From Olivibacter jilunii (lineage in GTDB: Bacteria; Bacteroidota; Bacteroidia; Sphingobacteriales; Sphingobacteriaceae): a stretch of 64,000 bases of DNA. This document shows positions 1 to 64,000 of this stretch, piece after piece. The stretch lies in NCBI RefSeq assembly GCF_900607235.1, contig NZ_LR027852.1, positions 310,001-374,000 of the forward strand. The letters are read 5' to 3'. The position numbers were made by a program, and so were the translations under genes. The first letter of the stretch is position 1. Each line of letters begins with the position of its first letter. The notes below the pieces were generated by a model. It made no database searches, was not told the origin of the DNA, and was given only the letters and a program-made list of their open reading frames with translations.

Positions 1-92
1 TTTCGTTGATTGTCGAATTATTGAATATCCGACTTCGAAAAAAACGAACCATTAAACTAAACGATACGCAGTTATAAAACGGGAAAATTGAT

Positions 93-128
93 CAAAATCC
101 CGTGAGCCTGAAATGCCGCGGGATTTTG
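93..128 (-). terminator. Hairpin terminator after egtD operon
   Basis: A perfect 10-bp inverted repeat, CAAAATCCCG (93-102) and CGGGATTTTG (119-128), lies about 40 bp beyond the egtD stop codon. Read on the minus strand the stem is followed by a T-rich stretch broken by GATCAA, so it is a reasonable but imperfect intrinsic terminator for the five-gene operon. Confidence 0.5.
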
Positions 129-164
129 CTTTCCTATTTTTATGACGGGAGAAAATACCAAATA

Positions 165-1160
165 TCATTCAGCTGACCAAATAACGTCAGTGAACCATTT
201 TTTACTGTCAAACAGTTGATCAATAAATTTAAACCCGGATTTATCGGCTAAGTCTTGAATCTGCTCGAAGCTGAATTTTTGTGAGATCTCCATAAAAATC
301 GGCTCATTCTCAGCGAAGTGAAAAACCTCTTCACCTATTTGTACGGTCTGATTGTCAAGGCTGATAAGATAACTTTTGCAAGCCCCGCTTTCCGGATCAT
401 AGGTAGCGTAATGGTCAAAACGGCTTATAATAAAATTGCTATTGAGCTCGCGATTAATTCGCTCAAGTAGGTTCAGGTTAAAACGTTTTGTGATACCGCT
501 TTTATCATTATAAGCCGCCAAGATCGTCTTGGGATTTTTCTTTATATCCATCCCCATAAGTAGGCGGTCGCCCTTTGATAAATGCTTGCGGAGTTTTTTG
601 CAAAATTCGGTCACCCTGTCTACAGGCATATTGCCGATATTTGATCCTAAGAATAAAACAACTTTAGGCCTATTTGATAACGAGGTCGCTTTTTCCAGCA
701 TCTCAAAATACTCACCGTTCAGACCCGTCAGTTTAAGTCGAGGTAGTACTTTAGGTAAACTTTCGTTAAGATTCTCAATTACATTTGCCGATATATCAAT
801 GGGGATGTAGCGAAAATCCATCTGCTGCCCTAACAATTCTTTTAGAAGGTAGGTCGATTTTGTTGCATCACCGGCACCTAATTCAATCAGATCAAAACTA
901 TCCCGGTCACGGCTAAGTGCCGCTGCAAGCTCGACAGTCTTCTCCGAAAAAATTTCGAGTTCGGCCCGGGTAAGATAATATTCAGGGCAGTTCATGATTT
1001 CGCGGAATAGCTTGTCGCCCGCCGCATCGTAGAAATATTTAGAATCCAAGTGCTTCGGGTTCTCCCGAAGGCCTTTTATAACATCGTTATAAAAAAGTGC
1101 TGTTTTTGTATTAGCGGCTTCGAATAGGTCATCCATTAAATCTGAAATATTTTTGTTCAT
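165..1160 (-). CDS. egtD: EgtD-like L-histidine N-alpha-methyltransferase
   Basis: Predicted SAM-dependent methyltransferase that trimethylates the alpha-amino group of L-histidine to hercynine, the first step of ergothioneine synthesis. The N-terminal block around KYFYDAAG...CPEYYLTRAE and the SAM loop IELGAGDATKS are characteristic of the EgtD family (Methyltransf_33), as are FLGSNIGNM and the FNLNLLERINREL block. Length (about 331 residues) is normal. A TTG at 1172 could extend the protein by four residues, but the ATG at 1160 is the more natural start; the egtB stop codon is at 1173-1175. Last gene of a tightly packed operon that also holds EgtB and an EgtUV-like transporter. The family assignment is firm; the exact substrate is inferred from family and from the neighbouring EgtB. 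Confidence 0.9.
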   Translation of the reverse strand: MNKNISDLMDDLFEAANTKTALFYNDVIKGLRENPKHLDSKYFYDAAGDKLFREIMNCPEYYLTRAELEIFSEKTVELAAALSRDRDSFDLIELGAGDATKSTYLLKELLGQQMDFRYIPIDISANVIENLNESLPKVLPRLKLTGLNGEYFEMLEKATSLSNRPKVVLFLGSNIGNMPVDRVTEFCKKLRKHLSKGDRLLMGMDIKKNPKTILAAYNDKSGITKRFNLNLLERINRELNSNFIISRFDHYATYDPESGACKSYLISLDNQTVQIGEEVFHFAENEPIFMEISQKFSFEQIQDLADKSGFKFIDQLFDSKKWFTDVIWSAE

Positions 1161-1172
1161 GCTCTTTGTCAA

Positions 1173-2324
1173 TTATTTTGCTAACCGAATGCCCGTAAAC
1201 TGCCAGCGTAGATTGGTCTGGAAAAAATTTCGATACGTGAGACGACTGTGCCCGGGCGAGGTAACCACAGAAGCTCCACGTAATACCTTTTGGTTAACCA
1301 TAAATTTACCATTGTATTCACCGATCGCGCCAGGGGCCTTTTTAAATCCAGGGTAAGGTAAGTAGGCACTTTCTGTCCATTCCCAGTTTTCTCCCCAGGT
1401 AAAACTTGGCGCAGCCACCTCCCATTCAAATTCAGTAGGCAATCTTAAACCCTTCCAAGCCGCATAAGCATAAGCCTCGAAGTAACTTACATGTCGTACA
1501 GAAGCTTCTAAATCAATAGGTTCCAGACCCCGAAACGTATAATGATACCAACTATTGTCAATGAAATGCCAATAGAGGGGTGCCGTTATTTTTTCGTTTC
1601 TGACCCAGTCCCAGCCCTCGGCATGCCAATGGCGAAAATCGCTGTAACCACCATCATTTATAAATTCAAGATATTCGGCATTACTTACTAAACGGTTACT
1701 TATTTCAAATTCGTTAAGATAAGCCTTATGTCTACCAAGTTCGTTATCAAAGCAAAAGCCATCCCCTTTAAACCCAATTTCGTAAAGTCCTTCCTTAATG
1801 CGAATAAAATCATTAGTTGATGTTGATTTCAAAGTAGGTGGTTGATACGTGACATCATAGGCTGGAAATAAGGGATTGTGGCCCAATATATACTTAATGT
1901 CCGTATATAAAAGTTCCTGATGTTGTTCCTCGTGATGAATGCCCAATACAATTAGATTGCTTACTTCCGGCTCAAGAGGAGCCGAAAGTATTTTTAATAT
2001 GGCTTCATCTACATGTTGGCGGTAGCGATAGATATCATCAACGGTTGGTCTGCTAAGATTACCTCTATCTGTACGGATGACCCGATTGCCGATGGTTTCG
2101 TAGTAGCTGTTAAAAACGTAATTGTAATCCGGATTAAATGGCTGATATCCCTGAACATGAGGGGTTAAAATAAAGGTCTCAAAAAACCAGGTGGTATGTC
2201 CAAGATGCCATTTAGGTGGACTCACGTCTACGATCGGTTGGACGACATAATCTTCAATCGCTAGCGGACGGCAAATATCTTCTGTTCGTTGACGAAGACT
2301 TTTATAACGAGTGTATATATCCAT
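1173..2324 (-). CDS. egtB: EgtB-like nonheme iron sulfoxide synthase
   Basis: Predicted oxygen-dependent enzyme that joins hercynine to a thiol (gamma-glutamylcysteine or cysteine) to give the sulfoxide precursor of ergothioneine. The N-terminal DinB-like domain carries a conserved HLGHTTWFFE block with His43 and the HX3HXE iron motif at His131, His135, Glu137; the C-terminal half is an FGE-sulfatase/C-type-lectin domain with RLPTEFEWE and the terminal RNFFQ..LRWQFTGIRLA block. At 383 residues it is a normal EgtB and not the longer OvoA, which carries a fused methyltransferase. Four bases separate it from the upstream transporter gene. No EgtA, EgtC or EgtE gene is in the window, which is compatible with a cysteine-using EgtB but does not prove it. 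Confidence 0.9.
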   Translation of the reverse strand: MDIYTRYKSLRQRTEDICRPLAIEDYVVQPIVDVSPPKWHLGHTTWFFETFILTPHVQGYQPFNPDYNYVFNSYYETIGNRVIRTDRGNLSRPTVDDIYRYRQHVDEAILKILSAPLEPEVSNLIVLGIHHEEQHQELLYTDIKYILGHNPLFPAYDVTYQPPTLKSTSTNDFIRIKEGLYEIGFKGDGFCFDNELGRHKAYLNEFEISNRLVSNAEYLEFINDGGYSDFRHWHAEGWDWVRNEKITAPLYWHFIDNSWYHYTFRGLEPIDLEASVRHVSYFEAYAYAAWKGLRLPTEFEWEVAAPSFTWGENWEWTESAYLPYPGFKKAPGAIGEYNGKFMVNQKVLRGASVVTSPGHSRLTYRNFFQTNLRWQFTGIRLAK

Positions 2325-2328
2325 ATGA

Positions 2329-3900
2329 CTATTGATTTTTTAAATACTCTTTGAGATTTGATATGGTTTCAATATGAAAGGTTTCTGCCTGCTGTTTCCG
2401 CATCATGAGTGCATAGGCGTTATTAAAGCCGATAGGCTTCAGCCAGCTAATTCCGTATTTTTTTTCGAATTGGTCCTTGACATAGGCGAAGGTTTTATCT
2501 TTATCGCCACCTAATGAATCAATCGTTTGTTGAGGTGGCTTCAGAATGGCTAGGAGGCCTGTTCCTGTATATTCCGGGTAAAGATCGATCTGATCATTCA
2601 CCAACGCATCGAAACAAATTTTGGTGCCGCCTAGGCCGGTTTTGGCAACTACATCATAATCCGTGAAACCTTTTATTAACTGACTGTACAGGCTGGCCAA
2701 GATGTATTGTTCACCAAAGATTTTAGAACCCAAGCGTACTGTTCCCTTCTTTTTTCCGCCTCTTTCTCTCCACAGGCCGTGTGCTTTCAGAAAGTCATGT
2801 GCCACGCGCTCAGGTGATTGATGGAGATGATCAACGCGGTAATTTAGATCGGTCATCACGCTATCGTTTATTTTTCCGACCAGCAGATTCAATGTTTTTT
2901 CGAGCGAAGGGAATTTTTCCAGCGCTTGATTTCGAACAATGGGCGCTGCATAGTAAGGTGGGAAAATACCCTTATCATCCTTTAAAACAACCAGGTCATA
3001 TGCTTTTAAACGACCATCTGTCGAATAGCCGCTAATGACGTCCAATTGCTTTTCATAGGCGGCTTTATACATGACCGCATCATTGATGACCACCGTATGA
3101 ATTTTTAAGCCATAGATTCTTTCAAGCCCCACATTCCCATCCTGTCGTCCCATAAATTCCGGCGTAAAGCCGGCAACGAGCTTTGTTCCGTAGGCCGTGG
3201 GAACAAAATAAAGCAGACTTAATAAAATAAGTAATACCGGCATAGCAAGGGTAGTTCGGTTAAGCGTTTTAATATTCAATTTTTGTAAACGGGAAAGTAA
3301 AAAATCAAAGAGCAAAGCGAGTAATGCGGCCGGTATAGCGCCGCCAAGTATCATGTTTGTATTGTTTAAAGAAATTCCGCCGAAGATGAACTCGCCTAAG
3401 CCGCCGGCGGCAATATAAGAAGCCAAAGTAGCCACTCCGACGTTAATGACGGTAGCCGTGCGTATACCCGCTAATATTACGGGCATTGCGAGTGGTAATT
3501 CAACCTGTAGAAGTAGTTGTTGTTTGTTAAGACCAAGCGCAATAGCGGCTTCCTTGACAGTTGGGTTAATGCCCGTAATACCCGTATAGGTATTGCGGAT
3601 GATCGGAAGAAGAGCATAGAGAAATAAGGCTACAATAGCTGGTTTAGCACCTATACCAAGTACGGGAATTAGAAATCCTAGTAGGGCGATGCTTGGTATA
3701 GTTTGCAAGATACCAACAGTACCTAAAACAATTCCGGATAAATTTCGATTTCGTGCAATTAAAATACCCAGCGGTAGTCCCAACAATACCGCTATCAACA
3801 AGGAAATGAAGGTCAGGCCTATATGCTGTAAGGTTTGGACCAACAGCTTATCTGCCTGTTGCCACATAAAGTGCCAGAGCGTTTGCTGTTGTTCGTTCAT
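2329..3900 (-). CDS. egtU: EgtU/OpuC-like permease-substrate-binding fusion
   Basis: ABC importer component with two parts. Residues about 1-215 form a permease with several hydrophobic helices and the EAA-type loop (EAAIALGLNKQQ), and residues about 235-523 form a periplasmic OpuAC/QAT-type binding domain (GRLKAYDLVVLKDD, LYPEYTGTGL). Fusions of this layout are annotated either as glycine betaine/choline transporters or, since the EgtUV work in Streptococcus and Helicobacter, as ergothioneine importers. Here the four-base gap to egtB favours ergothioneine or its trimethylammonium precursor hercynine; this substrate call is inference. The start overlaps the ATPase stop by four bases (translational coupling). 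Confidence 0.75.
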   Translation of the reverse strand: MNEQQQTLWHFMWQQADKLLVQTLQHIGLTFISLLIAVLLGLPLGILIARNRNLSGIVLGTVGILQTIPSIALLGFLIPVLGIGAKPAIVALFLYALLPIIRNTYTGITGINPTVKEAAIALGLNKQQLLLQVELPLAMPVILAGIRTATVINVGVATLASYIAAGGLGEFIFGGISLNNTNMILGGAIPAALLALLFDFLLSRLQKLNIKTLNRTTLAMPVLLILLSLLYFVPTAYGTKLVAGFTPEFMGRQDGNVGLERIYGLKIHTVVINDAVMYKAAYEKQLDVISGYSTDGRLKAYDLVVLKDDKGIFPPYYAAPIVRNQALEKFPSLEKTLNLLVGKINDSVMTDLNYRVDHLHQSPERVAHDFLKAHGLWRERGGKKKGTVRLGSKIFGEQYILASLYSQLIKGFTDYDVVAKTGLGGTKICFDALVNDQIDLYPEYTGTGLLAILKPPQQTIDSLGGDKDKTFAYVKDQFEKKYGISWLKPIGFNNAYALMMRKQQAETFHIETISNLKEYLKNQ

Positions 3901-4856
3901 GTAACGATGGTTTTTTTATAGCGGTAAATAGCTGACATTAACTGCTCAAATCCTGCTGTTTTTGCTTCTTTTTTATGGTCGACGATTTGAAGTGTTTCGG
4001 TTTTATTCTGCTGAAGGCGTTCCAGTGCATCCCATAGTGTGGATTGGGACGAAAGAGTGATATGATCATTTGTTTGGTCCGCTGTGGGTAGCCAAGGCCA
4101 TAACGCTGCCAATAGAATTGTCTTGAACTCGAGTTGTAAACGTTGCTCCTGTAGAAAGCTTGTTACCAGCGAATGGGACGGTTTAAATAATAGATCCCAA
4201 GGCTTGCCTATTTGGACAACTGCTCCCTTATCCATTAAGCAGATTTGGTTACCCAGTGTAAACGCTTCTTGGACATCATGCGTAACCATAACGATGGTCT
4301 TTCTTTTTAATTCATCTAAAGCTTTAAATTCTTCCTGTATTTTTGTCCGAGTAACGTTATCCAAGGCCCCAAAAGGTTCATCCATGAGCAAAATCGGAGG
4401 ATGAGCTGCCAATGCTCTGGCAATTCCTACGCGTTGTTGTTGCCCACCGCTTAATTCGTGCGGATACCGGCTTCGATAGGAGTTGGGGAGGTGTAGTTTT
4501 TCCAATAGCTCATCTACCCTCGTTTCTATCCGTTTTTTATCCCATTTCAATAAGTGTGGAACGATAGCAATGTTTTGAGCGACTGAATAGTGGGGGAACA
4601 GGCCATTATTTTGTAAAACATAACCGATATTCCGTCGCAGGTCGATCGGAGACTGGTCCTGAATGTTCTTGCCATTAATGAAAATTTGTCCTTGATCTGG
4701 TTTAATCAGGCAGTTAATCATTTTAAGCGTTGTCGTTTTACCGCAACCACTCGCACCGAGAAGGATCAAATTTTCTTCTTCCTTTATTTCCAAAGACAGC
4801 TCATTCACTGCTTTAAGGCTATTGTACGATTTACTTACCCCTTGTACTTTGATCAT
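3897..4856 (-). CDS. egtV: EgtV/OpuCA-like ABC transporter ATPase
   Basis: ATP-binding subunit paired with the adjacent permease/binding fusion. It shows Walker A GASGCGKTT, Q-loop YVLQNNGLFPH, signature LSGGQQQR, Walker B ILLMDEPFGALD and the H-loop VMVTHD. The first 240 residues match the proline/glycine betaine (OpuCA/ProV) type of ATPase; the last 80 residues are poorly conserved and no clear CBS domain is visible. It overlaps the next gene by four bases and lies five bases after the oxidoreductase, so the transporter and the biosynthetic genes are almost certainly one transcript. The ergothioneine role is inferred from context. Confidence 0.78.
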   Translation of the reverse strand: MIKVQGVSKSYNSLKAVNELSLEIKEEENLILLGASGCGKTTTLKMINCLIKPDQGQIFINGKNIQDQSPIDLRRNIGYVLQNNGLFPHYSVAQNIAIVPHLLKWDKKRIETRVDELLEKLHLPNSYRSRYPHELSGGQQQRVGIARALAAHPPILLMDEPFGALDNVTRTKIQEEFKALDELKRKTIVMVTHDVQEAFTLGNQICLMDKGAVVQIGKPWDLLFKPSHSLVTSFLQEQRLQLEFKTILLAALWPWLPTADQTNDHITLSSQSTLWDALERLQQNKTETLQIVDHKKEAKTAGFEQLMSAIYRYKKTIVT

Positions 4857-4861
4857 AAATT

Positions 4862-6253
4862 TTAATCTTCCAATGTCATAAAAAGATTATTTAATGATTC
4901 GGCATAAAGCGGATGTGCAAACACGCCATAGCGAATGCGGTCGTAAGTGATTTTACCTTCCATAGCCATTTGTAAGATGGTCATGATTTCGCCGCCTTGC
5001 GCTGCAAGAATAGAAGCCCCTAGTATTCGTTTACTTTTGGCATCTACAATGGCTTTCATAAAACCACGGGTATCGCCTGTTTCAACTGCGCGGGCCACAC
5101 CGGTCATCGGCAGCTTCGCTACCTTTATAGTTAAGCCCTGTTTTTTCGCTTCTGTCTCACTCAGGCCGATGCGTCCGAGCTGCGGGTCGGTAAATACACA
5201 ATAGGGTATCGATCGGTTAGGTGTTGTATAATTCGTGTTTTCCAAAAGATTACGATAAACAATTGTATAATCATTATATGAAATATGGGTAAATGCAGGT
5301 CCGCCCTTCACATCACCTAAGGCATAAATGCCTTTTACATTGGTTTCGAGTTTGCTGTTTACCTTTATGTATCCTTTATTGTCGAGTTTTACACCGGTGT
5401 TGTTTAGCTTAAGCGGTCCAGTCTGTGGAACACGGCCTGTAGCGACCAACACGTGACTACAACTAATTTTTTGCTTTTTTCCGTTGGTATGGATGGTCGC
5501 TACAACTTTTTCAGGTCCCTGCTTGTCGAAAAAGGTGGTTTCCGCATTGAGCAGGATGTCGATTCCTTCCGGTTTCAGTAATTTGCGCATTTCTTCGGAT
5601 ACATCCGGATCCTCGCGAGCCATAATTCTTGGCGATTTTTCCACAATCGTGACTTTGCTGCCAAAGCGACGGAACATTTGGCCGTACTCCAGGCCAATAT
5701 AATTGCCGCCTATAATTAGCAAATGCTCAGGCACTTGATCCAATTCGAGTATGCTGGTCGAAGTAAGGAAATTAATGGCGTTGAGGCCCTCAATTTCCGG
5801 GATAAATGGGACAGCACCTGTATTCAAGAAAAATAAATCTGCCTTCAGTATCTGTTGAGACCCGGTATCGGAAGTCACACTGATCGTTTTGAAATCCGTA
5901 AAAGCGGCTTCACCAAAGATGACATCTAAGTTTTTAGTACTCTCCAATGCTTTTTGATTTCCGCTCCGTGCATTTTCGACGATTTTGTCCTTACGCTTTT
6001 TTATAATGGTCATGTCAATTTTAGCGTCTTCTACAAAAACGCCGAGCTCAGTACTTTTGTGGACATCATAAGCTGCTTTTGCAGAAGCTATCCATGTTTT
6101 AGTAGGCGTGCAACCGTCGTTCACGCAAGTTCCGCCAATCCATCGCTTCTCAATGATGGCTACTTTTTTTCCATGGTTCGCAAGTTTTTTCGCTAAGGGA
6201 ACGCCCGCCTGTCCGGAGCCAATAACAATGGCATCATATTGTCTAATCTTCAT
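4862..6253 (-). CDS. FAD/NAD(P)-dependent pyridine nucleotide-disulfide oxidoreductase
   Basis: Class I flavin disulfide reductase of 463 residues and first gene of the egt operon. The N-terminal FAD fold (AIVIGSGQAGVPLA) is followed by the redox-active pair Cys43/Cys48 (GGTCVNDGCTPTK), then an NAD(P) fold (LLIIGGNYIGLEYGQ), a second FAD motif (GIYALGDVKGGPAFTH) and a dimerisation domain ending in the active-site FAHPLYAE. Such proteins are often labelled mercuric reductase, but this one has neither an N-terminal heavy-metal domain nor the C-terminal Cys pair of MerA. Its place in the operon suggests it reduces an oxidised low-molecular thiol, by analogy with mycothione and glutathione reductases. 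That substrate is inference; the enzyme class is secure. Confidence 0.85.
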   Translation of the reverse strand: MKIRQYDAIVIGSGQAGVPLAKKLANHGKKVAIIEKRWIGGTCVNDGCTPTKTWIASAKAAYDVHKSTELGVFVEDAKIDMTIIKKRKDKIVENARSGNQKALESTKNLDVIFGEAAFTDFKTISVTSDTGSQQILKADLFFLNTGAVPFIPEIEGLNAINFLTSTSILELDQVPEHLLIIGGNYIGLEYGQMFRRFGSKVTIVEKSPRIMAREDPDVSEEMRKLLKPEGIDILLNAETTFFDKQGPEKVVATIHTNGKKQKISCSHVLVATGRVPQTGPLKLNNTGVKLDNKGYIKVNSKLETNVKGIYALGDVKGGPAFTHISYNDYTIVYRNLLENTNYTTPNRSIPYCVFTDPQLGRIGLSETEAKKQGLTIKVAKLPMTGVARAVETGDTRGFMKAIVDAKSKRILGASILAAQGGEIMTILQMAMEGKITYDRIRYGVFAHPLYAESLNNLFMTLED

Positions 6254-6522
6254 ATATATTGGTTTCTAGGTGTTCGAAGGTCCGCAAGCACCTTAATTCC
6301 TAACAAGAAAGCACTTAAATGGTTTGTGAATGGAGTTCACTTTTAATTTTCTCTGACACCTATCTAACACAATTTCCCTACATTTGATGTAAAGGAGGTT
6401 TCTAAAAGGTGATGATCACCTAAAAAAACGCAGATTGCTTCGTCATTCTTCCTCGCAATGACAACGATGATGGGCATTTTAGATTCTTTCCTTAAACTTG
6501 TGTTTTAATTTATTTCTTTACT
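6254..6522. other. Divergent intergenic region with two inverted repeats
   Basis: Between the egt operon (leftward) and the OYE gene (rightward). It holds a 15-bp palindrome AGGTGATGATCACCT (6407-6421) and an element at 6434-6462 made of two interlocking inverted repeats (ATTGC...GCAAT and GTCATT...AATGAC), a type of short dispersed palindrome common in bacterial intergenic DNA. A TACATTTG at 6379-6386 matches the Bacteroidota -7 box on the plus strand, but no matching -33 box is present. No promoter was found for the leftward operon. Confidence 0.4.
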
Positions 6523-7590
6523 ATGTCGAAGCTTTTCAGTCCACTCCCGTTGAATGGAATTACCTTAAAAAATAGAATAATAGTTTCTCCGATGTGTCAA
6601 TATTCCGCCGTAGACGGATTTGCCAATGATTGGCATTTAGTGCATTTGGGAAGTAGGGCTATTGGGGGTGCTTCGCTAATCATCGCTGAAGCTACCGCTG
6701 TATCGCCCGACGGCAGAATCTCACCTGACGACTTAGGTATTTGGAATGATGCCCATATTGAGAAGCTATTGCAGATTACCCAATTTATTAAAAATCAACA
6801 ATCCGTGCCTGGGATTCAGTTATCCCATGCGGGGCGTAAGGCCAGCACGGCTGCGCCTTGGAAGGGTAAAGGGAAAGTTAGTGTTGAAGATGGTGGCTGG
6901 GTGCCGGTGGCCCCTTCTCCAATTGCTTTCTCCGATAATTATGCCGTACCTGTCGAATTGAATATAGAGAGGATTCGTGCCATCGTAAGTAATTTTAAGT
7001 CAGCGGCCGAGCGTGCATTGCGTGCCGGATTCGAGCTTATCGAAATACATGCGGCACATGGGTACTTGTTGCACCAATTTCTATCGCCTTTGAGTAATCA
7101 CAGGCAAGATGAATATGGAGGCAGTTTCGAGAATCGCATCCGGTTGTTACTGGAAGTTATTGATGCGGTGCGAAGCGTGGCACCGAAAGAATTGCCTTTA
7201 TTTGTAAGAATTTCAGCTAGTGATTGGGCGGAAGGTGGATGGGATTTGGATCAATCAATCCAGTTAGCGTCCATTCTCAAAACCAGAGGTGTCGATCTAC
7301 TGGATGTATCTAGTGGCGGACTTGTTCCTTATCAAAAAATCCCTGTAGGTCCTGCTTACCAATTGCCTTTTTCTTCAAAAATAAAGAAAGAAGCGGGTAT
7401 TCTCACAGCAACCGTTGGGCTGATAACCAATGCTACGCAAGCCGAAACCATTCTTGTTAATGGCGATGCCGACTTAATTGCCATGGCGCGTGAACTTTTG
7501 CGCAATCCTTATTTTCCGCTACAGGCTGCTGATGAGTTGCGGGATTCGATTGAATGGCCGATTCAGTATGAAAGGGCCAAACCGAATTAA
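6523..7590 (+). CDS. OYE-family NADH:flavin oxidoreductase (YqjM-like)
   Basis: Predicted FMN-containing ene-reductase that reduces activated C=C bonds of electrophilic compounds with NAD(P)H. The protein is a single TIM barrel of 355 residues. The YqjM-class Cys lies in SPMCQYS (Cys25), the substrate-binding pair is His176/His179 in EIHAAHGYLLHQF, followed by the family signature SNHRQDEYGGSFENR, and the phosphate-binding end is DLIAMARELLRNPYFPL. Length and architecture match YqjM/xenobiotic reductases and lack the extra domains of 2,4-dienoyl-CoA reductase. It stands alone, divergent from the egt operon; a shared redox-stress theme is possible but unproven. Physiological substrate unknown. 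Confidence 0.9.
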   Translation: MSKLFSPLPLNGITLKNRIIVSPMCQYSAVDGFANDWHLVHLGSRAIGGASLIIAEATAVSPDGRISPDDLGIWNDAHIEKLLQITQFIKNQQSVPGIQLSHAGRKASTAAPWKGKGKVSVEDGGWVPVAPSPIAFSDNYAVPVELNIERIRAIVSNFKSAAERALRAGFELIEIHAAHGYLLHQFLSPLSNHRQDEYGGSFENRIRLLLEVIDAVRSVAPKELPLFVRISASDWAEGGWDLDQSIQLASILKTRGVDLLDVSSGGLVPYQKIPVGPAYQLPFSSKIKKEAGILTATVGLITNATQAETILVNGDADLIAMARELLRNPYFPLQAADELRDSIEWPIQYERAKPN

Positions 7591-7758
7591 TCGCTTGTAT
7601 AGTAGGGATCCCATACACAGGGCTATATTTAAAGGCTAAAGCTAATACGTTCGGTTAAAAGTATGAACCGTTGGCTTTCGGAAATGTCGCCTAGGAAATT
7701 TGCTGTTTGCATGTTGATGCATACCATTATAGCAAGATTCCGGCGACGGGCTTTTTTG

Positions 7759-7785
7759 AATACTTTTTTTGCGGGAAAAAGTATT
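7759..7785. terminator. Hairpin between convergent OYE and PepSY genes
   Basis: Inverted repeat AATACTTTTT (7759-7768) and AAAAAGTATT (7776-7785) in the gap between two convergent genes. The stem is AT-rich and about 170 bp beyond the OYE stop but only 30 bp beyond the PepSY stop, so it more likely serves the minus-strand gene. Weak on its own. Confidence 0.35.
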
Positions 7786-7814
7786 TGGCGGTGTAGTTGG
7801 ATTTTTGTTGCTTA

Positions 7815-8921
7815 CTAGCTTTTACGTTGTTTATTCGTTCTTTTTAGATATAATAAAAAACCGGTGATGCTTAATAAACCAGGCGTTAAACCAATGAATA
7901 CATATAATATCCGAACGGGCAGACCACCAAAACTACCGGCATGAAGGGGTAGAACCAGTGTGCGCAGTTTTTCGGAGAAATCAAGTTTATCGGATTCTTT
8001 TATAGCTTCGACCGCTCCGCTTTTGACGTCTAACGTAACGCTACTTGCCTGTCCAAAAAATGGATTATCACCCGGTAAGCTACCGCGAATGGCGAAGCCG
8101 CGACCAGGTTGAGTGGGCATATATACGGAATGGACTTTAAGCTGCGGCAATGCATGGGAAGCTTTCTTATAAAGGCTGTCAATTGAGAGGACATCTGCTC
8201 GATTGGGCGGATTTACTTGCATTTTACTGTGCCATGCACTCGAGTCAAAGGCAAAAAGATTCAGCCAAAAGCCAGTGAAAAAGATAACCGCATTAAACAA
8301 CAAAGACCAAATACCGACGATACGATGCAGATCGGAACTTAGCATCCTTCTATTGTGCCATCGAATCGGTTTTTTAAAGCACAAAACTTTCCATACCTGT
8401 TTTCGATAAATCAGCACGCCGGTAAGAATAGAAATAAGCATAGTTATTCCGAGTACAGCGGTTAATAAGGTACCCGGCATACCAAAATGAAAGGAGAAAT
8501 GAAATTGAAATAACCACTGCATAAAGCCGGATTGCCATTGATCATAACGTCCTTCGCGTATAATACGACCCGTATAGGGATCAATGGTCAATACAGCTAG
8601 ATCGTAGGTATGGATTTTACCATCATTTAGGTATAAACGATAATTGTAAGCTTCGGTGGGAGCTGCTTGCGGATTTAACCAGGCGATGCCGCTAAGCCGA
8701 GGATATTGAGCGGTAATGCGATGATAGATCGTATCAAGCGACATTTTGGCCGCGGTTTCTTTTACTTGAAAAAGGTGCTTATTGGTATAATGGTCCAACT
8801 CTTCCATAAAAACCAATGCTGATCCGCTCAATCCCAGTAAGATTAGAAAAATACCTGTTATCAGCCCTGTTACGCCGTGCATTCTAAATACCCAGCGTAG
8901 TAATCTGTTCTTTATTGACAT
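7815..8921 (-). CDS. PepSY-associated TM helix domain protein
   Basis: Inner-membrane protein of 368 residues with a helix near the N-terminus (VTGLITGIFLILLGLSGSAL), two central hydrophobic segments (about 155-175 and 200-225), PepSY-like periplasmic regions between them and a last helix near the C-terminus (ILYVFIGLTPGLLSITGFLL). The layout matches the FpvG/YbjP-type PepSY membrane proteins that accompany siderophore receptors and are thought to reduce or release iron in the periplasm. A GTG at 8924 precedes the ATG at 8921; the ATG is preferred. It abuts the TonB receptor stop codon (8924-8926), so the two are co-transcribed and probably work on the same ferric siderophore. Confidence 0.85.
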   Translation of the reverse strand: MSIKNRLLRWVFRMHGVTGLITGIFLILLGLSGSALVFMEELDHYTNKHLFQVKETAAKMSLDTIYHRITAQYPRLSGIAWLNPQAAPTEAYNYRLYLNDGKIHTYDLAVLTIDPYTGRIIREGRYDQWQSGFMQWLFQFHFSFHFGMPGTLLTAVLGITMLISILTGVLIYRKQVWKVLCFKKPIRWHNRRMLSSDLHRIVGIWSLLFNAVIFFTGFWLNLFAFDSSAWHSKMQVNPPNRADVLSIDSLYKKASHALPQLKVHSVYMPTQPGRGFAIRGSLPGDNPFFGQASSVTLDVKSGAVEAIKESDKLDFSEKLRTLVLPLHAGSFGGLPVRILYVFIGLTPGLLSITGFLLYLKRTNKQRKS

Positions 8922-8923
8922 CA

Positions 8924-11062
8924 CTATCGAATCAGGTAATTAATGCCTATTCTAAAATTAAAAGGATTACCCAACGAGGCCGTAACCGTACGCGAATTGC
9001 CGCCTAAAAAATAGCGTTCATTCGTAATATTGTATACATTGAATTGAATGTTATAGCGGTTACGTTCATAATTAAGCATAGCGTCAAGTACAGTGGAAGC
9101 TGGTATCAAAAAATTTTGTGCACTTACAAAACCTACCTGGTTGCTGGTGTATCTGCCACCGATACCGATACCAAGCCCCTTTGCAAAACCAGTTGATAAA
9201 TTGTATTTGATCCAGGCATTGGCCATATGCTTGGGAGCATTTGCAAAGCGACTACCTTTAGCTCCTAAGGTATTATCGGATAATAGTACATGATCGTTGT
9301 ACGCATATCCAAGTATCAGATTGAAATGATGAATGTTCCCTTGGGTAGTGGCCTCAAAACCTTTGCTACGTGTTCCATCGATGGCGATTTGTCTATTTGG
9401 GTTTTCATCTGTTGGCGCGGCTGCCAGAATATTGGCGTAATCGATCTGATAAGCCGCCAATGTCAATGAAAATTGATTCTCGAACCAAGACGATTTGCTG
9501 CCTATTTCAACCTGCTTGGCTGTTCTTGGCGGGAATGGCCCTCCGTTTCGTACTGAATTGGAAGTTTGTGGATTGAAGGATGTGGTGTAGCTGCCGTAAA
9601 AGGAAAGCGCATCAATAGGCGAATAGACTAATCCTACTCGCGGAATCCAGGCCGAAGCATCCGATTCGTTTCCTTGCTCATTATCACGCGCTGATAAAGG
9701 GACGCGTCTCAAGCTGTAATCATCATAGCGCAAGGATAGCAACAAAATTAAATCTTTATATTTTATCTGATCCTGCACATAAGTGCCAATTAAATGAATA
9801 CGCTCTTTATTGTCGTCGTAATAATCGACTTCCGGGTTGGGGGCTGGAGGGTCAAGGCTATAATCGGGATTAAAAATGCTAATGCGTTGCGCCGGTGAAT
9901 TTCGGTAGTCATTTTTATGCCAACCATAATTATTATAATCGATACCGGTTAAGATATTATGAGTTAATGGCCCTGTTTTTAAAACATAGTTGAGAAAGGC
10001 CGTTGTTTGCCAGTTAAATTGGTCGTATAGCCAGTCTTGATACGATCTACTGATCGAGTCATGCTGAATCAAACCGGTTACAATATGGTCGGTATAATCG
10101 AAACGACTTCGCACATAACGTTGCACCAAGGTAAGTCGGAGCTTATTGCCCAATTGTTGATCGTAACGCAGATTGACGGATGTGTTATGCGTTTTTCCAT
10201 AGTCACTCGGGCTCTGTGCCGTTAGGTTATTCGGATAATAATCAAAATCAAAGGTACCATCAGGGCGAGTGAAAACATAAGAACCTCGGTCATATTGCTG
10301 CACGGCTTTCTCGTAGGCGTAGTTTACCTCCAGCAGCAGTTTGCCGGTGCAATTAAATTCATAAGAAAGGGAAGGAGCAATTAACAAGTTACGAACATCC
10401 TGATAGTCGCGAAAACTATTTCCTTGGTCGTACCCGACAATACTACGATAAAGCAGTTTTTTATTCTTAGTTAAGGGGCCCGTAGCATCCAAAGAAAATC
10501 GTTTAGCATTCCAGCTGCCATAAAATGCACTTAGTTCCAGCTGCGGCAGCGATAATGGCTTTTTAGTGGTAAAATTTATGGTGCCCCCCGGTGCATTATT
10601 ACTGAAAAGAACCGAAGAAGGTCCCCTTAATACTTCAACCTGTTCTATATTGTAAAGTAGCGGTTGTTGACTCCATAAATATAAATTTCCCCGTATGCCG
10701 TTGAAGGTGATGATGCCTGCGTCAAAAGGATTGTAAAAAGTAAAGCCTCTTAGGCTGTAATATCCCATACCGTTATTGGCCTTTACACCTGTTAAGGTAT
10801 TCGTTAAATCGTTTAGCGTAAATGCCTGCTTGTCGCGAATGACCTGTTGGCTAATCACTTGTATGGATTGCGGTGTTTGCTGCAACGAACTGGGTGTGCG
10901 CGTAACATTGGTTACACTATCAACCTGATAGCGCTTTTGTCGTGCACTGATCAATACCTCGTCGAGTTTACGCGTGGTGTTCGTATCGAAAGAAATGGTT
11001 TGTCCTTGCGTTACTGCTATAGAAAGAAGCAATAACACAAAGAGACTACTTATGAATCTCAT
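8924..11062 (-). CDS. TonB-dependent siderophore receptor
   Basis: Outer-membrane gated channel for a ferric siderophore. An ATG at 11062 gives a clean signal peptide ending near VTQGQ; the in-frame ATG at 11098 would put 12 extra residues before it. After a short stretch that may contain the TonB box (RKLDEVLISA) come a plug domain (PQSIQVISQQVIRDKQAFTLND, VEVLRGPSSVLFSNNAPGG broken here for length) and a 22-strand barrel with many aromatic-rich strands to a C-terminal IR. The lack of CarboxypepD-like or STN domains separates it from SusC glycan receptors and FecA-type transducers. Family is the FhuA/FcuA/FoxA siderophore group; the ligand is unknown. It forms an operon with the PepSY protein and probably the small Cys protein upstream. 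Confidence 0.88.
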   Translation of the reverse strand: MRFISSLFVLLLLSIAVTQGQTISFDTNTTRKLDEVLISARQKRYQVDSVTNVTRTPSSLQQTPQSIQVISQQVIRDKQAFTLNDLTNTLTGVKANNGMGYYSLRGFTFYNPFDAGIITFNGIRGNLYLWSQQPLLYNIEQVEVLRGPSSVLFSNNAPGGTINFTTKKPLSLPQLELSAFYGSWNAKRFSLDATGPLTKNKKLLYRSIVGYDQGNSFRDYQDVRNLLIAPSLSYEFNCTGKLLLEVNYAYEKAVQQYDRGSYVFTRPDGTFDFDYYPNNLTAQSPSDYGKTHNTSVNLRYDQQLGNKLRLTLVQRYVRSRFDYTDHIVTGLIQHDSISRSYQDWLYDQFNWQTTAFLNYVLKTGPLTHNILTGIDYNNYGWHKNDYRNSPAQRISIFNPDYSLDPPAPNPEVDYYDDNKERIHLIGTYVQDQIKYKDLILLLSLRYDDYSLRRVPLSARDNEQGNESDASAWIPRVGLVYSPIDALSFYGSYTTSFNPQTSNSVRNGGPFPPRTAKQVEIGSKSSWFENQFSLTLAAYQIDYANILAAAPTDENPNRQIAIDGTRSKGFEATTQGNIHHFNLILGYAYNDHVLLSDNTLGAKGSRFANAPKHMANAWIKYNLSTGFAKGLGIGIGGRYTSNQVGFVSAQNFLIPASTVLDAMLNYERNRYNIQFNVYNITNERYFLGGNSRTVTASLGNPFNFRIGINYLIR

Positions 11063-11148
11063 TGTTAAAGCATAATTTAAAATCAAAAAAGAATGCATAC
11101 CGAATCTTGCTAAAACGGTTGATGCCTATGTCTAAAAAAGATTTTAAA

Positions 11149-11529
11149 TTACACCTTGGGTGGTTTCAATAAAGAAGTATGGTAATTAGTTGGCCTTCCT
11201 TGGGTATAGGCAATCAGAAAAGATTGCTTAATGTTGTAAGTAGGAATTGTATTAAGTTGAGCAAGTTGGGGCGTTTGTAAATAGATGATTTCAGCCAGCT
11301 GCTTTATCATTTCCTGCTGCTGTTCATGTTCTCTTTTTTCGAGCTCTTTCATTTTTTTCATCAAAACACATTGCCCGTTACATTGTAATTCGGGCCGATC
11401 TCGATTAATACAGAGCTCCGTCGCTATATACTGCTGATTTAATTTAAAAGATACGAATAACCAAAATCTGCCGAAAGGCTGCATTAATACAACCAGTATC
11501 AAGAAGCAAACAGTAAGTTTTGATTTCAT
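11149..11529 (-). CDS. Small membrane-anchored CxNGxC protein
   Basis: Protein of 126 residues (129 if the ATG at 11538 is used) with an N-terminal hydrophobic segment (about 6-30), then a conserved-looking block with three cysteines, ELCINRDRPELQCNGQCVLM (Cys43, Cys53, Cys57 in the longer numbering), a charged coiled region rich in K/E/Q, and a variable tail. Proteins with this CxNKxxPxLxCNGKC pattern occur beside TonB receptors in Bacteroidota as hypothetical proteins; I know of no assigned function. A -7 box TAGCTTTG ends nine bases before the first ATG, which would leave almost no leader and therefore supports the second ATG at 11529. A metal-binding or redox role in the periplasm is a guess from the cysteines and the iron-uptake neighbours. 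Confidence 0.75.
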   Translation of the reverse strand: MKSKLTVCFLILVVLMQPFGRFWLFVSFKLNQQYIATELCINRDRPELQCNGQCVLMKKMKELEKREHEQQQEMIKQLAEIIYLQTPQLAQLNTIPTYNIKQSFLIAYTQGRPTNYHTSLLKPPKV

Positions 11530-11546
11530 CGTACACATGGGTGCTG

Positions 11547-11554
11547 CAAAGCTA
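11547..11554 (-). promoter_or_regulatory. Candidate -7 box for iron-uptake operon
   Basis: TAGCTTTG on the minus strand fits the Bacteroidota TAnnTTTG box, followed within about 20 bp by the small Cys-protein start. The -33 position is only TTTC-like, so the promoter call is tentative. Confidence 0.35.
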
Positions 11555-11768
11555 AAAAAAAGTGTAATGCAAAAGAAATTCTTCTTGTTTTTCTCTATAG
11601 ATAAATTAGCCTTCCTAATTTTTTACAAGGATAGCTAAGATGTTATAGAAAGAAGATAATAAAGGTCAAAAAAAATGATGCGATTGCGTAGATATTTGTT
11701 TAACTAACCAATATTAGATGGGACAAGAGCGTAATACCTCTACATTAATTGCGAATCAATTTTAATTT

Positions 11769-13397
11769 ATGATGAAAGCATCAATCACAGCAATCACACT
11801 GGGTATGTTGGCATGCTCAATAGGTGTCACAAAGGCGCAATATCCGGTTATACCGAAAGCAATAGAAGATTCCGCAAATGCGGAGATGGCCAAATTTCAA
11901 GCCCATGAGGAGGCAGCTTGGGCTAAAGCACTTCCGGTTATCGAGAAAGAAGCGAAAAATGGGAAGCCCTATATCCCTTGGGCAAGTAAACCCGAAGATC
12001 TTCCACAGGCAAAAATACCTGCCTTTCCCGGCGCTGAAGGTGGTGGTGCGTTTTCTTTTGGGGGGCGTGGTGGTAAAGTATATGTGGTTACGAGTTTAGC
12101 AGACAACGGCCCGGGGACCTTTCGCGAAGCCTGTGAACAAGGGGGGGCACGTATTGTCGTATTTAATGTAGCTGGTATTATTCATCTGAAAAGCCCCGTT
12201 AGTATCCGAGCGCCCTATATTACCATTGCCGGGCAAACTGCCCCTGGCGACGGTATTTGTATTGCGGGTGAATCGGTATGGATTGATACGCATGATGTCG
12301 TGATTCGCTACATGCGTTTCAGACGGGGAAGTACCGATGTTAACAGACGAGACGATGCCTTGGGAGGAAATGGTATCGGGAATATTATTATTGATCATGT
12401 ATCAGCGAGCTGGGGCCTCGATGAGAATATGTCAATGTATCGTCACGTATATAATAGGGGAGATAGCACGAAACAGGAAAAACTGCCAACAGTCAATGTA
12501 ACTATACAGAATTCAATCTTTTCAGAAGCCTTAGACCGTTATAACCACGCTTTTGGAAGTACCATTGGCGGACTCAACAGCACGTTTATGCGAAACCTTT
12601 GGGCGTCTAACATTAGTCGGAATCCTTCTATAGGTATGTACGGTGATTTTGGCTTTGTTAATAATGTTATCTTCAATTGGTGGAATCGAAGCGCTGATGG
12701 GGGCGATCATCGTTCGCTTTTCAATTTTATTAATAACTATTACAAACCGGGGCCGATCACGCCGATTGATAAACCTATTGGGCATCGTATACTGAAGCCG
12801 GAAGGAAATAGAGATCGCGGGCATGAAAATGAATATGGAAAAGCTTATGTCTCCGGTAATATCGTGGAAGGAAATGCAACAGTAACAGCGGATAATTGGG
12901 CCGGGGGTGTACAGATTGGAAACAAGCCCAATGCGGAGCCTTACACCGCACAGATTCGTGTCGACAAACCATTCCCGATGGCTAAAGTTACCTTGATGTC
13001 CGCAAAAGAAGCTTATGACCATGTATTAAAGAACGTCGGAGCAAACTTGCCGAAACGCGATGCAGTAGATGAACGGGTCATTAAACAGGTCGCAACGGGT
13101 AAGATTATTTATAACAAAAACAGTAAAGCTGACGTAAGCAGCCCTTATGTTAAACGCCGTCTACCCGCAGACTCCTATAAAATGGGCATAATCGCTGATC
13201 CGGAACAGGTTGGTGGCTACCCTACCTACAAGGGAACTCCTTATCAGGATGCAGATCAAGACGGTATGCCGGACGAGTGGGAAACTGCACATGGTTTGAA
13301 TCCAAAAGATGCAGGCGATGCGAGCTTGGATCGGGACGGTGATGGATATACCAATATTGAAGAATTTATAAATAGTGTGGTTCCTAAAATATTATAA
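11769..13397 (+). CDS. Secreted pectate-lyase-like right-handed beta-helix protein
   Basis: Exported protein of 542 residues. Signal peptide at 1-23 (ends VTKAQ). A spacer of about 60 residues is followed by the pectate-lyase opening AFPGAEGGGAFSFGGRGG and YVVTSLADNGPGTFREAC, then repeated hydrophobic rungs (VIRYMRFRRG, IIIDHVSASWGLDENMS) typical of parallel beta-helix polysaccharide lyases and pectate-lyase-like proteins of Bacteroidota. The C-terminal 50 residues contain Asp-rich calcium-binding repeats (DADQDGMPDEWE, DRDGDGYTN). Likely acts on pectin or a similar acidic glycan outside the cell or in the periplasm. It stands alone and is not inside a visible polysaccharide-utilisation locus; catalytic activity has not been checked residue by residue. 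Confidence 0.82.
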   Translation: MMKASITAITLGMLACSIGVTKAQYPVIPKAIEDSANAEMAKFQAHEEAAWAKALPVIEKEAKNGKPYIPWASKPEDLPQAKIPAFPGAEGGGAFSFGGRGGKVYVVTSLADNGPGTFREACEQGGARIVVFNVAGIIHLKSPVSIRAPYITIAGQTAPGDGICIAGESVWIDTHDVVIRYMRFRRGSTDVNRRDDALGGNGIGNIIIDHVSASWGLDENMSMYRHVYNRGDSTKQEKLPTVNVTIQNSIFSEALDRYNHAFGSTIGGLNSTFMRNLWASNISRNPSIGMYGDFGFVNNVIFNWWNRSADGGDHRSLFNFINNYYKPGPITPIDKPIGHRILKPEGNRDRGHENEYGKAYVSGNIVEGNATVTADNWAGGVQIGNKPNAEPYTAQIRVDKPFPMAKVTLMSAKEAYDHVLKNVGANLPKRDAVDERVIKQVATGKIIYNKNSKADVSSPYVKRRLPADSYKMGIIADPEQVGGYPTYKGTPYQDADQDGMPDEWETAHGLNPKDAGDASLDRDGDGYTNIEEFINSVVPKIL

Positions 13398-13436
13398 GAA
13401 ACGATAATAGAAGGTTTGAACATGATGTAGAGCTCT

Positions 13437-13472
13437 ACCTCCCGTTCCTTAAATTAACTAGGGACGGGAGGT
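13437..13472. terminator. Hairpin between convergent lyase and antiporter genes
   Basis: ACCTCCCGTTCC (13437-13448) pairs with GGGACGGGAGGT (13461-13472), 11 Watson-Crick pairs and one G-U. It lies midway between two convergent genes and could end both transcripts, although no U-tract follows on either strand. Confidence 0.45.
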
Positions 13473-13505
13473 GGTACGATGCATGTTTAACGACCGGGAG
13501 ATCGA

Positions 13506-15089
13506 TTAACCCTTCAGCAAGGCTAAACGTTCCTCCTCTAGGTCAAGGTAATAGAGATGTTTCCGCACAATCTCCTCGTCAAGATTTTGTTCTTTATTAC
13601 TATGTATTAGCAGCCAGGTCCGTTGTTCTTGTATAATCGCTAAATAAATCTCTTTATGTCGGCCGCTTATATTTTCTTCCGGAGCATCTGTACGGGTCTT
13701 ATGTTCCCATTTGTAAACGAGTTGCTTTAACATTCCATCACTTTCCAAATGATCTTTATAGGAGGTTTGTAGATGTCGCAGAGCCTGCGTTGCCAATTGC
13801 CGTTTAATCCATTTGTCGGCTTCCTCCTCCGGTAAGGTGTCGCCAAAGTTAGGAAAGCCTATCTTCTTAATTAAATAGGGAAGGGTTAATCCTTGCACCA
13901 GCAAGGTTACGAGAATGACTACAAACGTAATAAATAAGATAAGATTGCGTTGCGGAAATATTGTTCCATTATCAAGCTGCACCGGAATCGATAAGGCAGC
14001 AGCAAGTGATACTACACCCCGCATACCCGACCAACCGAGTAAAAAAGGCGTTCTTGCTCCAGGGTTTCTTTTGTCGGCTACGGTGATAAAGTTTCGGGCG
14101 ATTAACGTAACGAGCACGGCTCCATAAGCTGCAAGTATCCGGCCGATAATAAGCACAGCACTTATTAGTAAGCCATAGCCTATAGCGGATGATAAGCTCA
14201 TACCACCTAGCTCGGCAGTGATTTCGGGCAATTCCAAACCAATTAGCATAAATACCAGGCCATTTAGCACAAACACCAAGCTTTGCCATACGTTGAAACC
14301 TCTTAGTCGCGATTGGCTACTTAAAAAATTATGGCGCTTATTGGCTAATAACAGACCACCGCAAACTACCGCCAACACGCCTGAACAATGGGCTTCCTCT
14401 GCTGCAATATACATCACGTAGGGTGTTACAATGGTCAGTACAATATCGATCTGTGGATCGGTGGGTAGTAACTTATGAGCCTTCATAAAAATCCACCCAA
14501 TGGCCAGGCCTATTCCTACGCCGCCAGTAACCATCCATCCAAAACTGAGCGCCGCTTCATGCCACACAAATTGCCCGGTAGCAACCGCAACGAGAGCAAA
14601 TCGGAAGATGATCAACGAAGAGGCGTCGTTCATTAAACTTTCGCCCTCCAGAATGGAAACCATTCTACGTGGTACTTTTACAAATTTTAGGATTGCAGTG
14701 GCGCTAACTGCATCCGGTGGCGAAACAATACCACCTAGGACAAAACCTAGCGCCAGCGAGAATCCGGGTATAAAATGATTGGCTACCAAGGCTACCGAGA
14801 GGGCTGTTAGAAATACTACGACAAAAGCAAAGCTTACGATAATGCGCCGCCACCGCCAAAGTTCTTTCCAGGAAGTTGCCCATGCGGCTTCGTACAACAA
14901 AGGGGGAAGGAAAATCACAAAGATAAGCTCGGGCTCTATATGGACACGAGGTAGACCCGGAATAAAACTGATAAGCAGGCCGGCAATAACTAGTACAATT
15001 GGATAAGCAATACGCAATTTTTTTGCAAGCATGATCAGAAGCAAGATCACAATCAGTAAGCCTATGTAGAAAGGAAAGTGGTCGAACAT
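13506..15089 (-). CDS. CPA1-family Na+/H+ antiporter (NhaP-like)
   Basis: Inner-membrane exchanger of 527 residues with about 12 hydrophobic segments from 8 to 415, then a soluble tail of about 110 residues. The ion-site motifs of the CPA1 family are visible: LGGIVSPPDAVSATAIL and LEGESLMNDASSLI (the conserved ND pair). The GMRGVVSLAAALSIP loop is also typical. Predicted to export Na+ (or K+) for protons and so help pH and salt tolerance. The hydrophilic tail is charged and could be regulatory. It is monocistronic, convergent with the lyase gene. Ion preference cannot be told from sequence. Confidence 0.9.
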   Translation of the reverse strand: MFDHFPFYIGLLIVILLLIMLAKKLRIAYPIVLVIAGLLISFIPGLPRVHIEPELIFVIFLPPLLYEAAWATSWKELWRWRRIIVSFAFVVVFLTALSVALVANHFIPGFSLALGFVLGGIVSPPDAVSATAILKFVKVPRRMVSILEGESLMNDASSLIIFRFALVAVATGQFVWHEAALSFGWMVTGGVGIGLAIGWIFMKAHKLLPTDPQIDIVLTIVTPYVMYIAAEEAHCSGVLAVVCGGLLLANKRHNFLSSQSRLRGFNVWQSLVFVLNGLVFMLIGLELPEITAELGGMSLSSAIGYGLLISAVLIIGRILAAYGAVLVTLIARNFITVADKRNPGARTPFLLGWSGMRGVVSLAAALSIPVQLDNGTIFPQRNLILFITFVVILVTLLVQGLTLPYLIKKIGFPNFGDTLPEEEADKWIKRQLATQALRHLQTSYKDHLESDGMLKQLVYKWEHKTRTDAPEENISGRHKEIYLAIIQEQRTWLLIHSNKEQNLDEEIVRKHLYYLDLEEERLALLKG

Positions 15090-15194
15090 CTTAAGGTTTT
15101 TTGGAGTACAAATATAGGATCAAATTTAATGCTAAATTAGCCGTACGGAGCATGCTCACCTGCTATTTATTTGGATACCGGATGGACGTGATCG

Positions 15195-15824
15195 TTATCT
15201 TTTTGTAAGGGCCATTTTAATGCCCATTAAAAGATACACACAGCCCGTTATTTTGTTGAGCCAGCTACTCAGTTTCAAATTTTTCTTTAATTTGGCAGAG
15301 AACAGTGAAGAACAATAAGCAATAAGTGAAAGCCAAATACTACCCAATAGCGCGAAACTTGCGCCAAGGGCTATAAAAGGACTAGGATCATCCATATACG
15401 CTTTGTTAATAAATTGGGGAAAAAAGGAAAGGAAGAACAATGCTACTTTTGGGTTGAGAATATTGGTAATAAAACCGGCATAAAAGTTCTGAAAGCCACT
15501 TTTACCTTTGGTTATTTCTATATCAAATTGCAATTCCTTTTTTGAGCGAAGTGAGGAAAGCCCAAGAAAGATTAAATACAGTGCACCTACGTATTTAACA
15601 ACAGAGAACGCCATGGCCGACTGTGCAATAATCATGGAAAGGCCAAGCGAGGCAAACAAAGTGTGTGCTAATATTCCACAAGTAATACCTAACATCGAAT
15701 GCACACCCGCCGCTCTTCCCTCCGCAATGGATTTGTTTAACACAAACACGGTGTCAATCCCGGGTGTCATAACAAAGATTATTGTGGTTGCTAAAAACAG
15801 GATATAATTTTCAATTCCAGCCAT
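15195..15824 (-). CDS. LysE/RhtB family amino-acid exporter
   Basis: Six-helix membrane protein of about 209 residues, the usual size for LysE/RhtB exporters. The start at 15824 gives the typical opening MAGIENYILFLATTIIFVMTP followed by the conserved TPG.DT motif (MTPGIDTVFVLNKSIAEG). A start at 15857 would prepend 11 very hydrophobic residues and is less likely. Other family blocks are KYVGALYLIFLGLSSLRS and GFITNILNPKVALFFLSFFPQF. Predicted to pump amino acids or related metabolites out of the cell. Monocistronic; substrate unknown. Confidence 0.86.
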   Translation of the reverse strand: MAGIENYILFLATTIIFVMTPGIDTVFVLNKSIAEGRAAGVHSMLGITCGILAHTLFASLGLSMIIAQSAMAFSVVKYVGALYLIFLGLSSLRSKKELQFDIEITKGKSGFQNFYAGFITNILNPKVALFFLSFFPQFINKAYMDDPSPFIALGASFALLGSIWLSLIAYCSSLFSAKLKKNLKLSSWLNKITGCVYLLMGIKMALTKR

Positions 15825-15998
15825 AAAAAGAATAATGATTACGAATATAACATTCATTTTTTAAAACGTACGCGATAAGTATTCTGTCGCTGATACTCGG
15901 TAGATTTCTTCTTGTAAACAAAAAAATAAAGCTAGCAAAACAAAAAAGCAAAATATGCGTTTATATTATAAGGTTTAGGTTGATTATAACATACAGAG

Positions 15999-16033
15999 GC
16001 CCATGCTACCCAAAGCAGGGCTTTTGTTGTTTT
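15999..16033 (+). terminator. Orphan terminator-like hairpin upstream of YdeI-like gene
   Basis: GCCC-a-TGCT pairs with AGCA-GGGC (15999-16021) with one bulge and is followed by TTTTGTTGTTTTT. No protein gene reads into it on the plus strand, so it is either chance or the 3' end of a short unannotated transcript. Confidence 0.25.
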
Positions 16034-16105
16034 TGGCTATTTAAAAGAAAACCTATATTTTTAAGTAGATGGTTAAAAAATTAAGATGCCAAGCTGGAAA
16101 AGACG

Positions 16106-16588
16106 ATGCATAAATTTGTTGCTGAAATAAATATCATTGGTATTAATCCTTTTGTATTTGTGCCTGAAAAAATCTTACAAGATATTTTTAAAGAAGCAGG
16201 AAAGGAAAAGGGAAAAATTCCGATTCGAGGATCGATAAATGGGAATCCTTATAAACAAACATTAGTGAAGTATCAGGGGGACTGGCGTCTGTACGTTAAC
16301 ACATTGATGCTTAAAAACTCTCCGAAAAGAATAGGAGAGGTCGTTGAATTGACGCTTGAATTCGACCCCGGTGATCGAACGATTAAACCCCACCAAAAGT
16401 TAGTGGCCGCACTTGGCGAAAACCAAGATGCCAAAGATGTCTTTGATAAACTAAGTCCGTCGCTACAGAATGAAATTATTCGATACATTGCCAATTTAAA
16501 AACGGAAACAAGCATCGATAAAAATGTAATAAGAGCGATCGACTTTTTGCTGGGAAAAAGTCGGTTTATCGGACGAGATAAGCCCTGA
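16106..16588 (+). CDS. DUF1905/YdeI-OmpD-associated family protein
   Basis: Cytoplasmic protein of 160 residues in two small domains. Residues 1-95 look like DUF1905, a beta-barrel with the pattern VPEKILQDIF...IPIRGSINGNPYKQTL...GDWRLYVNTLMLKNSPKR (given in pieces) and VVELTLEFDPGDR. Residues 100-155 look like the helical YdeI/OmpD-associated module (DAKDVFDKLSPSLQNEIIRY). Proteins of this family are linked by name to bacteriocin protection, but the biochemical function is unknown. Isolated gene; upstream of it are a terminator-like hairpin and AT-rich DNA. Confidence 0.75.
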   Translation: MHKFVAEINIIGINPFVFVPEKILQDIFKEAGKEKGKIPIRGSINGNPYKQTLVKYQGDWRLYVNTLMLKNSPKRIGEVVELTLEFDPGDRTIKPHQKLVAALGENQDAKDVFDKLSPSLQNEIIRYIANLKTETSIDKNVIRAIDFLLGKSRFIGRDKP

Positions 16589-16828
16589 ATTAGGGTCCGT
16601 TATGAATAGGTTAACTGCCATCGTCAGCTCAGTTGCATATTTCAATGCGCATTTTTGAGCCGGTTTGACTTTGATTGGTGTTCATATCTCAATATCTATT
16701 GTTATTTGTTCGCGCCAGACAATTAAGACGAAGTGGTCGTGTGTCAAAGGTACCTAATTGAATTAGAAGCAAGGCAAATTTGACACTTTCCTTGAGGATA
16801 CCATCTAACAAAAGAATGGAATAAACGA

Positions 16829-19546
16829 TTACAAATCGTTCTGCGCCTTTTTTATGATTTTATTAAGTTCTATTCCCTTTCCAAGTACTCCTTTGAAGAG
16901 ATCACCAGTCTCTTTCAACCGATCATAAGCATTGTGAATAGTAAAGTCGCTCATTTTTAAACCACGTTTCACTTCGTCCCAGGCAAGTGGCATCGAGACG
17001 GTTGCTCCCGGCTTTGGTCGTAGGGAGTAGGGGCCAGCTATAGTAGCTCCGGGCCGGTTTTGCAAGAAGTCTAGATACATCTTTCCTTTTCGATCACTTA
17101 CTTTTCGTTTTAAGGATGTGAAATCGGGTAGTTGCTCGTGTACCAGACTGACGATGACCTTTGCAAAAAGCTGCGATTGCTCATAAGAGTATTTCGCTCC
17201 CAATGGGATGTAAATATGAATACCGGTGGACCCTGATGTTTTAGGATAGCTCGGTACGCCTAAAGCGTCCAATACCTTCCTCACTTCCTGAGCGGCTTCG
17301 ATGACCTGCTCGAAGGTGTTTTTATCAGGATCCAGATCGATCACGCAATAATCCGGATTATCGGGCGACTGCACTCTGCTAAACCAAGGATTCATCTCAA
17401 TACAGCCTAATGACGCCATCCATAGCAAGGTTGCTTCATCGTCGCCAACCAGGTATTCTTTATGTTCACCCTCGCTGGTGGTGTATGGGTAAGTTTTGCT
17501 TACCCATTCCGGCACTTTTCCCTTCACATCTTTTTGATAAAAGCTTGGACCTTTAATGCCATTTGGGAAGCGGTTCAGAGACATCGGACGATCTTTCAAG
17601 TAGGGTAAGATAAATTCGGCTATTCTATAATAATAGTTGAACATGTCTCGTTTGGTAATGCCGTCATCCGGCCAATAGACCTTGCTGAGATGCGTAAATT
17701 TCAATTCTTTACCATTAACTTTACGTGTTTGCGTCTCTTCACGTGGGTTCAAGAGGGTACGCCTTTCGGTTTTAGCGGGCTTGATCGCATGTTTAGTCCC
17801 CTTGTCTTCTTCTTCCACCTCGGCCACGGTGGATTCTGTGTCAGCCGCTTTCTCCAATACGACATCATCGGCTTCTTTGTCCTCCCGCATACCTTTGAAA
17901 GATGCCTGCCGGAAAATTCCTTCGCTGGTAACTTCGGCGTAGTTCACTTCGCATACTAGTTCCGGTTTCAGCCATGTAGGTTTTGCGCCGAGTCGTTGTG
18001 GACGAAAACGGGATGGCTTGTCCACGTCAGGTTCTACATCGAAGGGACTTCTGTCGGTAATCAGCGGTTTGAATAGCTTCATCATTTCCTTCTGCTTGCT
18101 GTCCGAAAAACCGGTGCCCACTTTACCCGCATATCGAAGTTTCTTTCCGTCATACACCCCCATGACGAGGGCACTGAACGCTTTGGACGTTCCCTCATTA
18201 CGCGTAAACCCAGCGATCACTACTTCTTGTCGCCGTTGCACTTTGATCTTAAGCCACTCTTTCGATCGAAGGTCAGAGGTGTACTTACTATCAGCTTTTT
18301 TTGCTATAATACCTTCAAGCCCGACCTGCTCTGCCGCGTCAAAAAAGTCGATCCCCCTTGCGGCGAAAACCTTACTTTGGCGGATACGGTCATCATCAGT
18401 AGGTAATATGTCCTGAAGGATTGCCTGCCGTTCTACCAATGGCAATCCCATCAGGTTTTTGCCCTCATACCATAAAATGTCAAAAACGTAATAAACCAAG
18501 TTGCCATCGGCTTCGCTTCGCCAATTCTGTAAGGCCCCAAAGTCGGACAGCCCTTTTTCATCTAGCACAACAATTTCTCCATCAATTACGGCATTGATAC
18601 GCCATCCTTTCAAAAGGTCGACAAGCGGATAGTATTTATCGAAAGGAATATTATTCCGAGAAATTAGTTTAACATCTGTCTTACTGACCTTGGCAATGGC
18701 ACGATAACCATCCCATTTTACTTCGTATAGCCAATCCGGATCATCAAAAGGTTCGTCAATAAGGGTAGCCTTCATCGGTTTGATTGATTTCGGAATAGTG
18801 GATTCCGGTGCTTTTTTTAGCAAGCTGGGTACATCCATCTTCTGCGGCTCTCCGGCTTCATTTACATCATCCGCCAAGTGTTCATCAGCATTTTTGCTTT
18901 TTTTTGCTTGTGTGGTCTTTCTAGACTTTTCAACGGTTTTCTCACGGCCGTTTTGCCATACCTTATTGCTGCTTTTTTCAATCTCTTCCAATGCTTTGTC
19001 AGAAAGCACCGACTTGTCTTTTTTAGTGATATCAGATTTACTGGCAAATTCGTCTTTATGTTTGATAAGGAGCCAGCCGTTTTCACCCATCCCTGGTGTT
19101 TTTACCAGCGCATATTCGCCTTTTAGTTTATGTCCATGTAGCCGGATTTTGAGTGACCCTTTATGAAGCTGCTCCAATAAATGTTTTTCTTGTGCCTTCT
19201 TACTCTTCAGTCCTTCTATTGGTTCATAGGTGCCTTCGTCCCAAACAATTACCGTACCGCCGCCATATTGTCCTTTAGGGATAATCCCCTCAAACTGCCG
19301 ATAGTCCATGGGATGATCTTCCACCATCATCGCCAAACGCTTGTTCTGCGGATCAGTGGATGGGCCTTTAGGCACAGCCCAGCTTTTCAGCACCCCATCC
19401 ATTTCTAAGCGAAAGTCGTAATGTAATCGCGATGCTTTGTGTTTTTGCACCACAAAAGTGAGTTGTTTCCGGTTCGGACTCTTACCTGACTTCGGTTCAC
19501 TGGTCTTTTTAAAATCTCGTTTGTTACGGTATTGATCAAGCGGCAT
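16829..19546 (-). CDS. ligD: Multifunctional DNA ligase D (PE-Lig-Pol)
   Basis: Enzyme of bacterial non-homologous end joining, 905 residues. Residues about 30-165 are the 3'-phosphoesterase domain, with His42, Asp50 and His78 in the expected blocks (RLHYDFRLEMDG, MMVEDHPMDY). A Lys/Ser-rich linker runs to about 250. Residues about 255-560 are the ATP-dependent ligase with the nucleotidyl Lys277 in YEVKWDGYRA and motif DGEIVVLDEKG. Residues about 620-905 are the archaeo-eukaryotic primase-type polymerase with catalytic Asp737/Asp739 (VIDLDPD). The order PE-Lig-Pol differs from the mycobacterial Pol-PE-Lig order and matches many Bacteroidota and Pseudomonas variants (the latter Lig/PE adjacent). 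Its partner Ku is not in this window and no neighbour belongs to the repair pathway. Confidence 0.95.
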   Translation of the reverse strand: MPLDQYRNKRDFKKTSEPKSGKSPNRKQLTFVVQKHKASRLHYDFRLEMDGVLKSWAVPKGPSTDPQNKRLAMMVEDHPMDYRQFEGIIPKGQYGGGTVIVWDEGTYEPIEGLKSKKAQEKHLLEQLHKGSLKIRLHGHKLKGEYALVKTPGMGENGWLLIKHKDEFASKSDITKKDKSVLSDKALEEIEKSSNKVWQNGREKTVEKSRKTTQAKKSKNADEHLADDVNEAGEPQKMDVPSLLKKAPESTIPKSIKPMKATLIDEPFDDPDWLYEVKWDGYRAIAKVSKTDVKLISRNNIPFDKYYPLVDLLKGWRINAVIDGEIVVLDEKGLSDFGALQNWRSEADGNLVYYVFDILWYEGKNLMGLPLVERQAILQDILPTDDDRIRQSKVFAARGIDFFDAAEQVGLEGIIAKKADSKYTSDLRSKEWLKIKVQRRQEVVIAGFTRNEGTSKAFSALVMGVYDGKKLRYAGKVGTGFSDSKQKEMMKLFKPLITDRSPFDVEPDVDKPSRFRPQRLGAKPTWLKPELVCEVNYAEVTSEGIFRQASFKGMREDKEADDVVLEKAADTESTVAEVEEEDKGTKHAIKPAKTERRTLLNPREETQTRKVNGKELKFTHLSKVYWPDDGITKRDMFNYYYRIAEFILPYLKDRPMSLNRFPNGIKGPSFYQKDVKGKVPEWVSKTYPYTTSEGEHKEYLVGDDEATLLWMASLGCIEMNPWFSRVQSPDNPDYCVIDLDPDKNTFEQVIEAAQEVRKVLDALGVPSYPKTSGSTGIHIYIPLGAKYSYEQSQLFAKVIVSLVHEQLPDFTSLKRKVSDRKGKMYLDFLQNRPGATIAGPYSLRPKPGATVSMPLAWDEVKRGLKMSDFTIHNAYDRLKETGDLFKGVLGKGIELNKIIKKAQNDL

Positions 19547-19823
19547 AGCTAACCTAGCCCTAAAGGGCCCTCCATTTTTACTGAAAAATATTGATTCTTC
19601 GTCCTTTCAACATGTTTTTGATTCCTTCTATCACTCGTTTCATTGCCTGGCCAGCCTCTGTAGCGCCATCGCATCCCTTGCATGTTTTTTATTAACAAAA
19701 GAAACATCGATCAGTTTTATATCCTGTATTTAATCCGCAAGAACACTGGCATAACAACCAAGTTTACATTGACAAGGCTAGGTCGATTCGCTATTTTAGC
19801 AATGTACTGCGAATTTCGGCTTC

Positions 19824-20489
19824 CTAGTTGTTTATTGACCTCAATTTTATATTCCTGAACCATCCATCAGAAGAATTTCCGGTCCAAAAGCCCACCCATC
19901 CGGTATCAGTTTTACTAAGTCTATCCACAGATAGTGTTGGCACGTTACTGTCATTAATATAAACATCAACCGTTGATTCTTTAACGTGTATCCGAACATG
20001 GAACCAGTCATCTGGTTTGATATCCATATTCAACGCTGCTTCATATTTTCCGGGACTGTCACTGCGGAGCTTATTCCATGTATAGGTAGGATGAGCAATG
20101 TATTGGACACTGTGCGATTTCCGTTCCTGATTTTCGAAATTAAAAGGACGAAAATAGACTGCCTCAAAGGTTTGATCATTACTTCCATGGAAGGCGATAC
20201 CTACAAAGCTTCGCTGCGGGGTATTACTTCCTTTTATGTCAGCTTCTATGATCCCTTGCCGAAAGTTTACACCATTTATCCTTAAATAACCATCACCCTC
20301 TTTTGCTGTCAGATAAATATCGTTCCTTTCAAAAGTAACCGTTCGATTTATCGCCACTGACCGGGTTTGTATTACTTTAGCATCCAGCGTGATCGAATCC
20401 TGTGCATAGGCTATGGATAAGCCGAAAATGCTCATAAAAAGCGCGATAAGCTTGGTTACCTCCTTTTTGTTTTCTAAAATTGTTTTCAT
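19824..20489 (-). CDS. Secreted concanavalin-A-like/DUF1080-like beta-sandwich protein
   Basis: Exported protein of about 221 residues. The ATG at 20489 gives a short signal peptide ending in YAQ; an upstream ATG at 20537 would add 16 residues. The body is rich in beta strands with GIIEADIKGS, FVGIAFHGSNDQTFEAVYFRP, DDWFHVRIHVKESTVDVYIND and WVGFWTGNSSDGWFRNIKL. This is the pattern of LamG/3-keto-disaccharide-hydrolase-like (DUF1080) jelly rolls that bind or process carbohydrate. No catalytic residues can be named. It stands alone, with four TTCA repeats at ten-base spacing upstream (20566-20600). Confidence 0.7.
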   Translation of the reverse strand: MKTILENKKEVTKLIALFMSIFGLSIAYAQDSITLDAKVIQTRSVAINRTVTFERNDIYLTAKEGDGYLRINGVNFRQGIIEADIKGSNTPQRSFVGIAFHGSNDQTFEAVYFRPFNFENQERKSHSVQYIAHPTYTWNKLRSDSPGKYEAALNMDIKPDDWFHVRIHVKESTVDVYINDSNVPTLSVDRLSKTDTGWVGFWTGNSSDGWFRNIKLRSINN

Positions 20490-20846
20490 GCGATTTAAAT
20501 GATTAGAGACGTATAACTGGGTTAACTTATTGAACAAATGAAAAAAATTCAGTCGGATCTAACAAATTCAATGCAGTTCAAAATCGTTCAATTGCGTTCC
20601 AAGCCCAGCCAATTTTTCGGATTTTCTCTCGGGTTGTAAATCAACCTTCATCGTCTTTAATCAACTTTTAGGATGTTTTCTAGGAAATTTCATACATTGA
20701 ATGTGCTTATTCGAATAGTTTAGTCATTCATTAGCAGGCACTTTGTAGAAATTGGGCGGAATCGTCTAAGCTATTAGTCGATTTCTGAAACCATTTGATG
20801 AAGCGAACTGTTCTATCAGCAGATATCATTTTATGAATAGAAACCC
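20490..20846. other. Intergenic region with ten-base-phased TTCA repeats
   Basis: Non-coding gap between two divergent genes. TTCA-type tetramers start at 20567, 20577, 20587 and (TTCC) 20597, that is once per helical turn, three of them preceded by G. Such phased direct repeats are usual for regulators that bind one face of DNA. The rest shows no ORF, hairpin or clear promoter. Confidence 0.4.
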
Positions 20847-21365
20847 ATGAAAAAAGGCCTTGTCAGGAAATTTCCAATAATCATCATCCCATTCATGGCA
20901 ATGAACATCATCGCATTTTTGTCCTGTAGTAATCAGCAAAAACGAATGAGTAGCGAAGACATGGTGAATGCCCATACCACAAATAGTGATGAGCTAGAAG
21001 TTCCTTATGTATTAGCTGAAAACTATTTTGTCCGAAACGATTTTGATGAAACCAGTTTATCAACACCTAAAATATCAAGTCGTGAAGAGTTTGATAAAAT
21101 TTTTGGAATGGCCACAGTTATGGGGGATCAGGGGAAACCGACCCCGATTGATTTTACAAAGCAATTTGCTATTGCCGTTATTTCACCTGCAGATGAACTG
21201 GCCGTGAAGATGAAGGCGGTCTCCCTGCAAAAAAAGGAAGGTCATCTCCTCCTGCGTTATAAACAAGATATTGGTGCTAAACTAAGCATGAAGATACAGC
21301 CATTTTTATTATTGGTCGTTGATAAAAAGTTTGACGGGCAAGTCGCGGTAGAAGAGGAAAAGTGA
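20847..21365 (+). CDS. Putative lipoprotein, function unknown
   Basis: Protein of 172 residues with an N-terminal signal and lipobox-like FLSCSN (Cys27), so probably lipid-anchored. The mature part contains ENYFVRNDFDE, then SREEFDKIFGMATVMGDQG and PIDFTKQFAIAVISPADE, a pattern seen in small Bacteroidota lipoproteins and reminiscent of PrcB-like C-terminal domains (DF.K...IAV). The resemblance is weak and I do not assign a function. Its stop codon is followed by a strong bidirectional hairpin shared with the convergent SRPBCC gene. Monocistronic. Confidence 0.65.
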   Translation: MKKGLVRKFPIIIIPFMAMNIIAFLSCSNQQKRMSSEDMVNAHTTNSDELEVPYVLAENYFVRNDFDETSLSTPKISSREEFDKIFGMATVMGDQGKPTPIDFTKQFAIAVISPADELAVKMKAVSLQKKEGHLLLRYKQDIGAKLSMKIQPFLLLVVDKKFDGQVAVEEEK

Positions 21366-21381
21366 TCATTGCATTTTTATA

Positions 21382-21421
21382 TATTCCCTAATCCCAAGAG
21401 CGTCCTCGGGACTAGGGAATA
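21382..21421. terminator. Bidirectional terminator
   Basis: TATTCCCTAATCCC (21382-21395) pairs with GGGACTAGGGAATA (21408-21421), 13 of 14 bases, between convergent genes. Plus-strand continuation is CGTATTTTTACC, and on the minus strand ATATAAAAATGC follows; it probably stops transcription from both sides. Confidence 0.65.
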
Positions 21422-21435
21422 CGTATTTTTACCAC

Positions 21436-22368
21436 TTATTTATTGTAATCCGGATAGGGGGCGCCCTTACCGGTTTCGCAAAGGCGCTTCAGACTTCTGA
21501 AGAAAAGCGCCCAATCATAACTGCAAGAGGCAAACTCGGGCGTGTAGTCTTTCCATCCATCGTGATGGAAGAACAGTATACATCCTTTTTTATGCGGTTC
21601 GAGCTCAAAAGTAAGCCTTGTGCCTATCCATTCTTCATAAGCGCTAACACAAAGCCATTTTATCTTACTGTAGGGTTTAAGCTGCTCTACTTTCATTTCT
21701 TTGAAATAGTCAGGACCGAAAGAAAAGCGTAAGATACTTCCAATGGTTGGTTTTGCCAGGGTATCCGGCGTCCACCACCCCGCTAAACCTTCTTGGGTAG
21801 TTAGGGCCTCAAAAACTTTTTCAACAGGTGCTTCAATAAGCAATCGATGACGAATGCTTTTGTTTCTTGTTGTGTCGCTGTTATCCGGCGACTCTTTCTC
21901 CAAATCTTCGGTTTCATCATCTTTGGGTGTCGCACTCCCTTTTCCGGTTAAGATTAAATCCTTTAAGCTGTTCTGGATGTAATGTGTCCATGCGTCGTGG
22001 CAAATTTGGAAGCACTCATAGGCCGGAACCAAGCCCTGATGTGTAAATCTCAAAGTTGTTTTACCGTCTTTTTCGGATAACTCAAAAATCACATAGGTAT
22101 CTTTCCATTCCGTTTTTTCTTGCGCGAACTTGAAATAATTATCAAGCACATGCCAAACTACTTTTTCATTCGGCACCATTTCAGTGATTTTCATTTTCGC
22201 CCGGTGCACATCTTGATAATGGTAAGAAAATTCACTATGGAGCTTGTCTGTATCGCCGTCAATATTTTCTGACCACCAACCACGAACGTTGTTAACCGCC
22301 TTAAAAACTTCCTGTGGTTTCGCGTTGACCACCAGCGTGGTGCTAAAACTCTTATTTTCACTTTTCAT
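21436..22368 (-). CDS. Tandem SRPBCC (AHSA1-like) domain protein
   Basis: Cytoplasmic protein of 310 residues formed by two START-like domains in series. The first (1-145) has VNAKPQEVFKAVNNVRGWWS and KTTLRFTHQGLVPAYECF; the second (170-300) has IEAPVEKVFEALTTQEGLAGWW and ILFFHHDGW with a C-terminal WALFFRSLKRLCETGKG. The charged linker (about 148-170) is low-complexity. AHSA1-type domains bind hydrophobic ligands in a cavity; ligand and role are unknown. The gene is divergent from a DJ-1/AraC regulator and a TAACTTTG box lies at 22407-22414 on the minus strand, so the two may be co-regulated. Confidence 0.85.
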   Translation of the reverse strand: MKSENKSFSTTLVVNAKPQEVFKAVNNVRGWWSENIDGDTDKLHSEFSYHYQDVHRAKMKITEMVPNEKVVWHVLDNYFKFAQEKTEWKDTYVIFELSEKDGKTTLRFTHQGLVPAYECFQICHDAWTHYIQNSLKDLILTGKGSATPKDDETEDLEKESPDNSDTTRNKSIRHRLLIEAPVEKVFEALTTQEGLAGWWTPDTLAKPTIGSILRFSFGPDYFKEMKVEQLKPYSKIKWLCVSAYEEWIGTRLTFELEPHKKGCILFFHHDGWKDYTPEFASCSYDWALFFRSLKRLCETGKGAPYPDYNK

Positions 22369-22462
22369 TTTATTTTGATTTTATTCTTTTTCGTACTGTC
22401 TTAAGTCAAAGTTAGCGATCCAAGTACATCAACCGGGGGTGTCAAATAGACTTTATGGCGGG

Positions 22463-22493
22463 TTGATTTGGACATATGAATTGGTTAACTTTG
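22463..22493 (+). promoter_or_regulatory. Promoter of the DJ-1/AraC regulator
   Basis: TTG (22463-22465), 20 bases, then TAACTTTG (22486-22493) fits the Bacteroidota housekeeping promoter. Initiation would be near 22500, which rules out an upstream ATG at 22476 as the translation start and supports the one at 22521. Confidence 0.6.
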
Positions 22494-22520
22494 CATATAA
22501 CCGTCGTAAATCCGAAGCAG

Positions 22521-23522
22521 ATGAAACACCTTACCATATTAGTACCCAATATACAAACGGCCAACAGTACCATCGCTTGCATTGTTGGCGCGTACCAAAT
22601 TTTTACCGGTGCCAACAGCTATTGGGAGAAAAAAGGGAATAAACCATTATTTAAAATCGAGACGGCGGGCGTAGCAGAAGAATCTGCATTTATCAATGGA
22701 CTGCTGACTATAAAGCCACAGATCAATATATCGGCGTTAAAGAAGACCGATCTTGTGTTAATTCCTTCTTTAAACCCTGAATTCAAACAAGCAATGGAAG
22801 ATAATATGGTGTTGATAAACTGGTTTCGCGAGCAATATAAAAATGGCGCAGAAGTGGCTAGTATGTGCACGGGTGCGTTTATGTTAGCCTCCTCGGGATT
22901 ACTGGATAAAAGGAGTTGTTCTATTCATTGGAATTCAGCAGACAATTTTAGGTCCTTATTTCCGGAAGTACAGTTAAAAACCGAAAAATTAATTACGGAT
23001 GAAAACGGTATTTACACTAATGGGGGTGGTTACTCATTTCTGAATCTACTTTTGTATTTGGTTGAGAAGTATTTTGATCGGGAAACGGCCATTTATTGTT
23101 CCAAAATCTTTCAAGTAGAGATTGACCGTCAAACGCAATCTGCTTTCACGATATTCACCGGACAAAAGTCGCATGGCGATGAAGTTATAATAAAAGCGCA
23201 GCAATATATAGAAGATAATTTCAATGAGAAAATTTCCGTAGAAGATCTTTCGAGAAAACTTGCTATAGGTAGGCGAAATTTTGACCGGCGATTTATAAAA
23301 GCGACCGGTAATACGCCTATTGAATATTTGCAGCGGGTAAAGATCGAATCGGCCAAAAAAGCGTTTGAAACAACGCGTAAGACCATCAATGAAGTGATGT
23401 ACGAAGTAGGTTATTCAGATGTAAAAGCTTTCCGTGAAGTTTTTAGAAAGATAACGGGACTATCGCCTTTAGACTATAAAAATAAGTACAATAAAGATGC
23501 CGACAGCATGTTGTCGGATTAA
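22521..23522 (+). CDS. GlxA-type DJ-1/PfpI + AraC transcription regulator
   Basis: Regulator of about 333 residues. The N-terminal part (to about 190) is a DJ-1/PfpI amidotransferase-like domain with the nucleophile-elbow-like VASMCTGAFMLASSGLL. The C-terminal 100 residues are an AraC/XylS DNA-binding domain with two helix-turn-helix units (KISVEDLSRKLAIGRRNFDR and the RKTINEVMYEVGYSDVKAFR block) ending FRKITGLSPLDYKNKY. A promoter at 22463-22493 supports the start at 22521. Divergent from the SRPBCC gene, which is its most likely target, but no operator is evident. The ligand sensed is unknown. Confidence 0.9.
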   Translation: MKHLTILVPNIQTANSTIACIVGAYQIFTGANSYWEKKGNKPLFKIETAGVAEESAFINGLLTIKPQINISALKKTDLVLIPSLNPEFKQAMEDNMVLINWFREQYKNGAEVASMCTGAFMLASSGLLDKRSCSIHWNSADNFRSLFPEVQLKTEKLITDENGIYTNGGGYSFLNLLLYLVEKYFDRETAIYCSKIFQVEIDRQTQSAFTIFTGQKSHGDEVIIKAQQYIEDNFNEKISVEDLSRKLAIGRRNFDRRFIKATGNTPIEYLQRVKIESAKKAFETTRKTINEVMYEVGYSDVKAFREVFRKITGLSPLDYKNKYNKDADSMLSD

Positions 23523-23588
23523 ATACTTGGTTCACGTCTTTAATAAAGATACGTTTATTATGTATCTTGCGCATACAAAAAGACAGTA

Positions 23589-25103
23589 TTACGATTTAGA
23601 CGGTTCATGATGAATGGGGGCTAAAGCGCTTATTGCAGGTCCCTCAATCACCTCCCCATCTGTCGTAAAGCGACTGCCATGGCAGGGGCAATCCCAAGAC
23701 TGTTCACCACTATTCCAATGGACAATACAGCCCATATGGGGGCAGACCGCTGAGACAATGAATAGGTCTCCTGTTCGATTTCGGGATACGGCACATTTTT
23801 GCCCATTAATCTCCATAATCTTACCTTCCGTTGGCTTTATTTCGGAGAAGTGGTCCACATTTTCTTTAAATAAATAATCTTTAATTAACTCATAGGTAAC
23901 AGAAGCGTTGGCTTTTATATAATTGGCGGCCGACGCAATGGGCGTAATGCGCGAAGCATCATACAGCTTATTCCATGGGTTAGGATTGCCGATGATTTCA
24001 GCACTGATAATGATAGCAGCGAGGGTCCCATAAACTAAGCCATCGGCCGAGAAGCCCGTAGCGATATAGGTTTTCTTACTACCGGAGCTCTTGCCAATGT
24101 ACGGGATACCATCCGCCGGCTTATATTGTTGAGCGGCCCAACTGTAAACAACGGAATTAACATTAAAACGTTCGCGGAGGAAATTCTCTAGATTCCGGAA
24201 GCGCGACTCGTTGTGTTCCTCTGTACCAACCTTATGCTTCTCTCCCAATACCATCAGCACTTTGCCATGGGCCGTATCGTAGGTTCGTATAGAATAATGC
24301 TGTTTCGATATCATATCCCAATAAGTTCCATTAGGAGGGTAGTTGTCATTTAGTGTGGCTGCAACGGCATACTCCCTGTAAGGCTCCATAGAAGAATGGA
24401 CGAAATAGAGGCCTTTGGGTGTGTGTGTTGCCATAATTACTTCTGTTGCCGTTATCTTACCTCGATCAGTTATGACGATACAGGGTTCACCTTCTTCATA
24501 ACTCATCATTTTGGTGTGTTCAAAGATTAAACAAGAATCTGACTGAATATGTTGAGCTAGTGCAACCGTATATTGCAAAGGGTTAAATTGAGCTTGATTG
24601 GCGATGCTGAAACCGACACTTGGCTTTATATCAAATGGAATAAAATCCGATGTTGTTAGTCCAGCTCTTTCCACTGCTTCTCTTTCTTTTTGGATGTAAG
24701 AGGCACTTTCCCCTTGTTCGGAGAATAAACACCAAGGGACATGTACAAAGCCGCAATTGATATTGAACTCCTGTATAAGCGCTTCGATAAAATCAACGGC
24801 AGCTGCCCGCGACTCAACAATTTGCTTCGCATGCTCCTTCCCCCATTTTTTTTCAATGGTATGCAGTCCTTCACTACCCGGTATGGCATAAAGATTCCCG
24901 GTAGAAAATCCTGTGGAGCCTTCGCCAATAGCACGGGCTTCTAGTACGGTTACTTTTTTTCCTTGCTTTGCCAATAAATAGGCAGCGGTAATACCCGTAA
25001 TTCCGCCGCCAATGATTGCAACGTCTACGGTAAGGTCCTGATCGAGAATAGGAAAGGAGCCTTGCTTCGAGTTATCTTTCCATACAGAAGTTATGTTTAC
25101 CAT
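23589..25103 (-). CDS. FAD-dependent oxidoreductase with C-terminal Rieske domain
   Basis: Two-domain redox protein of 504 residues, like Bacillus YhfW. Residues 1-400 are a DAO-family FAD oxidoreductase with the dinucleotide motif VDVAIIGGGITGITAAYLL, the EARAIGEGSTGFSTGN block and a second FAD contact YIATGFSADGLVYGT. The last 80 residues are a Rieske [2Fe-2S] module with ligands in CPHMGC and CPCHGSRF. No signal peptide, so cytoplasmic. Such fusions are presumed to oxidise an amine or amino acid and hand electrons to the cluster, but the substrate is not known. Single gene, no obvious partner nearby. Confidence 0.9.
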   Translation of the reverse strand: MVNITSVWKDNSKQGSFPILDQDLTVDVAIIGGGITGITAAYLLAKQGKKVTVLEARAIGEGSTGFSTGNLYAIPGSEGLHTIEKKWGKEHAKQIVESRAAAVDFIEALIQEFNINCGFVHVPWCLFSEQGESASYIQKEREAVERAGLTTSDFIPFDIKPSVGFSIANQAQFNPLQYTVALAQHIQSDSCLIFEHTKMMSYEEGEPCIVITDRGKITATEVIMATHTPKGLYFVHSSMEPYREYAVAATLNDNYPPNGTYWDMISKQHYSIRTYDTAHGKVLMVLGEKHKVGTEEHNESRFRNLENFLRERFNVNSVVYSWAAQQYKPADGIPYIGKSSGSKKTYIATGFSADGLVYGTLAAIIISAEIIGNPNPWNKLYDASRITPIASAANYIKANASVTYELIKDYLFKENVDHFSEIKPTEGKIMEINGQKCAVSRNRTGDLFIVSAVCPHMGCIVHWNSGEQSWDCPCHGSRFTTDGEVIEGPAISALAPIHHEPSKS

Positions 25104-25268
25104 AATCAGCAGATTTATCTTTTAAAAGCAACACAAGGCCCCCTTCATTTGTTTCAAAAGAAAGTGGGAAGGATCATACACTTAAAAATGCTTTGTACCT
25201 CGTAAGGAAAAAACGGATAGAAAAAAATGAAGTAAGAAAAATGTTTTATTTTTAAAGAAATTAAAAGA

Positions 25269-25673
25269 ATGAAGAATATTATTGCTAAAGAAATTCTCGA
25301 CTACAACAGTTTTCTTAAAGGTGAAGACCAAGCTATCTGTGAATTACTTGCCAAAGAAATCAGTAGCAACTTACCTGAAGCGGAGAATAAGATATGGCAC
25401 CGTCATCCCGTTTGGTTTTTGGAAGGCAATCCTATTGCCGGCTATAATAAACTCAAAGCCGGTGTGCGACTCATGTTTTGGAGCGGGGCCGATTTCGGAG
25501 AAGAGGGGTTAAATCAACGAGGAGGTAAATTCAGAGACGCCTCTATCTTCTATCATTCAGTTGATGAAATTGATACAGACGATTTGCAACGCTGGCTCGC
25601 AAAATCAAGAGCCATTCAATGGGATTATAAAAATATTGTAAAACGTAAAGGCAAACTGGAAAGGCTAAAATGA
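25269..25673 (+). CDS. DUF1801 (YdhG-like) domain protein
   Basis: Small cytoplasmic protein of 134 residues matching the DUF1801 pattern: an N-terminal helix with Leu/Glu heptads, then SSNLPEAENKIWHRHPVWFL, GYNKLKAGVRLMFWSGADF and a C-terminal helix rich in Lys. The family has an alpha/beta fold and is related to iron-chaperone-like YdhG/frataxin-like annotations, but no biochemical role is established for this branch. AT-rich, isolated gene between two minus-strand genes; no terminator is visible after it. Confidence 0.75.
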   Translation: MKNIIAKEILDYNSFLKGEDQAICELLAKEISSNLPEAENKIWHRHPVWFLEGNPIAGYNKLKAGVRLMFWSGADFGEEGLNQRGGKFRDASIFYHSVDEIDTDDLQRWLAKSRAIQWDYKNIVKRKGKLERLK

Positions 25674-25738
25674 AACATACAATACTTCATAGCTTCTTGC
25701 CGCAGCCTGTCCTAGTGTAATTCTTTTGAACCCGGAGG

Positions 25739-26632
25739 TTAGAGAATGTAAAAAGATTCCGGATTCAGCGGCGCCGGTGTTTTACTTTCTTTCAGTAAAT
25801 TACAGGTATTAATATGGATGGTTCGTGCAACGGCAGTAACCGGTGTATCCGTTGGACGATTATCAAAAGGATCCTGGAGATGAGTGGCTGTTCTTTCGAG
25901 CAGTAGAAAACATCCGGATATGACCACCAGTAGCGGTATTTCATATATACTATCAATTTCACCCAGCGAAATGGATAAAGTAACTACAAAAACGTAAATC
26001 ATAAAATGCAGAAACAAGCGATAAGTAACCGGGAAGACCGTGTTTTTTATACGCTCTGCCATGCCCATCGCATCCGAGAACTTAACTAAAGTTGTGTTTA
26101 ATTGAACATGATAGAATTCGGTTAAATGTCCATCTTTCTTTAAACTCGCAATTTGTAACGCATTCATTTGCAACAGCGCTAGCGGTTTGTTACTATGGTT
26201 ATCCATTTCTCGCATATCCTCTGTATTGATTAGATCCTCTATGTTTTTTTTCGGATCCAAACCCCGTAAATTCTGCCCTAAACTATAGCACCATGCAACA
26301 TGCCGAAGCGCTATCTGCCGGATAATGGCTTGCTTTTCTTCGCTTACGAAGGATTGTAATTGAAGAACCAAACTTCGACTGTCGTTAACAATCGCGCCCC
26401 AAATTTTCCGGGCTTCCCACCAGCGGTCGTACGATTGGTTTAGATTAAAAGATAGTAGAACCGAAATCGCGGTGCCTATAAAGGCCGGTATAGCTATCGG
26501 CATTTGAGGAATGAAATCAATGAAATAAATAGCAATAGATTTCACAATCAGGCCGATGATAATAACATATACTATTTGTACGCGAATTTTTCTAAATATA
26601 TATGCAATTGGAATCTTGGTATTCGTCAGCAT
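25739..26632 (-). CDS. Bestrophin-family channel protein
   Basis: Membrane protein of 297 residues of the bacterial bestrophin (UPF0187) family. It has two hydrophobic segments near the N-terminus (VQIVYVIIIGLIVKSIAIYF, PIAIPAFIGTAISVLLSFN), the conserved NQSYDRWWEARKIWGAIVNDSR block that lines the pore, and two more segments around 205-250 (FLHFMIYVFVVTLSISL, IPLLVVISGCFLLLERT), then the calcium-clasp-like region DPFDNRPTDTP. Homologues form pentameric ion channels; bacterial ones such as KpBest conduct Na+. The selectivity of this protein is unknown. Monocistronic, upstream DNA holds short tandem repeats. Confidence 0.88.
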   Translation of the reverse strand: MLTNTKIPIAYIFRKIRVQIVYVIIIGLIVKSIAIYFIDFIPQMPIAIPAFIGTAISVLLSFNLNQSYDRWWEARKIWGAIVNDSRSLVLQLQSFVSEEKQAIIRQIALRHVAWCYSLGQNLRGLDPKKNIEDLINTEDMREMDNHSNKPLALLQMNALQIASLKKDGHLTEFYHVQLNTTLVKFSDAMGMAERIKNTVFPVTYRLFLHFMIYVFVVTLSISLGEIDSIYEIPLLVVISGCFLLLERTATHLQDPFDNRPTDTPVTAVARTIHINTCNLLKESKTPAPLNPESFYIL

Positions 26633-26922
26633 TTTTCCGTTCTTATTATTTTGCCATAATCTGTTGCATAATAGGTGTTTTTCATTAAAATGGCATTAGA
26701 AAGGGACGGTTTCTGCAACACAATCTTCGGTTCAAAAGGTCTGTATGTAGGGGCCTCTTTCGGGGTATATTCGCCACATATCCACGGTATATCCACGGTA
26801 TATTCGCCTTTAGGGTAGCAAACGTGAGCTTTTAGCGGTAAAGTAGCGAGTAGGTAGCGGTTAAAGAGAGGGTGAAGCAAAGAGCGCCGAACCGTAGCCC
26901 GGCACTCAAACCAAACACCATA
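26633..26922. repeat. Intergenic region with an 11-bp tandem repeat
   Basis: Two exact copies of ATATCCACGGT (26778-26788, 26789-26799) are flanked by two copies of GTATATTCGCC (26765-26775 and 26798-26808). The region lies between the bestrophin and COG0523 genes. An 84-codon open frame covers it, but its composition is set by the repeat and it has no recognisable protein features, so I treat it as non-coding. Confidence 0.5.
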
Positions 26923-28122
26923 TTATATCGATTGTGGAAATACATCTTCCCATGATGTGTCTTGCCAATTTTGCGCTTCGGCATCTGTGAGCAGGCAACC
27001 TTCGATTTCTTTCAAACATTTTTCCTTATTAAGGTACTGGCCAATAAATACCAGCTCGTTCTGACGATCTCCCCACCTTATATTCCATCTCTTCTCAATT
27101 TCTCCTTTGTATTCATGATAGGCTGCGTATCGAATTCTTTCTTCATAGGGCATGCTGCACCACCAGTGGCCCGCACTTTCTATGCGAAGGCTGCCGCCGG
27201 CCTGACTGAAGTTAATCGCTTTGTCAGGTCTGGAAGCCAGCCAAAACAGTCCTTTAGCCCGGATGATCGAATTGGGGTAGTCTTGATTAAGATAGTTATA
27301 CCATCTCATCGGATGAAAAGGCTTCGGCGATCTGAACACGAAGGAAGAAATGCCATATTCTTCCGTTTCCGGTATGTGTTCATCTTCCAGTTCTTTCTTC
27401 CAGCCAGCCGCATTTGAAGCTTCTTCAAAATTAAAGAGACCGGTATTTATAATAGTCGCCGGATCGACCCTGCCAAAAGCGGATCGAATGATGCGTGCAT
27501 CGGGATTTAGTTGTTTGATTGCCGCTTCCAATGTACCTATTGTATTTTCTGAGACAAGATCCGTCTTGTTGAGGATGATGACGTTTGCGAATTCTAATTG
27601 ATCTGTAAGTAGATTAACAATGGCACGGCTGTCATATACGTCGTCAGTGAGCGAGCGGTCAAGCAGTGTTTCCTGTGTGCTAAAATCCTGAAAGAAATTA
27701 AAACAGTCTACTACGGTTACCATGGTATCAATGTAACTGAACGAGCTGAGGTCGATACCTTGCTGTTGATCTACATAGCTCCAGGTTTGCGCTACGGGTA
27801 TCGGCTCCGAAATACCTGTACTCTCGATAAGTAAATAATCGAATCGATTCTCTCTGGCAAGCTTTTCCACTTCGACAACCAAATCTTCCCGCAGTGTACA
27901 ACAGATACAGCCGTTGCTCATCTCCACGAGTTTTTCCTCCGTTCGTGATAGTACATTTTCGCGACTTACCATTTGAGCATCGATATTGACTTCGCTCATA
28001 TCGTTCACAATCACAGCAACTTTTAGGTTCTCCTTGTTGTGCAATACATGATTTAACAGGGTCGTTTTTCCGGCACCTAGGAAGCCGCTTAATACCGTTA
28101 CAGGAAGTTTTTTTATTGCCAT
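26923..28122 (-). CDS. COG0523 (CobW/ZigA-like) GTPase, probable zinc chaperone
   Basis: G3E-family GTPase of 399 residues. It shows the P-loop [15 protein letters not shown], the metal-binding CxCC motif at Cys72-Cys75 (GCICCTL), the [11 protein letters not shown] block, the NKTD guanine motif, and a C-terminal CobW_C domain with [13 protein letters not shown]0523 proteins insert or deliver metals, and the zinc-starvation branch (ZigA/YciC, Zng1) is usually controlled by Zur. The shared, mirror-image operator region with the MerC/ABC genes at 28384-28439 supports a zinc role. It follows the 67-residue protein after 53 bases and is probably in the same transcript. Metal identity is inferred. 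Confidence 0.88.
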
Positions 28123-28175
28123 ATCTAATTGTTCTTTACGTGTCCCAATTTGGGGTATACGCTTTGTTTAAAGGG

Positions 28176-28379
28176 TTACCGTTGTTTTTCGACTATTTCG
28201 AGCCAGGATACAATTTTTCGATAATGATCAAGACCATATAACCGGATAAATTCAATGGTTTCGGGATGCTTGTCTTGTTTGTAAATAGCCAACCGTCTTT
28301 TGGCAAAATCGGCGCAAAGAGGTATGCCGCACATTTTAGTGATACAGTAATGCCAGGCTTCGAAATCTTGTGGTATCAT
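28176..28379 (-). CDS. Small protein in the metal locus (67 aa)
   Basis: The ATG at 28379 gives a 67-residue protein, MIPQDFEAWHYCI...: a short helix, then CGIPLCADFAKRRLAIY and ETIEFIRLYGLDHYRKIVSW. Small proteins of this appearance occur in Bacteroidota as hypothetical proteins; no function is known to me. An upstream frame to 28439 would read through the operator and promoter and is not plausible. The gene is first after the promoter at 28398-28428, immediately ahead of the COG0523 GTPase, so it probably belongs to the same metal-starvation response. The Cys and His residues might bind metal, which is a guess. Confidence 0.7.
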   Translation of the reverse strand: MIPQDFEAWHYCITKMCGIPLCADFAKRRLAIYKQDKHPETIEFIRLYGLDHYRKIVSWLEIVEKQR

Positions 28380-28383
28380 TTTG

Positions 28384-28439
28384 ATGCAATTAAGTTGCAA
28401 ATGTAAATACTGTTTTGTTATTTTGCAACTTAATTGCAT
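28384..28439. promoter_or_regulatory. Paired mirror-image operators (probable Zur-type sites)
   Basis: An exact 18-bp inverted repeat, ATGCAATTAAGTTGCAAA (28384-28401) and its reverse complement (28422-28439), is separated by 20 bp. Each arm is itself a dyad, TGCAA-N5-TTGCA. Between divergent genes, these sites cover the promoter boxes of both directions. The locus content suggests a zinc-responsive Fur-family repressor, but the repressor is not in the window and its site in this phylum is not known to me. Confidence 0.7.
28398..28428 (-). promoter_or_regulatory. Leftward promoter of the metal locus
   Basis: Minus-strand TTG (28426-28428), 20 bases, TACATTTG (28398-28405) fits the Bacteroidota consensus. 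The -33 box sits in one operator copy and the -7 box in the other. A symmetrical but weaker plus-strand set (TTG at 28395-28397, TTATTTTG near 28418-28425) would drive the MerC operon. Confidence 0.6.
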
Positions 28440-28456
28440 TTGTTAATTATTAAATA

Positions 28457-28882
28457 ATGAAAGTCATGAAAGTAACGTTACTGGGAAAAATGGACAGGGT
28501 TGGTATGACGGCTTCCGCTTTATGTGCTATCCACTGTGCATTGATGCCATTTGTAATAACCTTGCTGCCTCTAGTTGGGCTCGAATTTCTGTCCAATCCC
28601 TGGGTGGAAGTTGCTGTAATTGCTTTATCGGTGCTTGTCGGTATGGCTTCGTTGATTCCTTCTTATCTCAAGTATCACCGTAAGATGTTACCGCTTTTGA
28701 TGTTAACCATAGGCTTTATACTGATTTTTGGAGCCCACTTACTTGGTTTTCACGAAATGGAACCGGTCCTTGTGCCCTTAGGAGGGTTCACCATCGCGGG
28801 TGCCCATTTTTTAAATTGGAAATTCAACAAGCCTTATCATTGCGCTGCTTGCATCGCCGAAAATAAAAATGAATCTAGATGA
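28457..28882 (+). CDS. MerC-domain membrane protein
   Basis: Protein of 141 residues with four hydrophobic segments and the MerC hallmark at the first helix, ASALCAIHCALMP (Cys23, Cys27), plus a second Cys pair near the C-terminus (HCAAC, Cys129/Cys132). Classic MerC carries Hg2+ into the cell, but MerC-domain proteins in Bacteroidota are often part of Zur/zinc loci. There are no mer genes here. It is the first gene of a four-gene plus-strand operon and overlaps the next gene by four bases. A second ATG at 28466 is possible. A role in zinc handling is inferred from the neighbourhood. Confidence 0.85.
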   Translation: MKVMKVTLLGKMDRVGMTASALCAIHCALMPFVITLLPLVGLEFLSNPWVEVAVIALSVLVGMASLIPSYLKYHRKMLPLLMLTIGFILIFGAHLLGFHEMEPVLVPLGGFTIAGAHFLNWKFNKPYHCAACIAENKNESR

Positions 28883-29514
28883 GTGTGCTTATATCTTATA
28901 GCGATCTCGAGGTGCGGTATAAGAATGGCATTGGTTTATCATTTCCGGGATTTGAAGTCGACAAAGGGACGCATTGCTTGATTCTTGGAGATTCGGGCAC
29001 TGGAAAAACCACCTTGCTGCATGTCTTATGTGGTCTTATGAAGCCGTCGTCGGGCATTGTAACCGTAGCAGGTGTCGATATTTATGGATTATCTCCGAAG
29101 CGAATGGACCAATTCCGCGGACAGCATGTTGGGCTGATTTTTCAACAGGCCCATCTTATCAAAAGCCTAACGGTCCTTGAAAATCTCAAAATGGCGCGTT
29201 GGCTGTCCGGATTAGCAGAAAACACGAGTGAGTTATCTGCGATATTGGAGAGATTAAATATGGGCGACAAAATTAAAAGTTATCCCCATGAGCTAAGTCA
29301 GGGACAACTACAGCGTGCTGCTATTGCTAGGGCTCTCGTGAACCGACCTCGGCTGCTGATAGCCGACGAACCCACTTCTGCGCTGGACGACCATAATGCG
29401 GAGGCCGTGATTGCACTTTTATTAGAGCAGGCACAAAGTTACGGTGCAACTTTGCTGATTGCCACGCATGATAAAAGACTAAAGGACAAATTTTCTAGCA
29501 CCTATATATTGTAA
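28879..29514 (+). CDS. LolD/MacB-type ABC transporter ATPase
   Basis: ATPase of 211 residues that pairs with the FtsX permease downstream. Walker A GDSGTGKTTLLH, Q-loop GLIFQQAHLIKSLTVLEN, signature LSQGQLQRAAIARAL, Walker B LLIADEPTSALDD and H-loop LLIATHD are all intact. It is the short MacB/LolD type that energises mechanotransmission or export, not uptake through a channel. It overlaps the MerC gene by four bases and precedes the permease by three. In Vibrio a comparable ATPase/permease pair belongs to a zinc-regulated cluster (zrg), which is the closest parallel I know. Confidence 0.88.
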   Translation: MSVLISYSDLEVRYKNGIGLSFPGFEVDKGTHCLILGDSGTGKTTLLHVLCGLMKPSSGIVTVAGVDIYGLSPKRMDQFRGQHVGLIFQQAHLIKSLTVLENLKMARWLSGLAENTSELSAILERLNMGDKIKSYPHELSQGQLQRAAIARALVNRPRLLIADEPTSALDDHNAEAVIALLLEQAQSYGATLLIATHDKRLKDKFSSTYIL

Positions 29515-29517
29515 AGA

Positions 29518-30744
29518 ATGAAGCTATTCCGCATTGTCTGGAAGACTATTATTTATAATTTTTCCTCGTCGGCACTTTGCATACTTCTGTCTGCATTGGG
29601 AACGGCGATTTTGTGTCTGGTTTTGCTGCTGTCGTCGCAGATCAATCGGCAGATCAGCTTGAATGGCAGCCACGTTGATCTGGTAGTTGGTGCTAAGGGA
29701 AGTCCTTTGCAGTTGATTTTAAGCAGTATTTTTCACGTCGATTATCCTACGGGAAATATTCTGCTAGATGATGCGCGCAAAATAGCGGCTCATCCATTGG
29801 TTAAGTTGGCCGTGCCACTATCTATAGGAGATAATTACCAAGGATTCCGGATTGTCGGGACTGACAGCCGCTTTCTCGATCTGTATGGTCTTCATTTAGT
29901 TTCGGGTAAATGGGGAACGAGCGACTTTGAAGCGGTGATAGGTCATGAAGTAGCCAAATCAGAAGGACTTAAATGTGGGGATAAAATTGTCGGAGCGCAT
30001 GGTCTGGCCGATAGTGGAGATCTTCACGGTGATCATCCTTATACTATCGTAGGGATCTTGGAGGAGAGTCGTAGTATAGCGGATCGCTTGGTACTGACGA
30101 ATTTGTCAAGCGTTTGGCATATGCATGAACATGAGCATCAGCATCAGGAACATCAGCGTCAACATCAAGAAAAGGAAGAGGTGCATGACTTGTTGAATAT
30201 GAATGTACAAGGAAGAGAGATTACAAGTATGTTGATTCGTTATAAGAATCCTACGGCCGTCGCTATGTTCCCACGACTGGTTAATCAGACTACCAACATG
30301 CAGGCCGCTTCACCGGCAATAGAGAGTGCTCGCTTGTTTTCAATGATGGGAGTCGGTTTGGATGCGGCGAGCGTTTTAGCTGTGGTACTTATGCTAATGG
30401 CTGCTATAAGTGTCTTTGCCAGTCTTTATAACTCGTTTAAAAACAGGAAATATGAGCTGGCGATCATGCGGTCTATGGGTGCCGCTAAACGCGTCTTATT
30501 TAAGCTGATGCTACTAGAGGGGATGCTGATTACAGCAATGGGCGCTATATCCGGTGTTCTATTGGCTCACATTGCCGCCCTTGCCATCGCTGTAGAGGAA
30601 GGTGGACATTTTGTCGATGCCTATGGTTTCGGGATTGAAGAAATTTCCGTTGTGCTGGCGGCTTTATTGCTGGGATTCAGCGCGGCGTTGATACCTGCAG
30701 CAAAGGCCTATTCTACTCCAATTTCGGAAACCTTAGCTAAATAA
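29518..30744 (+). CDS. FtsX-like ABC permease with His-rich loop
   Basis: Membrane protein of 408 residues with one N-terminal helix (about 18-40), a large periplasmic MacB-PCD-like domain and three C-terminal helices (about 278-302, 325-350, 375-395), the MacB/LolE plan. A striking His-rich segment runs from about residue 200 to 225 (HMHEHEHQHQEHQ then RQHQEKEE...) inside the periplasmic domain, and HGDHP occurs before it. Such runs are typical of zinc-binding loops in ZnuA, ZIP and Zrg proteins. Together with its MerC and COG0523 neighbours this points to a zinc system. The precise job (import, or release of zinc from a partner) is unknown. Confidence 0.85.
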   Translation: MKLFRIVWKTIIYNFSSSALCILLSALGTAILCLVLLLSSQINRQISLNGSHVDLVVGAKGSPLQLILSSIFHVDYPTGNILLDDARKIAAHPLVKLAVPLSIGDNYQGFRIVGTDSRFLDLYGLHLVSGKWGTSDFEAVIGHEVAKSEGLKCGDKIVGAHGLADSGDLHGDHPYTIVGILEESRSIADRLVLTNLSSVWHMHEHEHQHQEHQRQHQEKEEVHDLLNMNVQGREITSMLIRYKNPTAVAMFPRLVNQTTNMQAASPAIESARLFSMMGVGLDAASVLAVVLMLMAAISVFASLYNSFKNRKYELAIMRSMGAAKRVLFKLMLLEGMLITAMGAISGVLLAHIAALAIAVEEGGHFVDAYGFGIEEISVVLAALLLGFSAALIPAAKAYSTPISETLAK

Positions 30745-30747
30745 TAT

Positions 30748-31209
30748 ATGTTATTTCGACGACTGTTTGCATCGATTCTTTTGTTCACCTTTACAGCACA
30801 GGCTCAAACGCCCGATCATCAGCCGATGATGAATAAGGTTTGGGAGGCCTTTGATCAGTTGATGTACAAAGTTACAACAGAAGATGACGGTACTACCGTT
30901 TATACGCCTCACTTTCCCAAGGTATTGAAAGATTTGGATCATACGACGGTAACATTACCCGGTTATATGGTGCCTTTTGAATTGGGACGGGATCATCATA
31001 TGTTTATGCTATCGGTTCTTCCCGTGATGCAGTGCATGTTTTGCGGTCAGAATGGGATCCCGCCACTGGTGCAGGTGACCATGAAAAGTGGAAAGGCAAG
31101 GTTTTCCAACAATCCGTTCAAAATAAGGGGAAAGGTGTATTTAAATACCAACCTCGAGAAAGGTGCGGAAATACAGATTTTGGATGCCGAAGTTGTTGAA
31201 CAGGACTAA
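30748..31209 (+). CDS. DUF3299-like periplasmic protein
   Basis: Exported protein of 153 residues with a signal peptide ending in AQAQ (about 1-20) and a core containing VTLPGYMVPFELG, FMLSVLPVMQCMFCGQNG (Cys96, Cys99) and RGKVYLNTNLEKGAEIQIL. This fits DUF3299, a family that occurs next to FtsX-type ABC pairs in zinc-regulated clusters. The Cys pair and DHH sequence before it (RDHHMF) could bind metal. Last gene of the MerC operon. Function is not established; association with zinc is inference from context. Confidence 0.8.
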   Translation: MLFRRLFASILLFTFTAQAQTPDHQPMMNKVWEAFDQLMYKVTTEDDGTTVYTPHFPKVLKDLDHTTVTLPGYMVPFELGRDHHMFMLSVLPVMQCMFCGQNGIPPLVQVTMKSGKARFSNNPFKIRGKVYLNTNLEKGAEIQILDAEVVEQD

Positions 31210-31301
31210 GCTTGAGGAACAATAACCAATCATTCGGAAGCCATTCAGCCGCTACTATTGTCATCCAAATGTCGAATCGACTTAATTGTTGGCAAAAATA
31301 T

Positions 31302-31332
31302 TTTGAAGTGTGTACTTTTTACACTATCTTTG
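31302..31332 (+). promoter_or_regulatory. Promoter of small RNA copy 1
   Basis: TTTG (31302-31305), exactly 19 bases, TATCTTTG (31325-31332): a full match to the Bacteroidota consensus. The spacer contains the dyad GTGTA-CTTTT-TACAC (31310-31324), a possible repressor site. A 25-base block (TATTGTCAT..AAATGTCGAATCGA) at 31256-31280 is also shared with copy 2. Confidence 0.75.
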
Positions 31333-31337
31333 TGTCA

Positions 31338-31402
31338 TCATAATTTAGGTTTATAATTGGTTAGTTAAAAGTCTTCAATCTCCCCGGTTGAAGACTTTTT
31401 TT
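31338..31402 (+). ncRNA. Candidate intergenic small RNA, copy 1
   Basis: A short transcript of about 65 nt is predicted between the promoter at 31302-31332 and an intrinsic terminator with stem GTCTTCAA (31371-31378)/TTGAAGAC (31388-31395), loop TCTCCCCGG and a seven-T tail. The whole unit from 31309 to 31402 is identical to 35311-35404 except for one base. It has no ATG and no room for a peptide. The next gene downstream is convergent, so it is not a leader. The C-rich loop and unpaired 5' part could base-pair with targets. Transcription start is estimated. No Rfam family is claimed. Confidence 0.7.
31367..31402 (+). terminator. Intrinsic terminator of small RNA copy 1
   Basis: Eight-base-pair stem GTCTTCAA/TTGAAGAC preceded by AAAA and followed by seven Ts, so A-T pairs can extend it. 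The hairpin is identical in copy 2. Confidence 0.8.
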
Positions 31403-31464
31403 ATTTCATGTTTAGCAATATAGCGATACGTTAGCAAGTACAAATCAAGCTTCGATATTACCGA

Positions 31465-32348
31465 CTATTCCATAAATACACCGGGTTCTTTTTTATTGTC
31501 TAAAAACTCTTCAGCCATAGGGATCCACCAGCTGGACCTTGCCATCATACCGATATGTGTAGTACCTGGTAAGATAGCCATGCGAGAAGTAGACATTTCG
31601 CCGAAGTCGCCCATTTTAGCACCACCCTTCATGCGCATCAGCTCATTGGCATGTTCATAGCGAATACCGTCCGCATCACCTAATAACATGAGGATAGGAA
31701 TATCCATTTTACGAACGTCTTCTGTCCAATCGTAAGGTTTTAAATCAATGCTCATTGTCTTGGTGAAAAACTCATTAAATTTCTCTGGATGAGGAGAAAG
31801 GGCTTTATAAGCATCTTCTAATGGCGAGCCTTTAAACATATCTGCAGTCATCGTTGCGAACGTTTTTTCCGTTTCGGGCCACCAACCATCGTGTTTATAC
31901 GCACCAGATACAATCACTAGTTTTTTCACTTGTTCCGGATGGCGGATACCCATTTGGAAAGCAACTCCGCCACCCATGCTATAACCGAGTATGTCAGCGC
32001 TATCGATGTGAAGGTGTTTAAGTAACTCGCTAATATCATCCGCCATATTTTCGTAACTGAGCGCACGGGGAATGTCAGCTGTACGGCCGTGCCCCTGCAT
32101 CTCTGCTACCACAATTTTTCTGTTTTTGAAAAGAGGAATAATTTGTTCCCAGTTCATCGGAATGGTCATAAACGAACGTGAATCAGTACAAGCGGTGCTC
32201 CCTCGCCGTGCACTTCATAATACATCTTTAAACCATTTATTGGCGCATAACCCGTTTTGTTCTGAGATGGCTGGGCATAAAGTTTTACTTGGAATCCTTG
32301 TGAGACGACAATTAGTGCAAGGATGATACATGTTCTTAACGATTTCAT
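31465..32348 (-). pseudogene. Frameshifted secreted alpha/beta-hydrolase
   Basis: Two adjacent minus-strand frames together make one alpha/beta-hydrolase. The first part, from the ATG at 32348, has a signal peptide (to about LYAQ) and runs GLKMYYEVHGEGAPLVLIH before shifting out of frame into VRL and a stop. The second part continues in the next frame with FMTIPMNWEQIIPLF, the nucleophile elbow GYSMGG and the His region PGTTHIG. At 32177/32176 the DNA reads CACGTTCG where the family needs CAC-GGT-TCG, so one G is missing in the conserved HG oxyanion motif. Either a real inactivating deletion or a sequencing error. Without the shift the enzyme would have about 290 residues; substrate unknown. 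Confidence 0.85.
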
Positions 32349-32666
32349 ATTCTTTGTTTTAGATAATAGTTGCAAATAGAAAAATAACTTGTTGTGTTTT
32401 ATATAGCGCTTTATAAAACAAAGGTACGGGCCATTGCCTTATGAGATGAGGGGTAAAATTGGCAATGTGAAGGGGGGATTACGACAATGTGATGGTTGGG
32501 TCAACGAGTCAATTCATCGGTAGTTAGGTTATCAAGTTAAATGGTAGGTTTTAAGGAGAGAAACAGTGAATTTGCCGATGCGGTCATTCACTGGCCACGG
32601 TTGTTAGTTCGTGAAGCTGCAAAACAAAGCGATGAAACATCCATCGCTTTGTTTAAACTATAGTTA
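32349..32666. other. Non-coding gap between hydrolase and katG
   Basis: Upstream DNA of the minus-strand hydrolase and downstream DNA of katG. A TACCTTTG box is present on the minus strand at 32419-32426, without a clear -33 partner, about 70 bp before the hydrolase start. The katG terminator hairpin occupies 32622-32654. Nothing else is evident. Confidence 0.4.
32622..32654 (-). terminator. katG terminator
   Basis: Perfect 13-bp inverted repeat AAACAAAGCGATG (32622-32634) and CATCGCTTTGTTT (32642-32654), 12 bp past the katG stop, with a T-rich end on the minus strand (TTTGTTTTGC). Confidence 0.75.
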
Positions 32667-34967
<2,301 letters not shown>

Positions 34968-35303
34968 TTATTTATCACTTAAGTACTCGTACAAACGGAC
35001 TACAGCTACTGGTTTCTTGTGGCTTGTTTATGTAATTGGCTAATAAAGTACGTGTCGTTTTCGCTGTAGACGCTAACAAAATTTTTAATTAAGTTGCGAA
35101 TAAATATTTAAAGTAGCAAGTGTGTCTTTGGTTTTTTGAGTTGTTGAAACGTTGTGTGGTGACTAGTAGCCTCTGGTTTCTCAAATCACTTGTTGAGATG
35201 GAGATACGAATAGCCACATGCTGAAATCCAACTGCTAGTAGCAGCCAATATTGTCATGAAAATGTCGAATCGATTGCCGGGTCTAAAGTTTCGGTGAAAA
35301 TAG

Positions 35304-35334
35304 TTTGTAATGTGTACTTTTTACACTATCTTTG
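35304..35334 (+). promoter_or_regulatory. Promoter of small RNA copy 2
   Basis: TTTG (35304-35307), 19 bases, TATCTTTG (35327-35334), with the same GTGTA-CTTTT-TACAC dyad (35312-35326) between the boxes. The shared upstream block TATTGTCAT..AAATGTCGAATCGA lies at 35249-35273. The -33 box is kept although the surrounding bases differ from copy 1, suggesting selection. Confidence 0.75.
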
Positions 35335-35339
35335 TATCA

Positions 35340-35404
35340 TCATAATTTAGGTTTATAATTGGTTAGTTAAAAGTCTTCAATCTCCCCGGTTGAAGACTTT
35401 TTTT
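35340..35404 (+). ncRNA. Candidate intergenic small RNA, copy 2
   Basis: Second copy of the about 65-nt transcript unit described at 31338. 35311-35404 differs from 31309-31402 at one position only (A for G near 35336, just after the -7 box). Terminator stem GTCTTCAA (35373-35380)/TTGAAGAC (35390-35397), seven-T tail to 35404. The downstream gene (35466-36419) is on the other strand, so this too is a stand-alone unit. DNA outside the unit is unrelated between the copies apart from the upstream block, which argues for a duplicated gene and not a large recent segmental duplication. Confidence 0.7.
35369..35404 (+). terminator. Intrinsic terminator of small RNA copy 2
   Basis: Same stem, C-rich loop and seven-T tail as copy 1. 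It could also work against the convergent MarR-GNAT transcript because the stem is flanked by A/T runs. Confidence 0.8.
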
Positions 35405-35465
35405 GTAGTATCAATTTGCCCGAGTCACTATCGAAATAAGAATAATCTAGATAAAGTCCGACTAG

Positions 35466-36419
35466 CTAGGCACATATTAAGGACATCTGAATATTACAGC
35501 GCTTATAGGGTGAGACGTGACCGGTAATTTTTTGGAAACCTAACTTATAATATAGATTAATAGCAGGCTTAAGGATCGTATTGCTTTCTAAATAAAGAGC
35601 TTTTGCGCCTATTTTACGCGCTTCGTTTATTGCCGATTGGCCGAGTAGATAGCCAATGTTCTTCCCTTGGGCTTTGGGAGATACCGCCATTTTTGCGAGT
35701 TCATAATCATAGTCTGGATCGTTCATTTTAATCAGTGCGCAAACACCCACCGGCTCGCCACGATATAAAGCTACGAAAATCTTACCTCCCGGGTTCAGGA
35801 TGTATTGATCCGGATTTTCCAGCGCTTGGCGATCCGCTTCTTCAAGTTCAAAATAAGTGGAAATCCACTCTTCATTGAGTGTTTTGAAGGCAGTATGATA
35901 AACGGCATTATATTTTACAATCGTTACATCTTTGCTTTCACGGATTTTTTTTTGCTCTATCACCCGTTTGTAGAGTGGCTGCTGATCTAGCAGAAATTCC
36001 CACTCTTCCATGGCTTCCCATAAATTATGCTGTGCAGTTGAAATCAGCGCGTCAATAGCAGCATTGACATCCGCATACTGATCTTTTATTTTGACGCCTA
36101 GCATTCTTCCTTTTTTTGTCAGCGCGACTACATTTCTTCTTTTGTCGTCTGTTTTACGGTTTTCCAATATCAAACCTGCAGCTGTCATCTCGCGGATAAT
36201 TTTGCTGACCGATGGTTGAGAGTGGCCGATTTTGTTAGCGATCTCACTAATGGTATTTTCACCTTCTTCTGCTAAGATGAAAAATACCGGAAACCACTTC
36301 GGTGCCAAATCGACGTCATATAACTTATAAATGCGAGCGGCATCTTCAGTAACTTTTGCTGTTAATAATCGCAGACGGCTTCCTAGTGCCATCTTTCCCG
36401 TTTTTTCGAATAAATCCAT
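35466..36419 (-). CDS. MarR-type regulator fused to GNAT acetyltransferase
   Basis: Protein of 317 residues with an N-terminal winged-helix MarR domain (about 1-145; recognition region TISEIANKIGHSQPSVSKIIREM given in part, NRKTDDKRRNVVALTKKG wing) and a C-terminal GNAT domain (about 150-317) with the acetyl-CoA loop KAQGKNIGYLLGQSAI and LYLESNTILKPAINLYYKLGF. Fusions of this kind are common in Bacteroidota and actinobacteria; their acetylation substrates are mostly unknown. Monocistronic, convergent with small RNA copy 2. It could regulate the nearby RND operon but this is only positional. Confidence 0.9.
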   Translation of the reverse strand: MDLFEKTGKMALGSRLRLLTAKVTEDAARIYKLYDVDLAPKWFPVFFILAEEGENTISEIANKIGHSQPSVSKIIREMTAAGLILENRKTDDKRRNVVALTKKGRMLGVKIKDQYADVNAAIDALISTAQHNLWEAMEEWEFLLDQQPLYKRVIEQKKIRESKDVTIVKYNAVYHTAFKTLNEEWISTYFELEEADRQALENPDQYILNPGGKIFVALYRGEPVGVCALIKMNDPDYDYELAKMAVSPKAQGKNIGYLLGQSAINEARKIGAKALYLESNTILKPAINLYYKLGFQKITGHVSPYKRCNIQMSLICA

Positions 36420-36505
36420 TTTGAATAACTAATTACATAACCAGTTATGCAAATATAAAGAAAGATTTTTTAAAATTAATAATAGGCATGCTTTCCGATC
36501 TGAAA

Positions 36506-37300
36506 CTACTGCTGAAAATGTGCTGCTTCTTCTACAATATCTCCGAATTCGCAAATGACGACTTTCTTACCAAGCTTATCATCGTTAATGAAACGAAATG
36601 TTAAGTCTCTTTCCTTCATAAAAAATACACCTTCAGTTTCTGGATAGATTTCGAAACTTTTCGAACCGATTGTTAAGCTCAAATGCTTGTCTTTCACACT
36701 AACTTTTATCTCGCCACTTTGCGGTCCTTTGTAAGTGCCTTCGTATGATTGAAGCATTTTGCGTGTTAATGTGATTTCTTTTCTCCTATTGATATATTTC
36801 GCTGGCCCGTGGTCATAACTTAAAACTCGACTCATAAGCCACTTCCCATTGCGTAATAACCATAAATTGGCAAAAAGGGCACGTCCGTCTAGGCGCTCAT
36901 TTTTGTTTTCTTCTTTTAGATAAAAGATATGTTCTCCCGTAATCAACGCACCATATATCGAATCGACAGAACGTAACAGATGGATTTGTACGGTTCCGTC
37001 AATCGGCTCGCGCCGCAATCTAAAAGTTGAACTACAGAGGTTATTCTTTATGCTTGCGATCATGGCTGCTTTTCCCAGCGTAACGCCACCTTTATCATGA
37101 TAAAACTCGATATCATCACTGATCAGTTGGCTTTGAAGTTTAATGTCACAGGTATTATATCCATGCCAGAAAAGACTATCTTGTTTAAGTATCTGTATTT
37201 CGATGTCTTTTGCCTGATTCTGAGCAATTGCTTCTTGAAACAAAAGGACAAGTAAAATAGGAAAAGATACAAGCGTGATGTTGTGTTTTAGGTATTCCAT
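36506..37300 (-). CDS. Secreted NTF2-like (DUF4440/SnoaL) protein
   Basis: Exported protein of 264 residues with a signal peptide ending in AIAQ (about 1-26). The first half is an NTF2-like cone (about 30-165: LKQDSLFWHGYNTCDIKLQS, DIEFYHDKGGVTLGKAAM, FANLWLLRNGKWLMSRVLSYD with the first piece cut for length). The second half (about 175-264) is a small beta-rich domain with LQSYEGTYKGPQSGEIKVSV and a lipocalin-like look. Function unknown; DUF4440 proteins can bind small molecules or act as isomerases. The region between it and the RND operon contains the operator at 37433-37464. Confidence 0.78.
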   Translation of the reverse strand: MEYLKHNITLVSFPILLVLLFQEAIAQNQAKDIEIQILKQDSLFWHGYNTCDIKLQSQLISDDIEFYHDKGGVTLGKAAMIASIKNNLCSSTFRLRREPIDGTVQIHLLRSVDSIYGALITGEHIFYLKEENKNERLDGRALFANLWLLRNGKWLMSRVLSYDHGPAKYINRRKEITLTRKMLQSYEGTYKGPQSGEIKVSVKDKHLSLTIGSKSFEIYPETEGVFFMKERDLTFRFINDDKLGKKVVICEFGDIVEEAAHFQQ

Positions 37301-37432
37301 ATTCTTGACTGAAGTATTGCTTATAGACTCCTGTATTATTGATTTGTTTCAATACCAGTACAGTTAGTAATCGGTTTTTATTTATATGTCATTAATTGCA
37401 ATGGAGACTATCTAAAATGATTTTCATTTTAC

Positions 37433-37464
37433 ATAATAAACAAAGTATTTACTTTGTTTATTAT
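37433..37464. promoter_or_regulatory. 32-bp perfect palindromic operator of RND operon
   Basis: ATAATAAACAAAGTA (37433-37447), TT, TACTTTGTTTATTAT (37450-37464): 15-bp arms without a mismatch. The right arm contains the -33 TTTG of the promoter, so a bound protein would block RNA polymerase. The form suits a TetR- or MarR-type repressor; no such gene is directly adjacent on this side except the MarR-GNAT fusion 1 kb away. Confidence 0.8.
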
Positions 37465-37483
37465 TCTTTTGTCTATACCTTTG
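37453..37483 (+). promoter_or_regulatory. Promoter of RND efflux operon
   Basis: TTTG (37453-37456), 19 bases, TACCTTTG (37476-37483), an exact consensus match. Start expected near 37490, giving a leader of about 30 nt before the ATG at 37519. Confidence 0.8.
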
Positions 37484-37518
37484 AGGTCATATTGAATAAG
37501 GGAAAAAAATGAAATAAC

Positions 37519-38664
37519 ATGGAGTACACTTACCATATTGGCATGGCTGGAATAGTGCTTGCCTTGCTAAGTGGCTGCGGGCAGGGCAGCCAATCTACTA
37601 CCCCTGCCACATTACAGGAATTTGATGTGATGACCGTTGCACCGCGTGATGCTGAGTTGTATTTTGACCACCCGGCTACGGTGCGAGGCCAGCAAAATGT
37701 GGAGATTCGTCCTAAAATAGATGGTTATATTGCGGAGATACTGGTAGATGAGGGTGCGCAAGTAAAGAAAGGCCAGCTATTATTCCGTATTAGCAACCCG
37801 CAATATGAGCAGGAAGTGCTTACTGCCCAGGCCGCTGTTAAACGAGCCGACGCTGCCGTTAATACCGCGAAGATGCAGATTGCAAAAACGGAGCCTTTAG
37901 TGAAAAAGGAGATAATCAGCGAATACGAGCTGCAATCAGCTCACTTAGAATTGGAAGCGAGGCAGGCAGAATTGGCCCAAGCAAAAGCAGCGCTGCAAAA
38001 TGCACAAACCAACCTCGGTTATACAATTATCCGCAGCCCTGCTGATGGTGTTATCGGCACACTTCCGTACAAAATCGGAAGTTTGGTAAGCAGTACCAGT
38101 GAAGAAGCGTTGACGGTACTGTCAGATATTTCCAATATTCATGTTTACTTTTCCTTCTCCGAAAAACAGTTTCTTGAACTAATCGATAATCCTAAAGATC
38201 AACCTATTATTCACGATGTGTTAAAACGAATACCTCCTGCGCAATTAATATTAGCAAACGGACGCGTTTACACAGAAAGGGGTAGTATAGAGACCACCGG
38301 CGGTTTGATCAATACGGGCACAGGTGCCATTGCCATGCGTGCACTTTTTCCCAATAAGGCCGGAATGATCCGCAGCGGGAGCAGCGCTACGCTTCGTATT
38401 GCCCGCCCAATAGAGGATGCACTTATTGTACCGGCAAAGGCCACCTTTGAGGTACAGGGGAAAAAGTTTGTAATGACCGTTGATAGCGCCAATACGGCAC
38501 ACTCGGTTGAAATCACCGTGAATGTACTGCCTGTTGGTGATGCTTTTGTTGTAAACAGTGGTTTGCATAGTGGAGACCGCATCGTAATGAAAGATGTAGG
38601 GGCAATTAAAGACGGTGATAAAATAAAACCTAGAAATCAAGTAGCTATTACAACCAAGCGATAA
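37519..38664 (+). CDS. RND efflux periplasmic adaptor (AcrA-like) lipoprotein
   Basis: Membrane-fusion protein of 381 residues. Signal with lipobox LLSGC (Cys21). The lipoyl half-motifs (DGYIAEILVDEGAQVKKGQL and SPADGVIGTLPYKIGSLV) bracket a helical hairpin with Ala/Gln/Glu heptads (about 95-155), followed by beta-barrel and membrane-proximal domains. It links the inner-membrane RND pump to the outer-membrane channel. First gene of a four-gene operon, 76 bp before the pump gene; transcribed from a strong promoter overlapped by a perfect palindrome. Drug specificity is unknown. Confidence 0.93.
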   Translation: MEYTYHIGMAGIVLALLSGCGQGSQSTTPATLQEFDVMTVAPRDAELYFDHPATVRGQQNVEIRPKIDGYIAEILVDEGAQVKKGQLLFRISNPQYEQEVLTAQAAVKRADAAVNTAKMQIAKTEPLVKKEIISEYELQSAHLELEARQAELAQAKAALQNAQTNLGYTIIRSPADGVIGTLPYKIGSLVSSTSEEALTVLSDISNIHVYFSFSEKQFLELIDNPKDQPIIHDVLKRIPPAQLILANGRVYTERGSIETTGGLINTGTGAIAMRALFPNKAGMIRSGSSATLRIARPIEDALIVPAKATFEVQGKKFVMTVDSANTAHSVEITVNVLPVGDAFVVNSGLHSGDRIVMKDVGAIKDGDKIKPRNQVAITTKR

Positions 38665-38740
38665 AAAATGTCGCTTTTTTGGGTAACGGCATCCTTAACA
38701 GCATGCCCTAGCCACTGCTTTACCTTTAAATTTTGAAATC

Positions 38741-41700
38741 ATGTTAAAGAAATTTGTGGACAATCCGGTGCTATCGACCGTTATATCCATTATCATAGTT
38801 ATACTCGGACTGTTGGGATTAACTACGCTTCCAATTTCACAATATCCTGAGATTGCGCCGCCAACGGTGCAGGTAACGGCTTCTTATCAGGGCGCCAATG
38901 CCGACGTGGTTATGAAAAGTGTTATCATTCCTTTGGAAGAACAGATCAATGGCGTAGAACATATGACCTATATGACTTCCAAAGCGAGTAACGATGGAAC
39001 GGCCGTTATTACCGTTAATTTTGAACAGGGCACGGATCCCGACCTAGCGGCTGTGAATGTGCAGAATCGGGTGGCAAAGGCAACGGGTGTAATGCCGGCG
39101 GAGGTGATCAAAACGGGAATTACGACCACCAAAAAACTGAATGCGGAGATCTTCGGTTTCTTGATTTACAGCGAAAACAACTCGTACGATGTCAATTTTC
39201 TTGATAACTATATGCGTATCAATATTGTACCGGAGCTGAAACGTATACCGGGCGTCGCCGATGTGCAAGTATGGAGCGATCAAACTTACTCGATGCGTAT
39301 TTGGTTAAAGCCGGATGTCATGGCTTCTTACGGATTGGTACCGGATGATGTATTAGCAGCCCTCGCTGAACAGAACCTAGAGGCAGCTCCCGGAAAGTTA
39401 GGTGAAAACAGTAGTAAAACCTTTGAATATGTACTCAAATATACCGGGCGATTGGAAAAACCGGAACAATTTGAAGATATTGTACTGCGAGCAACTCGGG
39501 ATGGACAGCTGCTTCGCCTGAAAGATGTTGCTACCGTCGAGCTCGGTGCCTTTAGTTATAATACCGATCTTACTGCCCACGGTTTCCCTTCGTCAGGTGG
39601 AGCTATTAGCCAGTCTGCAGGTGCGAATGCGCACGAGATCAATGAGCGGATTGTTGAGATGCTCAAAAAAGCGGAAGCTGATTTCCCTTCGGGGGTTAAG
39701 TGGACGACTTTTATTAATGTGAACAGTTTTCTGGATGCCTCGATTGCTAAGTTGGTTCAAACACTCGTAGAAGCCTTTATCTTGGTGTTTATTATTGTTT
39801 TTATTTTTCTACAGGATTTTCGTTCAACATTGATCCCCGCAATTGCCGTGCCTGTAGCGATTATAGGAACGTTCTTTTTCTTAAAAATATTTGGCTTCAC
39901 CCTGAACTTGCTTACTTTATTCGCATTGGTGTTAGCCATTGGTATTGTCGTGGATGATGCGATAGTTGTTGTGGAGGCGGTTCATGCCAAGATTAGTCAG
40001 GGAGCAAAGTCGGCACGAAAGGCCACCTTACATGCGATGAACGAAATTAGCTCGGCCATTATCTCCATTACACTGATTATGGCAGCCGTTTTTGTCCCGG
40101 TTACTTTCATTCAAGGATCTGCGGGCGTATTTTATAAACAATTTGGAATTACCTTGGCTGTCGCCATCATCATTTCCGCAGTGAATGCACTGACTTTAAG
40201 TCCGGCACTTTGTGCCTTGTTTCTAAAATCTCATGAAGTAACAGATGAAGCGCATACAAAAAAAAATTGGTTGCGGCGTTTCTTTATCATGTTCAATACT
40301 GCTTTTGCGGCGTTAAGCGATCGATATATTCGTTCTGTAAAGCTGCTTATCAAGCATAAGTGGCTTGCCATAGGCGGTATCGTGTTATTCTCTACGCTGC
40401 TCATCTTTTTTTTGAAAACCACGCCAACAGGATTTGTTCCTAACGAAGATTCGGGTGCAATCTACGGCGATATTATCTTACCGCCTGCATCGACACTGGA
40501 GCAGACAACTAGGATAGCCAACGAGGTCGATAGCATCGCACGAAGTATGCCCGAAGTGGAACTTAGCTCCCGTTTGGTAGGCATGAACCTAATAAGTGGG
40601 ACTGGAGGCTCTTATGGTGCAATGTTTATCGCACTTAAACCTTGGAAAGAACGGACCGGTGAAGGCCAAGACATCAACAGCTTGGTAGAAAAGTTATTCG
40701 CTAAGACAAGGCATATTCGTGGAGCAAATATCATTTTCTTTGCGGCTCCCACCCTACAGGGTTTCGGTAATAATAGCGGTTTTGAAATTCAGTTACTGGA
40801 TAAAACCGGCGGTACCTACGAACATTTTGGAGCTGCTGCTGGTAAATTTATGGCAGGCCTGAGCAAGCGCCCGGAGATTATGTATGCTGCCACACCCTTT
40901 AATACCAATTTACCGCAATATCAGGTGAAGGTTAATGTTCCTTTGGCTAAGGAGGCAGGGGTAGATGTTGGCGGTTTATTAAGGACTTTGCAGGGATATT
41001 TGGGCGGAATCTATGCATCCGATTTTAATCGTTTTGGTAAACAATACAAAGTACTCGTTCAATCCAACCCCAGTTACCGTGCAGAGGAAGCAGATCTGGA
41101 AAAAATCTACGTGCGAAATGATAACGGAGAAATGGCGCCTATTTCCACGTTTGTAACGCTAGAACGTACCAGTGGCCCGGAGTTCATTAATCGTTTCAAC
41201 TTATACACTTCGGCTACCGTAAATGGAGCTCCCAATCCCGGTTATAGTTCAGGTGACGCTATTCGCGCCATACAAGAGGTCGCTCAGGAAACACTGCCGA
41301 GGGGGACTGATTTTGATTATAGTGCCTTGACGAGGGAAGAGATTAATAGTGGTAATCAGACACTGATGATATTTGGGCTTTGTCTCATTTTTGTCTACTT
41401 TCTGCTCAGCGCCCAGTACAAAAGCTATATCCTTCCATTTGCTGTACTGTTATCCCTACCAATAGGTCTGGCAGGAGCCTTTTTGTTTGCACGCCTAGGA
41501 GGGCTTGATAATAATATTTTTCTTCAGATCAGTCTAATTATGCTTATTGGATTGTTGGCTAAGAATGCCATTTTGATCGTGGAGTTTTCCGTCCAGCGTC
41601 GTAACAGTGGTTTAAGTTTAGTGCGTGCAGCGATATCGGGTGCTTCGGCTAGGCTACGGCCTATTCTGATGACGTCTTTTGCCTTTGTTTTTGGATTATT

Positions 41701-41920
41701 GCCTTTAATGCTGGCTTCGGGGGTGGGGGCTTTAAGCAATCGATCCATTGGCACTGCCGCGGTGGGAGGTATGTTGATAGGTACCGTGTTCGGTATTTTC
41801 GTGATCCCGGCACTGTTTGTTATGTTCCAGGCGTTGCATGAGCGCCTTAGCGGACGAACGATCAGGGAACAAAAAGAAGACAATTGGGAGAAAAAAGTGA
41901 TGGAAGCGCCATCGTTATAA
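38741..41920 (+). CDS. RND multidrug efflux pump (AcrB/MexB-like, HAE1)
   Basis: Inner-membrane proton-driven pump of 1059 residues. Typical opening MLKKFVDNPVLSTVISIII and LTTLPISQYPEIAPP, twelve helices, two large periplasmic loops, and the proton-relay aspartates in LAIGIVVDDAIVVVEAVH (around 400-415). The helix-6/7 and 10-12 blocks (LSLPIGLAGAF, LIGLLAKNAILIVEF, RLRPILMTSFAF, GTVFGIFVIPALFV) are intact. The HAE1 class moves hydrophobic and amphiphilic drugs, bile salts or dyes. It follows the adaptor gene and precedes the outer-membrane channel. No frameshift or missing motif seen. Confidence 0.96.
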   Translation: MLKKFVDNPVLSTVISIIIVILGLLGLTTLPISQYPEIAPPTVQVTASYQGANADVVMKSVIIPLEEQINGVEHMTYMTSKASNDGTAVITVNFEQGTDPDLAAVNVQNRVAKATGVMPAEVIKTGITTTKKLNAEIFGFLIYSENNSYDVNFLDNYMRINIVPELKRIPGVADVQVWSDQTYSMRIWLKPDVMASYGLVPDDVLAALAEQNLEAAPGKLGENSSKTFEYVLKYTGRLEKPEQFEDIVLRATRDGQLLRLKDVATVELGAFSYNTDLTAHGFPSSGGAISQSAGANAHEINERIVEMLKKAEADFPSGVKWTTFINVNSFLDASIAKLVQTLVEAFILVFIIVFIFLQDFRSTLIPAIAVPVAIIGTFFFLKIFGFTLNLLTLFALVLAIGIVVDDAIVVVEAVHAKISQGAKSARKATLHAMNEISSAIISITLIMAAVFVPVTFIQGSAGVFYKQFGITLAVAIIISAVNALTLSPALCALFLKSHEVTDEAHTKKNWLRRFFIMFNTAFAALSDRYIRSVKLLIKHKWLAIGGIVLFSTLLIFFLKTTPTGFVPNEDSGAIYGDIILPPASTLEQTTRIANEVDSIARSMPEVELSSRLVGMNLISGTGGSYGAMFIALKPWKERTGEGQDINSLVEKLFAKTRHIRGANIIFFAAPTLQGFGNNSGFEIQLLDKTGGTYEHFGAAAGKFMAGLSKRPEIMYAATPFNTNLPQYQVKVNVPLAKEAGVDVGGLLRTLQGYLGGIYASDFNRFGKQYKVLVQSNPSYRAEEADLEKIYVRNDNGEMAPISTFVTLERTSGPEFINRFNLYTSATVNGAPNPGYSSGDAIRAIQEVAQETLPRGTDFDYSALTREEINSGNQTLMIFGLCLIFVYFLLSAQYKSYILPFAVLLSLPIGLAGAFLFARLGGLDNNIFLQISLIMLIGLLAKNAILIVEFSVQRRNSGLSLVRAAISGASARLRPILMTSFAFVFGLLPLMLASGVGALSNRSIGTAAVGGMLIGTVFGIFVIPALFVMFQALHERLSGRTIREQKEDNWEKKVMEAPSL

Positions 41921-41947
41921 GTTTAGGGAATTGATAATAGGAAAATC

Positions 41948-43378
41948 ATGAAATACAGAAATAAAGGGCTAATTGTTGTGATTTTGTCAATAGTAGCGTC
42001 TTGTAAGGTGACTCAAAAATATGATGCACCCGATGCGAAGATAATATCGAGCTACCGAAGCCAAACGCAAGCTGATAGCAATACGGTTGCTTCGAAAAAT
42101 TGGTCGGATTTTTTTACAGATACTGCTCTTCGAAAAATAATAGCCGATGGGTTGGAAGAGAACTTAGACCTTAAAATGGGAATACAACGCATTGTTGCCG
42201 CTGAGGCAGCCTTTAGTCAAAGTCGACAAGCCTTTTTTCCCGAGATAAATGGTGCGGTGTCTATTAAACGGTCGAGATTGGCTTTTCCGCAGGGTTATGG
42301 TTTAATCAATAATGCTACCCAATATGACGCGGGCCTTACCATGGCATGGGAAGCAGATATCTGGGGACGTCTCAAGAGTAGTAAAAAAGCTGCACTAGCC
42401 AATCTGTTGGCCACGGAGGCAGCACAGCGGGCAATACGAAGTAAGTTGGTAGCTGACATTGCAGCTAATTATTATGCACTTCTTGCGTTAGACCAGAAAC
42501 TGAAGGTGTTGGAATTGACTCTTGAAAACCGCAAGAAGGACGTCCTGACGATGCGGGAACTTAAAGCTTCGGCGGTGGTTAACGGCGCAGCAGTAGTGCA
42601 AAGCGAAGCGAATCAATATGCAGTAGAAGTGCTCATCCCAGATATTAAACGACAAATTAGGGAAACTGAAAATGTTCTATGTCTGCTCCTTGGTCGACCT
42701 TCCGGAGCTATTGAGCGAACGACTCTTTCAAATCAAAAGCTACCGCTTGACCTATCGGCCGGTATTCCCGTTCAATTATTACGTTTTCGTCCGGATGTTG
42801 CCGAGGCGGAGTTGGTATTCAGAACGGCCTTTGAACAGGTCAATGTTGCGAAAACCGCTTTTTATCCCGGTTTTAATATCACTGCCGCCGGAGGGTTTAC
42901 CAGTTTTGACATTTCTGAATGGTTTACTAAAGCAGGTCTGTTTGCTAATATTATGGGCGGCTTAACACAGCCTGTCTTTAATCGTGGTGTAAATAAGGCC
43001 CGTCTAAAGACGGCCGAGGCTCAGCAGCAGGAGGCTTTTTACAACTTTAATAAAACATTGTTGACGGCGGGGAAGGAAGTTTCGGATGCCTTGTTTTCTT
43101 TGGAAAGCGCTTCGTTAAAAGAAACGAGCAGACGTAACGAATTAAGATCGCTCGAAAAAGCAGTTGATTTTACCAAAGAGTTGCTTCGGTATAGTTCTGC
43201 AACGAATTATACAGATGTGCTATTATCTGAACAGAACCTTTTGAATGCACAGATGGACAGAATTGATGATCAATTGCAACAATGGCAAGCAGTTATAGCA
43301 CTTTATCGTGCAGTGGGGGGAGCTTCGCAGGAATATGATGATACCGAGCGCTTGGTAAATAATCAAAAAAATCATTAA
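41948..43378 (+). CDS. RND outer-membrane channel (OprM/NodT-like)
   Basis: TolC-type channel of 476 residues. N-terminal signal with a lipobox-like IVASC (Cys19), two OEP repeats (about 60-245 and 270-455), with typical blocks VAAEAAFSQSRQAFFPEING, LTMAWEADIWGRLKSSKKAA and PLDLSAGIPVQLLRFRPDVA. Forms the outer-membrane exit duct of the pump. Nine bases after its stop codon the barstar-like gene starts, so they share a transcript. Confidence 0.94.
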   Translation: MKYRNKGLIVVILSIVASCKVTQKYDAPDAKIISSYRSQTQADSNTVASKNWSDFFTDTALRKIIADGLEENLDLKMGIQRIVAAEAAFSQSRQAFFPEINGAVSIKRSRLAFPQGYGLINNATQYDAGLTMAWEADIWGRLKSSKKAALANLLATEAAQRAIRSKLVADIAANYYALLALDQKLKVLELTLENRKKDVLTMRELKASAVVNGAAVVQSEANQYAVEVLIPDIKRQIRETENVLCLLLGRPSGAIERTTLSNQKLPLDLSAGIPVQLLRFRPDVAEAELVFRTAFEQVNVAKTAFYPGFNITAAGGFTSFDISEWFTKAGLFANIMGGLTQPVFNRGVNKARLKTAEAQQQEAFYNFNKTLLTAGKEVSDALFSLESASLKETSRRNELRSLEKAVDFTKELLRYSSATNYTDVLLSEQNLLNAQMDRIDDQLQQWQAVIALYRAVGGASQEYDDTERLVNNQKNH

Positions 43379-43387
43379 TTTACTTTG

Positions 43388-43780
43388 ATGATCAAGGAAA
43401 TAGCTATTGACGGTTTGCATATTCATGACATTGCTTCGTTTTATGAGGAAATCAATCGGGTCTTTATGTCGGATGAAGATTGGAAGATAGGGAACAGCCT
43501 TGATGCGTTTAACGATCTGTTATATGGTGGCTTTGGGGCTATGAAAGATTGCGGAAAAGTAAGGTTTGTGTGGAAAAACGTTGAACGAATGCAAGAAGCT
43601 TTAGGTTATAAGGCGACTAAGGCCTACTATGAAGATAAGCTTCAACAAGGTGCTCTCTTTAATAAAGAATATTTTAGGGAGAAATTAATAGCGCTTGAAA
43701 ACGGCATCGGGGAAACCTATTTTGAGATGCTCAAATCCATTGTAGCTGCGCACAAAAATATTGATTTGGTACTTGTTTAA
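43388..43780 (+). CDS. Barstar-like ribonuclease inhibitor family protein
   Basis: Small acidic protein of 130 residues from the ATG at 43388 (a TTG one codon upstream is also in frame). It begins IAIDGLHIHDIASFYEEINR and continues SLDAFNDLLYGGFGAMKDC, the barstar pattern (Asp/Glu-rich helix, LDAFNDLL..GFG). Barstar binds and blocks barnase-type ribonucleases. No barnase or other toxin gene is adjacent, and the gene is tied to an efflux operon, which is unusual. It may protect from an imported or sibling toxin. The family call is good; function in this setting is unknown. Confidence 0.75.
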   Translation: MIKEIAIDGLHIHDIASFYEEINRVFMSDEDWKIGNSLDAFNDLLYGGFGAMKDCGKVRFVWKNVERMQEALGYKATKAYYEDKLQQGALFNKEYFREKLIALENGIGETYFEMLKSIVAAHKNIDLVLV

Positions 43781-43781
43781 A

Positions 43782-43807
43782 ATCCCCGCAACGTGCTTTG
43801 CGGGGAT
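43782..43807. terminator. Bidirectional terminator between barstar and ggpPS genes
   Basis: Perfect 10-bp stem ATCCCCGCAA (43782-43791)/TTGCGGGGAT (43798-43807) with a six-base loop, in the 53-bp gap between convergent genes. On the minus strand TTTT follows. Confidence 0.7.
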
Positions 43808-43833
43808 CTGTTGATTTATATAAACACTGTCTG

Positions 43834-46068
43834 TTACGACTTCTCGAGTTCTTGTACAAAATCCTTACCCCAGTATTCCACGTCGAAATGAGAAACCGCT
43901 TCAAAGGAGCGTTGAATACGGATCGCTTGTTCCTGTTCATCCATCATCAGTGCTTTTAGCAGCGATTCAATCATACTTTTCCGATCGTAAGGATTCGTTA
44001 AAATAGCATAAGGTAGCTCCACAGAAGCTCCTGCGAATTCAGATAACACCAATGCTCCACTGAAGTCGTTTAATAGTCCTTTCGTTGCAATATATTCTTT
44101 CGCAACTAGATTTAACCCATCTCGGAGCGGTGTAATCCAAGCTATATCACTTATACCATAATAAGTAACTACTTCATCAAAAGGTAGTGAACGGTAGAAA
44201 TATTGGATTGGAAGCCAATCCATGGTAGCATATTTACCGTTAATCTCACCAATGGCTTGATTCAGTTCATCTCGAACTTGATCGTAAATCTTCATTCCCT
44301 GCGAAGGGGGCGTGCAGATATTGATCAACGCTACCTTTTCCCGGTATTCCGGGTAATCTTCCAGGAACTCACCAAAAGCTTTTATCTTTTCCAAGGGCCC
44401 TTTTACATAATCCAAACGCTCTATCGAAAGAATCGTTTTGATATCTTTCTTATGCTTCGCTACTTGCATGCGTTGAATATGCTGTTTTACTTTTGGAAAG
44501 GTTAGTGCGCGCTTGATGCTTGCCATGTTTACCCCAACCGGTTGGGCTCCTAAGCGAATTTTGCGACCTTCCACCTCGATAATTTTTGTCATGCTTTCCA
44601 CACCCAAGGCACAGCTATAAGTAAGAAATTGTTTGGCAGCATTGATTGTTTTAACCACCCGAAACGGCACGTGACTTCGGAGTACGTCAACAAAATTTTC
44701 TACATAACGCGGGATATGAAAACTAATGAAATCGCACAACAGCAGCGAACCGATGATTTCCCTCCTCCAGGGAAGGATATTAAAAACATCAGCACCTGGG
44801 AAGGAGGTGTGATGAAAAAAGCCAATTTTCAAGTCAGGTCGTAAAGGCTTCAAATAGGCAGGTACCATCCAGAGATTGTATTCGTGAATCCAAACAAAAG
44901 CACCGTGATCGGCTTCTTTTGCTACACGATCGGCAAAAATTTTATTGATACGAAGGTAATGGTTCCAATCTTCGTGATTGAATCTTGCTTTATCTACAAA
45001 GGAAAAAATAGTTGGCCAAAAGGCCTCCTTGGAAAACACCCGATAAAACTGATCAATATCTTTTTTGGATAAAGAAATGGTAGAACTCCATAGCTTTGGA
45101 TATTTCTGCGCGTCGATCAATTGATTACCTACTTCTTTTCCGTCTTTTTGTTGCGCTTCTTCGCCTATCCAGATACCGGCACGACCATTTTCAAAAAGTC
45201 CGAGCAAAGAGGGAATAATACCGTTGGGGCTTTTTGGTGCGTGACGTACGCTTTGGCCCTTGATCATTGATTTTTCATAAGGGAGTCGGTGATAGACAAT
45301 AACCAATTGATTTTTAGTGGCTTTTCGCTTTACTTTTGCGGTCTTGTTTGCCGGGAATAGCTTACGAAAAGAGTCGAGTCGCTGCATGGCTTCCAAGATG
45401 CCTCCGGCCCCTGGCTGTTTGGCGTGGTAAACATCTTGGTTTTTAGCAGTGGTATCGAATAAAGCAGCCTCTGATGCTCCGACGACAACACCTTTACAAC
45501 CAATTTGAAACATGGCGAGATCGTTCATTGTGTCGCCTGCCACGAGCACTCTTTCATCTGCTACACCTAACATATTAATAAGTTTGCGAAGTGTAGAACC
45601 TTTATTTACGCCTTTAGGAAGCAAATCCAAATATTTATCGACGGATGTAATGACGTCCAGATTTTTCTTTTCGGCTATATCCATCACTTTCGTTAGATCA
45701 ACTCCGTTTGAATAATAAAAAGAGCTCCGTCGCTGCTGTGGTACTTCTTGCGGCTCAATGCCTTCAATTGTTGCAAGTGCTTGCCGTAAATCAAAGACTT
45801 CCGTCCAGTTACGTTCTATTTCCGATTGGATCGGTTCAATCTTATCCAACGTGTGTCCATTGACGATGGTAGCTCCTACATCGGCGATGATATAATCGGG
45901 TGTAGGAATTAGCGGGTCGTTTAATAGGGGAATGACTGTTTCGAGGCCTCGGCCTGTGACGAAAACCAGCGTAAAGTCTTTCACCTCTTTAATAAGGCGA
46001 TAGAGCTCCATTCGCTGGTTCATTTCACCGCCTAAGAAAGTTCCGTCTAAGTCTGTTGCTAGTATCAT
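43834..46068 (-). CDS. ggpPS: Fused HAD phosphatase-GT20 synthase, probable glucosylglycerol-phosphate synthase/phosphatase
   Basis: Bifunctional enzyme of 744 residues. Residues 1-235 are a HAD phosphatase of the sucrose/mannosyl-phosphoglycerate type (motif I DLDGT, Asp6/Asp8; VAGDTMNDLAMF). Residues about 250-744 are a GT20 glycosyltransferase (LVIVYHRLPYEK, VWIHEYNLWMVPAYLKPLRP, GFFHHTSFP, SIERLDYVKGPLEKIKAF, LRDGLNLVAKEY). This order, phosphatase first, is the one described for GgpPS, which makes glucosylglycerol from ADP-glucose and glycerol 3-phosphate, and not for OtsA/OtsB or fused trehalose enzymes. The adjoining gpsA, which makes glycerol 3-phosphate, strengthens the reading. A trehalose-phosphate synthase is the alternative. 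Confidence 0.82.
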   Translation of the reverse strand: MILATDLDGTFLGGEMNQRMELYRLIKEVKDFTLVFVTGRGLETVIPLLNDPLIPTPDYIIADVGATIVNGHTLDKIEPIQSEIERNWTEVFDLRQALATIEGIEPQEVPQQRRSSFYYSNGVDLTKVMDIAEKKNLDVITSVDKYLDLLPKGVNKGSTLRKLINMLGVADERVLVAGDTMNDLAMFQIGCKGVVVGASEAALFDTTAKNQDVYHAKQPGAGGILEAMQRLDSFRKLFPANKTAKVKRKATKNQLVIVYHRLPYEKSMIKGQSVRHAPKSPNGIIPSLLGLFENGRAGIWIGEEAQQKDGKEVGNQLIDAQKYPKLWSSTISLSKKDIDQFYRVFSKEAFWPTIFSFVDKARFNHEDWNHYLRINKIFADRVAKEADHGAFVWIHEYNLWMVPAYLKPLRPDLKIGFFHHTSFPGADVFNILPWRREIIGSLLLCDFISFHIPRYVENFVDVLRSHVPFRVVKTINAAKQFLTYSCALGVESMTKIIEVEGRKIRLGAQPVGVNMASIKRALTFPKVKQHIQRMQVAKHKKDIKTILSIERLDYVKGPLEKIKAFGEFLEDYPEYREKVALINICTPPSQGMKIYDQVRDELNQAIGEINGKYATMDWLPIQYFYRSLPFDEVVTYYGISDIAWITPLRDGLNLVAKEYIATKGLLNDFSGALVLSEFAGASVELPYAILTNPYDRKSMIESLLKALMMDEQEQAIRIQRSFEAVSHFDVEYWGKDFVQELEKS

Positions 46069-46069
46069 G

Positions 46070-47056
46070 CTATGTTAATTTTTGTTCCAAAAGTTTAAAC
46101 TCAGTTAATACAGGCATATACTTAAATAATACGCGATAAGCCGTTTGTAAGATCGGTAGCTTCAAGGGAAAATTCCGGGTAGTCTGATAGAGCCCGCGTG
46201 TTGCTCCATAACCTTCAGCTACCATGTTCATGGCATCTTTTGCTTTATCGACGCTATAGCCGCGGCCGATCATCTCACCAAAAAGACGGTTACGACTGTG
46301 AGTCGAATACGCGGTCACTAAAAGATCGCCTGCATAAGAAGAACTGAGGATTTCGGCATTACTGCCCATATGCCGGAGAACTTCTCTCAATTCCGCCAAA
46401 GCGTTGGCCACTAAAACAGCAATAAAATTATCACCGTAACGTAACCCCTTAGCCATTCCGGATACCAGACCAACTACATTCTTGTAGATCGCGGCCCATT
46501 CGATTCCCGTAATATCTGCATTTATACGAACGTCAAGATAATCTGCTGAAAAGCAGGTTTGTAACATTTGCTGCCAATGGGGATCAACCGCGCCGATTGT
46601 CAAGTAAGTTTTTTTTCTATGGCCGATTTCTTCAGCATGACAGGGGCCTGCCAAAATACCTTGAAGGTTATTCGGTATAATTAATTGCCTCGATATATAG
46701 GCGCTTGGTAGCTCGTGCTCTTCACCGACAGTTCCTTTGACGGCGCTCAATACAGCTTTGTTATGGATCCATTTTCTATCAAAACCAATCAATAAATCAG
46801 AGAGACCATCACTGGGAACGGCGAATAGAATAATAGTACTCTTTTGTGCTACAAACTGCTTCTGAGAGCTGCACTGTAAATATTCCGTATTTAAAGTAAC
46901 AAAGTTTAGGTAATCAGGATTACTGCCTGCATTTTGTATTGCCTCTGCTTGCTCTGTCCGTCTTAAATACCAATTAACTATTAGTTTATTGTCTGTTAAA
47001 ATTTTTACTAGAGCAGTAGCCCAGCTGCCACCGCCAAAAACACCAAATTCAATCAA
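46070..47056 (-). CDS. gpsA: NAD(P)-dependent glycerol-3-phosphate dehydrogenase
   Basis: Cytoplasmic enzyme of 328 residues that reduces dihydroxyacetone phosphate to sn-glycerol 3-phosphate. It has the dinucleotide motif FGVFGGGSWATALVKIL, the block AVKGTVGEEHELPSAY, IEWAAIYKNVVGLVSGMAKG and RLFGEMIGRGYS. The frame has no ATG near its N-terminus: the start is TTG at 47056 (an ATT two codons upstream is the only other option), an unusual start for this organism. The stop codon is one base from the ggpPS start. Its likely job here is to supply the acceptor for glucosylglycerol, besides phospholipid precursor. Confidence 0.9.
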   Translation of the reverse strand: MIEFGVFGGGSWATALVKILTDNKLIVNWYLRRTEQAEAIQNAGSNPDYLNFVTLNTEYLQCSSQKQFVAQKSTIILFAVPSDGLSDLLIGFDRKWIHNKAVLSAVKGTVGEEHELPSAYISRQLIIPNNLQGILAGPCHAEEIGHRKKTYLTIGAVDPHWQQMLQTCFSADYLDVRINADITGIEWAAIYKNVVGLVSGMAKGLRYGDNFIAVLVANALAELREVLRHMGSNAEILSSSYAGDLLVTAYSTHSRNRLFGEMIGRGYSVDKAKDAMNMVAEGYGATRGLYQTTRNFPLKLPILQTAYRVLFKYMPVLTEFKLLEQKLT

Positions 47057-47117
47057 AACAATTGATTTTTAGATTACAGAAAAAGTGGCTAAGTAGTCGT
47101 ATAGCCAAATCGGAGCA

Positions 47118-47148
47118 CAAACGTACAAATTTTTGGAAAAATAAACAA
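47118..47148 (-). promoter_or_regulatory. Promoter of gpsA-ggpPS operon
   Basis: Minus-strand TTG (47146-47148), 20 bases, TACGTTTG (47118-47125). Transcription would start near 47110, a leader of about 55 nt before the TTG start codon. Confidence 0.6.
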
Positions 47149-47202
47149 CTATTGGTTAAGTTTTACTTTTGTTTTGGTTATAAGGTATTAAAATTAAGCT
47201 TC

Positions 47203-49053
47203 TTATGTTAGGCGTCCTACCTGTTGTATAAACTGGTCCAGCTGATCATTCTTGTCAAGGCCAAGTTTTTGTTTAAGGCGGTATCTTGCCATGCGGATGC
47301 TCTTTGGTTCGATACTTAAACGGGTCGATATTTCCTTATTCGAGAGCCCCATTAAAATATAAGAACAATATTTGAGGTCTAATCGGGTAAGGGTATGATT
47401 CGCTTTTTCCTGTAACTTCTCAAAGAACTGCGATTCGCTTTCAAAAAAATCGGTCTTATGACCTTCAAATTCCTTATCCATTCTTTTCTGCTGCTGGACG
47501 ATTCGCTTAATCTGTTCATCAACAGAAAGATGACCTTTTTCCGCGATTTTATCAGATAGCATTTCCAGTAAACCATTTTTTTCTTCAATCTGCAGCGTTC
47601 CTGCAAGAATCTCTTTCTGTAAGCGCTCCTCGCGTTCTTTTAACAGCACTTGTTCGGCATGCAGTCTATTGGCCTCTGCCTCCTTTAATTGCGCTTTTAA
47701 CTGAGCTTCTTCTTTTTCCCGATCAATAAGGGCTTGCTTTCTTGTTGAAGCTTTTAGTTTGTAATTATAAGAACTAAGTAGAAACAATAGTGTAAGGATA
47801 CAGGATAGACCAATGATCAAGTATAGAAAGTTCCGCTTCTTTAGATAACTTATTTCCTGTTCTTTTTTGGCCATACTGTACCGGGCTTCCATTTTCTGGA
47901 TATTGGTTATTTTTTCTTCGTCAAAAGCCTCTTGATTGTATGCAATATGCTGTTTTAGGTAGCTTAAGGCAGTCTTCTCTGAACCTTTTTTTTCGGCGAT
48001 TCGGGACAAAGCAAGAAATATGCGTGCTTTCGTTACCGGCATTTTAAGGACATTACCTTCAAGTGCAGCTAAACCGTTAAGCAGCGTCTTCTCTGCTTCG
48101 TCGTACCTTCCCCCGCGCAGCGCGTACTCACTACGAATACCATAGCAATTCATAAGCACTTCATGTAAGTTTGTCCGCTTTGCGATTTCAATAGCGAAAT
48201 CGATGTACTTGTCTGCACTGTCTTTATAAGTATTGGGAAAATGTTTGAAATAGCTATTTGCAATGTTCAACGCCGCTGCCGCGGTATTACTTTGTGCGAT
48301 TAGACGTCCGCGTTGAATGGTAGACAGTCGAATAGACCGCTTGTTATAAATCAAGGCAGAGTCGAGCAGATCATGCTTGGTTGTATCCAGTTTAAAGCGG
48401 TCATAGAAACTATGTCCTACCGTGAAGTAAGCTGTGTTTAAGGCGTCCACTTGTCCACTTTTTTTAGCACTTTCAAAGCTAAGACGCGCATAGGCCAATT
48501 GTTTATTGACATCGTTGCCATACCCATAGATACTGGCGAGATAGTGATAAATAGTGGCTTCGTATTCATAAAAATTCACTGTTTTGAATAAATCGAGCGC
48601 CTTCAATAACTTAGTGATGGATTTGTCACTTTCCCCGTTCACTAAGTCAAGCCACCCATTTCTGAATTCAACAAAGCCTTTTGCGACCGGGTCACTCGTT
48701 CGTGAGGCATAATACAAAGCGCTATCGAGGCTCTCATAGGCTTGTTTTATATCGTTGGCTTGTATATAGAGATAAATGAGCGTCGCAAAACCAATGGCGG
48801 GCCCTTCATAAGTGTTTAGCTTATGTCCGATATGAATCGCTTCCCGCGCTTGTTTAAACGATTTTTTTAGATCCTTTTCGGTATTGGCTTTCGCCAGCTT
48901 ACATAAAAGGAGCGGTTTTTCCTGCAGCGTCGTGCTTGGTTGCGCTAAAAGATGCGCTAATGAGTCGATATAAATTTCCTGCCCTTTTGAGTGATAAAGG
49001 ATGGTAAAAAGCGAAATGCAGATAAGAAGTAGGGACTTGTTTAACCAATGCAT
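47203..49053 (-). CDS. TPR-containing LuxR-type regulator, membrane-anchored
   Basis: Protein of about 616 residues. The ATG at 49053 gives a signal-like leader (LLLICISLFTILYHSKGQ); an upstream TTG at 49083 is less likely. A periplasmic-looking array of tetratricopeptide-type helices runs to about 400, a transmembrane helix follows (FLYLIIGLSCILTLLFLLSS), then a long coiled coil rich in Glu/Lys/Arg, and a C-terminal LuxR HTH (LKYCSYILMGLSNKEISTRL then SIEPKSIRMARYRL). This is the usual Bacteroidota one-component regulator, sensing outside and binding DNA inside. Target unknown; the divergent small membrane-protein gene at 49257 is a candidate. Confidence 0.9.
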   Translation of the reverse strand: MHWLNKSLLLICISLFTILYHSKGQEIYIDSLAHLLAQPSTTLQEKPLLLCKLAKANTEKDLKKSFKQAREAIHIGHKLNTYEGPAIGFATLIYLYIQANDIKQAYESLDSALYYASRTSDPVAKGFVEFRNGWLDLVNGESDKSITKLLKALDLFKTVNFYEYEATIYHYLASIYGYGNDVNKQLAYARLSFESAKKSGQVDALNTAYFTVGHSFYDRFKLDTTKHDLLDSALIYNKRSIRLSTIQRGRLIAQSNTAAAALNIANSYFKHFPNTYKDSADKYIDFAIEIAKRTNLHEVLMNCYGIRSEYALRGGRYDEAEKTLLNGLAALEGNVLKMPVTKARIFLALSRIAEKKGSEKTALSYLKQHIAYNQEAFDEEKITNIQKMEARYSMAKKEQEISYLKKRNFLYLIIGLSCILTLLFLLSSYNYKLKASTRKQALIDREKEEAQLKAQLKEAEANRLHAEQVLLKEREERLQKEILAGTLQIEEKNGLLEMLSDKIAEKGHLSVDEQIKRIVQQQKRMDKEFEGHKTDFFESESQFFEKLQEKANHTLTRLDLKYCSYILMGLSNKEISTRLSIEPKSIRMARYRLKQKLGLDKNDQLDQFIQQVGRLT

Positions 49054-49256
49054 GTTCAAAAATAGAAAAAAGATGGGGTTCAAAAAATGGGAATAATTGG
49101 CTAAAATATTGACAGGCAGTTTCTTTTGAGGTTTTTGTAGACGCTTTGTAGTCGAATGTTTTTTTCTTGTAGACGGTGTATAGGTCTCTGATTTCAGGCA
49201 TTATTGTCAATTCAAGCTAGTTTTGCCCTGTTCATTTTTAAACAATTATTATTATC

Positions 49257-49583
49257 ATGACGAACAAAAATATGTCAATTATAGCCTATCTGACAATCAT
49301 CGGATGGGTTATTGCTTACCTGAATTATCAAAAATCGGAAGAAAAAAGCAGTTTGGTGGGCTATCATCTAAGTCAAGCGCTCGGTATATTTATTTTTCAT
49401 ATTATATTGAGCATACTCACCACAGCGGTGTTAACTCTCTTACCTAGCTTAGCTACCTTATGCTACCTGATCCTTTTGATTCCATTGATTTTATTACTGT
49501 TAGGTATCATTACGGCTTTTAATGAAGTAAAGAAGCCTGTGCCATTCATAGGAAAGCTGTTTGAAGGAAAATTTAATTTTTAA
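49257..49583 (+). CDS. DUF4870-like small membrane protein
   Basis: Membrane protein of 108 residues with three hydrophobic segments (about 6-22, 40-65, 70-92) and the opening NKNMSIIAYLTIIGWVIAYL and KSSLVGYHLSQALGIFIFHI typical of the Tic20/DUF4870 family. Function unknown. It precedes the Hcp-like gene by 55 bases, so they might share a transcript. Confidence 0.78.
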   Translation: MTNKNMSIIAYLTIIGWVIAYLNYQKSEEKSSLVGYHLSQALGIFIFHIILSILTTAVLTLLPSLATLCYLILLIPLILLLLGIITAFNEVKKPVPFIGKLFEGKFNF

Positions 49584-49638
49584 ACAACGAAGATTATCCA
49601 TCCTATGAATAGGATGTCGCTTTATAAAAAACAGAAAA

Positions 49639-50133
49639 ATGAAACAAATTTTTTTTAATACTTTTTTTTGCCTTGTCTTAGTGCTTTCCGCATTTGGACA
49701 ACAGGGAGATCGTACAATTCGACTGAAATTAACGGATTCGAAAAGCAAGAAATCTCAGAGTTATTTATTGAATAGTTTTGCTTACTCGTGTACGAAACCT
49801 AGGGGCGACGGCCCCTCAATGGGATATTCTGCTTATGATGCTTATATCGTGAGTATTGATTTTCAACAAAATACCGATGAATTTCTATTAAAATGGATCG
49901 GTGGACAAATGGATAAAGCGGATGGTGTGATCACTGTGGAGGCGACCGGGGAAAAGAAAACTTTAAGAACTATTGCTTTTAAAGATGCCTCGGTAGGAGC
50001 AACCTCGGAAAGTTTCGCATCTGGTGACGGCTATGGCTATGCCAGTACACAGGTTTCTGTATATATTGATAATCTAACAATCGATAATGTTCCGATACGT
50101 TATACGGCGACTAAAACAAATGGAAGTCGGTAG
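49639..50133 (+). CDS. Exported Hcp/TssD-like beta-barrel protein
   Basis: Protein of 164 residues with a signal peptide (ends SAFGQQ) and a predicted beta-rich body. The pattern GPSMGYSAYDAYIVSIDF, NTDEFLLKWIGGQMDKADG, TLRTIAFKDASV and TQVSVYIDNLTIDNVPI resembles the Bacteroidota TssD/Hcp tube protein (GRPS..., W, F.DA, IsaekI), yet TssD normally lacks a signal peptide. No other type VI secretion gene is in the window. It may be an exported Hcp-fold protein of unrelated use. Family similarity is by eye and moderate. Confidence 0.6.
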   Translation: MKQIFFNTFFCLVLVLSAFGQQGDRTIRLKLTDSKSKKSQSYLLNSFAYSCTKPRGDGPSMGYSAYDAYIVSIDFQQNTDEFLLKWIGGQMDKADGVITVEATGEKKTLRTIAFKDASVGATSESFASGDGYGYASTQVSVYIDNLTIDNVPIRYTATKTNGSR

Positions 50134-50150
50134 AAACTAATTTTTATGAT

Positions 50151-50753
50151 ATGATCATTTTTGGAACAGGGAAAAGATTAATACGGGCCGGTAAGCCTAA
50201 GTTCGATTGCACCTATTGCGGTTCTGAACAATCAGTAGGACTCCATTTTTATGTACGCTATTTTCATATTTTTTGGATACCGATGTTTAGTTATCGAACA
50301 GAGTCGCTTAGTCATTGCACACACTGCCGTCAAACCTTGAGCCGAAAGGAGATGCCGTTAAGTTTAGCACAATCTATCCCAGGCGAGAAGCCGAGTATAC
50401 CCTGGAAATATTTTAGTGGACTTTTACTCGGTGTAATCCTGATATTGTTCATATCTATTGCCATTGTGAACGAAGATAGGCAGACAGCCAACTATTTGCA
50501 GCGACCACAAGTTGGTGATGTATACGGTATTAAACAATCAAATGGATTCTATACCTTGTATCTGCTTAGCCAATTTAAAGGAGACTCCCTTGGGTTTCGC
50601 GTCAATGATTATGAAGTGCCTGGTGCATCTAAATTGAGTGTCATTCGCCGACATCATGCGAAGGACTATGGCAAAAGTATCGTTTTCCTATCAAAAACAG
50701 ACTTAAACGAATTAATGAAAAACAACCATATCATTAATATCCGTAGAGATTAA
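50151..50753 (+). CDS. Zinc-ribbon, single-TM protein
   Basis: Protein of 200 residues. An N-terminal zinc ribbon has two Cys pairs, FDCTYCGS (Cys20/Cys23) and HCTHCRQ (Cys56/Cys59), with an aromatic insert YVRYFHIFWIPMFSYRTES typical of a zinc-ribbon_15-like domain. One transmembrane helix (about 88-108, YFSGLLLGVILILFISIAI) precedes a cytoplasmic or periplasmic domain of 90 residues with no known match. Seventeen bases after the Hcp-like gene. Function unknown. The gene cluster 49257-51762 of small, loosely related proteins is typical of accessory DNA. Confidence 0.75.
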   Translation: MIIFGTGKRLIRAGKPKFDCTYCGSEQSVGLHFYVRYFHIFWIPMFSYRTESLSHCTHCRQTLSRKEMPLSLAQSIPGEKPSIPWKYFSGLLLGVILILFISIAIVNEDRQTANYLQRPQVGDVYGIKQSNGFYTLYLLSQFKGDSLGFRVNDYEVPGASKLSVIRRHHAKDYGKSIVFLSKTDLNELMKNNHIINIRRD

Positions 50754-50781
50754 TAATGATTTTTCAACCGATTAATAGGCT

Positions 50782-51762
50782 ATGCAAACAATTAGGACAA
50801 GTTTATTTGAAATGACAGTGCCGGATATTTTCGAGAACCCTGGAGTTGTGCTGGAAAGTATTCGTGCAACGTATAACAAGGGTGATGAATGGGTGACGAT
50901 CGGCGTGAGTCCGATTGAAAATTTTTCTGGCCTTTATGATACCGAGTTAGAAAAGCAGTTGAGCTACGCGCTCGTGGAGGAATATTGGGAGCCTTATAGG
51001 GAGGGGATCAGATCATTAGCCTTTGCATCTGTGGCATTAGAAACCACAGATCCGGATGATTATTCCGATCGAGGGAATACGAGATTTGGAGGATTGCCTG
51101 ATTTGCCATGTGGCATTACCTATCCCGTTTTTACAACCTATGATAATCGTGTAATGGGATATCAGTTCATTGCACAAATAAATTGTGAAGAACTTGCCTC
51201 ATATCAAAATTACCTTCCTCGGCAAGGGTTACTCTATTTCTTCATCACGGATCAGGAAGATTTTAACGCCAAAGTGATTTATGCTCAGGAAACGGATGTA
51301 TTAATTTCGGCTGCCGAATTAGAGATAGAAGATGATTTTATTTATGATGACCACGGTGTTTTTGCTCCCTATCGTGTAAAGGTAGGTAAATATGTAAGTG
51401 TGCCTCATTTTTATAATGATGACAGTCTGTATAAAGGGAAAGCCGCCAGCTTATCGGCCCTGGAAGAAGAGTACGAACAAACAGAGAATTTGAGAAGACA
51501 ATTGGAGGAGCACACCTTATCTGTAAAACCGGTACATAGCATGAATAGTTATGTATTCAAACAACATGATTCTCCGCAAATTGAGGCAGCCAATCAGCTA
51601 CGAGGAAATGCTAACGACTTTACGGTGTTACTCAAGGTCAGCTCAGATAGATTACCTGGATTTTGTTTCTGGGATGCGGGTGAGATTTATTTCGTTATTC
51701 ACAAAAGTGATTTAGCTAAAGCAGATTTTTCTAATGTTTATTGTGGCTTGGAGAGCAGTTAG
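50782..51762 (+). CDS. YwqG-like DUF1963 protein
   Basis: Soluble protein of 326 residues. The C-terminal two thirds match DUF1963/YwqG: RFGGLPDLPCGITYPVF, YQFIAQINCEEL, LPRQGLLYFFIT, VPHFYN and LLKVSSDRLPGFCFWDAGEIYF with the last motif cut for length. The first 95 residues form a separate domain. YwqG proteins occur near polymorphic-toxin immunity genes and in isolation; function unknown. It follows the zinc-ribbon gene by 28 bases. Confidence 0.8.
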   Translation: MQTIRTSLFEMTVPDIFENPGVVLESIRATYNKGDEWVTIGVSPIENFSGLYDTELEKQLSYALVEEYWEPYREGIRSLAFASVALETTDPDDYSDRGNTRFGGLPDLPCGITYPVFTTYDNRVMGYQFIAQINCEELASYQNYLPRQGLLYFFITDQEDFNAKVIYAQETDVLISAAELEIEDDFIYDDHGVFAPYRVKVGKYVSVPHFYNDDSLYKGKAASLSALEEEYEQTENLRRQLEEHTLSVKPVHSMNSYVFKQHDSPQIEAANQLRGNANDFTVLLKVSSDRLPGFCFWDAGEIYFVIHKSDLAKADFSNVYCGLESS

Positions 51763-51856
51763 GTAGTTGAATAGTTGAAACGTTGAGTAGGAAAGTGGTT
51801 AAGTTGTAAAATAGTGGCAGTTGCGATGATACTGTGTAACAAGCTCTCCACTGGTA

Positions 51857-52105
51857 TTAAGCCCCTAAGTAAAAAGGCAATTGCTGTCGCAGTTCATCCT
51901 GACTGATTAATTCCGGATCCTGAAATTGCTTTCGAAGTAAATACATAGGAAATCTCAGCTGTAAATAACTAGTCTCAACAACAGCGTCTTCTGTTGAGAA
52001 GTAATGGCTTTTGTATTCGCCAACTAAAGGGTCGATTTCTTGCAGACGGATGATGAGCTCATGAATGACAAAAACCGGTATTTGTATATTGCTTATTTTC
52101 TTCAT
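51857..52105 (-). CDS. Small hypothetical protein (82 aa)
   Basis: Short acidic protein from the ATG at 52105 (an ATG at 52117 would add four residues): MKKISNIQIPVFVIHELIIRL, EIDPLVGEYKSHYFSTEDAV and a basic/acidic C-terminus QDELRQQLPFYLGA. The composition looks like real protein and the frame is free of stops in a region otherwise AT-rich. No domain recognised. Confidence 0.45.
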   Translation of the reverse strand: MKKISNIQIPVFVIHELIIRLQEIDPLVGEYKSHYFSTEDAVVETSYLQLRFPMYLLRKQFQDPELISQDELRQQLPFYLGA

Positions 52106-52262
52106 ATTATTTAACAAAATAATGCTGTTAAATTAATACAAGTTTAACCATTTAATTTGGCTTTTCGAAATAAAATACCGGTCTGGATGTCACGATAGCG
52201 TCTTGTCATTATTTTATTATTACGAACTGAAGAGCGGACTAGCGAGTTTCCCTTCGACTATC

Positions 52263-52318
52263 GTCCGAATTGATCGTCCATTATCGGACAGGGTACTGTT
52301 CGATTCCGAACAGTACCC
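52263..52318 (+). promoter_or_regulatory. Tandem inverted repeats upstream of ABC permease
   Basis: Two inverted repeats in series: GTCCGA (52263-52268)/TCGGAC (52284-52289), and a perfect 12-bp pair GGGTACTGTTCG (52291-52302)/CGAACAGTACCC (52307-52318) with a four-base loop. They lie 45-100 bp before a sigma-54-like box, the usual position of activator (enhancer) sites, or they fold into RNA hairpins. Which is right cannot be told from sequence. Confidence 0.6.
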
Positions 52319-52363
52319 TTATTCCTATCGTATTATAATTACCCCTTTAACGCATCTGCTAAC

Positions 52364-52380
52364 TTGGCAGATTTGTTGTT
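52364..52380 (+). promoter_or_regulatory. Possible sigma-54-type promoter of ABC permease
   Basis: TTGGCAG-N5-TTGTT has the GG of the -24 box and, ten bases on, GT where GC is expected at -12. Close to YTGGCACG-N4-TTGCW but not exact. The palindromes upstream would suit an enhancer-binding activator. Confidence 0.4.
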
Positions 52381-52405
52381 TGCCTAATTGTAAATCAATC
52401 TGAAG

Positions 52406-54766
52406 ATGATTAAAAATTATATCAAAACAGCGTGGCGTAACTTGCTTCGGAGTAAAGGGTTTGCGTTCACCAATATGCTTGGACTGACCATTGGCATTAC
52501 CTGTACGATTTTTATCTTACTTTGGGTACGGGATGAACTTAATTATGATAAGTTTCAAGTAAACTACGACAATACCTATGTAGTGATCGCTAACCGCGAC
52601 TTTAATAACCGCATCTTTACTGATTATAATATGGTGTTGCCGCTTGCTTCCGCCTTGGAAAAGACAAGTCCGCAAATTAAGCATGCGGTAGTCACTACCC
52701 AAGGGTATGACTTGACCATGCGTCATGGCGACCGTATCTTACAGAAGAATGGTATGACCGTAAGTGAACATTTCTTTGATATGTTTTCCTGGAGATTTCT
52801 GCAAGGGAGCGCAGTCACGGCCATTCAAGACCCTTCTGCCATTGTGTTAACACAATCGGCCGCAACGGCTATTTTTGGAAAGCAAAACCCGATTAACCAA
52901 AGCCTCCGGATTGTAGAAGAAAATCGTGACTTAAAGGTTACAGCGGTAGTGGCTGACCCGCCGGGAAATTCCAGTTTTCAGTTCGATTTCATACGACCCT
53001 TTAATTATAATGACGAATATACGAAGCGGATGATGAATAACTGGAGTGGTTCTAGTTGGCGTGTTTATGTTCAGACGGTAGTCGGAGCAGACATAAAGCA
53101 GGTTGATAAAACGATTAACACCTTGAAAAAAACGCATGATCCAGGCGATCAAATCAGTACTTATTTCAGTTTTCCAATGAGCAAATGGCGTTTATACAGT
53201 GAATTTAAGGACGGAAAAAATGTTGGTGGCATGATTGAGTATGTAAAACTTTTTTCAATTATAGCAGTCATTATTTTGTTGATTGCCTGCGTAAACTTCA
53301 TGAATCTTTCGACGGCCAGATCGGAGAAACGCTCCAAAGAAGTAGGTATACGTAAAACTTTGGGAAGTGGAAAGATGCAATTGGTTTTACAGTTTTTCAG
53401 CGAATCGACCATCTTGGTGCTCCTTGCTTTTTTATTGTCTATCGGTTTTGTCTTTCTCCTCTTGCCGGCATTTAATACCTTGGTAGCAAAAGAGCTATCA
53501 CTTGAAATGAACCAGCCTTATTTTTGGCTTGGCTCTTTGGTTATCATACTTTTTACCGGCTTGCTTGCCGGAAGTTATCCCGCGTTGTACCTTTCTGCTT
53601 TTAATCCGATAAAAGTGTTGAAGGGTGTGTTTTTGCCGGGCAAAGCGGCTGCATTGCCTAGACATATACTGGTTGTCGGGCAATTTGTAATCTCTATTTT
53701 GCTGATTTCGGCAACTATTATTGTTTATCAGCAGATTCAATATGTGAAAAACCGAAATATGGGATATAAAGCGAATAATCTCCTTATGGTTACGGGTACA
53801 GAGGATACGGAAAAAAATTTCCGTGTTATTAAAGATGAGTTATTGGCTAGCCGATTGGTAGAATCAGTAACACGTTCCAGCTCACCCATTACGCAGGTAT
53901 GGTGGAAATCGGGCGCCCCTGATTGGAACGGGAAACCGGCAAACTTGAATCTAGTTGTGTCGGGTATCCGCACGGATGTGGATTTTGCTAAAACTATGGG
54001 TATCAATTTACTGCAGGGGCACGATTTCTTGGGTATGCCTGCCGACTCGGCCTCTGTTCTACTAAATCGCGCCGCCGTGGAAGCAATGGGGCTAAAAGAT
54101 CCTATTGGAATGGAAATGCGTTTTGGTGATGAAAAATATAATGTGATAGGTGTAACTGAAAATGTGGTGATGGAATCACCTTATCAGCCCGTTGATCCTA
54201 TGCTTACTTTTTACAATCCGACCGCAACGGGCGTTATATCACTGCGATTGCGCGATGGCATATCGCCGCAAAAGGCGCTGCCTTTTATTGAAACGGTATT
54301 TAAGAAATACAACCCAGCCTTCCCCTTTACCTATCAATTTGCTGATGAGGAATTTGGTAGAAAGTTTATAAACGAAGAGCTGATCAGTAAAATCACGAAT
54401 ATCTTTGCCGGCTTAGCTATTTTTATATGCTGTATTGGTTTGGCCGGACTGGCTTCCTTTACAGTAGAAAAGCGTTTTCGGGAAATTGGAATCCGAAAGG
54501 TATTAGGGGCCACTATAAAACAGGTACTCTTTTTGATATCGAAACAGTTCTTAAAGCTGGTTACGATCTCTTTCTGTTTGGCCGTACCAATTACCTGGTG
54601 GTTAATGCATCAGTGGTTGGAAAAATATAGCTATCGAATTAATATCAGCGCCTGGACCTTTGTTGCGGTAGGTTGCTTAGTTTTTCTGTTAGCATTAGTA
54701 GTGGTGTGTTTAAATGCATTACGCGCGGCAATTACTAATCCGATAAAGAGTTTGCGGACAGAATAG
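52406..54766 (+). CDS. FtsX/MacB-like ABC transporter permease (786 aa)
   Basis: Large inner-membrane permease of the type expanded in Bacteroidota. It starts with MIKNYIKTAWRNLLRSKGFA and a first helix, then a MacB-PCD periplasmic domain, three helices around 285-400 (the conserved block SEKRSKEVGIRKTLGSGKMQ), a second periplasmic domain and three more helices at 670-780 with EKRFREIGIRKVLGATIKQV. So it is two fused FtsX units. The partner ATPase is encoded elsewhere. These permeases are tied to cell-envelope stress or export of peptides and lipoproteins; specificity unknown. Preceded by hairpins and a sigma-54-like box. Confidence 0.93.
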   Translation: MIKNYIKTAWRNLLRSKGFAFTNMLGLTIGITCTIFILLWVRDELNYDKFQVNYDNTYVVIANRDFNNRIFTDYNMVLPLASALEKTSPQIKHAVVTTQGYDLTMRHGDRILQKNGMTVSEHFFDMFSWRFLQGSAVTAIQDPSAIVLTQSAATAIFGKQNPINQSLRIVEENRDLKVTAVVADPPGNSSFQFDFIRPFNYNDEYTKRMMNNWSGSSWRVYVQTVVGADIKQVDKTINTLKKTHDPGDQISTYFSFPMSKWRLYSEFKDGKNVGGMIEYVKLFSIIAVIILLIACVNFMNLSTARSEKRSKEVGIRKTLGSGKMQLVLQFFSESTILVLLAFLLSIGFVFLLLPAFNTLVAKELSLEMNQPYFWLGSLVIILFTGLLAGSYPALYLSAFNPIKVLKGVFLPGKAAALPRHILVVGQFVISILLISATIIVYQQIQYVKNRNMGYKANNLLMVTGTEDTEKNFRVIKDELLASRLVESVTRSSSPITQVWWKSGAPDWNGKPANLNLVVSGIRTDVDFAKTMGINLLQGHDFLGMPADSASVLLNRAAVEAMGLKDPIGMEMRFGDEKYNVIGVTENVVMESPYQPVDPMLTFYNPTATGVISLRLRDGISPQKALPFIETVFKKYNPAFPFTYQFADEEFGRKFINEELISKITNIFAGLAIFICCIGLAGLASFTVEKRFREIGIRKVLGATIKQVLFLISKQFLKLVTISFCLAVPITWWLMHQWLEKYSYRINISAWTFVAVGCLVFLLALVVVCLNALRAAITNPIKSLRTE

Positions 54767-54783
54767 TGCATGAGCAAGAGGCG

Positions 54784-55083
54784 TTAATCGTTTTTCTGTG
54801 TATACCAAATGTCTTGATAAAGCTCAGGATAACGTTTAAATTGGCCGTGCACATAGGGGCACAGAGGCACAATTTTTAAATTGTTCTCACGGGCGTACTC
54901 GACTAGCTTGCTTAACAGCAATTTTGCATAACCCTTGCCTTCATATGCGGGATTAACCTCCGTGTGATAGACCGTCAGTTGTCCGTTATGAACGGAAATT
55001 TCCATTTCACCTACCTGTTGGTCATCGACGAGGAGCTGGATTTGGCCCCGATTGTTTGCTAGTGCTACTTTTAACTGTTCCAT
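54784..55083 (-). CDS. GNAT-type N-acetyltransferase (YjdJ/COG2388)
   Basis: Compact acetyltransferase-like protein of 99 residues with the COG2388 pattern GQIQLLVDDQQVGEMEISV, YHTEVNPAYEGKGYAKLLLSK (cut) and the C-terminal VPLCPYVHGQFKRYPEL. The acetyl-CoA loop GKGYAKLL is present. Substrate unknown. It lies convergent to the ABC permease and next to a pirin gene, an arrangement seen often in Bacteroidota. Confidence 0.85.
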   Translation of the reverse strand: MEQLKVALANNRGQIQLLVDDQQVGEMEISVHNGQLTVYHTEVNPAYEGKGYAKLLLSKLVEYARENNLKIVPLCPYVHGQFKRYPELYQDIWYTQKND

Positions 55084-55241
55084 AAGTTGCCTTTATTAGT
55101 TTAAGTACTTTCTATTGTATTTTTTGTTTATTTAGTCGCAAAATTACGGCGTATTTCCACTAGGGCTGTTAATCTAGACTAAGAAAAGTGACTGAAAGTG
55201 TGCTCTTGTCTGTAGCCAAATGCGGTGCATTGCGAAAAACC

Positions 55242-56111
55242 TTACTCAAGATAACCGAATTTACCCATATTAAAGTCCGTAATTGCCTGCCTGATTTCTG
55301 CGTCTGTATTCATAACAAAGGGGCCATAGCTGGCAATCGGTTCGTGGATGGGCTCACCGCTTAATAAAAGCGCGATGCTCTTTTCCGGCGCATGTATACT
55401 TATTTCTTCACCCTCATTTTTAAATAATACAAAGCCGTGTTCAGCCACTTTTTGACCATTTACTTCGATCTCCCCATTTATGGATAAGACAGCTGTGTTG
55501 TGTGAACTGGGCGTTGAGGTGTGAAAGGTTCCTCCACTGTTCAACCGTATGTCAAAAAGATTGAGCGGTGTGTAGGTCGACGCCGGCCCATGCACGCCCT
55601 GTGCGCTACCTGCAATGACGTTGACAATGCCCTGATTGTTTTCGAGCACGAGTTTACCCATATTTTCGGCAAGAAGAGCTTGGTAATGAGGTGTTGCGGA
55701 TTTGTCTTTTTGGGGAAGGTTCACCCACAATTGTACCATTTCAAATAATCCTCCTTTTTTCGAAAATGCTTCTTCATGGAATTCTTTATGCAATATCCCG
55801 TCTCCGGCAGTCATCCACTGCACATCGCCCGGGTTAATAACGCCACTATTACCGGCACTATCATAATGGGCTACGCTACCTTTGTAAGCAATGGTAACCG
55901 TCTCAAATCCTTTGTGAGGATGTACGTCAACACCGCGCACATGATCGGAAGGGCCAAAATCATAAGCGGCATTAAAATCTAACATCAAAAAAGGACTCAT
56001 TCGCCTTTGCGTAATAACACCCTTCGGAAAATAATTAAACACCCTAAAACCATCGCCCACCATTCCGGGTCTAGTTGGCTTAGACACAATGTTCTCAATT
56101 AGCTTTTTCAT
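55242..56111 (-). CDS. Pirin family protein
   Basis: Bicupin of 289 residues. The N-terminal cupin has the metal-binding histidines in RGVDVHPHKGFETVTIAYKG and SGVINPGDVQWMTAGDGILHKEF with cuts for length. The C-terminal cupin has HNTAVLSINGEIEVNGQKV and LLLSGEPIHEPIASYGPFVMNT. Pirins bind iron and some have quercetinase activity; in bacteria they can also modulate metabolic enzymes. A TACCTTTG box lies upstream at 56130-56137 on the minus strand. With the Crp-type regulator and FMN reductase around it, a redox/quinone-stress role is plausible. Confidence 0.92.
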   Translation of the reverse strand: MKKLIENIVSKPTRPGMVGDGFRVFNYFPKGVITQRRMSPFLMLDFNAAYDFGPSDHVRGVDVHPHKGFETVTIAYKGSVAHYDSAGNSGVINPGDVQWMTAGDGILHKEFHEEAFSKKGGLFEMVQLWVNLPQKDKSATPHYQALLAENMGKLVLENNQGIVNVIAGSAQGVHGPASTYTPLNLFDIRLNSGGTFHTSTPSSHNTAVLSINGEIEVNGQKVAEHGFVLFKNEGEEISIHAPEKSIALLLSGEPIHEPIASYGPFVMNTDAEIRQAITDFNMGKFGYLE

Positions 56112-56189
56112 GATTTCTTTTCCTTTCTACAAAGGTACAGGTGTCTTGAGGCGAAAAAATTGACCTATGGTAAGAAAGATCGCTTTGGT

Positions 56190-56777
56190 TTAAACACGAC
56201 TATTACGCCTGGCCAACTCTTTGCGTACCCGGCTTAATGATTCGGGTGTGATGCCAAGGTAGGAGGCAATCATGATTTGCGATATGCGCAAAGTCAATTT
56301 GGGATAGAGCCGTATAAAGTCCAGGTATCTTTCTTCGGCGGTTGCAGCTAAAAGCTGGTTGATGCGACGTTGCATATAACGAATGCTATTGTGCAGAAGA
56401 TAAATATGATATTTTCCGAATTCGGGACAAATTTCAGTAGCATGCTCCATGAAATTTTTGGTAACAATCACTACCTGTGTCTCTTCCAACACATCAATGT
56501 TGAATGCTGCCGGCTCATGAAAATAAAAACTATTGCGATCACCAAGCCACCAATCTTCAGGAGCAAATTGGATCGTATGTTCCTTGCCCTGGCTGTCGAG
56601 CGTGTAGGCCCGAAGCAATCCACTGCATACAAAATAGCCAAGGCCTGTTGATTCCCCTTCCCTTAAAAGAATTTTTCCTTTTTGATAGGTTTTTTCTTTT
56701 AATTCCTGCTTCAAAACGCTAATTTGTTCTCCTGTTAGAGGCGTATGGCGTTTGAGATAATTTTCGAAAGCTTGCAT
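56190..56777 (-). CDS. Crp/Fnr-family transcription regulator
   Basis: Regulator of 195 residues with a cyclic-nucleotide-binding-like beta-roll (KGKILLREGESTGLGYFVCS, IQFAPEDWWLGDRNSF) and a C-terminal winged helix (LTLRISQIMIASYLGITPES then LSRVRKEL). No Cys cluster of the Fnr type is visible, so it senses neither iron-sulfur oxidation nor, by sequence alone, cAMP. Divergent from the FMN reductase gene with only 39 bp between, which makes that gene and the pirin gene likely targets. Confidence 0.9.
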   Translation of the reverse strand: MQAFENYLKRHTPLTGEQISVLKQELKEKTYQKGKILLREGESTGLGYFVCSGLLRAYTLDSQGKEHTIQFAPEDWWLGDRNSFYFHEPAAFNIDVLEETQVVIVTKNFMEHATEICPEFGKYHIYLLHNSIRYMQRRINQLLAATAEERYLDFIRLYPKLTLRISQIMIASYLGITPESLSRVRKELARRNSRV

Positions 56778-56816
56778 GTGCCAATTTAGTAATTTTATAC
56801 ATCATCGAAAAAAGCC

Positions 56817-57377
56817 ATGGCAAAAATTGTTCTCCTCTCAGCCAGTATCAGACAAGGTCGAAATAGTCACCGGGTTGCCCTCTATTTTAAAAATTATATC
56901 GAAAGCAATCAGTTGGCAGATGTAGAGATGGTCGATCTTGATATTTATGATTTTCCGCTGTTTGAAGAGCGTTTACGCTTCTTAAAGAATCCGTCCGAAA
57001 AGATTTTGGATTTTGCAGCAAAAATAAGGGAAGCAGAGGGCGTTTTGCTGGTTACTCCGGAGTATAATGGAGGATATCCGGCTAGTCTAAAGAACGTAAT
57101 CGATCTGCTATATGATGAATGGCGTAAAAAACCTATTGCGCTAGCTACGGCATCGGCCGGTAATTTCGGCGGTGCACAGGTCATGACATCCCTGGTGTTC
57201 AGTCTATGGAAGATCGGCTCCATACTTGTACCAGCTATGTTTCCGGTTGCCAAAGTGCAGGAAGCTTTTAATGAACAGGGTGAACCGTTGGACAAAGCGC
57301 AAACAGATAAAAGAGCGCATACTTTCGTGAGCGAATTGCTGTGGTTTATCGAAGCAAAAAAAAGAATGCATAACTAA
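56817..57377 (+). CDS. NAD(P)H-dependent FMN reductase
   Basis: Flavodoxin-fold protein of 186 residues with the FMN phosphate loop SASIRQGRNSHRVALYF and the LLVTPEYNGGYPASLKNVID motif of the FMN_red (ArsH/SsuE/Yhda) family. Predicted to reduce FMN, quinones, azo or nitro compounds with NAD(P)H. Divergent from the Crp-type regulator. A hairpin with a T-rich tail follows at 57420. Confidence 0.9.
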   Translation: MAKIVLLSASIRQGRNSHRVALYFKNYIESNQLADVEMVDLDIYDFPLFEERLRFLKNPSEKILDFAAKIREAEGVLLVTPEYNGGYPASLKNVIDLLYDEWRKKPIALATASAGNFGGAQVMTSLVFSLWKIGSILVPAMFPVAKVQEAFNEQGEPLDKAQTDKRAHTFVSELLWFIEAKKRMHN

Positions 57378-57419
57378 GGAAGCGGAAAACATAAATCGCT
57401 TATTACAAGGTAAGATAAA

Positions 57420-57449
57420 CTTTGCTTGCTACAAGCAGGCAAGGTTTTA
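57420..57449 (+). terminator. Terminator after FMN reductase gene
   Basis: CTTTGCTTGC (57420-57429) pairs with GCAGGCAAGG (57435-57444) through two G-U pairs and is followed by TTTTATTGTT. Confidence 0.5.
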
Positions 57450-57539
57450 TTGTTATTAATGAAGTGTAGTTGTCCAATTGCTGCACTAGTATTGGCCATG
57501 ACCTATAACCTATAACTGAAAGCCTACAACTCAAGCAAT

Positions 57540-57639
57540 CTTTCGTTTTCGAAAATAAAAGCCTTTCAATTTTTATTATGATTTTTTATAATCTTTGTTT
57601 ATTTTTGATTTCGAAAATAAAACAAAAATAAACGAAAGC
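57540..57639 (+). promoter_or_regulatory. Operator/promoter region of DeoR sugar operon
   Basis: The 14-mer TTTCGAAAATAAAA occurs at 57547-57560 and again at 57609-57622, 62 bp apart, and a related AAATAAACGAAAG follows at 57626-57638. TTTCG-type repeats are the usual recognition elements of DeoR-family repressors. A -7 box TATTTTTG is at 57600-57607 with no good -33 box, so the second repeat would overlap the start of transcription. Confidence 0.6.
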
Positions 57640-57641
57640 AT

Positions 57642-58415
57642 ATGTCAGAAACGGTAATGCCTAACCAACGAAGGGAAAAGATAATCGAGTTGCTTAAGGA
57701 AGACGGTTTTGCCAAAGTGATTAATCTGGCAAAAATCTTCAAAGTAACCGAAGTTACGATTCGGCAGGATTTGGAGAAGCTTGAAAAAGAGGGCGCTCTG
57801 GTTCGGGAACATGGAGGGGCTTATTTGAAAAATATAGAAGATAAAGTAAGAACCTTATCACTTAGTAACCAAGACAACCTAGATAAAAAGGAAAAGATAG
57901 CGAGTAAATGTATTGAATATATTGAGAGTGGTGACAGCATTATTCTTGATTCCGGTTCAACCACAACGGAAATTGCCAAGAAGTTGAAGGGTTTTAAGAA
58001 CCTTACCGTTATTACCAATGCCCTGAACATAGCCATGATGCTCGGGACCGAACCGGGTATTGACTTAATTGTTACAGGAGGTGAATTTAAACCACCTACC
58101 TTGTCGCTTACCGGACAAAAGGCGGCTGATTTTTTTCAGGGTATTTATGTGCAGAAACTTTTTCTTGCTACAGCCGGACTCTCGTTGAAGGCTGGTTTGA
58201 CCTATCCCAGTATCAGCGATATTGTAGTGAAAAAAGCAATGATTGATGCCGCGGAAATAACGTATTTGGTGGCAGATTCAACAAAAATCGGAAAAAGCTC
58301 TTTTGCCAGCCTTGGTGCATTATCCTTAGTGGATTATGTCATTACAGACTCTGATATCAATGAGCGTGACAAGAAGGTGTTTGAAGAAAATGATATCGAA
58401 ATTCTACTTGCTTAA
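57642..58415 (+). CDS. DeoR-family sugar-responsive repressor
   Basis: Regulator of 257 residues. N-terminal winged helix (RREKIIELLKEDGFAKVINL, then the AKIFKVTEVTIRQDLEKLE recognition region) and a C-terminal DeoRC sensor (DSIILDSGSTTTEIAKKL, NALNIAMML, TGGEFKPPTLSLTG). DeoRC domains bind a sugar phosphate. It heads the operon it probably controls; its own promoter region holds the repeated TTTCGAAAATAAAA sites, so autoregulation is likely. Confidence 0.92.
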   Translation: MSETVMPNQRREKIIELLKEDGFAKVINLAKIFKVTEVTIRQDLEKLEKEGALVREHGGAYLKNIEDKVRTLSLSNQDNLDKKEKIASKCIEYIESGDSIILDSGSTTTEIAKKLKGFKNLTVITNALNIAMMLGTEPGIDLIVTGGEFKPPTLSLTGQKAADFFQGIYVQKLFLATAGLSLKAGLTYPSISDIVVKKAMIDAAEITYLVADSTKIGKSSFASLGALSLVDYVITDSDINERDKKVFEENDIEILLA

Positions 58416-58448
58416 AGCATAAACTAAACTAACATATAAACATTCGAT

Positions 58449-59867
58449 ATGAATAATAAGGGGACTTTAGGCGTTATTATCGGAAACCGCGATTTTTTTC
58501 CGGATAAATTGGTTTCGGAAGCACGCCTTGAGATTATGGAACAGCTCGAAAGGTTGCACATAAATTACGTCGTGCTGGACGAATTTCAGACAAAATTAGG
58601 AGGCGTGGAAACTTTTAAAGATGCCCAACGATGCGCCGAACTGTTTAGGAGACATGCTTCGGAAATAGTGGGCATATTAATGGTATTGCCTAATTTTGGT
58701 GATGAACGTGGTGTGGCCGAAACCCTAAAATTGGCTGGTTTGGATGTCCCTGTTTTAGTACAGGCCTATCCGGATGAATTGAACAAATTGGACCTTGCCA
58801 GGCGACGTGATTCATGGTGTGGGAAGATTTCGGTATGCAATAATCTATATCAATATGGAATAAAATACACCCTTACGAATCAACATGTGTTGCATCCAAA
58901 GGATCCCGCTTTTGCTCAGGAAGTGCTTGATTTTTTAGCCGTCTGTCGTGTGGTAGGTGGATTGAAACGTTTAAGGATTGGTGCTGTGGGAGCTAGGCCT
59001 GGCGGGTTCAATACGGTTCGGTATAGCGAAAAGCTTTTACAGCGCCATGGTATTTCAGTCATTACCGTCGACTTATCCGAGATCTTAGGTAGAGCCAATC
59101 GTTTGACTAAAGAGGATGCATCGGTAAAAGAGCATCTCGACAGAATTAACGCTTACGCTTCACAAGGGAAAACCCCTGATGAAGCAATGATACAGATTGC
59201 CAAGCTGGATGTGGTATTAAATCAGTTTATGGTAGAACATGATTTGGACGCTACAGCAATCCAGTGTTGGACGTCGCTTCAAACAAACTATGGCTGTAAT
59301 GTATGTACCAGCATGAGCATCATGAGTGAAAACATGCTACCAAGTGCCTGTGAGGTGGACGTGACGGGAACATTAAGCATGTATGCGATGCAGTTGGCTT
59401 CGAGCTCGCCGAGTGCTTTGGTCGACTGGAATAATAACTATGCCGATGATGCCAATAAATGTGTGCTTTTCCATTGTGGTAATTGGGCAAAGTCATTCCT
59501 GCCTGACGTTGAAATTAGCAATGCCCCCATTTTAGGTACTTCCGTTGGTGTCGAAAATACGTATGGAGCGCTCGACGGTCGCACGCCGGCTTCTCCTTTG
59601 ACGTATGGACGTATTAGTACGGATGATCCTAAAGGCATCATCAAAGCATATATTGGAGAAGGAACGCTTACAGACGACCCTTTGAATACTTTTGGAAATC
59701 GTGCGGTAGCACAGATTCCGGACTTACAGCGTTTGATGCAATACGTGTGTCGTAACGGTTTTGAGCATCATGTGGTTATGAATGCCTCCAACACGGCGGG
59801 CATCTTGAAAGAAGCCTTGGGGAATTATATGGGCTGGGAAGTTTATCAACACTGTCCCGAAAATTAA
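58449..59867 (+). CDS. L-fucose/L-arabinose isomerase-like protein
   Basis: Protein of 472 residues of the FucI/AraA-like superfamily (N-terminal Rossmann domains LGVIIGNRDFFPDKLVSEAR, EIVGILMVLPNFGDERGVAE, followed by a metal-binding C-terminal domain with AIQCWTSLQTNYGCNVCTSM, LPSACEVDVTGTLSMY and LFHCGNWAKSF). It should interconvert an aldose and a ketose, or act as a related sugar isomerase, but is clearly distinct from true FucI and AraA by size. First catalytic gene of an operon with a split transketolase and a sugar ABC transporter. Substrate unknown. Confidence 0.8.
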   Translation: MNNKGTLGVIIGNRDFFPDKLVSEARLEIMEQLERLHINYVVLDEFQTKLGGVETFKDAQRCAELFRRHASEIVGILMVLPNFGDERGVAETLKLAGLDVPVLVQAYPDELNKLDLARRRDSWCGKISVCNNLYQYGIKYTLTNQHVLHPKDPAFAQEVLDFLAVCRVVGGLKRLRIGAVGARPGGFNTVRYSEKLLQRHGISVITVDLSEILGRANRLTKEDASVKEHLDRINAYASQGKTPDEAMIQIAKLDVVLNQFMVEHDLDATAIQCWTSLQTNYGCNVCTSMSIMSENMLPSACEVDVTGTLSMYAMQLASSSPSALVDWNNNYADDANKCVLFHCGNWAKSFLPDVEISNAPILGTSVGVENTYGALDGRTPASPLTYGRISTDDPKGIIKAYIGEGTLTDDPLNTFGNRAVAQIPDLQRLMQYVCRNGFEHHVVMNASNTAGILKEALGNYMGWEVYQHCPEN

Positions 59868-59878
59868 ATCGTAAAGTT

Positions 59879-60688
59879 ATGATAGTAAGTGAATTAATTG
59901 CGAAGTCAAAGGAGTATCGTCAAAAGATTTTAAAATATATAGTGGGCGCAAATGCCGGTCATACGGGAGGGAGCCTATCATGCATTGATATTCTAAATGT
60001 ACTGTATAACGTGGTGTTAAATGTTAGTCCGGACAACTTTGAATCGCCTGATCGAGATCGCTATATTCAGAGTAAAGGGCATTGTGTAGAAGCCCTATTT
60101 GTAGTATTGGCCGATAAAGGTTTTTTTTCGGAAGGCGATTTAAATACACTATGCCGTTACCAATCACACTATATAGGACATCCTACCCGTAAGGTAAATG
60201 GCGTAGAACAAAATACGGGGGCACTTGGACACGGTTTGCCGATTAGTGTCGGCACTGCATTGGCAGCAAAAATGGATGAAAAAAATTACCGGGTATTTAC
60301 CTTATTGGGTGATGGCGAATTGCCTGAGGGATCCAATTGGGAAGCAGCCCTGACGGCAGCACACTATAAGCTTGATAATCTATGTGCCATTCTAGATAAG
60401 AATAATTTACAAATTACCGGATCGACAGCGGACGTTTGTAACACCGATCCCGTGGATCTGAAATTCGAAAGCTTCGGTTGGGCGGTTAAACATGTGGATG
60501 GCCACGATTTAGCGGCAATAAAAGATGCATTGGAAAGTGTACCTTTTGAGGTAGGAAAGCCTAGTATGCTTATCGCTCATACGGTGAAAGGCAAAGGTGT
60601 GAGTTTCATGGAGCATAATATTAGCTGGCATCATGGTGTTCCGAATGAGGAGCAATATGCGCAAGCAGTAGCGGAACTAAGTGCATAA
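59879..60688 (+). CDS. Transketolase N-terminal subunit
   Basis: Half-size transketolase of 269 residues with the ThDP-binding domain: GANAGHTGGSLSCIDILNVL, YIQSKGHCVEALFVVL, NTGALGHGLPISVGTALAAK, and the ThDP motif LLGDGELPEGSNWEAALTAA. Its partner is the next gene five bases downstream. Split transketolases are common in Bacteroidota, archaea and Firmicutes and often serve special sugar pathways. Together they should move a two-carbon ketol unit between sugar phosphates. Confidence 0.92.
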   Translation: MIVSELIAKSKEYRQKILKYIVGANAGHTGGSLSCIDILNVLYNVVLNVSPDNFESPDRDRYIQSKGHCVEALFVVLADKGFFSEGDLNTLCRYQSHYIGHPTRKVNGVEQNTGALGHGLPISVGTALAAKMDEKNYRVFTLLGDGELPEGSNWEAALTAAHYKLDNLCAILDKNNLQITGSTADVCNTDPVDLKFESFGWAVKHVDGHDLAAIKDALESVPFEVGKPSMLIAHTVKGKGVSFMEHNISWHHGVPNEEQYAQAVAELSA

Positions 60689-60693
60689 ACATT

Positions 60694-61668
60694 ATGGGAA
60701 ATGTATTAACAGACGATTTGCAGGTTACCAAACCGAATTTGGAAGTGTTTTCTGCGACTTTGCAGCATTTGGCAACGGGCGACCGCAATGTCGTAGTGAT
60801 TACCAGCGATTCCAGGGGGTCAGGTAAGCTTGTGCCTTTCGGTAAAAAATATCCGACCCAAATGGTAGAGGTCGGCATTGCTGAACAGAATTTGGTTGGG
60901 GTAGCTGCAGGTTTGGCTTCTACGGGTAAAAAGGCTTTTGCGGTGTCTCCCGCTTGCTTTCTAACGGCAAGAGCCTTGGAACAGATTAAAAATGATGTCG
61001 CATATTCGGATAATCCGGTGCGCCTCATCGGTATCAGTGCGGGTGTCAGTTATGGAGCTTTGGGCTCCACTCACCACAGCTTACACGATTTTGCAGCACT
61101 TAGAGCCATTAACAACTTGAAAATTGTGGCACCGGCTGATAATTATGAAACGGAACAAGCTATTTTGCAAGCTTATCACCTGGATCAGCCCATCTATCTG
61201 CGTTTTGGAAAGAAACCTATGCCTTTGCTGACAGAGGATTCAACTGACAGCTTCACTTTAGGAAAGGGTAGGGTTGTTAGAAGGGGACAAGATTTGGCTT
61301 TTATCGCTACGGGGGAAACTGTTTATCCGGCTTTAATGGCCGCGCAAAAACTGAAGAGCGAGCGGAACTTGGATATTGCCGTGGTAAGTATGCATACCAT
61401 AAAGCCATTAGATACCGAATTGCTGCAATACTTTGCAGCAAATGCAAAGGCGATTGTGACGGTAGAAGAGCATAGTATAAACGGAGGACTTGGGGAAGCC
61501 TGCGCATCTTTTCTTCTACAACACGATTATCGAAAACCTTTTAAAATTGTTGGGATACCGGATGAATATACCGTCACCGGATCACAAATTGAGATTTTTA
61601 ATCATTACGGTATTTCGGAAGTAGGTTTAGCGGATGCCGCTTTAACCCTACTGAACACGATGACATAA
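60694..61668 (+). CDS. Transketolase C-terminal subunit
   Basis: Second transketolase half, 324 residues, with the pyrimidine-binding domain (MVEVGIAEQNLVGVAAGLAS, where Glu activates ThDP; AYSDNPVRLIGISAGVSYGA) and the C-terminal transketolase domain (AIVTVEEHSINGGLGEACAS). It belongs with the preceding gene. The operon setting with an isomerase and ABC importer suggests a dedicated catabolic enzyme and not the housekeeping transketolase. Confidence 0.92.
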   Translation: MGNVLTDDLQVTKPNLEVFSATLQHLATGDRNVVVITSDSRGSGKLVPFGKKYPTQMVEVGIAEQNLVGVAAGLASTGKKAFAVSPACFLTARALEQIKNDVAYSDNPVRLIGISAGVSYGALGSTHHSLHDFAALRAINNLKIVAPADNYETEQAILQAYHLDQPIYLRFGKKPMPLLTEDSTDSFTLGKGRVVRRGQDLAFIATGETVYPALMAAQKLKSERNLDIAVVSMHTIKPLDTELLQYFAANAKAIVTVEEHSINGGLGEACASFLLQHDYRKPFKIVGIPDEYTVTGSQIEIFNHYGISEVGLADAALTLLNTMT

Positions 61669-61714
61669 GAAACACCTTATACATCGGCATTTATAAACTA
61701 ACACAAACCATTTT

Positions 61715-62656
61715 ATGAACCATCTAAAAGTATGGGCCTTATTGCTGCTGCTATGTTTTGGTTGCGGTGGTAGGAATAAAGATAACCAAAAGAAGCAAAT
61801 CGCGATCGTAGTTTCTACGCTCAATAATCCATGGTTTGTCTTTTTGGCAGAATCTGCCGCGGAAAAAGCACAAGCTTTGGGTTATACCGCTAAGATTTTC
61901 GATTCTCAAAATAATACAGCTTTAGAAACGGATCATTTTGAAAATGCAATAGCCGCCGGCTTTGATGCTATTTTGTTTAATCCCACGGATGCGGAAGGCT
62001 CTGTCGTAAATGCAACAAAGGCAATGGAAGCCAGCATCCCGGTTTTTTGCATGGACCGGGAGATTAACTCGCGATCTGCAGCCACTTCACAGATCCTATC
62101 GGATAGCTATGCGGCCTGTGTACAATTGGGTGAATTATTTGCCAACGATTTGGAGCGACGGGGGAATTATGCGGAAATATTGGGTATTGTTTCGGATAAC
62201 AATACCTGGAATCGCTCCAAAGGTTTCCATAGCGTAGTGGATAATTTCCCCAATTTGAAAATGGTAGCTCAACAGAGCGCTGATTTTGACCGCAATAAAG
62301 CCATGGAAGTAATGGAATCTATTTTACAGGGACATCCGGATATTAAGGGTGTTTTTTGTGGAAATGATGCCATGGCAATGGGCGCTTATCAAGCAACGGT
62401 CGCAGCGGGAAAGCAAGATCAGATAAAAATATATGGCTTCGACGGTGCCGAAGATGCCGTACATGCAGTTGCAGATGGCCGTATACAGGCTACCGCCATG
62501 CAATTTCCTAAAGTAATCGCTGAGAAAGCGGCTAAGTTTGCAGATGCTTACTTCAAAGGAGAGCGGACATTTCGTAAGAAGCTACCGATTGCAGTGGATG
62601 TTGTGACGCAGGAAAATATCAACCAATATATTGCTTATGGCAAAAAAACTAAGTAA
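61715..62656 (+). CDS. Sugar ABC transporter substrate-binding lipoprotein (RbsB-like)
   Basis: Periplasmic binding protein of 313 residues. Lipoprotein-type signal with Cys17 (LLLCFGCGG). The body is a type I periplasmic-binding fold of the RbsB/XylF group (IAIVVSTLNNPWFVFLAESA, FDAILFNPTDAEGSVVNATK, GVFCGNDAMAMGAYQATVAA, IKIYGFDGAEDAVHAVADGR). This group binds ribose, allose, xylose, galactofuranose and similar small sugars. Presence of an ABC sugar importer is unusual in Bacteroidota, which rely mostly on SusCD, so the operon may be acquired. Confidence 0.9.
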   Translation: MNHLKVWALLLLLCFGCGGRNKDNQKKQIAIVVSTLNNPWFVFLAESAAEKAQALGYTAKIFDSQNNTALETDHFENAIAAGFDAILFNPTDAEGSVVNATKAMEASIPVFCMDREINSRSAATSQILSDSYAACVQLGELFANDLERRGNYAEILGIVSDNNTWNRSKGFHSVVDNFPNLKMVAQQSADFDRNKAMEVMESILQGHPDIKGVFCGNDAMAMGAYQATVAAGKQDQIKIYGFDGAEDAVHAVADGRIQATAMQFPKVIAEKAAKFADAYFKGERTFRKKLPIAVDVVTQENINQYIAYGKKTK

Positions 62657-62657
62657 T

Positions 62658-63311
62658 ATGATGAAGCGCGGACTTAAATATGTATTCATGGCCCTTATAG
62701 GTGCCACTTTGATTTACCATTCTGTTTACTTCAAAAGCCTTCAGAGGGTTAAGGCAAGTGTCAAGGATCTTAATATTGATAGTTATGCTAAGAATTACTT
62801 GTTTAAGCTTATTCCTAACGCCAAGTCTGAATTTGTGGATATTACTCTGCTTCGTAGGGCGCTGGTGGAAAATGCTTCGCAAGCCTTTGCAAGCTATTCT
62901 CATGCAGTAAGCGATGGAGACCTTCGCTATTTTATGGTGACAGGCGCCGGTGTGGTTGTGCAAACGGACTCCGATTATATATGGAGCCGAAGTGACACAA
63001 AGCCAGCCATTAAGCTAGCGACAAAATACATATACGGAACGGCAGCAAGAGACGCAGCTGGCTTGATAGCGGTAGACTCTTTTGATAATACGATGGTGTT
63101 CAATGAGCTCTCTGAAAAGATTAATGAGTTAGTTCGTAAGGAGATAGTGCCTATCTCGGAGAACTTCAAGCCCGGCGATAGCCTTCGATTTACAGGTGCC
63201 CTTGGTTTAAGCACAAAAGCTCCGCAACTAACAGAAGCAACTATTATTCCTCTACAGCTGGAACGATTGGAAACTAACGATAAAAAGGATCAAGATGTTA
63301 GAGACCGTTAA
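62658..63311 (+). CDS. DUF2291 family protein
   Basis: Protein of 217 residues (from ATG at 62658; 62661 also possible). N-terminal hydrophobic anchor (YVFMALIGATLIYHSVYF) and a domain with FVDITLLRRALVENASQA, DSDYIWSRSDTKPAI and FNELSEKINELVRKEIVPIS. DUF2291 proteins are encoded next to RbsA/RbsC-type ABC transporters and are probably accessory lipoprotein-like factors; exact role unknown. An upstream in-frame start at 62631 would lie inside the preceding gene. Its end overlaps the next gene by 17 bases. Confidence 0.82.
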   Translation: MMKRGLKYVFMALIGATLIYHSVYFKSLQRVKASVKDLNIDSYAKNYLFKLIPNAKSEFVDITLLRRALVENASQAFASYSHAVSDGDLRYFMVTGAGVVVQTDSDYIWSRSDTKPAIKLATKYIYGTAARDAAGLIAVDSFDNTMVFNELSEKINELVRKEIVPISENFKPGDSLRFTGALGLSTKAPQLTEATIIPLQLERLETNDKKDQDVRDR

Positions 63312-64000
63312 TATTACCAAGAGATTTGCAGGAGTAACTGCGCTTAATAATGTTAACCTTCAGTTGATGCCGGGGAAAGTTACTGCACTTATCGGTGAAA
63401 ATGGAGCTGGGAAGTCGACGCTTATGAAAATACTGTCAGGTGTATATACCTCCTACGAGGGGCAGGTTGTATACAAGGGGCGTGAAATGCATTTTGCAAA
63501 TCCAAAGGAAGCGCAGAATAGCGGCATCGCTATCATTCATCAAGAACTTAATTTGATTCCGGACCTTTCGATTTTCGAAAATATTTATTTGGGAAGAGAG
63601 CTTATCGACACTTGGGGGTTTGTTGATCGGAAGACCATGCGTAAGCAAACCCAAAGTCTACTGCAAAGATTGAAACTTGATCTTAGTGTGGATTGCCTCA
63701 TACGCGATTTGAAGGTTGGACAACAACAAGTGGTAGAAATTGCCAAAGCTTTACTGACAGATGCCGATGTCTTGATTATGGATGAACCAACCTCGGCTAT
63801 CAGTGAACAGGAAGTGGACGTGCTTTTTGATATTATTGAAAGACTTCGAAGTGAAGGTAAAACGATTGTCTATATCTCTCATAAATTGGATGAATTGTTC
63901 AAAATAGCAGATGCTTACATCGTGTTACGTGACGGTTGTGTGGTTGAAAGTGGCGATATATGTAACGTGAATCATGATGTATTGATCAGTAAAATGGTGG
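63295..64000 (+). CDS. Sugar ABC transporter ATPase (RbsA-like), cut by window end
   Basis: The frame from the ATG at 63295 stays open to the last base (235 codons). It encodes the first nucleotide-binding domain of an RbsA/XylG-type double ATPase: MLETVNITKRFAGVTALNNV, Walker A GENGAGKSTLMK, Q-loop IIHQELNLIPDLS, signature LKVGQQQVVEIAKAL (Lys in place of the usual Ser of LSVGQ), Walker B VLIMDEPTSAI, H-loop YISHKLDEL. It overlaps the DUF2291 gene by 17 bases. The second ATPase half and the permease should follow outside the window. Confidence 0.9.
   Translation, partial: MLETVNITKRFAGVTALNNVNLQLMPGKVTALIGENGAGKSTLMKILSGVYTSYEGQVVYKGREMHFANPKEAQNSGIAIIHQELNLIPDLSIFENIYLGRELIDTWGFVDRKTMRKQTQSLLQRLKLDLSVDCLIRDLKVGQQQVVEIAKALLTDADVLIMDEPTSAISEQEVDVLFDIIERLRSEGKTIVYISHKLDELFKIADAYIVLRDGCVVESGDICNVNHDVLISKMV

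Follow-up and report, generated by a model that had tools for sequence, protein, structure and literature searches.

What is encoded by two near-identical 94-nt units in the genome of Olivibacter jilunii, and if they give rise to an RNA, what would this RNA act upon? Both lie in the window, a stretch of 64,000 nucleotides of contig NZ_LR027852.1 (positions 310,001 to 374,000). An initial annotation, made from the letters of the window, described them as a duplicated, stand-alone small RNA gene and suggested an undescribed regulatory RNA family in Sphingobacteriaceae.

Two stand-alone units in the window

The two units (31309-31402 and 35311-35404) differ at a single base (position 26, G/A). 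As first described, each combines a promoter, a dyad between the promoter boxes and the same terminator (Table 1). The promoter motif TTTG-N19-TAnnTTTG, which we take to be a promoter type of Bacteroidota, occurs at one further site on the forward strand of the window (37453) and at none on the reverse strand. The flanks of the units are unrelated, with ungapped identities over 100 nt of 36% upstream and 29% downstream. The exception, also seen in the initial annotation, is a 24-nt block, ATTGTCAT..AAATGTCGAATCGA, which is common to the 5' sides of both units. With three mismatches, this block also stands 5' of an sRNA copy at L143, which comes from a different genome of the genus. It is possibly an activator site of some copies, or else a sign of shared ancestry. 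On the 3' sides, the open reading frames at 31465-32169 (-) and 35466-36419 (-) are convergent to the units, and therefore neither unit is the leader of the next gene, in agreement with stand-alone sRNA genes.

Table 1. Coordinates of the two units and their parts in the window.
Feature	Copy	Position	Strand	Remark
Upstream block ATTGTCATnnAAATGTCGAATCGA	1	31257..31280	+	21 nt 5' of the -33 box
Upstream block	2	35250..35273	+	
Promoter TTTG-N19-TATCTTTG	1	31302..31332	+	
Promoter TTTG-N19-TATCTTTG	2	35304..35334	+	
Dyad GTGTA-N5-TACAC, between promoter boxes	1	31310..31324	.	
Dyad GTGTA-N5-TACAC	2	35312..35326	.	
Predicted sRNA	1	31337..31402	+	5' end predicted, +/- a few bases
Conserved core	1	31339..31363	+	antisense to susC leader and AUG
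Terminator hairpin	1	31367..31402	+	CCCC loop and T run
Predicted sRNA	2	35339..35404	+	core 35341-35365; terminator starts at 35369

The predicted sRNA of ~65 nt consists of a single-stranded 5' core, UCAUAAUUUAGGUUUAUAAUUGGUUAG, and a terminator hairpin. For copy 1, the predicted fold shows a free 5' part with the core unpaired, followed by a terminator hairpin of 14 pairs (z -3.3). An Rfam scan of the whole window, which had been proposed as a check, returned no match at the gathering threshold, and laxer scans (E<=10) gave no relevant match. For a connection with the neighbouring katG gene and peroxide stress, at which the initial annotation had hinted, nothing was found.

Copies, promoters and phages

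The supposed duplicate turned out to be two of many copies. In the own genome, which comprises 6.7 Mb in 21 contigs, blastn gave 44 matches at E<=10; the first 24 loci were read individually, and 19 of them (L001-L018, L022) are sRNA genes with core and hairpin. A covariance model, R1, was built from 14 of the own copies and one copy of Olivibacter domesticus, a species in which NZ_FOAF01000001 carries, near 1.18-1.20 Mb, three near-identical copies with the exact terminator. R1 covers 31334-31399 of copy 1. At E<=0.01 it has 18 matches in the own genome, and the 17 that were listed are all among the 19 genes. At the same threshold it matches 79 of the 101 genomes and 20 of the 25 genera of the bacterial family, own genome included, with up to 30 matches per genome. 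Copies can stand in tandem, as in L148, where three lie within ~575 bp.

In an alignment of 15 sequences, TCATAATTTAGGTTTATAATTGGTT is invariant. Covariance analysis, likewise proposed at the outset, revealed that the terminator hairpin covaries: 9 of its 13 pairs differ in both partners when 14 distinct sequences are compared, pairing is retained in 98% of cells, and the covariation score is reached by 0 of 500 shuffles. The loop is variable in sequence (CTCCCCGG, GCCCAT, and CTGGATGG in g14), and a CCC-containing loop is kept across the own copies. One copy of the GCCCAT-loop class (L015, own genome C5:73601-73663) lies ~210 nt 5' of a susC reading frame that runs in the same direction.

In a phylum sample, R1 matched 9 of 296 genomes, namely 7 of the same family and 2 weak ones from another family of the same class (E 4e-4 and 2e-3), which we left uncounted. 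Exact core matches are listed only within the family (395 phylum genomes at up to two mismatches; 78 with a match). Elsewhere the core pattern yields at most three matches per genome, each with one or two mismatches, and the reversed control reaches five. Searching plasmids and phages with the 94-nt unit by blastn produced chance-level matches only. The weak R1 match L205, from the other family, was rejected for want of GG blocks. The other one, L204 (genome G269), carries AGGTTTTAATTTGGTT ahead of a terminator hairpin and could represent a diverged member from beyond the family.

For genomes that were empty by R1, we performed a relaxed search of 10 genomes and read 11 stretches. Diverged members came to light in g14, where CTCATAACAGGTTTATATTTGGTTAG, or a sequence close to it, precedes a hairpin in 7 stretches from 6 genomes, and in g8, where TCATAATTCATAGGTTTAGGTTAG with a hairpin is present in both of two genomes. 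The stretches read also included a rearranged member in g21 and one from G035 (g14) that did not resemble a family member. In L388, from genus g21, the family promoter with dyad and a family-like terminator enclose several TTGGTTAG-like blocks in place of the core.

Among the 19 own copies, 12 have the -7 box TAnnTTTG and 8 have both the -33 and the -7 box, the remainder having other or unseen promoters. The dyad, proposed early on as an operator, is real and occupies the same position in copies of genera g4, g17, g19, g16 and g21, but its exact form GTGTA-N5-TACAC is confined to 6 of the 19 own copies. Three of the four exact sites of AGTGTA-N5-TACACT in the own genome lie at sRNA promoters, and one mismatch brings in three further sRNA promoters; at two mismatches the motif is no commoner in this genome than its reversed control. 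We consider the dyad a probable operator. The same dyad, AGTGTATTTAGTACACA, also occurs in the own genome at L100 9649-9665 (C5:49649), 214 bp upstream of a susC start, so that a PUL may be under the control of the same regulator.

In genus g16, 9 of 24 copies, some of them probably orthologous and hence not all independent, carry TGGCA[CT]-N5-TTG, starting 36-39 nt 5' of AGG. This pattern has the -24/-12 form of a sigma54 promoter. Its background is 7 occurrences in 1.6 Mb of G064 strand, and rpoN is present in five of five genomes examined. In L148, L150-L152, L154, L164 and L224, which belong to genomes G073, G064, G082, G053, G095, G089 and G016, TGGCAY-N5-TTG replaces the sigmaA-type promoter, and the core of the sigma54-type copies is slightly altered (AGGTTAATAATTGG).

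Copies also reside on phages. The exact 18-mer TAGGTTTATAATTGGTTA is found on 45 IMG/VR contigs (L269-L313), and R1 matches 41 of them at E<=2.1e-5 with the hairpin included, which amounts to a full sRNA gene; the core was the search key here, and the independent evidence is the hairpin and the flanks. In seven of these contigs, 14 of 16 neighbouring proteins match PHROGs, with 12 falling into terminase, portal, head and head-protease families (6 of the 7 contigs). These six are therefore tailed phages, and their sRNA gene lies within or close to the genes for packaging and head. In four of eight phage loci (L270, L282, L299, L300), ARAGORN detects a tRNA that ends ~20 nt or less 5' of the core. 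It finds none 5' of the g3 copies L168-L170, and the reading of a tRNA there was withdrawn. A match in Tenacibaculum phage JQ was also discarded, as its first block is devoid of GG, a hairpin is missing, and it resembles an A-rich gene start.

Complementarity of the core to susC start regions

The reverse complement of the core, TAACCAATTATAAACCTAAATTATG, is an A-rich leader with its AUG. With up to three mismatches, this 25-mer has 17 sites in the own genome, every one at an sRNA gene. The core is the antisense of an idealised susC translation initiation region, AUG included. Here, an anti-AUG UCAUA is followed by the GG blocks AGGUU and UGGUU, whose predicted partners in the leader are AACCUAA and CUAACCAA.

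The own genome contains at least 56 SusC genes (56 of 206 candidates scored). We calculated duplex energies between the core and 757 gene starts, comprising 65 of susC and 692 of other genes. Starts were set at the first ATG and drawn from loci L051-L080 and from stretches totalling 1.19 Mb, many of which had been selected around susC; the susC and susD sets were defined by our own profiles. The core pairs better with susC starts (mean -11.4 versus -8.8 kcal/mol, p=8.8e-11), and the difference of -2.61 is attained by 0 of 120 shuffled cores, for which the corresponding value is -0.28 (sd 0.55). The excess is largest in the window from -40 to +10 and, by position, at -15 to -11, with a smaller excess in the flanking windows (-80 to -31, p=0.003; +11 to +60, p=0.015). 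Strong pairing (<=-14 kcal/mol) is predicted for 18 of the 65 susC leaders versus 36 of the 692 other genes.

The leaders themselves point to the same sequence. Among words present in at least five own susC leaders, the top 6-mer is ACCTAA (12/65 versus 12/692; p=7e-8, uncorrected for 4096 words), the top 7-mer AACCTAA and the top 8-mer AAACCTAA, each an exact antisense match to the core. For G064, of genus g16, the difference between 45 susC and 394 other starts is -3.18 versus -0.05 (sd 0.56) for shuffles, with 0 of 150 reaching it. The top 6-mer (TAACCA) and 7-mer (TAACCAA) of its susC leaders are antisense to the core; the top 8-mer, ATAACCAA, is not. For susD starts, no pairing excess is seen in the own genome (p=0.27), and the excess in G064 is weak, being reached by 4 of 150 shuffles. 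As susD is usually the second gene of the operon, such a result would follow from targeting of the 5' gene of the polycistron.

Relation to FopS and proposed function

The closest published counterpart is FopS of B. thetaiotaomicron, described in 2025. FopS has 14 paralogues (12-15 per genome) of ~65-70 nt, is conserved in Bacteroidaceae, and has been shown by experiment to pair with susC start regions and to block translation in vitro (PMC11697453). We arrived at a FopS sequence independently by screening 500 kb of Phocaeicola massiliensis sequence for units made up of promoter, spacer and terminator and picking one of the 8 candidates by look. This unit (L401) scores 77.8 bits against RF04319 (BTncRNA_FopS; gathering 56) and serves as a positive control. 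Rfam scans of three Phocaeicola stretches gave no FopS, which was present in a fourth. The unit is found at 28 places in 19 records of the plasmid collection (Bacteroides, Parabacteroides, Phocaeicola, Prevotella) and also in 3 phage records. In PLSDB, the "circular plasmids" OY725xxx-OY726xxx (Bacteroides finegoldii, Phocaeicola massiliensis, Parabacteroides distasonis) resemble chromosome pieces. A different promoter-terminator repeat, unlike FopS and 96% identical over 50 nt, occurs in Phocaeicola massiliensis at L396 24789 (+) and L402 37664 (-).

FopS and the Olivibacter family are alike in being multi-copy RNAs of ~65-70 nt with a free 5' seed antisense to susC starts and a terminator behind it, in using the TTTG-N19-TAnnTTTG promoter (seen in L401) and in occurring on phages. 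Their cores (UCAUAGUAUUAGAUUUAAGGUUAACAAAGGUU in FopS) follow a common plan of anti-AUG, AGGUU, short spacer, GGUU and terminator. However, seed and hairpin differ in sequence, the cores do not fit each other's leaders, and the Olivibacter family has a dyad as well as, in one genus, sigma54-type promoters. RF04319 has no match at E<=10 in the window at 31240-31460, in 12 own loci and in 8 loci of diverged members, and none at E<=5 in 15 phage loci. FopS is bound by the RRM-1 protein RbpB. PF00076 (RRM_1) gave no match in the own genome (G000), G064 and G016, and one match each in G035 and G077, and an RbpB-like protein is thus not a fixed companion. With neither a match to the Rfam model nor RRM_1 in the genome, the family would work like FopS and yet is not to be filed as FopS.

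Other known RNAs are more distant. GibS of Bacteroides (RF04182) shares the R1 seed of FopS and binds start regions (PMC7366714, PMC11697453). Unlike the Olivibacter RNA, which is predicted to end at ~65 nt, GibS is ~145 nt long with a second seed, R2, and other targets, and RF04182 has no match at E<=10 in the window at 31240-31460. DonS and similar cis-antisense sRNAs of Bacteroides reportedly repress polysaccharide utilisation operons by antisense pairing; they are encoded opposite their own target, whereas the Olivibacter family is trans-encoded and multi-copy. The Qrr sRNAs of Vibrio are sigma54- and Hfq-dependent. They resemble the family in being multi-copy and sigma54-dependent, as some g16 copies may be, but are unrelated and serve quorum sensing. 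Qrr sRNAs are mentioned in the discussion of the FopS paper (PMC11697453).

The suggestion of an undescribed RNA family therefore stands in so far as the family exists in Sphingobacteriaceae and no earlier description of it was found in the literature searched, a body that excludes bioRxiv and most subscription journals and in which the FopS paper alone came near; it has to be amended in that the family is a counterpart of published FopS.

If pairing with susC keeps the core as it is, cores should fit the leaders of their own lineage. We compared five cores (g1, g16, g14, g8 and FopS) with five sets of susC leaders (n=65, 60, 15, 15 and 14). Of all 120 assignments, the cognate one ranks first by energy and by z, followed very closely by the assignment in which g1 and g16 trade places. 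Taken set by set, the best-fitting core is the cognate one in three of five cases by energy and in four of five by z; the susC leaders of G064/G089 favour the g1 core over the others. Swap tests are significant for g14 (p=0.018), g8 (p=0.003) and FopS (p=1.5e-8), and not for g1 versus g16 (p=0.22). The susC leaders of Phocaeicola are preferred by the FopS core (-13.8 versus -9.0 for 290 other genes, p=7e-6) and show no preference with the Olivibacter core (-8.3 versus -8.3, p=0.49). Conversely, no fit is seen between Olivibacter susC leaders and the FopS core (z -0.8). Not all non-cognate pairs are neutral, as seen for the FopS core on G064/G089 leaders (z -2.3) and the g8 core on Phocaeicola leaders (z -2.4). 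Genera g14 and g8 had been chosen as sRNA-free controls and still showed complementarity to susC leaders; since they hold diverged members, there is no clean negative control within the family. Of all the evidence, lineage-matched pairing speaks most strongly for the view that the core is maintained by its pairing with susC.

This evidence has to be weighed against three other readings. Many dispersed copies, tandem clusters as in L148 and the copies on phage contigs would all suit a MITE- or REP-like selfish element that carries a promoter and a terminator, with susC complementarity as an AT-rich by-product. Yet the stems have been rebuilt by compensatory changes, the terminator is the sole inverted repeat common to the surroundings of both window copies, and the flanks are unrelated; in g16, the type of promoter changes and the core stays. 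Composition-matched shuffled cores lack the susC signal and the pairing is lineage-matched, which makes a selfish element improbable.

Alternatively, the sRNA might mainly target other mRNAs, such as those of ECF sigma/FecR operons, susD-like genes or two-component systems, with susC a minor share of what an anti-start-codon RNA can reach. An anti-AUG core suits many A-rich starts, and none of the 11 best single matches in the own genome is a susC start; by eye, SusD-like, FecR-like and sigma-factor-like starts are among them. As a class, however, susC is enriched in two genera and relative to shuffles, the enriched words of susC leaders are antisense to the core, and susD is not enriched in the own genome, so that we consider a predominance of other targets unlikely. 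Even less probable is an RNA that acts by sequestering a protein, or as a sponge, without pairing to mRNA: the high copy number and the CCC-containing loop retained in the own copies would be compatible with such a role, but it is the single-stranded core that is invariant while the loop varies, and the own genome has no RRM_1 match.

Taken together, we propose with good confidence that the two units belong to a multi-copy sRNA family of Sphingobacteriaceae and that this family, a lineage-specific counterpart of FopS, represses susC translation at the start site. Judging from the sequences, the RNA is most likely produced, pairs with susC mRNAs in vivo and blocks ribosome loading. In this model, the sRNA would act in trans and pair with the leading gene of susCD operons at its start site. 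By covering this site, it would prevent ribosomes from loading and thus keep unneeded glycan importers off. Copies under sigmaA with the dyad, under sigmaA without it and, in one genus, under sigma54 would let several signals converge on a single silencing RNA.

A wider scenario is speculative, though it has some chance of being right. Here, each lineage of Bacteroidia would have its own multi-copy RNA against susC starts, co-evolving with the leaders while promoters are swapped between dyad-bearing sigmaA and sigma54 types, and tailed phages would use the RNA against the importers of their hosts. If this is true, a phage-borne RNA near packaging genes could, for instance, exclude competitors or free translation.

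Compared with FopS, the family is new in its sequence, its lineage, the conserved dyad, the sigma54-type promoters of one genus and the copies on 41 phage contigs. That a second bacterial family has this anatomy with a different, lineage-matched seed suggests that RNA silencing at susC starts controls glycan uptake more widely in Bacteroidota and is not specific to the gut, and this silencing may operate without an RRM protein. The lineage-matched seeds form a natural series of compensatory mutations that is directly testable, and the sigma54-type promoters, the dyad and the phage copies provide leads to the signals involved and to the interference of phages with host nutrition.
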